Shown piece by piece: positions 1 to 31,633 of a stretch of DNA of 31,633 nt. The stretch spans positions 1 through 31,633 of IMG/VR virus record IMGVR_UViG_3300026551_000006; one strand, written 5' to 3'. Numbering within the stretch: position 1 is the first letter of the stretch; the number at the start of each line of letters is the position of its first letter. Source of the DNA: a virus. The notes beneath the pieces are model-generated. The model did not search any database, was not told the DNA's origin, and saw only the letters and a list, made by a program, of their open reading frames with translations. The translations under genes and the position numbers were made by a program.

Positions 1-153
1 GTAAACCGCTTGGCCCGAGTTGGTGTGATTGACGATCGGGCGGCGCATGAGTTCGACTGGTTTCTGGCAACCATGATCAGAAACGAAATCCTCGCCGGAA
101 TTAGTTTTGACCATTTTAGCTTTGATCACGGTCGATTCGTAAGTGTCGCCGTG
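1..153 (-). pseudogene. Continuation of the methyltransferase frame beyond an in-frame amber codon
   Basis: The 51 codons after the TAG at 154-156 stay open in the same frame to the window edge. They read like the normal C-terminal part of a ParB-type DNA methyltransferase, beginning HGDTYESTV and containing QKPVELMRRPIVNHT. In this family a tryptophan usually follows the KTAN stretch, so TGG to TAG is the simplest explanation. The SAM-binding FxGxG motif, which comes last in this circular order, would lie just off the left edge. Without readthrough this segment is untranslated. Confidence 0.75.
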
Positions 154-1053
154 CTAATTGGCCGTTTTGCCTTTTTGGACCGCGTAGCAACAGGGTTCAT
201 GCTGATAGCTGTAGTGACCTCGCGAAAGCGCGGCATGTTCCTTAACCCAAATCAAAGTAGCGCGTATTTGATAACCTAATTTTTCAATCCCTTGCATTAC
301 CTTCAAGGAAAGCCCACCAGGAGCATGCCAGACATAAATCACTGGCACCATCACGATCTTAAATGAATCGGACCAGTCGAATTTAGAATCACCATCTGCT
401 CCCTGACTCATATATTCAGTTCGCTTGACTCCAAATGGAGTAGCTTCACGCCATTTAGGATCGTACTCCACGCCATAGGGCGGATCAGTTACGAGCACGC
501 TGGGCGTGACGCCAGAAAACAGCCGCGCGACATCCGCAGCATTGCAGGCGTCGGCGCAAATCAGCCGATGCGGGCCCAGCGCCCAGATTTCGCCGAGCTT
601 TGACACCGCGACCTTTTCGAGTGGCGGCGTATCGTCCTCGCCTTCACGTGGTCCGTTGAGTCCGAGGATATCATCGAGCTCGTCCTGATCGAACCCGGTC
701 AGGCTCAAATCAAAATCCAGGTCGGCTAGCTCGAGCTTTAACGCTTCAAAGTTCCAGTCGCTATCCAAGGTGAGCCGGTTATCGGCGAGGCGATACGCGC
801 GTTTCTGGGCGCTCGAGAGGCCCGACAGGCGTAAGCATGGCACCTGGGCCATGTTGAGCGCCCTGGCAGCCAACAGGCGGCCGTGTCCGGCCAATAAGGC
901 GCCCTGCTCGTCGACCAAAATGGGCACAGTCCAGCCGAACTCTTTAATTGAAGCCGAAATCTTAGCGATATTGGCCTCGGAATGGACCCGAGCGTTACGC
1001 GGGTAAGGCGTTATTGAATCGATGGGCAGCAGTTCAACGGTTTGTTTTTTCAT
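154..1053 (-). CDS. ParB-domain DNA methyltransferase (N4/N6 type), truncated by an amber codon
   Basis: This should be a DNA base methyltransferase fused to an N-terminal ParB/sulfiredoxin-like domain. Residues about 1-130 carry the ParB-like fold with GHGR at 56-59, and the catalytic DPPY is at 190-193 followed by GVEYDP. The frame ends at TAG after KGKTAN, where homologues continue, so the product lacks its SAM-binding end. I chose the ATG at 1053 because it directly precedes the ParB domain. The frame is also open upstream to 1146, which would add a 31-residue hydrophobic leader unusual for a cytoplasmic enzyme. Neither start has a clear ribosome binding site. Phages use such enzymes to modify their DNA against restriction. 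As written it is probably inactive. Confidence 0.85.
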   Translation of the reverse strand: MKKQTVELLPIDSITPYPRNARVHSEANIAKISASIKEFGWTVPILVDEQGALLAGHGRLLAARALNMAQVPCLRLSGLSSAQKRAYRLADNRLTLDSDWNFEALKLELADLDFDLSLTGFDQDELDDILGLNGPREGEDDTPPLEKVAVSKLGEIWALGPHRLICADACNAADVARLFSGVTPSVLVTDPPYGVEYDPKWREATPFGVKRTEYMSQGADGDSKFDWSDSFKIVMVPVIYVWHAPGGLSLKVMQGIEKLGYQIRATLIWVKEHAALSRGHYSYQHEPCCYAVQKGKTAN

Positions 1054-1154
1054 AGGACACCCAAAAAGGTGCAACAGGATGAAGGTGACTAGGGCCCAGC
1101 AAAAGGCGCCGGCGAGCAGGCAAAGGGCGAGATGTTTCAGGGGCATGTTCTACG

Positions 1155-1190
1155 TGGAACGTTGGCACTGAGTACGAAGTTGGCACGCTA
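1155..1190. promoter_or_regulatory. Two copies of a TTGGCAC motif upstream of the methyltransferase
   Basis: GTTGGCACTGAGTAC is followed about 20 bases later by AGTTGGCAC. A very similar sequence in the opposite orientation (GTATTGAGTGCCAACTT) lies upstream of the replication pair near 2963-2979. Both positions precede leftward genes, so this may be an operator shared by the two transcription units. No binding protein can be assigned. Confidence 0.35.
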
Positions 1191-1261
1191 TTAGCTAACG
1201 GTTTACTGCAATAATGCTAAAATGAATTCTTACAGTTCTTACATTTAATGCACCTTGCTGC

Positions 1262-1320
1262 TACTGCAATATATCCCTTAGGATATTGCAGTTGCAGTAG
1301 CTGGTGCACCTGCAGTTGCA
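1262..1320. repeat. Nested inverted and direct repeats between replication ATPase and methyltransferase
   Basis: The segment holds a hairpin with arms TGCAATAT and ATATTGCA, followed by two copies of TGCAGTTGCAG about 23 bases apart. It lies immediately downstream of the replication ATPase stop codon. It has no run of T after the stem, so it is not an ordinary intrinsic terminator. An iteron-like origin element or a protein-binding array is possible but unproven. Confidence 0.4.
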
Positions 1321-1325
1321 GCGAT

Positions 1326-2363
1326 TTATTTCTGCACCTTGACGTTCCATCGGTCGTTGAGTTTGGACTTAAAAACCCGGTTGGCTTTCTTGAGTGCGCC
1401 TAATTTGAGAAAAAAAGTTCGCTCTTTCCATCCGAACTCTTCAGCGGCCTTTTCTTGCAATTCTTTGGTTGAAAACTCGTCGTCATTTTCCCGGATCAAT
1501 TCGAATAGATCCTCAGGATCGAAAACCTGGTGGCGTCCGCGGATCTTTTTGATTTTCGCCGGATCCAGGTCAGTTCGCACCATGATCGGCGCCTCCCATC
1601 GCACGACAAAGGAATCGATTGGCGGGTGGTCCCGGATAATGAAATCCAGCGTAAAGGCCAGGTTCTCCTCGTGCTTGGTCAAAGTGATGACGTCGTCGGC
1701 ATCCCGAACGATCGTGCCAGCACCGCTGATCCGGTCCTCGGGTTCCTTCGATGCCTGGTTACCCTTAGAGAAATGAATGCCGAAAGCGCTCGTGATATCG
1801 CGCTTATTGACCTCGTCAAAGCTGCGCAGGACGGCACCCATGTGCGTCTGGCTGTTTTCATCCTCAAGCTGTGAGAGCAGCCGATAGAACGGATCGATAA
1901 AAATAATATCGATACCCAGATCGTTACAGCGCCGGAGCAACTCGGTTACCAATTGTTCCCTGGAGAAGGCGAAGTCGCGCAGATTCCAGATAAAAAAACT
2001 CGATTCGGCCAGTGAGATATCACGAACGCGGCGAATTTCGGCCAGTCGGCGTTGCATGTAATATTCTTTGAGCTCGAGGTTTACATACAGGACTCGAGCC
2101 CGGTGTGTCTCGAATCCAAGCCAAGGCGCACCGGCGGCCAGCGACACGGCCAGATCACACTGGAGCCAAGTTTTAAAGGTTTTCGAGCCGCCTCCAAACA
2201 GGATTCGTGAACCGCAATCCAGGAGATTGGTGATGAGCGGCTTGGGCTTAGCCATTGGCAACTTGGCAAACGCCAGGTACTCGACCGTTGCCGGCCATTC
2301 TGGACCACGAAGTTCATCACCCTGTTGCCGAAAAACATCAAATCGGTCGCCTTTATCCTCCAT
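1326..2363 (-). CDS. RepA/DnaB-like replicative ATPase
   Basis: This 345-residue P-loop ATPase resembles the hexameric RepA-type helicases of plasmids and phages. Walker A is GGGSKTFKT at 57-65 and Walker B is IIFIDP at 153-158. A C-terminal region (about 280-340) looks like a winged helix. It should unwind or load at the phage origin in the cytoplasm. The gene starts just downstream of a DnaB-N-like protein gene ending at 2374, and the two are probably co-transcribed and may act together as a split DnaB. The length fits RepA-like ATPases, while full DnaB proteins are about 450 residues. A Sak4-like or other AAA_25 role cannot be excluded. Confidence 0.8.
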   Translation of the reverse strand: MEDKGDRFDVFRQQGDELRGPEWPATVEYLAFAKLPMAKPKPLITNLLDCGSRILFGGGSKTFKTWLQCDLAVSLAAGAPWLGFETHRARVLYVNLELKEYYMQRRLAEIRRVRDISLAESSFFIWNLRDFAFSREQLVTELLRRCNDLGIDIIFIDPFYRLLSQLEDENSQTHMGAVLRSFDEVNKRDITSAFGIHFSKGNQASKEPEDRISGAGTIVRDADDVITLTKHEENLAFTLDFIIRDHPPIDSFVVRWEAPIMVRTDLDPAKIKKIRGRHQVFDPEDLFELIRENDDEFSTKELQEKAAEEFGWKERTFFLKLGALKKANRVFKSKLNDRWNVKVQK

Positions 2364-2373
2364 GAGATGGCTT

Positions 2374-2943
2374 TCATTTCCGTACGATTTTCACTTCAAT
2401 GACATCTAGAATTTCTTCCGATTTCCAAGCGCTGACCCAGTAGTGGCGCCCAGCAATTTTTGCCTCCCCGGTAAAATCCGGATCACTCGGTTTGCGCTTG
2501 TTTTTGTTCGGCAATAAATGCGCGTGGCCGCCCATAACACGGATAACCGGTTGTGGCGGATCTAGTGCACGATTATGGGCATAGGTCTTGAGCGTCTGGA
2601 GGTAATGTGTAAAGATTTCCTCTTCGGCCTCCGGGCTACTGAACCCGTAGCGATACTCTTCGAAGACGGCGTTTACGCCGAGTAACCCGCCACAGTCCTC
2701 AAAGTGACCGAGCTCGCGCAAGACCTGCACAACGCTGGCAAAGTCGCTTAGCCCCAGCTCGCGGTAAGCCAGGTCGATCGCTTCGAGGATAAAGCGCAGC
2801 TCTGGCCTCGTGATATGGATTTGCGGGTCGAGCTCGCGATAAACTACGGCAACCCGGTGCGGTGCCTGGAAACAGAGCGCTACCAGGGCCTGCTCGATCT
2901 CGGGCGCAAAGATAAAGGTTGGCGGCGCGGCTTCATCGTTCAC
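2374..2943 (-). CDS. DnaB N-terminal-domain-like replication accessory protein
   Basis: Residues about 12-95 follow the pattern of the DnaB N-terminal domain: a helix with an EQALVALCF core, then VYRELDP, RFILEAIDLAYRE, and L..LGHFEDCGGLLGVN. The helicase motor is absent from this 189-residue protein. About 45 C-terminal residues (DPDFTGEAKIAGRHYWVSAW) resemble a small beta domain seen in uncharacterised phage proteins. The helicase-like ATPase is the next gene, 10 bases downstream. I infer a helicase-loader or primase-interaction role. It is probably the first gene of its operon, because about 550 bases without a protein gene lie upstream. Confidence 0.6.
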   Translation of the reverse strand: MNDEAAPPTFIFAPEIEQALVALCFQAPHRVAVVYRELDPQIHITRPELRFILEAIDLAYRELGLSDFASVVQVLRELGHFEDCGGLLGVNAVFEEYRYGFSSPEAEEEIFTHYLQTLKTYAHNRALDPPQPVIRVMGGHAHLLPNKNKRKPSDPDFTGEAKIAGRHYWVSAWKSEEILDVIEVKIVRK

Positions 2944-2967
2944 GGTCGGCGCCTCTGGTTAGTATTG

Positions 2968-2982
2968 AGTGCCAACTTGGCG
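2968..2982. promoter_or_regulatory. Near-palindromic GTGCCAAcTTGGCgC site upstream of the replication pair
   Basis: The site has arms GTGCCAA and TTGGCGC around one central base, with one mismatch from perfect symmetry. It matches the TTGGCAC motifs upstream of the methyltransferase. It lies 25-40 bases upstream of the start at 2943, a typical place for a repressor operator. Confidence 0.4.
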
Positions 2983-2992
2983 CTACATCGAG

Positions 2993-3021
2993 TTGACGCA
3001 TGAGGTTGGCGGTGATAAAAC
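2993..3021 (+). promoter_or_regulatory. Possible rightward sigma-70-like promoter for the hairpin-rich region
   Basis: TTGACG at 2993-2998 matches five of six bases of a -35 box. After a 17-base spacer, TAAAAC at 3016-3021 matches four of six bases of a -10 box. Transcription from here would end at the terminator at 3347-3378 and give an RNA of about 350 bases. The -10 match is poor. Confidence 0.25.
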
Positions 3022-3378
3022 TCTGGGGCGTATTGGGCATTCATAGTTTTCGAGAGGCATGAATGCCGCTTCGCTCGCTACTCCATCAGCACCAAAGGCT
3101 CGGGGATGTAACCTCCCCGGGCCTTTGCGCTTTTGGGGTACGCGCGAAACGGGAGGGAAAAACTTAGCACTCGCTCGCAACCGTAGTCGAGTTTTTTAGC
3201 GGCTTTTTTCCAGCGCCCGCCATGATGCCCTGCCGGAAGCGCGAAACGCGCCAGAATCGGCCCACAGGAACGCCACTGGCCGATTTAGCTTGTGCCCGTG
3301 GCGAAGTTGAGCCACGATTGGCTAATCGTTGCTTAAAACTTGTCGGCCCGCTGCTCTAGTGGCAGCGGGTCTTTTTTT
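3022..3378 (+). ncRNA. Candidate structured non-coding RNA (family not recognised)
   Basis: Consecutive hairpins are visible: GGCATTCAT/ATGAATGCC (3036-3067), AAAGGCTCGGGG/CCCCGGGCCTTT (3094-3126), GCGCG/CGCGC (3239-3251), AATCGGCC/GGCCGATT (3255-3285), CGTGGC/GCCACG (3297-3316) and a final terminator stem. In the 12-bp stem one pair is U.G on the plus strand but would be an A-C mismatch on the minus strand, which favours a plus-strand RNA. GCGCGAAACG occurs twice (3142-3151 and 3239-3248). I do not recognise a tmRNA, RNase P, 6S or riboswitch core. A replication origin built from inverted repeats is the main alternative. Confidence 0.4.
3347..3378 (+). terminator. Intrinsic terminator, plus strand
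   Basis: A perfect 8-bp stem CCCGCTGC/GCAGCGGG with a 7-base loop is followed by TC and seven T. It is directed rightward although all neighbouring genes are on the minus strand, so it implies a rightward transcript ending here. Confidence 0.8.
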
Positions 3379-3380
3379 GC

Positions 3381-3419
3381 CGCAAACAAAACGAAGCCGA
3401 CCCCGGCAGGAATCGGCTC
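3381..3419 (-). terminator. Probable intrinsic terminator of the leftward small-gene operon
   Basis: On the minus strand a stem AGCCGA/TCGGCT with a 12-base loop is followed by a T-rich tail (TTCGTTTTGTTTG). It lies downstream of the last small membrane gene and faces the plus-strand terminator next to it. Confidence 0.5.
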
Positions 3420-3495
3420 CGCTTATGATGAAACATGAACTCTTGCCAAACTAAACTCGGCCAAGCTAAGCGCACGGGAGCGTTTGAGGCAAGCT

Positions 3496-3570
3496 TTACT
3501 TGCGTCGACTGGCCCGAATAGCGCCCCAGAGCAGGAGCGCCAGGATCAGCATCGAGAAGGTGTGCAGCAT
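3496..3570 (-). CDS. 24-residue micro-membrane protein
   Basis: The short frame encodes MLHTFSMLILALLLWGAIR plus a basic tail ending in RRK. It is a single hydrophobic helix followed by positive charges, the usual topology of a small inner-membrane peptide with its C-terminus in the cytoplasm. It follows another micro-membrane gene after 5 bases and is the last gene before a leftward terminator. A role in lysis or membrane modulation is possible but not shown. Short hydrophobic frames can arise by chance, so only position and composition support it. Confidence 0.45.
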   Translation of the reverse strand: MLHTFSMLILALLLWGAIRASRRK

Positions 3571-3575
3571 GACGC

Positions 3576-3731
3576 TTAAGGTTTGGTTGTGAAAAACTTA
3601 ACGACTGTGCCGATTATGCCCCAGATGGCTGCTGCCGCCAAGGCTATGACCATGCACAGGAATTGGAATCCGAGGAGTGCGAGCCCGAGTCCAACGACTA
3701 AAGCGCCTGCAGTTACGAGAAAGCTAAACAT
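3576..3731 (-). CDS. 51-residue small membrane protein
   Basis: The protein is almost wholly hydrophobic, with two likely helices: FLVTAGALVVGLGLALLGF, then a second from about residue 22 to 43, ending in KFFTTKP. It starts 5 bases after the stop of the secreted-protein gene and is followed by another micro-membrane gene. The set (secreted protein and two tiny membrane proteins at an operon end) resembles the layout of phage lysis or superinfection-exclusion genes, but no family is recognised. Confidence 0.55.
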   Translation of the reverse strand: MFSFLVTAGALVVGLGLALLGFQFLCMVIALAAAAIWGIIGTVVKFFTTKP

Positions 3732-3736
3732 AGGCG

Positions 3737-4195
3737 TTATTGACCGAGTTGCGAGACGTGGTGGATGTGGTTGGCTCTCATGTAGGTGGCGATCTGGGTA
3801 ACTTGCGCGTCGCTCGCCTCGTTATAGCCCAAATCGTGCAGGTACATTTTGATCATCGGCTCGCTATCGTAGCGGTCACCGATTTCAGGGACTGGATCGC
3901 CGTCAACCAGTTGATCAACCGCAAGAGTGCGTTGCGTTTCCGCGTTGCGGTCCCCGTTGGCCTTTAACCAATCGTTATACATTGATCTCATATGTGCATC
4001 ACGCGGAATCAGCGCATTTTGGGCCAGTGTTTTAAACCAGGTCTCCAAAGCCGCTTGATCACGAGCTCTCGCAAAAGCCAAAGTACGCGCATCCTCTTCG
4101 GCATGGGTAGAATGGATCATGATTTGCGGATCATCCGCTTTGACGCTTCCCGCGAGTGCGTAGGCACCCAAGGCCAGTAAAAAAAATCGTTTCAT
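3737..4195 (-). CDS. Secreted or periplasmic protein with signal peptide, function unknown
   Basis: The 152-residue product begins MKRFFLLALGAYALAGSVKA, a typical Sec signal peptide with likely cleavage after VKA. The mature part is polar and helix-rich, with SMYNDWLKANGDRNAE, one Cys-free fold and a C-terminal HIHHVSQLGQ. I chose the second of two adjacent ATGs because AGGAG then lies at better spacing. The gene precedes two micro-membrane genes, so an envelope-directed function such as inhibiting superinfection or aiding lysis is a reasonable guess. No muralytic motif is visible. A repeated motif CTCGGTCGTATT lies 11 bases before the start. Confidence 0.7.
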   Translation of the reverse strand: MKRFFLLALGAYALAGSVKADDPQIMIHSTHAEEDARTLAFARARDQAALETWFKTLAQNALIPRDAHMRSMYNDWLKANGDRNAETQRTLAVDQLVDGDPVPEIGDRYDSEPMIKMYLHDLGYNEASDAQVTQIATYMRANHIHHVSQLGQ

Positions 4196-4204
4196 CATGC
4201 TCCT

Positions 4205-4378
4205 CTAATACGACCGAGTAGCGGTAAAATTAAGCCGATTCCGGCCGGCCATCGAGCGGATCGGCAGCTCGGGCTTTAGCCCCGCGTGCTTGAGCCGGTT
4301 GTAGTGCGCGTCACAGAACCCACGCGCTTTGGCCGGACGCAGGCAATCGGCAATGCTGCAGCGTTGCCACCGGCTCAT
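4205..4378 (-). CDS. 57-residue zinc-finger protein
   Basis: The protein has the pattern RCSIADC, then KARGFCDAHYNRLKHAG. This C-x4-C-x8-C-x2-H arrangement is typical of the small treble-clef domain often found next to phage HNH or homing endonucleases. Here it stands alone with a basic tail. Its ATG overlaps the upstream TGA (ATGA at 4375-4378), so translation is probably coupled. DNA or RNA binding is likely, and no catalytic residues are visible. Confidence 0.65.
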   Translation of the reverse strand: MSRWQRCSIADCLRPAKARGFCDAHYNRLKHAGLKPELPIRSMAGRNRLNFTATRSY

Positions 4379-4524
4379 TCGGCCGCATGGCGCAAATCGC
4401 TATGATAAGGACACTGGGGATCGATCAAAGCCCGCATCCAATAGCCATCATCGCAAGTACACCATTGTGGCCGGGCGACCTTGCCTTGCTGCCGTAAAAT
4501 ATGTTCTGGAGTTTCGTCGCTCAT
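4375..4524 (-). CDS. 49-residue cysteine/histidine protein, function unknown
   Basis: The product begins MSDETPEHILRQQGKV and contains WCTCDDGYWMRALIDPQCPYH, a C-x-C...C-x2-H arrangement that could bind one zinc ion. The ATG at 4524 overlaps the upstream stop (ATGA), and its own stop overlaps the next ATG. This supports the short start over the longer open frame that reaches upstream to 4674. No family is recognised. Confidence 0.6.
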   Translation of the reverse strand: MSDETPEHILRQQGKVARPQWCTCDDGYWMRALIDPQCPYHSDLRHAAE

Positions 4525-4700
4525 GCCCGTTCCTTGAGCGGCCGCCCGTCTCCGTCCCGCGCGACCTCCGGCCCACGCAGTAACCGGCGGGTTGCCTTGA
4601 GCAGTTGGTACGTCACGTACAAGAGCCAGCCGAAATAGACCAGCAGGCCGCCTACCACGATGGAAAGCGCGCACACGATAATAAAGACGACATCTTTCAA
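4521..4700 (-). CDS. Small single-pass membrane protein
   Basis: The frame contains one strong membrane segment (FIIVCALSIVVGGLLVYFGW) followed by a basic, cytoplasm-like tail (LLKATRRLLRG). There is no ATG in the plausible region. TTG at 4700, just after the previous gene ends at 4705, gives 59 residues, with AAAGGA directly in front. The frame stays open upstream to 4817, but that part overlaps the preceding gene. The stop overlaps the next ATG, which supports the frame being real. Function unknown. Confidence 0.5.
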   Translation of the reverse strand: MKDVVFIIVCALSIVVGGLLVYFGWLLYVTYQLLKATRRLLRGPEVARDGDGRPLKERA

Positions 4701-4704
4701 TCCT

Positions 4705-5340
4705 TTAAGCGGCCGGCAACAACGCAAGCGCCTCCTGGTGGGATTTTTCCAACGCGCGTAGTGCCACAGGGCCTTCCTCTGCGGCGATCGCGCGAACTGT
4801 AACCAGGCCGCCCTCAATGGATTCGAGGATCTCCTGCCGGTTAGCGGATCGACCTTCCCGGAACCAGAAGGTTTGCTCAGGCGGCCCGAGGCGAAAGAGG
4901 AAGCCGCCCATCTGATCGGGCACCGGCCAGTAGCTTTTGGTCACCCATAGAAGGGTCACGCCGGGGTTGCGATCGAGGCCGAGCCCATCGGGCTCACTGG
5001 TGTCTTCTGGCAGGTCCCGCGTGCGGCGGTGCATCTTTGGCATGGCGAGAAACGGGCACGCCTTGGCGGCAAAGATCGCGCAGTCCTTGTGGCTCGGGGG
5101 TTCGGAGCTGATCCGGTTGAGCGCGCACATCGGCCCGATCACGAAGACTAGGTACTGGCCGAGCTGCTGGCCACAGATCCAGCATTTTCTTTTATGGTAA
5201 GCTTCTTCGCGTTTACCGGGCCCGATGCAGCGAAAATCCGGTTTCCCGTCGACCCAAGCAACAAACCACGGCACGGGCCGATCGTGCTTGTCAATTGGTA
5301 ACTGGGAGATGCGGCCGGGGATCTCAATAACGTCTTTCAT
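4705..5340 (-). CDS. Conserved hypothetical phage protein with putative zinc-binding cysteines
   Basis: This 211-residue cytoplasmic protein has a cysteine-rich centre: KRKCWICGQQLG, IGPMCALNRIS, PPSHKDCAIF and KACPFLAMP. The CxxC, Cys, His-x2-Cys and Cys spacing suggests one or two structural zinc sites. I recall proteins of this type with the same core in phages and bacteria, but with no known function. It heads the small-gene train and is followed by the membrane-protein frame after 4 bases. Confidence 0.6.
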   Translation of the reverse strand: MKDVIEIPGRISQLPIDKHDRPVPWFVAWVDGKPDFRCIGPGKREEAYHKRKCWICGQQLGQYLVFVIGPMCALNRISSEPPSHKDCAIFAAKACPFLAMPKMHRRTRDLPEDTSEPDGLGLDRNPGVTLLWVTKSYWPVPDQMGGFLFRLGPPEQTFWFREGRSANRQEILESIEGGLVTVRAIAAEEGPVALRALEKSHQEALALLPAA

Positions 5341-5356
5341 TGGTTTAGACAGTGGC

Positions 5357-5527
5357 TCAATCTATCGGGTTGGAGTACGGCCCGCTCTTGTCCGCGCAGT
5401 CTTGAGCAGCATTGCGGCGCCGCGTAGGTTTTGGCAAGATCAGCTTGAACCCGCATTTCGGGCAGAACCAGACACCATCTTCGCCCAGCTGGAGTAATGC
5501 GATGCACTCACTTTGCTTTTGGGTCAT
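5357..5527 (-). CDS. 56-residue protein with a zinc-ribbon-like CPKCG knuckle
   Basis: The product starts MTQKQSECIALLQLGEDG and contains WFCPKCGFKL followed by a basic stretch. Only one CxxC knuckle is evident, and another Cys lies near the C-terminus, so metal binding is possible but incomplete. I prefer the ATG at 5527, inside the end of the nuclease gene (20-base overlap), because upstream codons of the open frame lie deep in that gene. Function unknown. Confidence 0.5.
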   Translation of the reverse strand: MTQKQSECIALLQLGEDGVWFCPKCGFKLILPKPTRRRNAAQDCADKSGPYSNPID

Positions 5528-5960
5528 CTGAGAATGCCTCCACGACCTCGACCGCCTTCTCATAGCACTCGAGTATCTTGTAAATCCCGCCCCGGGCTTC
5601 GTGCCGGGCACGCCAGGTTTCCTGTTTAGCCGAGAGTTCACCGCCGAGGCGTTTGAACTCGATCGCTAGGCCTACCCGGCACCCGATGATAAAGTCCGGT
5701 ACACCGAGGTTAGCGGTCGTGCGCCGGTCGGTCCGCGAGTGGCAATAGGCAAATTCGTTTCTATCCAGGTAGCCCAGGAACTTGTTATGTTCTTCGCGTT
5801 CCAGCTCGAGTCCGGCTTTAAGCATGCGCTCGCTCGTAGTGCGCCCGTATCTGCGGCGCTCCTTTGGATCGGCAATTTTGGTTAGCATGTGATCGGGTAG
5901 AATCAAAGAAGATTTTCCCTCTCTGCGCCCGGCCGCCTTCTCGAGCTTTTCTTTACTCAT
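5508..5960 (-). CDS. VRR-NUC domain nuclease
   Basis: The C-terminal half is a VRR-NUC (PD-(D/E)XK superfamily) domain: GVPDF at 86-90, then AIEFK around 99-103 and AKQ at 111-113, giving the D...ExK...Q active-site set. The first 60 residues are basic and helical. The 150-residue size fits stand-alone phage VRR-NUC enzymes, some of which cleave branched DNA such as Holliday junctions. It lies among replication and recombination genes, so resolving replication intermediates is likely. Its start overlaps the stop of the upstream gene (ATGA). Confidence 0.85.
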   Translation of the reverse strand: MSKEKLEKAAGRREGKSSLILPDHMLTKIADPKERRRYGRTTSERMLKAGLELEREEHNKFLGYLDRNEFAYCHSRTDRRTTANLGVPDFIIGCRVGLAIEFKRLGGELSAKQETWRARHEARGGIYKILECYEKAVEVVEAFSDDPKAK

Positions 5961-6244
5961 TTCTTTCGCTCTCGTTTCTCGATTGTTACTTTGAGCGGCA
6001 AATCCGCCTGCGCGGTATCGATTGATTCCTCGACGGAATCCTTGATCCGGTGACTGAAGGAGATTGATGTTTTAACGGTCCGCTCGCTGCCTTCGTAGCT
6101 AAGCGTATGGCTAAAGGCTAATTTGATTTCGTCCTCGCCATCACGGTAGGAATCAATGTCGCTCCAGTGATCCTGGAGCAGGCGGCTAGTTTGCGCGGCG
6201 ATCAGCCCGATTAACTGTTCGTGTTCGGTGGGAGTGGTGGTCAT
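5957..6244 (-). CDS. 95-residue hypothetical protein
   Basis: An acidic N-terminal helix (EQLIGLIAAQTSRLLQDHW) is followed by alternating beta-like segments (IKLAFSHTLSYEG, VKTSISFSHRI) and a basic tail. It overlaps both neighbours by ATGA, so it is part of a translationally coupled chain ahead of the VRR-NUC gene. I recognise no family. Confidence 0.6.
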   Translation of the reverse strand: MTTTPTEHEQLIGLIAAQTSRLLQDHWSDIDSYRDGEDEIKLAFSHTLSYEGSERTVKTSISFSHRIKDSVEESIDTAQADLPLKVTIEKRERKK

Positions 6245-6600
6245 TTCTTTAATTCGAGAGTTGTGATTCGGCTATGCAATTCGCTGCACTGTGAAAATGT
6301 GGTCGTGAACACTATAGAGATAACGAAGGCGACTGCCGCCGCAACAATTCGGTTAAGCCATAATTCCGATTGTTTGTAGTATTTATCTCTGTCCTGCTGT
6401 TCATGCTCCCTTTCCAGATCACTTTTCAGCGAGCGAATCGCGCTCTCAATTTTGCTGCTGATCGCTTGTTCACTAAGCGGCAAAATTGGTTTCAATTCAT
6501 CGCGCAATCTCATTTCACTCAGCTTGATCATGCTGCTGACAAAGCGCTTAGTTGCCGGTTGATCCTCAGCATCCGCCGCCGCTCCGGGTTCCGCACTCAT
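6241..6600 (-). CDS. Coiled-coil protein with C-terminal membrane anchor
   Basis: Residues about 30-80 are strongly charged and helical (coiled coil likely). They are followed by a membrane segment IVAAAVAFVISIVF near residues 86-99 and a short tail. The ATG at 6600 overlaps the stop of the methyltransferase gene (ATGA), which favours it over the longer start at 6609. A tail-anchored coiled-coil protein could tether a complex to the membrane. Function unknown. Confidence 0.65.
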   Translation of the reverse strand: MSAEPGAAADAEDQPATKRFVSSMIKLSEMRLRDELKPILPLSEQAISSKIESAIRSLKSDLEREHEQQDRDKYYKQSELWLNRIVAAAVAFVISIVFTTTFSQCSELHSRITTLELKK

Positions 6601-7634
6601 GGGGTGCAACTAAATTGTTTGAAGTTCTTATCGGTACCATTAATCAAGAGTCCACGGATGGTTTTATTGGTACCGTTCATTACTTTCCATGTTTTTGTTA
6701 CTGAATCTTGATAAAGATATTTCTGTGATTCCAAGCATCGCAGAGTACGGTGCAAACTCTCCTTAGGAATCTGCAATCTATAAAGATCTCCGAAAGACAA
6801 TCCATCCTCGGAGTTTCTGACCGCTTTGAATATGTTCGCAGCCCATTTCAGTTTTCGCGCACGCTTCTTAGCTTTTACAGCAACGCCGTTCAAATGTTGC
6901 GGCTTAATCCAAAGACATTCCTGCCGGAGATCCTTGGCGTTAGTCTGGGCGTCCCGAACGCACAGCTCCCAACCACCGTAAAGCTCTTCGTACAGTTCGC
7001 TTGGACAGCTTGAAAGCACGACCGCACCTTGAGCCTGACGCAACACTGCCGCCAGCGCGCGATGAGATTCCTCATCCATCATCTCATGGCGGTAAAGATT
7101 CTTTTTGCGCTTTCCAAAATAGGGCGGATCGACATAAAAAAGCACCTCCGGTCCATCGTACTTTCTGATCAGCTCGATTCCATCCCGGCACTCGAAGATT
7201 ACGCCGCGGATTCGCTTAGCAACTCTATCTAGAAAGCGTTTCCGTTCTTCAAACCGATCCAGCAAGGTGCGTTTCCGTTCCCCTACCCGTTTTTGTGTTT
7301 TAAAAGTCTGCGAATGGCTCCAGGTCGTATTGTTCGCTTGAAAGAATCTGCGCGCTAACTCAACGGTGTTCTCCGTCAGCTTCTCATCAATCACTGCCGA
7401 GTATAGACAACCGTCAATTGCCTCTACCAACTCAGGCTTGCTGGCCAGCGTTTGGAAAAACAGGACGAACTCACGATCCACATCGTTGTAAACTTCCAGC
7501 TCAGACCGTTCTTTAGCTAAGAGCACCGCCGCACTACCGCCGAATGGCTCGCAATAAAGCTGATGTGGTGGAAAATGGGAAATAATCCAGGGGGCAAGTC
7601 TGGTTTTCGCGCCTGCTACATTAAGTATCTGCAT
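6597..7634 (-). CDS. D12-class (Dam-like) N6-adenine DNA methyltransferase with C-terminal winged-helix extension
   Basis: The protein transfers a methyl group from SAM to adenine in DNA. The SAM-binding motif EPFGGS is at 29-34 after LNVAGAKTRLAPWI, and the catalytic DPPY is at 169-172, the order of the Dam/D12 class. The usual enzyme is about 270 residues. This one has 345, and the extra C-terminal part (about 250-330) looks like a winged helix with SFGDLYRLQIPKESLHRTL. It ends 9 bases from the NurA gene and may belong to the NurA-HerA cassette. Self-protection from host restriction or from its own nuclease partners are both plausible. Confidence 0.9.
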   Translation of the reverse strand: MQILNVAGAKTRLAPWIISHFPPHQLYCEPFGGSAAVLLAKERSELEVYNDVDREFVLFFQTLASKPELVEAIDGCLYSAVIDEKLTENTVELARRFFQANNTTWSHSQTFKTQKRVGERKRTLLDRFEERKRFLDRVAKRIRGVIFECRDGIELIRKYDGPEVLFYVDPPYFGKRKKNLYRHEMMDEESHRALAAVLRQAQGAVVLSSCPSELYEELYGGWELCVRDAQTNAKDLRQECLWIKPQHLNGVAVKAKKRARKLKWAANIFKAVRNSEDGLSFGDLYRLQIPKESLHRTLRCLESQKYLYQDSVTKTWKVMNGTNKTIRGLLINGTDKNFKQFSCTP

Positions 7635-7642
7635 ACAGCTCC

Positions 7643-8695
7643 TTAACGAAATTCAAATTCGTCAGTCACCGAGTACCAGACGTTATGCCCCAGCTTTAAG
7701 AGCTGACCATCAATGCGGTCGCGCACAAATCCCCGCGGAAACATCGCGCTTAGCTGTTGATCGACGTGATTAAGGAGGAAAGGAATCTCGTGCCCTGGAT
7801 GGTTCATCTGGCAATCAGCCGCCATAATCCGGAGCATGACCTCGAGATGATCCTTGTGGACTTCAAACCCGAACGGTTTATGGCCTGGGCGGAAAACGCC
7901 GCGAACAATATTAGGTGCCAAATCGTTCATAAACTCGCTGGTGGCATGCGGTAAACGCGCTTTCGCCGAGGATTCGAAAGCACTTCGGTAATAAGTCCGT
8001 AAATCTTCAGAAACGAACAGTTCACCTGGCGCGAGTGCATTGCCCAAAGCTTCTAGACGTTTGGTCCGGCTTAAATCCTTAATGATTCCGATCACCTGCC
8101 GCTTAGCCAAAAAAGCTTTGTAAAGCCTGACTGCCTCATCAAGGGCGGCAGACCATTCATGAATGATTGGACCATCGAGAAAGACGTAGGGTTCGTTGAT
8201 TTTTTCTAATGCGTGGACGGTTTCCCAGTAACGTAAGACGGCGGTGGGCTTAATTGAATCAACCAGTTCTTCTTGCCGTAGGATGTATTCCTTGGTTCCT
8301 GCGGTTTGCTCCAGCTCTAGCAAGGTTGACCAGACGACCAGGTACTGGTCAATTTTGCGGCGGTAGGAAACTGAACCTACGCCACAGCAGAAAGCTTGGA
8401 CGGCGCCAAAATGCTGCATATCCAAGACCGTGCGACCGTCAACAGCAGCCACCTCTCCCGCCAATAGTTCCGGCGCTGAACTTTGAACACCAAACTGCAT
8501 TTGATGCAACCGGTCTGGATACGCCTCGATATGCTGCCGAGCACGTTTTGCCGCGTCCATGGCAGCTGGACTAGTTAACCCGGTGATGATTGAATCAGTG
8601 ACTAAACCTGGATTAACTAGAAAATCGTTATATTGATTTTCGCGACTGTTCCGAATCAGGAGTTCGAATGAGGAAGGCTGCTTTGTTGCACTCAC
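7643..8695 (-). CDS. nurA: NurA-like nuclease, partner of HerA
   Basis: This 350-residue protein fits the NurA 5'-3' nuclease family. An acidic motif VAAVDGRT has Asp at 86, a second FLDGP has Asp at 174, then VIGIIKDLSRTKRL near 201-214, and a C-terminal EIPFLLNHVDQQL region matches the family's late conserved helix. The GTG start overlaps the HerA stop (GTGA at 8692-8695), so the two are translationally coupled, as in HerA-NurA operons. The pair resects DNA ends in archaea, and related bacterial pairs act against phages. Overall sequence similarity is remote, so the call rests on motifs plus the HerA neighbour. Confidence 0.75.
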   Translation of the reverse strand: MSATKQPSSFELLIRNSRENQYNDFLVNPGLVTDSIITGLTSPAAMDAAKRARQHIEAYPDRLHQMQFGVQSSAPELLAGEVAAVDGRTVLDMQHFGAVQAFCCGVGSVSYRRKIDQYLVVWSTLLELEQTAGTKEYILRQEELVDSIKPTAVLRYWETVHALEKINEPYVFLDGPIIHEWSAALDEAVRLYKAFLAKRQVIGIIKDLSRTKRLEALGNALAPGELFVSEDLRTYYRSAFESSAKARLPHATSEFMNDLAPNIVRGVFRPGHKPFGFEVHKDHLEVMLRIMAADCQMNHPGHEIPFLLNHVDQQLSAMFPRGFVRDRIDGQLLKLGHNVWYSVTDEFEFR

Positions 8696-10317
8696 AGAAA
8701 TTTTCCTTTGTTATCGATCCGTTCGAGCTCGCAGGGCGAGGGCGCAAACGCGACCGAAAGAATCGCTGGAGAATCGTCCATCTTTACCAAGCCTTTTCCG
8801 CGGGCTAACCGAGTCGACCGCTGGGCAAACTCTTCGCCCATGGCCTGCGTCGCGTCCTTGGCCACTCGCAGATTGTTCTGTTTCATCACGATATGGGTGC
8901 AAAGATTCTGCATCACATCGGGAGGTAGCTGGCTGGCATTCTGAAGCGAGAGCACAAGCGCATGATTACGGCTACGCCCTTCACGCACTGCGGTGTTGAA
9001 TGCGCCGATTAACGGTCCGGCAAAATCGCTTTTATTATCAAAAATCCGGCTGGCTTCATCGATAATCTGGGTAATCCCGATAGCGTCATCATTTTGGCAA
9101 TACTCGAACCCGGATCGAAGAAAATATGCCACAATCATGGCGTGATCACCGGGGTTACGGATCGATTCCAGGCTCACATGCACAAGCCGTTCCGGCGTAA
9201 CGACGTTCCTAAAATCGAATTCCTCAACTAGCCGACCACTGCCTCCTCCAAATGCACCAGGCTCGAGATCCACCCCAACCGCGTCAAGCCAGGTTAACCG
9301 GTTCCGGCGTTTACGGACTTTACTGATTACTGAATCGACCGTCCGCCCGTCCGTGCTGCCGCCATTTGGCTGGTTTTTGCCGCCTCTCCGGCCTTTTTCC
9401 ACTGTGGCTAAGACGTCATCAATCGTGTAATGATTCCAATTCTCCGCGAGCATCCGGCGTTGTAATTCGGAAGCAGCTGCTTCAAAGGCTTCAAACTGCA
9501 GTTTCTCGCGCCGATCCTGGAAAAAGAGGCTAGCCAGTTCATCCGGCTCAAAGCTTGAGGCCCAGAATCCAACGACTTTGTGAACCCGCTTCTTATTGCA
9601 CTTCCCATAGAATCCGATCGAGTAAACATTGTTAAACCCGTGTGGAACCTTCTTTAGATGGCTGAACGTGTTCCATATTTTAGTTACCGCCCGGTCGCTA
9701 TTAGACTCTGCGATCAACCGGAAATCCGGTTTGCTGTCATACAGGAAAACGCAATCCCCGTTAGCAAGCGCTTGATCCGCAACGTTCATAATCACGTTGC
9801 TTTTACCTGAATTGGTCGCTCCGCTAATCATGACGTGAGAGTCGAGCATCAGTTCAGTCAAACAGAATGGTGTGTTAGCGGCGTTGGTGTTTATCCCGAT
9901 AGCGTTAGAGCCGCAGATTGACCGTTCCATATAGACTGGAATCCGAAGATATCTGACAACATCTTCTGCAGTCATCGTATTGACTTGAGCGCCTCCAGCC
10001 CATCGCGTTTCGATCTCGCCCATCTCGCCATCAGTGATTTCGCCGCGGACTTCGACTTTAATGATATGGGCAATTTCACCTGGCAGAATCCCAGGATTCT
10101 GCGCCATCAGTTGTGCCAAGTTAAGCAAAGCTGGTGAAGTCGGGTCCTGGTTGGAACGATGAATCGGAATCGGTGGTTGGGTCAATTGCCCAACCCAATG
10201 CGTTAGTTTGTTCGCAATCCATACGTAATCACCGGACTTGAAATGTTCGGATTCCTCACATTGAGCCAGGATAAAATTTGGATCAGCATCGATTGTTTCA
10301 ATTAAAGTAAAAGCCAT
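8692..10317 (-). CDS. herA: HerA-like hexameric DNA translocase/helicase
   Basis: This 541-residue ATPase belongs to the HerA/FtsK superfamily. The first 90 residues resemble the HAS-barrel. Walker A is GATNSGKS at 166-173, and the Walker B region IIDEAS at 418-423 is followed by REGRSRNHALVLSLQNASQL, the sensor-like part of HerA proteins. HerA forms a ring that pumps DNA into NurA. The NurA-like gene is directly downstream with a GTGA overlap. The alternative, a packaging ATPase, is less likely because there is no terminase nuclease domain and the partner is NurA. The gene begins 12 bases after the PD-(D/E)XK nuclease gene ends. Confidence 0.85.
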   Translation of the reverse strand: MAFTLIETIDADPNFILAQCEESEHFKSGDYVWIANKLTHWVGQLTQPPIPIHRSNQDPTSPALLNLAQLMAQNPGILPGEIAHIIKVEVRGEITDGEMGEIETRWAGGAQVNTMTAEDVVRYLRIPVYMERSICGSNAIGINTNAANTPFCLTELMLDSHVMISGATNSGKSNVIMNVADQALANGDCVFLYDSKPDFRLIAESNSDRAVTKIWNTFSHLKKVPHGFNNVYSIGFYGKCNKKRVHKVVGFWASSFEPDELASLFFQDRREKLQFEAFEAAASELQRRMLAENWNHYTIDDVLATVEKGRRGGKNQPNGGSTDGRTVDSVISKVRKRRNRLTWLDAVGVDLEPGAFGGGSGRLVEEFDFRNVVTPERLVHVSLESIRNPGDHAMIVAYFLRSGFEYCQNDDAIGITQIIDEASRIFDNKSDFAGPLIGAFNTAVREGRSRNHALVLSLQNASQLPPDVMQNLCTHIVMKQNNLRVAKDATQAMGEEFAQRSTRLARGKGLVKMDDSPAILSVAFAPSPCELERIDNKGKFL

Positions 10318-10329
10318 AAAATGTACGCC

Positions 10330-11451
10330 TCACGGCAGCTCGATCGTGACCAGTTTTTTTCCCGACACTCTTCGGAGCGAGGCCGCATTGGATTTCTCCT
10401 CAATCAAGCCGTTCAGGATCTCACCCATGCGCGCCTTGAGCTCTTTGCCGCGGAGCTGCAATTTCTTGCCCAGCGCTTTCTCGAGATCGCCCAGCCGGTA
10501 GTTGGCCGCGCCTTCGATATCGTCCAGCTCCAGCCATTCGCCTAAGCGTCGACGGGCAGCCTCCCAATCGGTCACCTCGCGTCGAACCACCCCAGGCACC
10601 ATCGCATAACGCGGCAGATCGTAGCTAGGATCTTCAGTCAGTCGGCGAGCGTAATATTCCCGAATCGAATCCAAGCGTTTCTGGAGCACTTCCACTGAAT
10701 CAAGTAATTCGGCACCGATCTCACCATCGGGCAATGCTTCAACTTCCCTCATCGCTGGGGCAAGACTCTTGACCGCCTGGCACACATTGATTGCCGGACA
10801 ATACCGGCATGCCTCCGGGCTTGGAGAGAGTGGCGCAAGAGGGTCTTGGATAGCCCGCAGCGTCGCCAAGATATCAGAATAGGCCTTGGCAAGCGCCGGG
10901 TAATCATATGTAGCCTCGCTCACCCCGTAAGGCCCGCTAATGACTTGTACGATCACCTTGCACAACGTCCGCGGCAAGTTCAACCCTACTAAGACTGCTA
11001 ACAGCTTCATCTGGCTATTTTGCTCGGCCGAATCCGGCTCAGCCCACCCGGTCTTGAAATCCTGTACCAGCGCGACGGTGGGCGTGTAAACGCACCGATC
11101 GAACCGGCCGCTAGCCAATTTCTGGCCGTTGACCATGAGCCAGAGCCGTTTCTCGGCCAACTCTAAAGTCGGCTCATCGCCAAAAATCCGATGCACTTGA
11201 TCGGTTGCGCGCTCCTGGAGAAAATCAGCAGTCGATTGCTCGGAGTCATCGAGCTTAATTTCGGTGCCGTCTTCATCGACCTCGCCGGCCAGATAAGCAT
11301 GGATAAGCGTACCACGTTTGGCTGCTGGACTGCCTACGTGCGCCTCCTGATTTAATCGTTTGGCTTCCTGCTCAAGCTGAAAAGCTCCTGTACAGAGCTC
11401 GTATCTTCTGAAAGCCGAAGCGCTTGGCAACCCTTCGCGTTCATCAATCAT
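10330..11451 (-). CDS. PD-(D/E)XK nuclease of the RecB/Cas4 type with Fe-S cysteines
   Basis: This 373-residue protein is an exonuclease-like member of the RecB/Cas4 group (DUF2800-like). Visible elements are GTLIHAYL (His at 51), GRFDR at 115-119 and VQDFKTG at 129-135 carrying the D...ExK-like lysine. Four cysteines (20, 215, 218 and 224, with CRYCPAINVC) are placed as in Fe-S-cluster nucleases such as Cas4 and AddB. It should produce single-stranded ends for the SSB and Sak4-like ATPase encoded upstream. The ATG at 11451 overlaps the previous stop (ATGA), which argues against the start at 11472. Confidence 0.85.
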   Translation of the reverse strand: MIDEREGLPSASAFRRYELCTGAFQLEQEAKRLNQEAHVGSPAAKRGTLIHAYLAGEVDEDGTEIKLDDSEQSTADFLQERATDQVHRIFGDEPTLELAEKRLWLMVNGQKLASGRFDRCVYTPTVALVQDFKTGWAEPDSAEQNSQMKLLAVLVGLNLPRTLCKVIVQVISGPYGVSEATYDYPALAKAYSDILATLRAIQDPLAPLSPSPEACRYCPAINVCQAVKSLAPAMREVEALPDGEIGAELLDSVEVLQKRLDSIREYYARRLTEDPSYDLPRYAMVPGVVRREVTDWEAARRRLGEWLELDDIEGAANYRLGDLEKALGKKLQLRGKELKARMGEILNGLIEEKSNAASLRRVSGKKLVTIELP

Positions 11452-11654
11452 AGCAGCCCCTTTTCCTTGCACTTGCGTATAATCCTACGTAGGAGACCAT
11501 GCCACGCTCGATGACAAGTAAGACACAGCGGCTCCACTTCCCACGGCTTATCATAGTCAGGATGATGCAGTTCGACGTTTTTACGGCTGCCGCACTTCTC
11601 GCATTCCAATAGGCCCAGACACCGCTTAGCAGCAGCTATATTTTTATATTCCAT
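11448..11654 (-). CDS. Small HNH-like zinc-finger protein
   Basis: The 68-residue protein contains CEKCG, then VELHHPDYDKPWEVEPLCLTCHRAWH. This is the CxxC...HH...CxxC...H core of HNH/McrA-type treble clefs. With so short a chain it may be a minimal HNH nuclease or only a nucleic-acid-binding finger. It sits between the SSB and the PD-(D/E)XK nuclease with an ATGA junction, so it is part of the recombination operon. Confidence 0.75.
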   Translation of the reverse strand: MEYKNIAAAKRCLGLLECEKCGSRKNVELHHPDYDKPWEVEPLCLTCHRAWHGLLRRIIRKCKEKGLL

Positions 11655-11656
11655 AA

Positions 11657-12007
11657 CTAAAAAGGGATATCATCGGGTGCTAGATCGTCCCCGCCGGCCG
11701 CCGCTTGAGCGGCTTTTGCGGCTTTCTTAACCTCGGGCTCGCTATAGCTTGGCGGCGGCTGTTCGGCGGTTGGCCCGACCTGTTTCGGACGATGGAACCA
11801 TGCCACCTTGTTAACCTCTTTGCCGGCCAGCGATCCTTGGCTAGCAATTTCTACTTTCAGCCGGCATTTGCCTTTGGCGCCGACTAATCGTTTCCAATCC
11901 GGCTCTTCGCCGATCTTCGGTACCCGATTAACGGCTAAAAGGAATTCGGCAATGCCGTCCCGCTTTTCACCGTTCTTGTCCGTCCCGCACCACGGGTTAG
12001 CGAACAC
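11657..12007 (-). CDS. C-terminal part of a frameshifted DUF669-type single-strand DNA-binding protein
   Basis: This frame carries the second half of a DUF669-like SSB: WCGTDKNGEKRDGIAEFLLA, then WKRLVGAKGKCRLKVEI, an Ala/Pro-rich linker and an acidic tip DDLAPDDIPF. That tip is the classical SSB tail that recruits partner proteins. The only start in frame is a GTG at 12007 without a ribosome binding site, inside what should be the core fold. The preceding codons in this frame (IQPQGVPVF) continue the N-terminal half in the other frame, so a one-base indel separates the two parts. Confidence 0.75.
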   Translation of the reverse strand: MFANPWCGTDKNGEKRDGIAEFLLAVNRVPKIGEEPDWKRLVGAKGKCRLKVEIASQGSLAGKEVNKVAWFHRPKQVGPTAEQPPPSYSEPEVKKAAKAAQAAAGGDDLAPDDIPF

Positions 12008-12176
12008 CGGTACACCTTGCGGCTGAATGCTTTAGCTTGACCGGCAAAACGTCGTTGCCGCTCTTTGGATTAGTGTACGGCTCGTCAATCTCAGCCACCA
12101 CAAACTGGTAATCACCTTCCGGCAACGCGCCAAAAACGCGCTGCTCGGGTTCACCTTGATAACGATAATTGCTCAT
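11997..12176 (-). CDS. N-terminal part of the frameshifted DUF669-type SSB
   Basis: The 59-residue frame begins MSNYRYQGEPEQRVFGALPE and reads VVAEIDEPYTNPKSGNDVLP, the usual opening of DUF669 phage SSBs. After VKLK (near 12030) it turns into an unrelated tail and stops at 11997. Skipping one C there restores the conserved frame into the downstream part. A stop in the second frame just upstream confines the shift to about 12000-12037. No classical slippery sequence is visible, so mutation or sequence error is likelier than programmed shifting. The ATG overlaps the stop of the Sak4-like gene (ATGA). Confidence 0.75.
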   Translation of the reverse strand: MSNYRYQGEPEQRVFGALPEGDYQFVVAEIDEPYTNPKSGNDVLPVKLKHSAARCTGVR

Positions 12177-13015
12177 CGCTCGTAAAATTTATTAATGCCA
12201 GCCTCAAGCGCGGCCCAGCTGAATTCAATCGGTGACTCTAAATCGAATCGGTTCTTGGCGATAAATCCGGTCCCCGGTTCAGTCCAGAGCAGCCGATCGC
12301 CGCTCACGATTCCCCTGCCTTTGCGCGCCTTGGGCGAATCCTTCTGGATAGTCGTATCGAGCTGGGCGAAGAGCACCGTATCGACCGCTTGATAAACAAT
12401 CGCTGCGCTTTTCTCTTGCAACCTGACTTGATGCACGTCGTAGGGTGCCGAAAGGGACGGATCGGCAATAGTCTTGATCATCGAATGCGAGATCAGAATG
12501 ACATTCATCCGTTCGCTCATATCGGTGAGTTTATTTAGGAGACCAACCCAGAGCTCACGAGCGCGCTGGAATCCTTTGCCGTATCCGCCAGCGAACTGCT
12601 CAATGCTGGTGACCTTCCCTTCCTGGCATACCCGCCCAAAGATCAGTAATTCAGTGCCGTCAATCGTATCCAGTACGGCCGTTTGGTAGTCGTGTTCTTC
12701 CTTGTCAAGCGCATCGACTTGCTCGTAAAGCGATTTAAAATCTTTGGGAGCCGGCAACTTGGCGACGTTCAATTGGTCAAGTCCGCGCTCGGTAGAAATA
12801 AAGATCGGCTTTGGCGCGCCAGCGGCCCACGTGCTTTTGCCTATGCCCGGCTGACCGTACAGAAGCGCCATCACCGGCCGCTTACGTTTGCGTACCGTCA
12901 CCTGGTTAAGCACGCTTGCCTTCTTCGGCTTAGCCGCCTCCTCGGCCGCCCGCTCGGCAAACGGGTTAACTTCGGTTGCCGGTTCAATGGTAGTGGTTTG
13001 GTTGTCGTTATTCAT
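12173..13015 (-). CDS. Sak4-like phage recombination ATPase (AAA_24)
   Basis: The 280-residue protein has Walker A GQPGIGKST at 54-62, followed by IFISTERGLDQL, and Walker B AVLDTID at 113-119. This is the compact RecA-like ATPase found in many phages next to an SSB. Proteins of this type anneal or exchange single strands with help from SSB. Here the SSB gene follows with an ATGA overlap and a RecB-like nuclease lies two genes further, giving a full phage recombination set. The first 40 residues are polar and probably disordered. Confidence 0.85.
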   Translation of the reverse strand: MNNDNQTTTIEPATEVNPFAERAAEEAAKPKKASVLNQVTVRKRKRPVMALLYGQPGIGKSTWAAGAPKPIFISTERGLDQLNVAKLPAPKDFKSLYEQVDALDKEEHDYQTAVLDTIDGTELLIFGRVCQEGKVTSIEQFAGGYGKGFQRARELWVGLLNKLTDMSERMNVILISHSMIKTIADPSLSAPYDVHQVRLQEKSAAIVYQAVDTVLFAQLDTTIQKDSPKARKGRGIVSGDRLLWTEPGTGFIAKNRFDLESPIEFSWAALEAGINKFYER

Positions 13016-13018
13016 GGG

Positions 13019-13165
13019 TTAGGCAATGAAAAATGTGGCATCGTAAATGGCTTCAAAATAACGTCGGCCTTCCGAATGCTCCGGGTGTAAAAGCCACAGG
13101 CTTTTCAGCACACGGCGAGCGCGCCAGCGATTATCAATTTGAGCGATGCGAGGATGTCGTTTCAT
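13019..13165 (-). CDS. 48-residue basic hypothetical protein
   Basis: The frame encodes MKRHPRIAQIDNRWRARRVL and ends in ATFFIA. It is basic at the N-terminus and likely helical. It ends 3 bases before the Sak4-like gene starts, and a perfect palindrome (13179-13193) lies upstream of its ATG. This suggests it is the first regulated gene of the recombination operon. No family is recognised. Confidence 0.55.
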   Translation of the reverse strand: MKRHPRIAQIDNRWRARRVLKSLWLLHPEHSEGRRYFEAIYDATFFIA

Positions 13166-13178
13166 GGTTATTACTGAA

Positions 13179-13193
13179 TACGACTGAGTCGTA
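13179..13193. promoter_or_regulatory. Perfect palindrome TACGACTGAGTCGTA, probable RHH operator
   Basis: The 7-1-7 palindrome lies between the RHH gene and the 48-residue gene, 13 bases upstream of the latter's ATG. Read on the minus strand it contains CTCAGTCGTATT, shared with sites at 13357-13368 and 4207-4218. The RHH protein encoded next door is the natural candidate binder. Confidence 0.55.
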
Positions 13194-13199
13194 CTAAAC

Positions 13200-13352
13200 T
13201 TAAGGACTTTTCCCGTCAGAGTTGACCAGTCGCCGAATATATTGTGATACGGTCAGATCGAGGCTTTCAGCCCGTTGCCGGATCAGCGGTTTAAGCTCTT
13301 CCGGAACAGTAATTGAAAGTTTCTGCACGGGAACTTTGTGCTTTGTTTTCAT
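13200..13352 (-). CDS. Ribbon-helix-helix repressor, 50 residues
   Basis: The protein has the Arc/CopG layout. A strand, VQKLSITVP, is followed by helix EELKPLIRQRAESL, a turn at DLT, and helix VSQYIRRLVNSD. Such dimers bind short palindromes. Operator-like sites lie on both sides of the gene (13179-13193 and 13353-13368), so autoregulation and control of both the recombination operon and the divergent coiled-coil gene are likely. The divergent starts are only 24 bases apart. Confidence 0.8.
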   Translation of the reverse strand: MKTKHKVPVQKLSITVPEELKPLIRQRAESLDLTVSQYIRRLVNSDGKSP

Positions 13353-13368
13353 CGTACTGGGTCGTATT
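13353..13368. promoter_or_regulatory. Operator-like site between divergent RHH and coiled-coil genes
   Basis: CGTACTGGGTCGTATT fills most of the 24-base gap between two divergent start codons. Its CTGGGTCGTATT part matches the motif found at 13177-13188 and 4207-4218. A protein bound here would block translation-initiation regions or promoters of both genes. Confidence 0.5.
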
Positions 13369-13376
13369 GTCATGTT

Positions 13377-13748
13377 GTGACCGTTATTGAAGCATTGAAT
13401 AAATTGAAGCTCGCCGGCTTACCCGATAAACAGGCGGAAGCCATTCTTGAAACTTTCGAGGAGCGCGACCGTTCATGGTTCGAAAGCCACTTTGAAAGGC
13501 TGCGAACAGAAATGGAAAAGATGCGACGCGAATTGCAGACGGAGATCGAAAAGGTGCGACGCGAATTGCAGACGGAGATCGAAAAGGTGCGACGCGAATT
13601 GCAAGCCGAGATCGAAAAAATGCGACGCGAATTGCAAGCCGAAATTGAAAAGGTGCGTACCGAAATCAAGGACGCCAAATTCGAGATGATTCGCTGGATC
13701 GTTGGCACCGTAATCGTTGGGACTCTCATTAGCCATTTCTGGAAATGA
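13377..13748 (+). CDS. Coiled-coil protein with 11-residue repeats and C-terminal membrane anchor
   Basis: The 123-residue product starts at GTG with TVIEALNKLKLAGLPDKQAE, the opening of the DUF1640/CCDC90-like family. It then has four tandem hendecads of the type (M/V)RRELQ(T/A)EIEK and ends with a membrane helix IVGTVIVGTLISHFW. The GTG start is preferred because the homologous part begins there, and the frame open to 13338 overlaps the divergent RHH gene. Hendecad repeats favour a right-handed or straight helical bundle. A membrane-tethered rod of this kind has no known phage role, and exclusion or DNA tethering are guesses. Confidence 0.75.
   Translation: MTVIEALNKLKLAGLPDKQAEAILETFEERDRSWFESHFERLRTEMEKMRRELQTEIEKVRRELQTEIEKVRRELQAEIEKMRRELQAEIEKVRTEIKDAKFEMIRWIVGTVIVGTLISHFWK
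13521..13652 (+). repeat. Four tandem 33-bp repeats coding for hendecads
   Basis: Units start at 13521, 13554, 13587 and 13620, each beginning (A/G)TGCGACGCGAATTGCA. They differ at a few positions only, which indicates recent expansion. Each unit encodes eleven residues of the coiled coil. Confidence 0.9.
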
Positions 13749-13987
13749 CTACCAAAAAAAACGCTGGCCGCACCTACGTCTCCCTCTCCTTCAGTTGCCC
13801 GCCCGAGATGGAAACCGCCATCAACCGGCGTTGTGTGGAGCTCGGCCTCGATAGCCGGAGCGATTATCTGCGCCGGCTCTTTGAGCGCGACCTGATCGCA
13901 GTCGGCTTGTACAATCCTCGCGACATCGGGCGCGATGCACCGCCACGGATCCGGCGTGGTCGCCAGCCAAAAGCCAAAAAGAAATAA
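13745..13987 (+). CDS. Small RHH-like DNA-binding protein with basic tail
   Basis: The 80-residue protein begins MTTKKNAGRTYVSLSFSCPP and continues EMETAINRRCVELGLDSRSD, YLRRLFERDL. This strand, helix, turn, helix order resembles a ribbon-helix-helix domain. The C-terminus is highly basic (RIRRGRQPKAKKK). It overlaps the coiled-coil gene by ATGA, so the two are co-translated, much like a regulator and membrane-partner pair. Confidence 0.65.
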   Translation: MTTKKNAGRTYVSLSFSCPPEMETAINRRCVELGLDSRSDYLRRLFERDLIAVGLYNPRDIGRDAPPRIRRGRQPKAKKK

Positions 13988-14028
13988 CTGAGTGTTCATG
14001 GGACTGGGTTGCGGTATGGTCTCCATTT

Positions 14029-14241
14029 TTAATTTCCTTGGTTTTCCCACCAGATGAGAAAGGTTTTGCGTTTGAACCGCCAACCTCCACGTTTGCCGGC
14101 GACCTGGAACGCACCGGGAATCTGACCCGTGCGCGCCAACCGACTGATTGTCCGCGGATGAAACCTCATGATCTGAGCAAGATCAGCAATCGTCAATGGC
14201 GCCGACTTTTCGCTGAAAGGAGGAAGAAACAATTCGCTCAT
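14029..14241 (-). CDS. Excisionase-like HTH protein, paralogue of the one beside the integrase
   Basis: The core LTIADLAQIMRFHPRTISRL plus GKRGGWRFKRKTFLIWWENQG is a MerR/excisionase-type winged HTH (HTH_17). It is clearly paralogous to the gene at 16564-16782, sharing HPRTISRLARTGQ and KRGGWRFKR. The start at MSELF (14241) is chosen by alignment with that paralogue, and an upstream in-frame ATG adds three residues. As a second Xis-like protein it could control early transcription or excision. No adjacent integrase is present on this side. Confidence 0.75.
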   Translation of the reverse strand: MSELFLPPFSEKSAPLTIADLAQIMRFHPRTISRLARTGQIPGAFQVAGKRGGWRFKRKTFLIWWENQGN

Positions 14242-14287
14242 AACGGCCATGCAGGAAATCCGTGCATATGCCTTAATGGCCCTGATT

Positions 14288-14581
14288 TCAGTTCAGCCTT
14301 TTGCGCGAGGGACGTTTTCGGGTCACTTTTGGACCGATTTGGACCGATTCAGGGTCACTTTTAGGCGATTTTTTCCCCTTGATTTTTCCCAGTCGTTTCC
14401 TGGAACCGCTTAGCGATAGCCCAAGAACGTGTGCGGCATCCTTGGCGCTCATCTCGATCCCGAATTTTTGGGCGATAAGAAGAGCAAGCTGTGCAGAACC
14501 GCCAACCGCATTGATAAAATGGCTGCGAAGTTCCGGCTCGAGTTCGAGCAACTTCAGATAAATATCATCGAGCCGATCCAC
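14288..14581 (-). CDS. 97-residue putative HTH protein with basic tail
   Basis: A helical N-terminal part (DDIYLKLLELEPELRSHF) is followed by MSAKDAAHVLGLSLSGSRKR, which looks like a helix-turn-helix, and by a strongly basic disordered tail. The last third is encoded by DNA with a 10-bp tandem GGACCGATT(T/C) and two GGGTCACTTTT copies, which may themselves be binding sites. It may be a regulator of the lysogeny region, given its place beside a palindrome-rich control segment. Confidence 0.55.
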   Translation of the reverse strand: MDRLDDIYLKLLELEPELRSHFINAVGGSAQLALLIAQKFGIEMSAKDAAHVLGLSLSGSRKRLGKIKGKKSPKSDPESVQIGPKVTRKRPSRKRLN

Positions 14582-14630
14582 GATCGGGAACCCTGCGAAC
14601 TTGGAAAACGTTTGCGTGGAAACGTGGTCC

Positions 14631-14661
14631 TGATTTCTTTTGATACTTAAGAAATCAAAAG
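14631..14661. repeat. Two overlapping inverted repeats
   Basis: TGATTTCTT (14631-14639) pairs with AAGAAATCA (14649-14657), and CTTTTGAT (14637-14644) pairs with ATCAAAAG (14654-14661). The two stems are mutually exclusive. The site lies about 50 bases upstream of the start at 14581. Confidence 0.6.
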
Positions 14662-14717
14662 CTCACTTGAAAATCACGCTTGCATTTCCGCCACAAAATA
14701 GGCACAAATCACAACGT

Positions 14718-14758
14718 TGCGCATTGTTGGTCATTACTGATCGACCCTGCGTATTGTT
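14718..14758 (+). repeat. Direct repeats TGCG(C/T)ATTGTT
   Basis: Two 11-base copies are 30 bases apart start to start, about three helical turns, so bound proteins would lie on the same DNA face. Confidence 0.5.
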
Positions 14759-14763
14759 TAACA

Positions 14764-14778
14764 AAGGTGGACCACCTT
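14764..14778. promoter_or_regulatory. Perfect palindrome AAGGTGGACCACCTT
   Basis: The 7-1-7 palindrome lies just before the bidirectional terminator. Its size suits an operator for a dimeric repressor. Confidence 0.45.
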
Positions 14779-14787
14779 AAAGAAACA

Positions 14788-14830
14788 AAAGAACGGCTCG
14801 GGGCTCACGATCCTGAGCCGTTCTCTTTTT
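14788..14830. terminator. Bidirectional intrinsic terminator
   Basis: A 10-bp perfect stem AGAACGGCTC/GAGCCGTTCT is followed on the plus strand by CTTTTT and on the minus strand by TTTGTTTCTTT. It insulates the leftward and rightward units of this control region. Confidence 0.75.
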
Positions 14831-14981
14831 AAAGAAAAAAGACAAGGCGGGGGAATCGCAGCTTCTTGTAAAGAAAAAAAGTCCCGTTTGTCCATGGTTG
14901 GAAAAAATCGCTATTCAAATCATGCCTCTATCGTTCGAGAGGCAACTGTCAGGAATAGGAATCTTGGATGCGAACCGCAAG

Positions 14982-14999
14982 GAAAATTCCTGAATTTTC
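14982..14999. promoter_or_regulatory. Perfect palindrome GAAAATTC-CT-GAATTTTC
   Basis: The 8-2-8 AT-rich palindrome is 120 bases upstream of the rightward gene at 15120. It may be an operator. A nearby tandem GGCAATTATT/GGCAATTCTT adds to the repeat content. Confidence 0.45.
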
Positions 15000-15119
15000 T
15001 GTAATAATTAGATATATTGCAACTTGCATGGAATGCATACACAATTCTAGGCAATTATTGGCAATTCTTAAGTCGCGTAGAATTTCAATGCATGGCTTGG
15101 TTTTTCTCGGAAGCGCTTT

Positions 15120-15377
15120 ATGCCTAGGAGAAAACGAGAAAAGCGGAACATTAATTTACCAACTTGTCGGGCATCGGAAACTGAAGAAGCCAGACTTCAC
15201 GAACTGGCTGAACAATTTGGATATGAAAAACTTGCGCAGCTTTGGCGTCGCATCATAACCCAATTGATTGAACAAAGCGAAGGAGGTCGAGAAATTGAAC
15301 CGCCTTTGCGCTTTGTTGAAAAAACAAAACCCGGCACCGAGAAATCTTCTCAATACCGGGGTAAGGGATTGAAATAA
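15120..15377 (+). CDS. 85-residue putative DNA-binding protein
   Basis: The protein begins MPRRKREKRNINLPTCRASE and continues with helices EEARLHELAEQFGYEKLAQL and WRRIITQLIEQ. The strand followed by two helices resembles an RHH domain with a basic leader. GGAA lies about eight bases before the ATG. It is convergent with the integrase gene, leaving 2 bases between the stops, and may be a regulator of integration or lysogeny. Confidence 0.65.
   Translation: MPRRKREKRNINLPTCRASETEEARLHELAEQFGYEKLAQLWRRIITQLIEQSEGGREIEPPLRFVEKTKPGTEKSSQYRGKGLK
15309..15360 (-). terminator. Intrinsic terminator of the integrase gene, inside the convergent gene
   Basis: On the minus strand a two-part stem (CCCGG/CCGGG enclosing GAGAA/TTCTC) is followed by GGTTTTGTTTTTTC. 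It lies within the last codons of the rightward gene, so the convergent genes share the element. Confidence 0.65.
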
Positions 15378-15379
15378 GC

Positions 15380-16567
15380 CTAAACTGCGATCGAAATGAT
15401 CTTTGGTGAACTACTGGGCCGGATATCGAACCAAGCTCTACCGATCCCTGGCTCAAGCAATTGGGTATAGAACCGTTTGATTGTTGCTTCGAGATCCCCG
15501 CACGCCTTTGCCACGTCGCCAGCACTCCGGAACGTTTGGGCATAAGACGCATATGAATTGCGGAGACCGTTTTCAGGAAGATCAATCTCGAGCGCCTTGA
15601 AAAGTTCCCGAGTCAACTTGGTATGGGTCGATTGCCAAATGCTGACGACTGGGCCCGAGATTCCTTTGACCATGAGTAACCACTCCTTGGCGGCCGGCTC
15701 GAGCGGAATCAGCCGACGCCGATCTGCGGCTCGGGTTTGTTTGGCGACCTCATCCCGGATCGAGATCAGATTCTTGTCCCAGAGAATATCTGACCAATCA
15801 AGAATCGATTGGCTGACCCGGTCGCGAAGGAGCTCGGCTCGGCGCATACCGGCGAGACCACCAAGCACGAAGTATGGAAGCAACCCGATGTAGCGCATTG
15901 TCGGAGATCCCCCGGCTTCAATCGGTTCCAAACCCGCGGTCACAAAAAGCAACCGACGGAAATCTTCAATATCGACGATTTCATTGTTGACCCCCCATTG
16001 ATCAAGTGGCCGAATCCGTGCCATCAGATCAATTGCCAAGTAGCCTGATTCATACGCCCATTTGATGAATTTCCGCACGGCCTTGTAATGACTGCGGCGG
16101 TTGGATCCAGGCGGATAGTGTTCGAGGTATTGACGCAAGCCGATCTCAGTCAGCCGGCAAACATCGATGTTCTCGAATGCCATGCAAAGCTTGGCTAAAC
16201 GTTGACGATCATCGTCGAGGGTGCGTGCTGCCCGATTTTCGTGCATCTGACGCTCAAGAAACTTTTCGGCCAGTTCAAATAAATGCGCCCGTTTGCTGAC
16301 GTTTAAAACGGTTAAGCGATACTGCCGGAAAGCCTCCGGGATCTGTTCGATCGTCAATCCTTCCGTTTCTGCCATTGCAAGAATCGCACTTTGTCGCTCA
16401 TTTAGTTGCGGTTTTGTGGAAGTACCGCGGCGACGAATTCGGGTAATCTCGGTATTGGCGAGTTCTTTCGTTTTAAAATACCTAACCTTTGGTTTCCCAT
16501 CCTCATTGAAATAACCCGGGACATAGACCCGAAAATATTTACCGCCACGGTAAGATTGGGCTTTCAT
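15380..16567 (-). CDS. int: Tyrosine recombinase integrase with atypical catalytic residues
   Basis: This 395-residue protein has an N-terminal arm-binding region, a SAM-like core-binding domain (about 90-175) and a C-terminal catalytic domain. GGLAGMRRAE carries Arg I (about 242), VAKQT the Lys (about 276), GLRNSYASYA Arg II (336), and KRFYTQ the nucleophile Tyr (367). The usual His of HxxR is Asn (333), and the position of the second His/Trp is Asp in KACGDLEA. The family with GLR-S-ASY, common in Verrucomicrobiota and Planctomycetota, tolerates such changes. The ATG at 16567 overlaps the stop of the Xis-like gene (ATGA). Confidence 0.9.
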   Translation of the reverse strand: MKAQSYRGGKYFRVYVPGYFNEDGKPKVRYFKTKELANTEITRIRRRGTSTKPQLNERQSAILAMAETEGLTIEQIPEAFRQYRLTVLNVSKRAHLFELAEKFLERQMHENRAARTLDDDRQRLAKLCMAFENIDVCRLTEIGLRQYLEHYPPGSNRRSHYKAVRKFIKWAYESGYLAIDLMARIRPLDQWGVNNEIVDIEDFRRLLFVTAGLEPIEAGGSPTMRYIGLLPYFVLGGLAGMRRAELLRDRVSQSILDWSDILWDKNLISIRDEVAKQTRAADRRRLIPLEPAAKEWLLMVKGISGPVVSIWQSTHTKLTRELFKALEIDLPENGLRNSYASYAQTFRSAGDVAKACGDLEATIKRFYTQLLEPGIGRAWFDIRPSSSPKIISIAV

Positions 16568-16782
16568 TTTCCTTGCACCTCCCACCAAGCAGTAAATTCC
16601 TTACGTTTGAAACGCCAACCGCCACGCTTACCGGCAATTTGGAATGCTCCGGCACCGGCAAGCTGCCCGGTGCGTGCGAGTCGGCTGATTGTCCGAGGAT
16701 GATACCCCATAATTTCCGCAATTTCGCTGACCGTAAACGGGCGCGAAGCTTTATTGAATGGCGGGAAAAATAATTCATTCAT
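16564..16782 (-). CDS. Excisionase-like HTH protein upstream of the integrase
   Basis: The core FTVSEIAEIMGYHPRTISRL plus GKRGGWRFKRKEFTAWWEVQG is an HTH_17/excisionase domain. It is translationally coupled to the integrase by ATGA, the usual layout for a recombination directionality factor or integrase regulator. The start is the ATG giving MNELFFPPF, chosen by alignment with the paralogue at 14029-14241. Ten further codons are open upstream. Confidence 0.8.
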   Translation of the reverse strand: MNELFFPPFNKASRPFTVSEIAEIMGYHPRTISRLARTGQLAGAGAFQIAGKRGGWRFKRKEFTAWWEVQGK

Positions 16783-16911
16783 AAGCCGTAACCAAATCGA
16801 CGGGTCTACCACGTTACTTTAACCATAATCTGCGATATTAGAATCTGCAGTCTCTCAGCTTTCCGAAATGTACATATCAAAAAGATGGTCTACCGATCAA
16901 GTATTAAAGCG

Positions 16912-16923
16912 CTTCTCGAGAAG
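16912..16923. repeat. Perfect palindrome CTTCTCGAGAAG near attP
   Basis: A 12-base palindrome lies 11 bases from the tRNA fragment. It could be a recombinase or accessory-factor site in the attP arm. Confidence 0.35.
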
Positions 16924-16933
16924 AAATCGGCTT

Positions 16934-16980
16934 TGGGTTGGGTGGGGCTCGAACCCACAACCAACGCCTTAAAAGGGCGC
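16934..16980 (-). other. Putative attP core: 3' fragment of a tRNA-Lys(UUU) gene
   Basis: Read on the minus strand the segment gives an anticodon arm GCGCC-CTTTTAA-GGCGT with anticodon TTT. It continues with a short variable loop, a T arm GTGGG-TTCGAGC-CCCAC, and acceptor strand CCAACCC plus discriminator A. The 5' acceptor strand (GGGTTGG) and a proper D arm are missing upstream, so this is not a full gene. Phages that integrate in a tRNA gene carry exactly such a 3' portion to restore it. The integrase gene is adjacent. Confidence 0.8.
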
Positions 16981-17076
16981 TGGCAACTGAATCACAAGTG
17001 GCTTGTTTAGAACGACTTGTTATTTAAGCGTTTGCCATGTAACAGCGTTTTTCGTGGTAGGATGCAACGGCAACGG

Positions 17077-17829
17077 TTATTGAAAAATCTTTTGTAGCAA
17101 GGTCGGCCCGTTCTTTTTGACCTGCCGAATCGTTTTGCTAAGCTGCTGACGTTTAGCCGCCAATGCCCGCTGCTCTGCCACTAGTTGGCGCTTATCCGAT
17201 GTGGTCGCTACTTTTGCCGCCACTACAGTGCCAGTGCGGCTACTCGCTGCCGCCGCCCGGCTCGCCGCGTTGGCCGCTCCTCCTGCCGCGCCGGCCGCGT
17301 TCCGCGCAGCACCAGCAGCCTGGGTTGCCGCCATTTGGCTTCCGAGCGCGGCCTCCTTGGTCGCTTGTATCTGGGCCACCAGCAGTTCATTGGTCCGACT
17401 AGTGGTATCGAGTGTTTTTTGGATATCGGCCTGAGCGGCGTTGACGTTTCCGACAATGCGATCCAGGACAGCAATACTCGCCGTTACCTGTAATGCGCGG
17501 GTATGCTCGGCGGCTCGTGCGTTCACTGCCGCAACCTCCGCGATCTGGGCTTGGCGTTGCACCAGTTCAACCTCTTTGTTCTGCAGCGCGATAAGGTTTC
17601 TCATCGCTTTGGTCAGCGAATCGATTCGGGTCCACACGACCGCAAGCGCGATTCCGACGACCACGAGATGACAACCCCAGAACAGTAAATCATTAATCGC
17701 ATCCTGGCTGAACCGGCGTTTCTTGTGGGGCGGCTCCACGGCGCCTCGGGCTTGCTCCTCAACGCGGAGCAATGTCGGCAGATTTTTCAATCCGTTCGAG
17801 GCGCCGGTCGATGCGATCAAAGATGACAT
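17077..17829 (-). CDS. Membrane protein with Ala-rich coiled coil, end of late operon
   Basis: The 250-residue product has a basic segment (PHKKRRF), one membrane helix (LLFWGCHLVVVGIALAVVW, about residues 47-65), then a long helical part rich in Ala and Gln. It ends in a basic tail. The ATG at 17829 is chosen because AAAGGA lies at good spacing, although this overlaps the previous gene by about 70 bases. Its place after the fibre genes is where holin, endolysin or spanin genes usually lie, but no lytic domain is visible. It could be a membrane-anchored spacer or an inner-membrane spanin-like protein. Confidence 0.65.
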   Translation of the reverse strand: MSSLIASTGASNGLKNLPTLLRVEEQARGAVEPPHKKRRFSQDAINDLLFWGCHLVVVGIALAVVWTRIDSLTKAMRNLIALQNKEVELVQRQAQIAEVAAVNARAAEHTRALQVTASIAVLDRIVGNVNAAQADIQKTLDTTSRTNELLVAQIQATKEAALGSQMAATQAAGAARNAAGAAGGAANAASRAAAASSRTGTVVAAKVATTSDKRQLVAEQRALAAKRQQLSKTIRQVKKNGPTLLQKIFQ

Positions 17830-18157
17830 TGTTCCTTTCAATAATTTTGCCCATCTCGCCCACCATGGTTTTTAAGCTGGTCACATATTCTTTGCGCTCC
17901 TCGTCATTGGCTGCCTGCAACTTCGAGAGATCTTTTCGCGTGCTCTGCAGATACAGCCAGCAGATCCCCAGCACCAGGACGAAGAGGCCAATGTTCAATG
18001 CCTGAATCGGCCAGGAACTGACCCGCTCGACTCCCTTAAGGGCCTCGTCAACCATCTCGGTGCCGAGCGCCAGATAGATTTGGTAGGCCAGAATAATCAT
18101 CATGACGATTTGCGCCTTGGCTATGACGTAGATGACGCTGGGCGATCCAGAGGCCAT
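17759..18157 (-). CDS. Two-helix membrane protein with coiled-coil tail, holin candidate
   Basis: The 132-residue protein begins MASGSPSVIYVIAKAQIVMM. It has a first membrane helix around 8-28, a second (IGLFVLVLGICWLYL) around 55-70, and a charged coiled-coil tail. Size and topology fit a class II-like holin or an accessory membrane protein, and the position after the tail fibres agrees. The short ATG at 18157 follows the upstream stop at 18169. The longer frame to 18322 lies mostly inside the previous gene. Confidence 0.6.
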   Translation of the reverse strand: MASGSPSVIYVIAKAQIVMMIILAYQIYLALGTEMVDEALKGVERVSSWPIQALNIGLFVLVLGICWLYLQSTRKDLSKLQAANDEERKEYVTSLKTMVGEMGKIIERNNVIFDRIDRRLERIEKSADIAPR

Positions 18158-18168
18158 TGGTTCTAGGC

Positions 18169-18516
18169 TTAGGCTCCCGGCGGCGGTTTGGCGATAAAAT
18201 CGGCAATCACCTTCGGCAACGCGCTCGTCACCACAAATTGCACATCGCTGTCTTGCACGCTTTGCCCGCTCGGGTCGGCTTGCACCGCAGCTTGAATCGT
18301 TGGGTTCATCGCGACCGGCCACGCAAACGGGTTCCAGGCGACGCTTGAGTTCTTATTTGCCCAGGTTGCCCAGGCCAGCCGGTTGGCGTGGTCGGGCGTC
18401 GAAGGGTCTTCGTTCGTGATGTCTTCAACGTCATGAATGACGGCGACTTCGATCTGTTGTTGGACGCTCGGGATCTGGTACCGGAGCGCATAGCTTGAAG
18501 TGTAGGGAGTGCTCAT
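18169..18516 (-). CDS. 115-residue hypothetical phage protein
   Basis: The sequence (MSTPYTSSYALRYQIPSVQQ, then NRLAWATWANKN) suggests a small globular cytoplasmic or virion protein with no membrane segment. It sits between the fibre gene and the holin candidate. Similar short proteins occur beside tail-fibre genes, but I recognise no family. Confidence 0.6.
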   Translation of the reverse strand: MSTPYTSSYALRYQIPSVQQQIEVAVIHDVEDITNEDPSTPDHANRLAWATWANKNSSVAWNPFAWPVAMNPTIQAAVQADPSGQSVQDSDVQFVVTSALPKVIADFIAKPPPGA

Positions 18517-18525
18517 AAGAATTGG

Positions 18526-19842
18526 TCACCAGCCGGTGTCTGCGATGTACTGCAAAGAATAAACCCAAGGCGTCGCCGGACGACTGCTAAGGTTAAAGCC
18601 GCCAAAACCATTTTCGCCGTAGTTGATAACTGCGCTAATCGTACGATCAACTCCATTGCTTAAATCTCGAATCGCGTTGCTCGCGCCGCTCACCGGACTC
18701 CAACCGCTGATGGAAACCGGTTTTTTAGCCAATGTTTTTTTAAATGCAATCCAGCCGTAAGCATCTCCGTTTGCAACGGCTGCAAAAGGCGGTGCATTAT
18801 CTGACGTAATCGTGCCGTTCGGCGTGGCATAGGCATAACTTTTGGTAAAATATCGCAAACAATCGTCGTAGTTCTGCGTAAACGGGCAATCGATCGGGGT
18901 CGTGCACAGCGCTCCTGGCTCGTCCTGGATGAAGGCGGCAATAAACTGGCTATTTACCGGATTACCCGCAAAATTGCTCATTCCCGGCGCACCTATGAAA
19001 TTGCCGTTTTGCCATGTATCGGCTGCCGGAGCCATGAAAGTGGAACCACTAGCCAGACAAATACTTAATTGATAACCGCCAACTCCTGGCGCCGAACTGA
19101 AATTTCCGCCGCTCATCCACAGCGGAAGATTTGGCAGGGGAATTAAGGTCCAGACACTCGCAGTCGGAATAGTGCACAGCTTGACTAAGCTTTTGGCGGA
19201 AGCAGGATCGCGTAAGGCCACCGCGAATTTCAGATTGGCCACATTGGAGTAAACCAATAATGACAATGAATGGACATCTTGGGATAACTCTCGGAATTGT
19301 GGACCTTCAACGACTTGATTTATAAATACATAATCGCTTGCTCCAAGTGTTGCCTGTACTGTGGAGACGACCACCTGAATGGCTGCACGGCTAATGAGAA
19401 AATTTGTACCCGGAAGGAGCGGCAACACCCCTGGAATAATTTGTCCGCAGGTCATCACCATTGTCCCAGCTTTATTAAGCGCCCATCTATCTATTCCACC
19501 CGAAACAACTTGAGTACCAGCTTGTTTCTGATCGACCTCAAACGTCGGGTTGCCCACCGCATTAAAGCTGCGCAACCGCACGCTCCAGATCTGCGATTGC
19601 GGCACCAAAATATGATTATCGGTCCCTAGCGTAGCGATATTACCTGCGTCAGTGGAAACCACATCAGGCGATGATACAGTCACATCCCCAGTGCCTGAAT
19701 CCGCACCTGTGCTCGATAGAGTGATGCCGCTGCCCTGGACCAATTTGGCCACGACCGCTTGTCCGGCAGTAGTGATGTCCAGATCGGGTCTCTGAATAGA
19801 CCCGTCTAGAACCTGCTTGCCTCGAATGGTGGTTATCGGCAT
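18526..19842 (-). CDS. Tail fibre or receptor-binding-like protein
   Basis: This 438-residue protein begins with a short fibre-type start (MPITTIRGKQVLDGSIQRPD) and a beta-rich stretch VQGSGITLSSTGADSG typical of phage fibres. The remainder is beta-rich, with two carbohydrate-binding-like segments near WTLIPLPNLPLW and YDDCLRYFTKSYAY. The latter resembles a motif seen in C-terminal regions of tail-fibre proteins. It follows another fibre gene after 4 bases. Trimeric assembly and host binding are inferred. Confidence 0.75.
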   Translation of the reverse strand: MPITTIRGKQVLDGSIQRPDLDITTAGQAVVAKLVQGSGITLSSTGADSGTGDVTVSSPDVVSTDAGNIATLGTDNHILVPQSQIWSVRLRSFNAVGNPTFEVDQKQAGTQVVSGGIDRWALNKAGTMVMTCGQIIPGVLPLLPGTNFLISRAAIQVVVSTVQATLGASDYVFINQVVEGPQFRELSQDVHSLSLLVYSNVANLKFAVALRDPASAKSLVKLCTIPTASVWTLIPLPNLPLWMSGGNFSSAPGVGGYQLSICLASGSTFMAPAADTWQNGNFIGAPGMSNFAGNPVNSQFIAAFIQDEPGALCTTPIDCPFTQNYDDCLRYFTKSYAYATPNGTITSDNAPPFAAVANGDAYGWIAFKKTLAKKPVSISGWSPVSGASNAIRDLSNGVDRTISAVINYGENGFGGFNLSSRPATPWVYSLQYIADTGW

Positions 19843-19846
19843 CTGT

Positions 19847-21484
19847 TTATTTGAAATAACACGCTTTCAACCGATCACCGGTAGCTGGAACTAGTAACAT
19901 GGTTATAGCGGCACCACTAATGGTGTAATCATTTCCTGCTCCTGGCTCTAGTAAAAGTCCGTTAAGAAAGATTTGTTCAGTTCCCACAATCGGGGTATTG
20001 GCCAGAGTGAAGGCCGTGTTGACGCCATTGATCGTTCCGGCGGGTGTTTCCCGGGTAACAAAGTCAGATGGAGCCATATAATCAGTTCCGGGTACGGCCG
20101 CCGAAATTGCTGTTCCATTACCCTTCAACATTCCAGTGACACCAGTGGAAATGGTAATCGCCGGCGTCGTTCCAGCATTAGCCACCGTGCCGGCAAAGCC
20201 GTTAGCCGTGACGACTGATACGGTGGTTACGGTCCCGGAGCCACCACCGGAACTATAGATGGCATCCCAGGTTCCCGCAGCAGTGCCATTGTTGATTAAG
20301 GTAAATATTGCGAAACTGCTTGCGGCCAATGTTTGGAGCAATCCACCACCATTCATATTAACCGTTACCGCGCCACTTGAACGGTTCATGACGACAAATT
20401 GATGCCCAACGGCCAAAGTCGTGGCATTCGGCAAAACAACTGTCTGCGTAGCAGAACCGGTGAACTGTTGGGTCTTTGCACTAGAAACTGTGAGCGTAGT
20501 CGTTGTCCCAGCAGTGGCCGTAGTTACCGCATTCTCAATAAAGTTGTTTGCTTGCAAATTGGCATTACTATCGCGAAACGCTACAGTGCTGGCCGTTGGC
20601 GCACTGGTTATTGGAACCGCCGTAGGCGTAGCAGGACTACCGGTAGCATTACCAATGACACTATTGGCAGCTAAGTTTGCCATCTTAGCCAGTGTAACAG
20701 CAGCATTAGCAATGGTTGTAGCTAAGGAAGCGCCTGGAGTAGTAACGTCTCCGGTCAGAGTTGGAAACTGTCCAGGTTGCAGAGTGCCCGTTAGCTGGGT
20801 GGCGGCAATCGATTTGTTCGTTAAGGTCTGGGCGGTACTTAGATCAACCGTAACCGCCGTGTTGATGGACAAGGTGTTGCCCGCTTTCTGCAAACCATTC
20901 CCCGCGATAACCTCCCCAGCCCCGGTAAACTGCGTAAACGACAGGGCCGTAACTCCAATGGTATAGGGCCACGTGGTCATCACCCATCCACTGCCCGCAT
21001 TCGCCGTGCCTTCGCCTACAAACCAATAGGGACTGCGCACGGCATCGTTAACGTCGGCAAAGTCCGGTGTTCGCGTCCAGGCCCCGGCAGCTACGGTATA
21101 CGAGCCATTCTGTGAGCCCGTAGTCTGCGCTATGCACAATACCGTATCGCCAGCCGACAAGGCCACGCCATCAACCGTCTGGGTGCCGCTTAAAACAAGG
21201 TTAGCTGATGCCAGGACCCGCACAGATTGTTTGGGCGCCAAGCCTTGGGCCACATTATCTACATAGTTTTTAGTGGCGGCATCGGTGGGTACCGTAGGAT
21301 CGGCCAGACTCGTGATCTTTTGCGAACCCATCGACTGCGCTGCCGTAAACGGCGTTGCGCCGTCCGGCGTAATGGGCACTTTTGCCAACTTGGTCAGGGC
21401 AATCGCCGCCGCCGTAGCGACCTGAGCGTCAGCGATGGTTAATGCTTGGATCTGGGTTGTGCCGCGAATTTGTGTGCTAGCCAT
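19847..21484 (-). CDS. Long tail fibre protein
   Basis: The 545-residue protein opens MASTQIRGTTQIQALTIADA and contains MGSQKITSLADPTVPTDAAT followed by KNYVD, the hallmark linker of tailed-phage fibre proteins. Low-complexity Thr/Ala beta repeats follow (SLATTIANAAVTLAKMANLA). It ends in a module ETPAGTINGVNTAFTL...IFLNGLLLEPG...Y that is shared with the next gene upstream. AAAGGAGG lies five bases before the ATG, the strongest ribosome binding site in the block, which fits an abundant structural protein. Confidence 0.85.
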   Translation of the reverse strand: MASTQIRGTTQIQALTIADAQVATAAAIALTKLAKVPITPDGATPFTAAQSMGSQKITSLADPTVPTDAATKNYVDNVAQGLAPKQSVRVLASANLVLSGTQTVDGVALSAGDTVLCIAQTTGSQNGSYTVAAGAWTRTPDFADVNDAVRSPYWFVGEGTANAGSGWVMTTWPYTIGVTALSFTQFTGAGEVIAGNGLQKAGNTLSINTAVTVDLSTAQTLTNKSIAATQLTGTLQPGQFPTLTGDVTTPGASLATTIANAAVTLAKMANLAANSVIGNATGSPATPTAVPITSAPTASTVAFRDSNANLQANNFIENAVTTATAGTTTTLTVSSAKTQQFTGSATQTVVLPNATTLAVGHQFVVMNRSSGAVTVNMNGGGLLQTLAASSFAIFTLINNGTAAGTWDAIYSSGGGSGTVTTVSVVTANGFAGTVANAGTTPAITISTGVTGMLKGNGTAISAAVPGTDYMAPSDFVTRETPAGTINGVNTAFTLANTPIVGTEQIFLNGLLLEPGAGNDYTISGAAITMLLVPATGDRLKACYFK

Positions 21485-21503
21485 AATGCCTCCTTTACCG
21501 AAA

Positions 21504-21962
21504 TTACATGTAATCGATGCTCAGACTGTCTCCTGGCAGTGGAGCACTAAGAAATTGGAAAGACTGATTGCCGGTTTCCACGTAATCATTAGCACGTCGC
21601 AGTCGTAACCCATTGAGAAAAACTGCCAACAAACCTGGAGTATAAGAATTTGCCGTAGTGTAACTCCGATTAGTTCCATTGATGCTTCCAGTCGGTGTTT
21701 CCCCCCAGATTGTTGCTCCTCCCGATCCCTGTGGCCCGGGCGGTCCCTGTGGCCCGGGAATGCCCTGCGGCCCCGGCGGTCCACCGCTGATCTCAATTGG
21801 TCTGATTGGCGGCAACCCAACATCAATCGTTGCTGACAAAGCGCCCGATTCAATTGTCGTCGGACCGTCCTGAACTACTTCGATAGTGGCGAGCCAACGG
21901 CTAATCTCAATCGGTCTAGTCACCACATCGGGCGCAACATCAATGTTGAAAGGCTCTCTCAT
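21504..21962 (-). CDS. Collagen-like tail protein with terminal adhesion module
   Basis: The 152-residue protein has an N-terminal beta region with two RPIEIS elements and a Gly-Pro-rich collagen-like stretch ([19 protein letters not shown]) near residues 80-100. Its C-terminal [16 protein letters not shown]...VFLNGLRLR module is homologous to the end of the 545-residue fibre. The collagen-like triplets should form a trimeric stalk. The ATG at 21962 overlaps the upstream stop (ATGA), so the longer frame to 22061 is not the real start. Confidence 0.75.
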
Positions 21963-22354
21963 GGCGAAGATCGCTGTGTCACCGTTGGTCTCAGCACGAT
22001 TGTACCAGCCAATTCTGTCGTCCGATCCGTACCAGGAACCGAGATGCTTTTCAAATCCCAAAACGTTTGGCTCTTGGCTTCGACCGGTGCGGTTTTTGCG
22101 GCGGGAATGGTCAAAGAAGTTGCTCCGCTAGTACCGTCGCCAATCGTCCAATTATAGATCCAAAGGGCGTCTAGATCGGAATCTTCATAGCTGCGTTTCC
22201 AGCTGAACATGAAAGTGAATCCAGAGATATCCTTCGGCACGCCGATAACTGGCGGAGTCGCATCCGGATCAGGACGTGTATTCCAAAACTGGATAGGGAC
22301 GGTAATCGGATCACCCTGAATGCCGAAAAGCGTTATATTAAAACCGTCATTCAT
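21959..22354 (-). CDS. BppU-like baseplate or upper-fibre domain protein
   Basis: The 131-residue product resembles the N-terminal domain of BppU-type phage baseplate proteins: GDPITVPIQFWNT, GFTFMFSWKRSY, and WDLKSISV with a terminal GTIVLRPTVTQ strand. Such domains anchor receptor-binding fibres to the tail tip. It stands alone here and is coupled by ATGA to the collagen-like gene, and may be the adaptor for it. Confidence 0.65.
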   Translation of the reverse strand: MNDGFNITLFGIQGDPITVPIQFWNTRPDPDATPPVIGVPKDISGFTFMFSWKRSYEDSDLDALWIYNWTIGDGTSGATSLTIPAAKTAPVEAKSQTFWDLKSISVPGTDRTTELAGTIVLRPTVTQRSSP

Positions 22355-22421
22355 AATGCGTATCCCAGAAGGTTACGGTAAAAGAACGTGTTCCGGATCG
22401 TAATGGCATAGGGATCGGCGG

Positions 22422-25400
22422 TCATCGGGTGTACGGGTAATTGATGTAAACGGCATCGAGAGCAATGTGAAAATTGGTCGTCGAAGCGGAATTTCGATAG
22501 AAGAAAACAATCGGCACCATCGGCTGACTTAAAGGCGCAACCCCGGTTGCCGAGCCAATCTGAGTACCATTAAGCCAAGCCGTCACGTTGCCTGCGGTAT
22601 CAACTTTAAGCTCCCACCAACCATAACCGTTCGGAGTCGGGGTTCCGGCGGTGCAGTTAACGTAACTGATCGTCGTGCCTGGGTTGCCGTAACCGTTATT
22701 GAAATACCCGATCCGCAGAATTCCACTGTTGTTATCCGGCGAATACTCCAGAAATAGAGCCTCATACCAGTTTGCAACTCCGGTCGGGTGTCCAGCGGTT
22801 CCTTGCAGCCAGAGACCCGCCCGAAGGACATAGCCAATCCCGGTCGGTGGTAAGGATGCCTCTTCTAAAGCCAGCCGAAACGCAATATCACAGGTACCAT
22901 AGCCAAGTAAGATTGAACCGTTAGCTGTCCCGCTATTCTTGCCACGAGCAACCGAATATCCGGAATTGTTAGCGGCCGCTACTCCGGTCGAAAGCTCAAT
23001 AATGCCCTGAGAACGTCGAGTAGCATCAAGCCCGTAGGTAGAGCTAAAAGTAATAGCGCCGCCGCCCCCGCCGCCTTGGCCCTCCCATTCCTGAGGCAGC
23101 GTGGTGCCGCCTTGATACGCAGGGTTCCACAGAAAATCGTCATAAATAAAAATACCGTTGCGCGGATCAAAGAGCGTCGCTGTTCCGCCACCACCGCCAC
23201 CGCCGGTCGGTCCGGTCGGCCCGGTCGCTCCGATTGGCCCAGGCGACCCAGCCGGTGACACCTGCGCGCCCGAGCTGATCACCGTTCCTGCCGCAGCGTT
23301 GCCGATCGTTCCGCTATTGGTCAAGACGGCATGAGTCGAGTCGGTGACAACCGACACACTGAGATAACCGGCTGTGGGAATAAAAAGGTTCTGCCCCTGC
23401 GCCATCCATGCCGTTGACGCCACCGTGACGGTGACCGTCGAGCCGCTGGTCGGCATCGTGAAGTTGGCCGTGGTAGTCGTAAACGCGCTCGTGCCAGCTT
23501 GCCCGTTTAGCCCCGATGGAACCACCCCGCCACCGCTGGCGACCGTCGCGCCAGGTGCCGCGTTGCCGCTATAGCCCAGATTCGTCACGACCGCGTGATT
23601 AATGTCCGTGACAGACGCAACCGTGTAATAGCCGCCACCTAGGATAAAAACAGCTTGCCCGACCACCATCCAGGCCGTGGTGCCAACATTAATCGAGACC
23701 GTGGCAGCCGCGGCAGGCTGGGTAAAACTCGCGCTTAAAGTCGTAAAAGCGTTTAAACCCGCGCCACCGGCACCTGCCGGCCCGATCAAGCCACCAGGCG
23801 ATACGTGGACGCCGGAGGCAATCGTCGCGCCTACGGTGGCGTTTCCCGGATAATTGAGAGCCGTTGCGCTAAAGACTGTCGGACTTAATATGCTCGCGAC
23901 CTGGAAATAGCCGGCCGAAGTTATGTAAATGACCTGACCGGTACTGAGCCAAGCCGTGTTGCCGATCGTAACATTCGCGCTTGCGGCCACCGCGGGCATC
24001 GTGAAAGAGGCACTGGTCGCATCATAGGCGTTCGCCCCCGGGGTACCGGTCGACGATGGGCCGGCGATCCCGCCCGGTGTAACCATCGCCCCCGAGCTAA
24101 TCACCGTCCCAGGGGCCGCGTTGGTCAGTGGATACGCTAGATTGGTCAGCACCGCGTGCGTCGCATCGGTGATCGATGAAACCGAATAGTAACCAGCCCC
24201 GGCGATAAAGACCACGTACCCGGCGCCGCCTAGCCACGCTGTTGACGCTAAGCTTACTGCAACCGTCGTCAACGCGGCCGGTACCGTGAAGTTGGCGCTC
24301 GTGGTGCTAAAAGCGTTCTGGCCCGGAGATCCGCCGCCGCCGGTGCCGCCGAGCGACGTCCAAGGCAAAATCGCCGCACCGCTCGTGATCGTGGTGCCGC
24401 TGCCGGCATTCCAGGGATCGCCCAGGTTCTGGATCGTGACATGAGTTCCGTCCGGCACCACCGTCACTGAGTAATAACCGGCAATCGGGATCCGTACCCA
24501 TTGACCAACCACGAAAGCACTCGAGCTCGAGACCGTTACGTTAACCGTGCCACCGGAGGCCGGAGTCACGAAATTGGCCGCGACGCTCGCCGCGATTGAA
24601 GCAAATTGCAGATTCCCGGCGCTGGAAAGATTGATCGTGGTCCCGTCGACCGGGATAGCTGCCGCAATTAATTTAGCCGAAGAATTCAGGCCAGCGTACC
24701 CGCTCGCCACCCCTTTGCGCGTAAGCAGCTCCAAGAGCGACGCATCCGGATAAGTCTGGATGACATTCGTTGCGGCGATCCCGACGTTCGTACCGCTAGG
24801 AATCACGGTTGCCGGCGCAGCGTTGCCAGCGCCACCCGTGTTCTGGGCAACAAAATCGGTCGCGTTCGTGATCGAAACGACCTGATACGCACCGGCACCC
24901 GCCCCAATCGCCAGATTTAGCCCAGTAGAGAGCCAGCCGGTGTTATTGATCCGGACCGTGACATTCGCGTTGACCGCCGGGGTCGTGAACGCGGCAATCG
25001 TCGTATCAAGGATCGTCTCGCTTAAGAGTGAACGCTCAACCGTAAAGGCGATATCTAAAGTGCGCGCGATCGTGCCGAAGCTGGTCTGGTACCGAATCTC
25101 GCCAACGCAAGTGATTGACGCTTGAGCCCCGATCGCCGCGGCCATCTGAACCGTATTAAAGTTCGGGTACCCGACGTAGGTCACTCTGGATTGTGCATCG
25201 AGTATTCGCGAGAAACTGCTGTATGCGACCAGCGCATTTGGCCCGCTACCAAACACCCCAAACCGAATCCCCGGAGAGGTGCCCAGATCATAGTTAACGT
25301 TCCCCTTGGCGAAATAAATCGAGAGCGTCGGCGTATCCTGATTCTTGACGGTGATCGGGGGTGCAGCCTGTTTCGAGCCGAACGATTGAACGGCCTGCTG

Positions 25401-25427
25401 CAAATCTAAATCTATGATTATTACCAT
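22422..25427 (-). CDS. Giant repeat-containing tail fibre with lectin-like C-terminus
   Basis: The 1001-residue protein begins with a BppU-like N-terminal domain (to about residue 145). It then has six imperfect repeats of about 75-95 residues, each with a pattern like TAWM..GQ..FI..GYY.V.SVTD..HAVLTN and ending in ASG..V.PGG..G. A short collagen-like Gly-Pro-Thr segment leads to a C-terminal beta-rich domain (YDDFLWNP...; WWELKVDTAGNVTAWLNGTQ) resembling concanavalin/laminin-G-like lectins. I infer a long trimeric host-recognition fibre. Repeat number may vary between relatives. Confidence 0.8.
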   Translation of the reverse strand: MVIIIDLDLQQAVQSFGSKQAAPPITVKNQDTPTLSIYFAKGNVNYDLGTSPGIRFGVFGSGPNALVAYSSFSRILDAQSRVTYVGYPNFNTVQMAAAIGAQASITCVGEIRYQTSFGTIARTLDIAFTVERSLLSETILDTTIAAFTTPAVNANVTVRINNTGWLSTGLNLAIGAGAGAYQVVSITNATDFVAQNTGGAGNAAPATVIPSGTNVGIAATNVIQTYPDASLLELLTRKGVASGYAGLNSSAKLIAAAIPVDGTTINLSSAGNLQFASIAASVAANFVTPASGGTVNVTVSSSSAFVVGQWVRIPIAGYYSVTVVPDGTHVTIQNLGDPWNAGSGTTITSGAAILPWTSLGGTGGGGSPGQNAFSTTSANFTVPAALTTVAVSLASTAWLGGAGYVVFIAGAGYYSVSSITDATHAVLTNLAYPLTNAAPGTVISSGAMVTPGGIAGPSSTGTPGANAYDATSASFTMPAVAASANVTIGNTAWLSTGQVIYITSAGYFQVASILSPTVFSATALNYPGNATVGATIASGVHVSPGGLIGPAGAGGAGLNAFTTLSASFTQPAAAATVSINVGTTAWMVVGQAVFILGGGYYTVASVTDINHAVVTNLGYSGNAAPGATVASGGGVVPSGLNGQAGTSAFTTTTANFTMPTSGSTVTVTVASTAWMAQGQNLFIPTAGYLSVSVVTDSTHAVLTNSGTIGNAAAGTVISSGAQVSPAGSPGPIGATGPTGPTGGGGGGGTATLFDPRNGIFIYDDFLWNPAYQGGTTLPQEWEGQGGGGGGAITFSSTYGLDATRRSQGIIELSTGVAAANNSGYSVARGKNSGTANGSILLGYGTCDIAFRLALEEASLPPTGIGYVLRAGLWLQGTAGHPTGVANWYEALFLEYSPDNNSGILRIGYFNNGYGNPGTTISYVNCTAGTPTPNGYGWWELKVDTAGNVTAWLNGTQIGSATGVAPLSQPMVPIVFFYRNSASTTNFHIALDAVYINYPYTR
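23208..24983 (-). repeat. Six degenerate domain repeats in the giant fibre (approximate limits)
   Basis: At protein level, units recur roughly every 90 residues. The last four are contiguous and start with (N/S)AF or NAY followed by (T/S)xx(A/S)xFTxP. The first two are more diverged and separated by a linker. Nucleotide identity is low, so these are old duplications rather than recent slippage. Confidence 0.7.
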
Positions 25428-25436
25428 GGCGGTTCT

Positions 25437-26180
25437 CTAAGTGGTTGGCCCCATCTCATCAATTTTGGTTCGGTAAAAAATCAGATACGGCGTAACCCAC
25501 TCAAGAAAGTATCTGGAATCGACACCGTAATTCCACAGGTAGGGCGCATTGTGACCGTTCCAGAGTGGATTACATGCATAACGAAACTCACCAGGCCATC
25601 GCCATTTAATGGTTACAGTTTGCGGATCAGACATGGCCGGGCCACGATAATGCCATTGCCACAATGGACCGTATGGCGAGAATCTAATGGCTTGGATCAC
25701 CTCAGTGCTCGGCAATTCAATAAACCCGGTAAAAGTAACAAGACGTCTGCCATCTCCTTGAATTTGACCAGGACCAACCGGAGTAATCCCTTGGATTGGT
25801 CCAGAAACTGATAAAACAATCGTTCCGCCATAACTCACAGTTAGAGGACCGAGCGGCAATGGCGCTCCATCTGTCATGCCTCCAGTTACCGGCAAGCCGA
25901 ACCGTTTAGGGTCAGATCCAGGCACTAATTGAACCAGCAAACCCCATTTGCGTACCCCTTTAAAATACGAAACTGCGGCCGCTTCCTCGCTATAACTAAA
26001 AACCTGTAAACGATTAGAGGTCTTAGGCGCGATCGCCAGACCACCGCCGATTGGACAAAAATCCGTGTCCGGAATAACAACCGGAAATTCCGTTCCGGTC
26101 TGGTCAAGTGTGGATTGATTGAAATTTAACACACACGGATCACACGGATAGGCCGGACACCAGGTTTTGGCATAGATCAT
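25437..26180 (-). CDS. Tail-associated protein, 247 residues, function unknown
   Basis: The sequence is beta-rich and has paired cysteines near the start (CPAYPCDPC) and at FCPIG and YACNP. It has no signal peptide or membrane segment. Located between distal-tail genes and the giant fibre, and coupled by ATGA to the small gene upstream, it is probably a tail-tip or fibre-attachment component. Confidence 0.6.
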   Translation of the reverse strand: MIYAKTWCPAYPCDPCVLNFNQSTLDQTGTEFPVVIPDTDFCPIGGGLAIAPKTSNRLQVFSYSEEAAAVSYFKGVRKWGLLVQLVPGSDPKRFGLPVTGGMTDGAPLPLGPLTVSYGGTIVLSVSGPIQGITPVGPGQIQGDGRRLVTFTGFIELPSTEVIQAIRFSPYGPLWQWHYRGPAMSDPQTVTIKWRWPGEFRYACNPLWNGHNAPYLWNYGVDSRYFLEWVTPYLIFYRTKIDEMGPTT

Positions 26181-26479
26181 GATGGCGCCGGAGTAGGATT
26201 ATCGGTTGGCCTGGTACCGTAATACCAGAGATATTGTTGAGTACACTGGTTATTGACGACCTTAATAACCACTAGTTGCTGCCAGCTGCCGCCGACCGGT
26301 CCGCCAGCACCCACTTCCCCTTGCTGATCCGGTTTGCCGACAACTTTCAAGAGCATGCCGCTGGGCGATTGTTCAACCGCGATCGTGGCGCTCCCAACCG
26401 GTCTCTGCTGATTAATCGTGTCAATGATCCCGTTCAAGGTGCGCTCAAGCCATCGCCAACCTATTCGGATGTGATCCAT
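26177..26479 (-). CDS. 100-residue tail-region hypothetical protein
   Basis: An N-terminal helix (RIGWRWLERTLNGIIDTINQ) is followed by beta segments and a Pro-rich end. It overlaps the next gene by ATGA and follows the 321-residue tail protein after 3 bases. No family recognised. A small baseplate or tail-tip adaptor is likely from context. Confidence 0.6.
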   Translation of the reverse strand: MDHIRIGWRWLERTLNGIIDTINQQRPVGSATIAVEQSPSGMLLKVVGKPDQQGEVGAGGPVGGSWQQLVVIKVVNNQCTQQYLWYYGTRPTDNPTPAPS

Positions 26480-26482
26480 AAG

Positions 26483-27448
26483 CTAATAACTCAATGGCAC
26501 CGATCCCTGTGGAATAGGATCTACGGGCCGAAAACTCTCTGATACCGACTGAATCGCCACCCCGGGAGTAAGCGGCTGATCATGGTTAGCGACCGCCGCT
26601 CGATTGACGTCATGGACCGTGCCGCTCTGGCCCCAGGCTGGATCAATCGCGGTCATTAAATAGGTGTCATATCCAGCCGTACCCGCCGGACTGGTGGGAA
26701 GCGGCACCCCGCTATAATTGGCAGCGGCATACGCTGCCCCGCTCGTTCGGCCGGAAGCCTCCGCGCTGGTCGGCGCTTGATCATTAAGCGTGGTTTTCAC
26801 CGTGATCGTGCCACCCGGATCACCCCCGGTGTAGTTGCCTGGGAATTGCCGGCTTTGATAGGTCTCACTGACCCGGTACCAGCCGTCCGCTTTATCTTCG
26901 ATTTTCACGTCGGTACAAGTCAATTTCGAAATCGGCGTACCGGTTCCGCCACTGCCGCCGCCTGGCGTAAACCCAGTCACCATTTCCCAGACATTAGTAA
27001 ACCCAAGAAATTCTTTGCTTAGCCCGATGTTAGTCGGGTTGCCGTTTGGCCGCCGGTTGGTGATATAAGATATCTGGCAACAGCGGCCAGTATACCTCCT
27101 TGAATAAGTGAAGCCGCCTTGAGAATACGATACCTCGCCTTCCATCCAAGATTGGCTGATGTCCGGCACACTGGTGTAACCGTGCGTCCCAGAGTTATCC
27201 AGTTTGCCATGGTAATTAATCGTCACCTCAGCCACCCCGGCCGCCATCCGCTTAATGGATGTATCGATCACAGTCATTAAATTGGCTTCCGGGTGCGCTG
27301 CTCCTATCCGCGGCACGAAATAATCTTCGGCATAGCTCGGCCCCACCCAGACTTCGGTGAGCGTATCCAGATCATCCCGTTTCACCCGGCGCTTGGTCCG
27401 CTCGGGTTGCTGCACAAACTGGGTAATGCTGTTAAAAAGGATCGCCAT
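26483..27448 (-). CDS. Distal-tail-like structural protein, 321 residues
   Basis: This is the first gene after the tape measure, where siphophages usually encode distal tail or hub components. The protein is beta-rich (GEVSYSQGGFTYSRRYTGRC, ISKLTCTDVKIEDKADGWYR) with a Gly-rich loop. No peptidase or transmembrane motif is seen. AGAGAG precedes the ATG. The assignment rests on gene order, not on a recognised domain. Confidence 0.6.
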   Translation of the reverse strand: MAILFNSITQFVQQPERTKRRVKRDDLDTLTEVWVGPSYAEDYFVPRIGAAHPEANLMTVIDTSIKRMAAGVAEVTINYHGKLDNSGTHGYTSVPDISQSWMEGEVSYSQGGFTYSRRYTGRCCQISYITNRRPNGNPTNIGLSKEFLGFTNVWEMVTGFTPGGGSGGTGTPISKLTCTDVKIEDKADGWYRVSETYQSRQFPGNYTGGDPGGTITVKTTLNDQAPTSAEASGRTSGAAYAAANYSGVPLPTSPAGTAGYDTYLMTAIDPAWGQSGTVHDVNRAAVANHDQPLTPGVAIQSVSESFRPVDPIPQGSVPLSY

Positions 27449-27465
27449 TTCTCTCTTTGGCGCTT

Positions 27466-28959
27466 TTACCCAGCGCCAGCTAATAAATCGATAAAACGAC
27501 TAACGGCCTTAGACAGGTCATCGGTCGGATTAGCTAATGCCTTTACCCCATCAAAAAACTTTTGTACTATGGTATCAAGAGAGACTTTGAATTGGTCTCC
27601 CATGCCTTTAATCGAATTGGTATACTCGGCAAAACCTGGTGGCGCGGTCACGGCCTGCGGCCCTACTCTGGCAAACTCCGCCTTGGCCCCGGCAATACCT
27701 GCCTCCCTTCCCGTTTTCTGCCTTTCGATGGCCGCTCTTCGATCCTCATCGGCCTCACGGAGATCGCGCATTTCATCCTGGTGCCTTTCCTTGTACGCCT
27801 GGATCACGTCCCGGTAACCAAGCCAACCGCCCTGTTCAGCCGGACGTAACGCCTGTTGCACTCCGATTGGCCCTAGCGTTTTAGTCAGTTCGGCAACGCC
27901 CTGCTTGTACTCATCAAGCTGACTCTTGAGCAGGTTCCTCTGTTCCTGGCTCGCGCCGGCCGGGATCAGCGCTCCCTCCCGACCTCTGGCAGCCTGTTGA
28001 AATTGTTGAGTCAAAAGTTCCTCACCTGTCCGGGTACCGCCGGCATATTTTCGATCCCATTCGGCCTGCGCGTTGGCTAACTTCTCCGTAATGGATAGTT
28101 GCCGGTCCATTGTGCGCTCCCGTTTTTCGCCCATCCGTTCGGTCGCGCGCATTACCGCATCCATGCTTTTCTCGGCCGTGGCCTGTTCGGCTTCGAAATT
28201 CTTGAGCTCCCTAGTCATATCGACAATGGTCTGGACCAATGTCCGTCCAGCCGCAGCCTGTTCACCCATCATGTGCGTCACTAGACGCATATCCTGAAGC
28301 GAGCCCTCGCCCTCAGACACACGGCCAAGAGCCTGCGCGAGTGTATTGGCGTCAACGCCAAGCACATTAGACCATTTACCTAAATCTTTTACGGCCATAC
28401 CGGCCTGATCCGCACTAGCACCGTAATCTTGCAAAGTCTCTATTACCTGAACCGCTTTTCCCTCCGGTATCAGTGCCTCCTTGGTATCCTTTTGTAGCTG
28501 CTTAAATCTGGCACCTAAATGATCCAGCCCATCGGCCATCGCGTTAAACTGGATCTGGGCTTGTTGAACCTTAGAAATTTCATCAAAGGCGTATTTGACG
28601 CCTTGAATGGCGAGCCGGATCATCTCGAAAATCACTATGCGCGTTGCCATGCGCTCGGCCATGCGCCCAAAATCTATCCCGGCCCGTGCGGCCTTGTTTC
28701 CTGCCTCCTCCAGTTCAAGCCCATAATTTTTCATGGCAGTGCCGGCCTGGGCCGCCGCAGCTGCATTGGCCTTGGCTGCAACCGTTGCTTTCTCTAGAAG
28801 CGTAGCTGGCGCTCCGCCAAAAGCCGCTGGCAACGGCGTCAGAACACCGCTCCCAGGCGCACCCGGCACAAGGCTCTGTATCTCTCTCTTGACCTTAGTG
28901 ACCGCCGCATCAAGCTCAGTGGTATCAGCCCCAAAAGTGATGTTGATATCATCGGCCAC
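27466..28959 (-). CDS. Tail tape measure protein
   Basis: The 497-residue protein starts GTG-ADDINITFGADTTELDAA, the common opening of tape measure proteins (an alpha/beta start before long helices). It continues with QVIETLQDYGASADQAGMAV and TLAQALGRVSEGEGSLQDMR, typical of phage tape-measure N-terminal domains. The long charged helical second half agrees. At about 0.15 nm per residue the tail would be near 75 nm, short for a siphophage. The start overlaps the end of the frameshifted chaperone frame. Confidence 0.8.
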   Translation of the reverse strand: MADDINITFGADTTELDAAVTKVKREIQSLVPGAPGSGVLTPLPAAFGGAPATLLEKATVAAKANAAAAAQAGTAMKNYGLELEEAGNKAARAGIDFGRMAERMATRIVIFEMIRLAIQGVKYAFDEISKVQQAQIQFNAMADGLDHLGARFKQLQKDTKEALIPEGKAVQVIETLQDYGASADQAGMAVKDLGKWSNVLGVDANTLAQALGRVSEGEGSLQDMRLVTHMMGEQAAAGRTLVQTIVDMTRELKNFEAEQATAEKSMDAVMRATERMGEKRERTMDRQLSITEKLANAQAEWDRKYAGGTRTGEELLTQQFQQAARGREGALIPAGASQEQRNLLKSQLDEYKQGVAELTKTLGPIGVQQALRPAEQGGWLGYRDVIQAYKERHQDEMRDLREADEDRRAAIERQKTGREAGIAGAKAEFARVGPQAVTAPPGFAEYTNSIKGMGDQFKVSLDTIVQKFFDGVKALANPTDDLSKAVSRFIDLLAGAG

Positions 28960-29547
28960 GGTACGCCCTCGCTTTCTTGAGCCGCTCTAAGAGTTGCGGC
29001 GAACTTTTATCAATCACAAACTCGCACCCCTGCATCTGTAGATAAACCAACTGAAACTGGTAGGCGACAGCAGCCGGCAAAATCCACAAGACTTCCTGCA
29101 GCGTCATTCCAGTTAATGGCATGATGCACGCGGCAACCTCTATAGCCGAGGCTGCCCTCCAACGTTTTTTGGCGCGTCCCCGTCCTGGCCGCCGCGCGCC
29201 CGCGCCTTGGTACTGGCTGCCAATTCATCATTAAGCCGTTTGTAGGCGTCCAGCAGCGGCTGGTAATTGACGATCGAGTATCCTTGAGCCTCGGCCCATT
29301 CAAAAGCGCGCAGCTGGGCTTGTGCTACGTCCTCGTGGACCTTTAACGCCTCCAATGGCTTGAGCGTACAGACCCAGACCGTCATCACGGCGTTAAAGAA
29401 GTTGCTGCTCGAACTCCGGCACAGATCAATTGCAATCACTTGGCGCAACAGGCTGAAGGGTTGCAACTCAATGTCGCCAACCTGTTTCGGTGTCAGCGCC
29501 GAGACCAGCGCCTGTTCGGTTGTCATGTCAATCTCTTCGACGTTCAT
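28949..29547 (-). CDS. Tail assembly chaperone, -1 frameshift fusion (gpGT-like)
   Basis: A -1 shift at A_AAA_AAC (29164-29170) joins the upstream chaperone frame to a second frame running to TGA at 28949-28951. The fusion has about 199 residues. The extension reads RWRAASAIEVAACIMPLTGM and later EVLWILPAAVAYQFQLVYLQ, with a basic C-terminus. In lambda, gpG and gpGT made this way hold the tape measure protein during tail assembly. The tape measure gene is directly downstream and overlaps the fusion's end, as expected. Confidence 0.85.
29132..29172 (-). promoter_or_regulatory. -1 programmed ribosomal frameshift signal
   Basis: On the minus strand the in-frame heptamer A AAA AAC (29170-29164) is followed by a 7-base spacer and a stem GGCAGCCTC/GAGGTTGCC (29156-29148 with 29140-29132). 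The stem has nine pairs including one G.U and a 7-base loop. The zero-frame stop TAG begins at the end of the loop. All parts match known bacterial and phage -1 signals. Confidence 0.85.
29140..29547 (-). CDS. Tail assembly chaperone, unshifted product (gpG-like)
   Basis: The 135-residue zero-frame protein (MNVEEIDMTTEQALVSALTP, LQPFSLLRQVIAIDLCRSSS) lies immediately before the tape measure gene, in the position of lambda gpG. Its C-terminus is polar and disordered (STKARARGGQDGDAPKNVGG) and contains the slippery codons. The start overlaps the upstream gene by ATGA. Identification depends on gene order and the frameshift signal, since these chaperones diverge quickly. Confidence 0.8.
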   Translation of the reverse strand: MNVEEIDMTTEQALVSALTPKQVGDIELQPFSLLRQVIAIDLCRSSSSNFFNAVMTVWVCTLKPLEALKVHEDVAQAQLRAFEWAEAQGYSIVNYQPLLDAYKRLNDELAASTKARARGGQDGDAPKNVGGQPRL

Positions 29548-30005
29548 AGTTTACCTAAAAATTCGGCCTGCAATTCCGGACTTGACCGTTTGCCGAGGGT
29601 AACCGATTCACCGGCACGATCACCTTTGATAGTCTCCCATTTCGCATCCGGCCGTTTATCCCTCCAAAGCACTATCAGTTCGCGTAAATGTTCGTGCGCC
29701 GCCAAAATGGCCGTTCGCGCGCCATTCGCCATTAAAGAGCTGATTAAATCGCCGCCTTGGATTCGCCAAGCGCTCAAGATTTCGTCCGGCAAGCTGACTA
29801 GTTCAAAATTAAAACTAATCCGGGTCTGCGGCGGTGATCGGCGCGGATCTTGCAAATTTTCAAGGTACGCGTCCAGCGAAGGATAAATATCATTCCATTC
29901 CAACGGCAGGTGTTGCCGCAATTTGCCGCCAAAAATTAAGCAGAGCACCGCAAACTTCATGTCAACGGTGCTGAAACCCCGCTCGTGATATACAGCGCTC
30001 TCCAT
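29544..30005 (-). CDS. 153-residue tail-region hypothetical protein
   Basis: The protein begins MESAVYHERGFSTVDMKFAV and is mixed helix and strand, with SLPDEILSAWRIQGGDLISS and a basic C-terminal part. It is between the tail tube gene and the chaperone pair, coupled to the latter by ATGA. ATG at 30005 is preferred over the in-frame TTG at 30008. A minor tail or chaperone-related role is inferred from position only. Confidence 0.6.
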   Translation of the reverse strand: MESAVYHERGFSTVDMKFAVLCLIFGGKLRQHLPLEWNDIYPSLDAYLENLQDPRRSPPQTRISFNFELVSLPDEILSAWRIQGGDLISSLMANGARTAILAAHEHLRELIVLWRDKRPDAKWETIKGDRAGESVTLGKRSSPELQAEFLGKL

Positions 30006-30012
30006 CAACGAT

Positions 30013-30396
30013 CTAAGCTGCCACTAACGGATAATAGGTACCCGTAATCCGCACACTCATATTCTTTGCCCGGCCCTTGCTGTGCGCGACGCCTTTACAA
30101 ATAAATATTCCAAGTGCACCAACCCCGTACTGCTCCTTGACCAGATTGGTCAGGGTCATCGATAGACCCAACACAGCGGTGAGCGCGCCAGTCATTTCAC
30201 CGGTTAAAGTGACCTCGCCGCGCGGGTTATGGGTAACGACCTCGATTACTTCGCCGACCCCGTTTTTCTGTTCAAAGGTGTCGGTCTGATCGTTTTGTTC
30301 GTAGCTTTCGACCGAGATCCCAGTCTCATCCGTACTCCCAAATGTATAAGTGGAAACAGCGGGAAATTTTACTACATAGGTGGTTGGTGCTGGCAT
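30013..30396 (-). CDS. Major tail (tube) protein candidate
   Basis: The 127-residue, beta-rich protein (TYVVKFPAVSTYTFGSTDET; NPRGEVTLTGEMTGALTAVL; VRITGTYYPLVA) has the size and strand pattern of a single-domain tail tube subunit. AGGA lies eight bases before the ATG. It lies between the tail-terminator-like and chaperone genes, the usual place for the tube gene. The sequence itself is too diverged to name a family. Confidence 0.65.
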   Translation of the reverse strand: MPAPTTYVVKFPAVSTYTFGSTDETGISVESYEQNDQTDTFEQKNGVGEVIEVVTHNPRGEVTLTGEMTGALTAVLGLSMTLTNLVKEQYGVGALGIFICKGVAHSKGRAKNMSVRITGTYYPLVAA

Positions 30397-30409
30397 AAGT
30401 TTGTTCCTG

Positions 30410-30904
30410 TTATCCGATTAATTTTACGTGGGCCTGAAAGCTGACATTGTATTGCAAAGGCGGCCCTTCACTCAGCATCTCAAATGGCCGTTTTATCCCG
30501 ATAAAGCTGGGCGTATCCGCATCACCTGGATCGGTCGCCAGCCCCGTGGGCAAATGGTGCAAAACAGCAAAGACGCGCTGCGTTAAGGCAATCGCCCTGA
30601 TCTTAGTCCCGCCGTTGCCTTGATTAGCCGGAACGTTTTCGAATACCGTCACGGTGATGAGAGCCCATCCGCTCATATTAGGAAGCAATTCATTGAAGAG
30701 CTCGAGCAACGGCGTCATCACCAGCGCGCAGATCCCCACTGAGCCCAGCGCCGTCTCAATCTGAGTCATGATATCGCCCTTCAGCTCGGTCACGATCGGC
30801 ACCGGCTGCGTGTTGGCGCTCACTTGGCCGCTGAACATCGGATCCGCCGCCAGGGCATCGACCGCGACACCCTGCAATTGCTCGAGCATGGAGACGGCGT
30901 TCAT
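30410..30904 (-). CDS. Tail terminator-like protein
   Basis: The 164-residue protein has an N-terminal helix (SMLEQLQGVAVDALAADPMF), central strands (GWALITVTVFENVP) and a C-terminal strand YNVSFQAHVKL. It sits just upstream of the tube gene, where gpU-like tail terminators are encoded. It overlaps the upstream gene by ATGA. The call is from order, size and alpha/beta pattern. Confidence 0.55.
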   Translation of the reverse strand: MNAVSMLEQLQGVAVDALAADPMFSGQVSANTQPVPIVTELKGDIMTQIETALGSVGICALVMTPLLELFNELLPNMSGWALITVTVFENVPANQGNGGTKIRAIALTQRVFAVLHHLPTGLATDPGDADTPSFIGIKRPFEMLSEGPPLQYNVSFQAHVKLIG

Positions 30905-31476
30905 TGCTGTTTTGCAATATTGCGAATCTGCTGGCGCACCGAATCGGTGAACACTTTCTTTATCTGGTCATCCGGCGGCATTGCCCCTTCAGTCGGCGCT
31001 TGGACTACCGATTCCTTGAGCGCGTAGATCGCCTCGAGCCGTTTGCCGATCCGCCGACACAGCGCGTTCCCGGCTCTGAATAGCGGTGTCCCCTCCTCGG
31101 CTTCGTACTCTGCCACGGTTAATCCCTTGGCATCTGGCACCAGCGGAATAGTCAGCATCCGCGCGCGCTTGGGCGTAATCGTGCCCCCCGTCGTCTTCCA
31201 CTTGAGGAGCCCGAACGTGTTGGTAATCGTCACCCGCTTACCACTAACTACCGGATCCTGCCAGCCACGAACAACTTCCTGCCAGAATAAATTACTCCAC
31301 GGTCCAGCCATATACCGCGAGCCTTGCCACTTTTGGCGAAAGCGCACATGATAGCGCCGAAGCCAATCAGCCACCTCACGGCCGGCCTGGTTCAGCACCA
31401 CGCTGGAAAGTGCCGCAATCTCACTCAGCATGCGCTTGAACCGAACACTCTCCTGGATTGAGACTTCGACGTTCAT
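30901..31476 (-). CDS. Minor tail protein Z / HK97 gp10-like tail-completion protein
   Basis: The 191-residue protein has an N-terminal helix, then RRYHVRFRQKWQGSRYMAGP and TITNTFGLLKWKTTGGTI, the basic helix followed by strands characteristic of gpZ/gp10-like tail completion proteins. The C-terminus is helical (VFTDSVRQQIRNIAKQQ). Order (before terminator and tube genes) agrees. It overlaps the small upstream gene by about 56 bases. Confidence 0.6.
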   Translation of the reverse strand: MNVEVSIQESVRFKRMLSEIAALSSVVLNQAGREVADWLRRYHVRFRQKWQGSRYMAGPWSNLFWQEVVRGWQDPVVSGKRVTITNTFGLLKWKTTGGTITPKRARMLTIPLVPDAKGLTVAEYEAEEGTPLFRAGNALCRRIGKRLEAIYALKESVVQAPTEGAMPPDDQIKKVFTDSVRQQIRNIAKQQ

Positions 31477-31588
31477 GATTCAAATTCTCGATTTCAGCCA
31501 ACAATAGATCAACGTAATCAGTCGCGATCAGCGGCATCCTATCGCGAAAATATTCATACCGTTCCTTAATTTGCTTAGCGTTAATCAC
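31421..31588 (-). CDS. Small protein at the head-tail junction, 55 residues
   Basis: The product (VINAKQIKERYEYFRDRMPL, IATDYVDLLLAEIENLN) is charged and helical. GTG at 31588 is chosen because GGGGAGG lies six bases upstream. The frame stays open to the right edge of the window, so a longer protein cannot be excluded. It overlaps the tail-completion gene in another frame, and this region may hold a connector gene, but function is unknown. Confidence 0.5.
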   Translation of the reverse strand: MINAKQIKERYEYFRDRMPLIATDYVDLLLAEIENLNHERRSLNPGECSVQAHAE

Positions 31589-31633
31589 CAATACCCTCCC
31601 CAAACTGGTCTGCCTTGCCAGACCGGGTACGGC

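Follow-up and report, generated by a model that had tools for sequence, protein, structure and literature searches.

A putative tail assembly chaperone gene of a soil phage is very probably subject to programmed −1 ribosomal frameshifting of the lambda G/GT type, so that a single gene makes both gpG and gpGT. The analysed stretch of DNA, hereafter the window, is an IMG/VR virus record of 31.6 kb, in which the region under study is read from the minus strand. As judged from the sequences compared, the window provides a well-supported example of a known mechanism, and its new element is a chaperone family missing from Pfam and PHROGs.

The minus strand carries, in this order, a probable tail tube gene, a 154-aa ORF, the chaperone gene G and, directly downstream of G, a tape-measure-like gene of 497 aa (Table 1). 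The latter shows a weak match to a PHROG tape measure profile (0.0053), and counterpart genes downstream of T, the extension of G in the −1 frame, match tape measure families in the relatives L009 (phrog_167, 2.1e-11) and L024 (phrog_991, 1.5e-6). The 127-aa product is probably the tail tube protein, an assignment by position only; profile searches gave no family for it, and its AF2 model reached a pLDDT of 37. In L012, another relative, two similar tail-tube-like genes are arranged in tandem (3920-4354 and 4361-4714). The 154-aa ORF between the putative tail tube gene and G belongs to no family in PHROGs or Pfam and has counterparts of 157-220 aa in relatives.

Table 1. Minus-strand features of the chaperone region, in positions of the window
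Feature	Coordinates	Strand	Description and basis
Probable tail tube protein	30013..30396	-	127 aa; position only
ORF preceding G	29544..30008	-	154 aa; overlaps G start (ATGA)
G, putative tail assembly chaperone (gpG analogue)	29140..29547	-	135 aa, TAG stop; ORF, 15-sequence family and position
Slippery heptamer A AAA AAC	29164..29170	-	Zero-frame phase; heptamer in all 15 family members
T extension, −1 frame	28949..29164	-	71 aa (RWRAASAIEV...ARAYRGR); predicted to be translated only as GT fusion
Spacer GTTGGAG	29157..29163	-	7 nt; read from sequence
9-bp hairpin, loop GGCTATA	29132..29156	-	Possible stimulator, clade-specific; folding and comparison
Tape-measure-like gene	27466..28959	-	497 aa, GTG start overlaps T stop; weak PHROG tape-measure match

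Several observations concern other parts of the window. On the minus strand, a HerA/FtsK-like ATPase (8692-10317) adjoins a NurA-like protein (7643-8695), both with weak, below-cutoff Pfam matches, and the region 7643-10317 possibly represents a HerA-NurA pair in a phage. A 1001-aa protein encoded at 22422-25427 on the same strand comprises several similar repeats, matches phrog_31840 (1.8e-50) in six stretches and is probably a tail fibre or spike. Furthermore, an ORF of coiled-coil repeats (RRELQTEIEKV) on the plus strand (13338-13748) overlaps a long minus-strand open frame (13370-14083); the real gene there may lie on either strand.

Close to the 3' end of G, the heptamer AAAAAAC is present in zero-frame phase (CCA AAA AAC) and, just as a preliminary description of this DNA had claimed, precedes a 9-bp stem-loop by 7 bases. 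The hairpin is composed of the 5' arm GGCAGCCTC (29156-29148), a 7-nt loop (29147-29141) and the 3' arm GAGGTTGCC (29140-29132), with one G-U among its nine pairs, and its distance from the heptamer falls within the 5-8 nt expected of a hairpin-stimulated signal; the 46-nt stretch that follows the heptamer folds at -21.6 kcal/mol (z -2.7). The zero-frame TAG (29142-29140) had been described as beginning at the end of the loop, which applies to its first two bases, the third being the first base of the 3' arm. Upstream of the heptamer, inspection by eye revealed no evident strong Shine-Dalgarno-like stimulator. An open −1 frame spans 29224 to 28949: starting with CGT at 29164, the first codon after a −1 slip, 71 codons (RWRAASAIEVAACIMPLTGM...) lead to a TGA ending at 28949, which yields a predicted GT length of 199 aa. 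The earlier claim that the shifted frame runs exactly to the tape measure start needs a small correction, as the frame does reach the GTG at 28959 and then overlaps it shortly, with the T stop 11 nt inside the gene. Among the 12 loci of the family for which a start of the next long ORF was found, T overlaps it by 0-19 nt.

Among random 16-codon gene ends drawn with the same codon usage, 2.4% contain a strong heptamer and 0.23% contain AAAAAAC or CCCAAAC; with the amino acids held fixed, AAAAAAC arises in 7.5%. Taken alone, the window sequence is moderately unlikely by chance and therefore no more than suggestive of a frameshift site; conservation among relatives decides the case.

Repeated IMG/VR searches yielded a family of 15 distinct G sequences, the window's own included. 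The other 14, all from uncultivated phages, share 39-90% identity with the window's G, and their T sequences share 35-92% with its T. No isolate phage among 50,697 phage records contained a relative of the full frameshifted protein, and none was found for G or GT in bacterial and archaeal genome contigs. An in-frame slippery heptamer is located 25-31 nt before the G stop in each of the 15 members, comprising A AAA AAC in ten, C CCA AAC in four (L013, L019, L020 and L026) and A AAA AAA in one (L004). In L004, the latter lies around position 4378 within a run of eight As; an additional codon precedes the hairpin there, and both frames are kept. A tree of G+T implies at least one switch between A AAA AAC and C CCA AAC, most simply two; few of its branches are well supported, and one switch is the minimum that these force. 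The −1 frame is likewise open in all members, in L003 followed only to the contig end. Hence, the preliminary description, which had staked its proposal on relatives keeping the heptamer and the open −1 frame, was not refuted by this comparison.

Conservation extends to the coding capacity of the shifted frame. The T alignment contains nine invariant positions (W2, R3, A4, W27, L29, P30, A32, Q36 and G46), and right after the heptamer the −1 frame of nearly all members reads CGN TGG (A/C)GG GCN GC (R W R A A/S), where changes at the free bases are synonymous in the −1 frame and alter the amino acid read in the zero frame (V, D, A, S or G). Of the codon pairs that differ within the first five codons downstream of the heptamer, the −1 frame has 81% synonymous, the zero frame 29% and the +1 frame 6%, and over the five codons upstream of it the −1 share is 5%; these shares are descriptive, carry no significance test and count pairs that are non-independent events. 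The step from 5% to 81% places the onset of −1 frame constraint at the heptamer, where a fusion protein would need it to start. Together with the T alignment, this pattern of substitution marks the −1 frame as coding sequence that extends G.

The point at which constraint begins also bears on whether T could be a separate small gene of 57 aa, translated from an ATG at 29122 by re-initiation or from its own ribosome-binding site, without any frameshift. The window does offer this ATG at T codon 15 and a GAGG upstream of it (29140-29137), but the GAGG lies 14 nt from the ATG and is paired within the hairpin. Moreover, a counterpart of the ATG is missing from L006, L008, L009, L013, L017, L019, L020, L026, L023 and L024, the last two of which feature no ATG, GTG or TTG in the first 28 T codons, and the T frame is constrained from the first codon after the heptamer, ahead of the first ATG. 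Because the start codon is unconserved and constraint begins before it, an independent start of T is rejected as highly improbable.

Equally improbable is transcriptional slippage, whereby a slip on the A run during transcription would shift the frame of the mRNA itself and ribosomes would then read it normally. Runs of A are indeed present, with A6 in the window and A8 in L004; six As are short for transcriptional slippage. What leads to its rejection is that C CCA AAC, with an A run of only three, replaces the longer run at the same place in four relatives. Least probable of all is that the frame break reflects faulty sequencing or gene decay and that the −1 frame is open by chance. Open frames of 73 codons do occur at 24% of window positions, but an assembly error cannot bring about one and the same break, at one and the same place, in 15 distinct sequences, which come from many metagenome contigs and conserve both products; no relative with G and T fused in one frame was seen among them.

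Programmed −1 frameshifting on the ribosome is thus the reading to be placed among known systems. In long-tailed phages, the gene preceding the tape measure gene commonly undergoes −1 shifting at a low level, the conservation of which was reported by Xu, Hendrix and Duda in 2004, and lambda produces gpG and gpGT at about 30:1, according to PMC5009743, which itself cites the 2004 study. The window resembles lambda in the position of the gene just before the tape measure gene, in a −1 slip near its 3' end, in a predicted short and long product, and in a C-terminal extension that ends at the tape measure gene; it differs in that no sequence relation is detectable at the thresholds used and in that its heptamer ends in AAAC. 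The tape measure chaperone gp93/gp94 of Caulobacter phage phiCbK uses the very same heptamer, AAAAAAC, and Colossus, a relative of phiCbK, has GGGAAAC, so that the first triplet varies between relatives as it does in the window's family (PMC3556154); the passage describing these sites mentions no hairpin, and unlike these, the frameshifted protein of the window is without a relative among the phage records searched. A third comparison is provided by a gene cluster found by GeneTack, in which two HK97-like tail chaperone genes shift at 6-7% (PMC3711429); the frame transition likewise falls within a phage tail chaperone gene, but the sequences are not recognisable relatives of the window's.

The sequence elements, their conservation and the constraint on the −1 frame allow a course of translation in vivo to be proposed. 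The majority of ribosomes would read G through to its TAG and release gpG of 135 aa. A minority, at a rate that may differ from that of lambda, would slip by −1 when the P and A sites are occupied by AAA AAC, pair anew with AAA AAA and read on in the −1 frame to produce gpGT, ending at the start of the tape measure gene. As for the roles of the two proteins, gpG would coat the tape measure protein, whereas the T part of gpGT would recruit the tail tube subunit, by analogy with lambda. In the window's clade, a hairpin of 9-10 bp, 7 nt downstream, probably lifts the shift rate, which A AAA AAC by itself would keep low.

This hairpin is nevertheless restricted to five of the 15 members, i.e., the window, L003, L004, L005 and L007, which constitute one clade. 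Homologous pair cells are formed to 98% in this clade, against at most 56% in slid controls, and to 57% in the other ten members, against 22-52% in the controls; the best simple hairpin amounts to -12 to -17 kcal/mol in the clade versus 0 to -7 in the other ten. In these ten, the RWRAA codons dictate the outer G-C pairs regardless. An extra pair, found only in L005 and L007 and differing in type between them (T-A and G-C), lends slight support to selection on the hairpin. The hairpin may have been acquired by one clade as a stimulator, or it may simply follow from codon choice. A structure conserved across the family, as a hairpin-stimulated signal requires, does not emerge from the alignment, so that the hairpin was rejected as a universal element and the stem, which the preliminary description had proposed to compare in relatives, did not prove a conserved part of the signal. 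The same description had called the signal unusually complete, which overrates it: in E. coli, A_AAA_AAC is reported to rank with the poor motifs (PMC4066793), and PMC3556154 already describes this heptamer in the tail chaperone gene of phiCbK.

Inefficiency of A AAA AAC in E. coli and the absence of the hairpin from two thirds of the family both count against the frameshift reading, as does the lack of a match at threshold to named chaperone families and of a solved structure matching the fold. Searches of G and T against Pfam, PHROGs and NCBIfam returned no match at threshold, the best match to a chaperone being that of one family member to phrog_2624 'tail assembly chaperone', which is marginal (E = 0.029). 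The AlphaFold (AF2) model of G reached a pLDDT of 77; its predicted fold matched no solved structure in the PDB and only A0A6J5S158, an uncharacterized protein of an uncultured phage (TM 0.64). A sequence or fold match is, however, unnecessary for the class, since known chaperone families share the frameshift despite low similarity, as stated in PMC5009743. Membership of the window in this class is supported by architecture and conservation as read from the genomes.

For uncultivated phages whose tail chaperone escapes profile libraries, these results provide the correct annotation with two products, including an extension of 71 aa that could go missing from the annotation or be replaced there by a spurious 57-aa gene. 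More tentatively, and with the balance leaning somewhat against it, a family that neither Pfam nor PHROGs covers and that has no recognisable relatives among isolates may keep a weak -AAAC site almost throughout, swap the first triplet (AAA/CCC) without losing slipperiness, and have gained a strong stimulatory hairpin in one clade. If this holds true, related phages would set the gpG:gpGT ratio by different means and would form a natural series for ratio tuning. Relatives with and without the hairpin offer a ready comparison of how a stimulator may tune the G:GT ratio.
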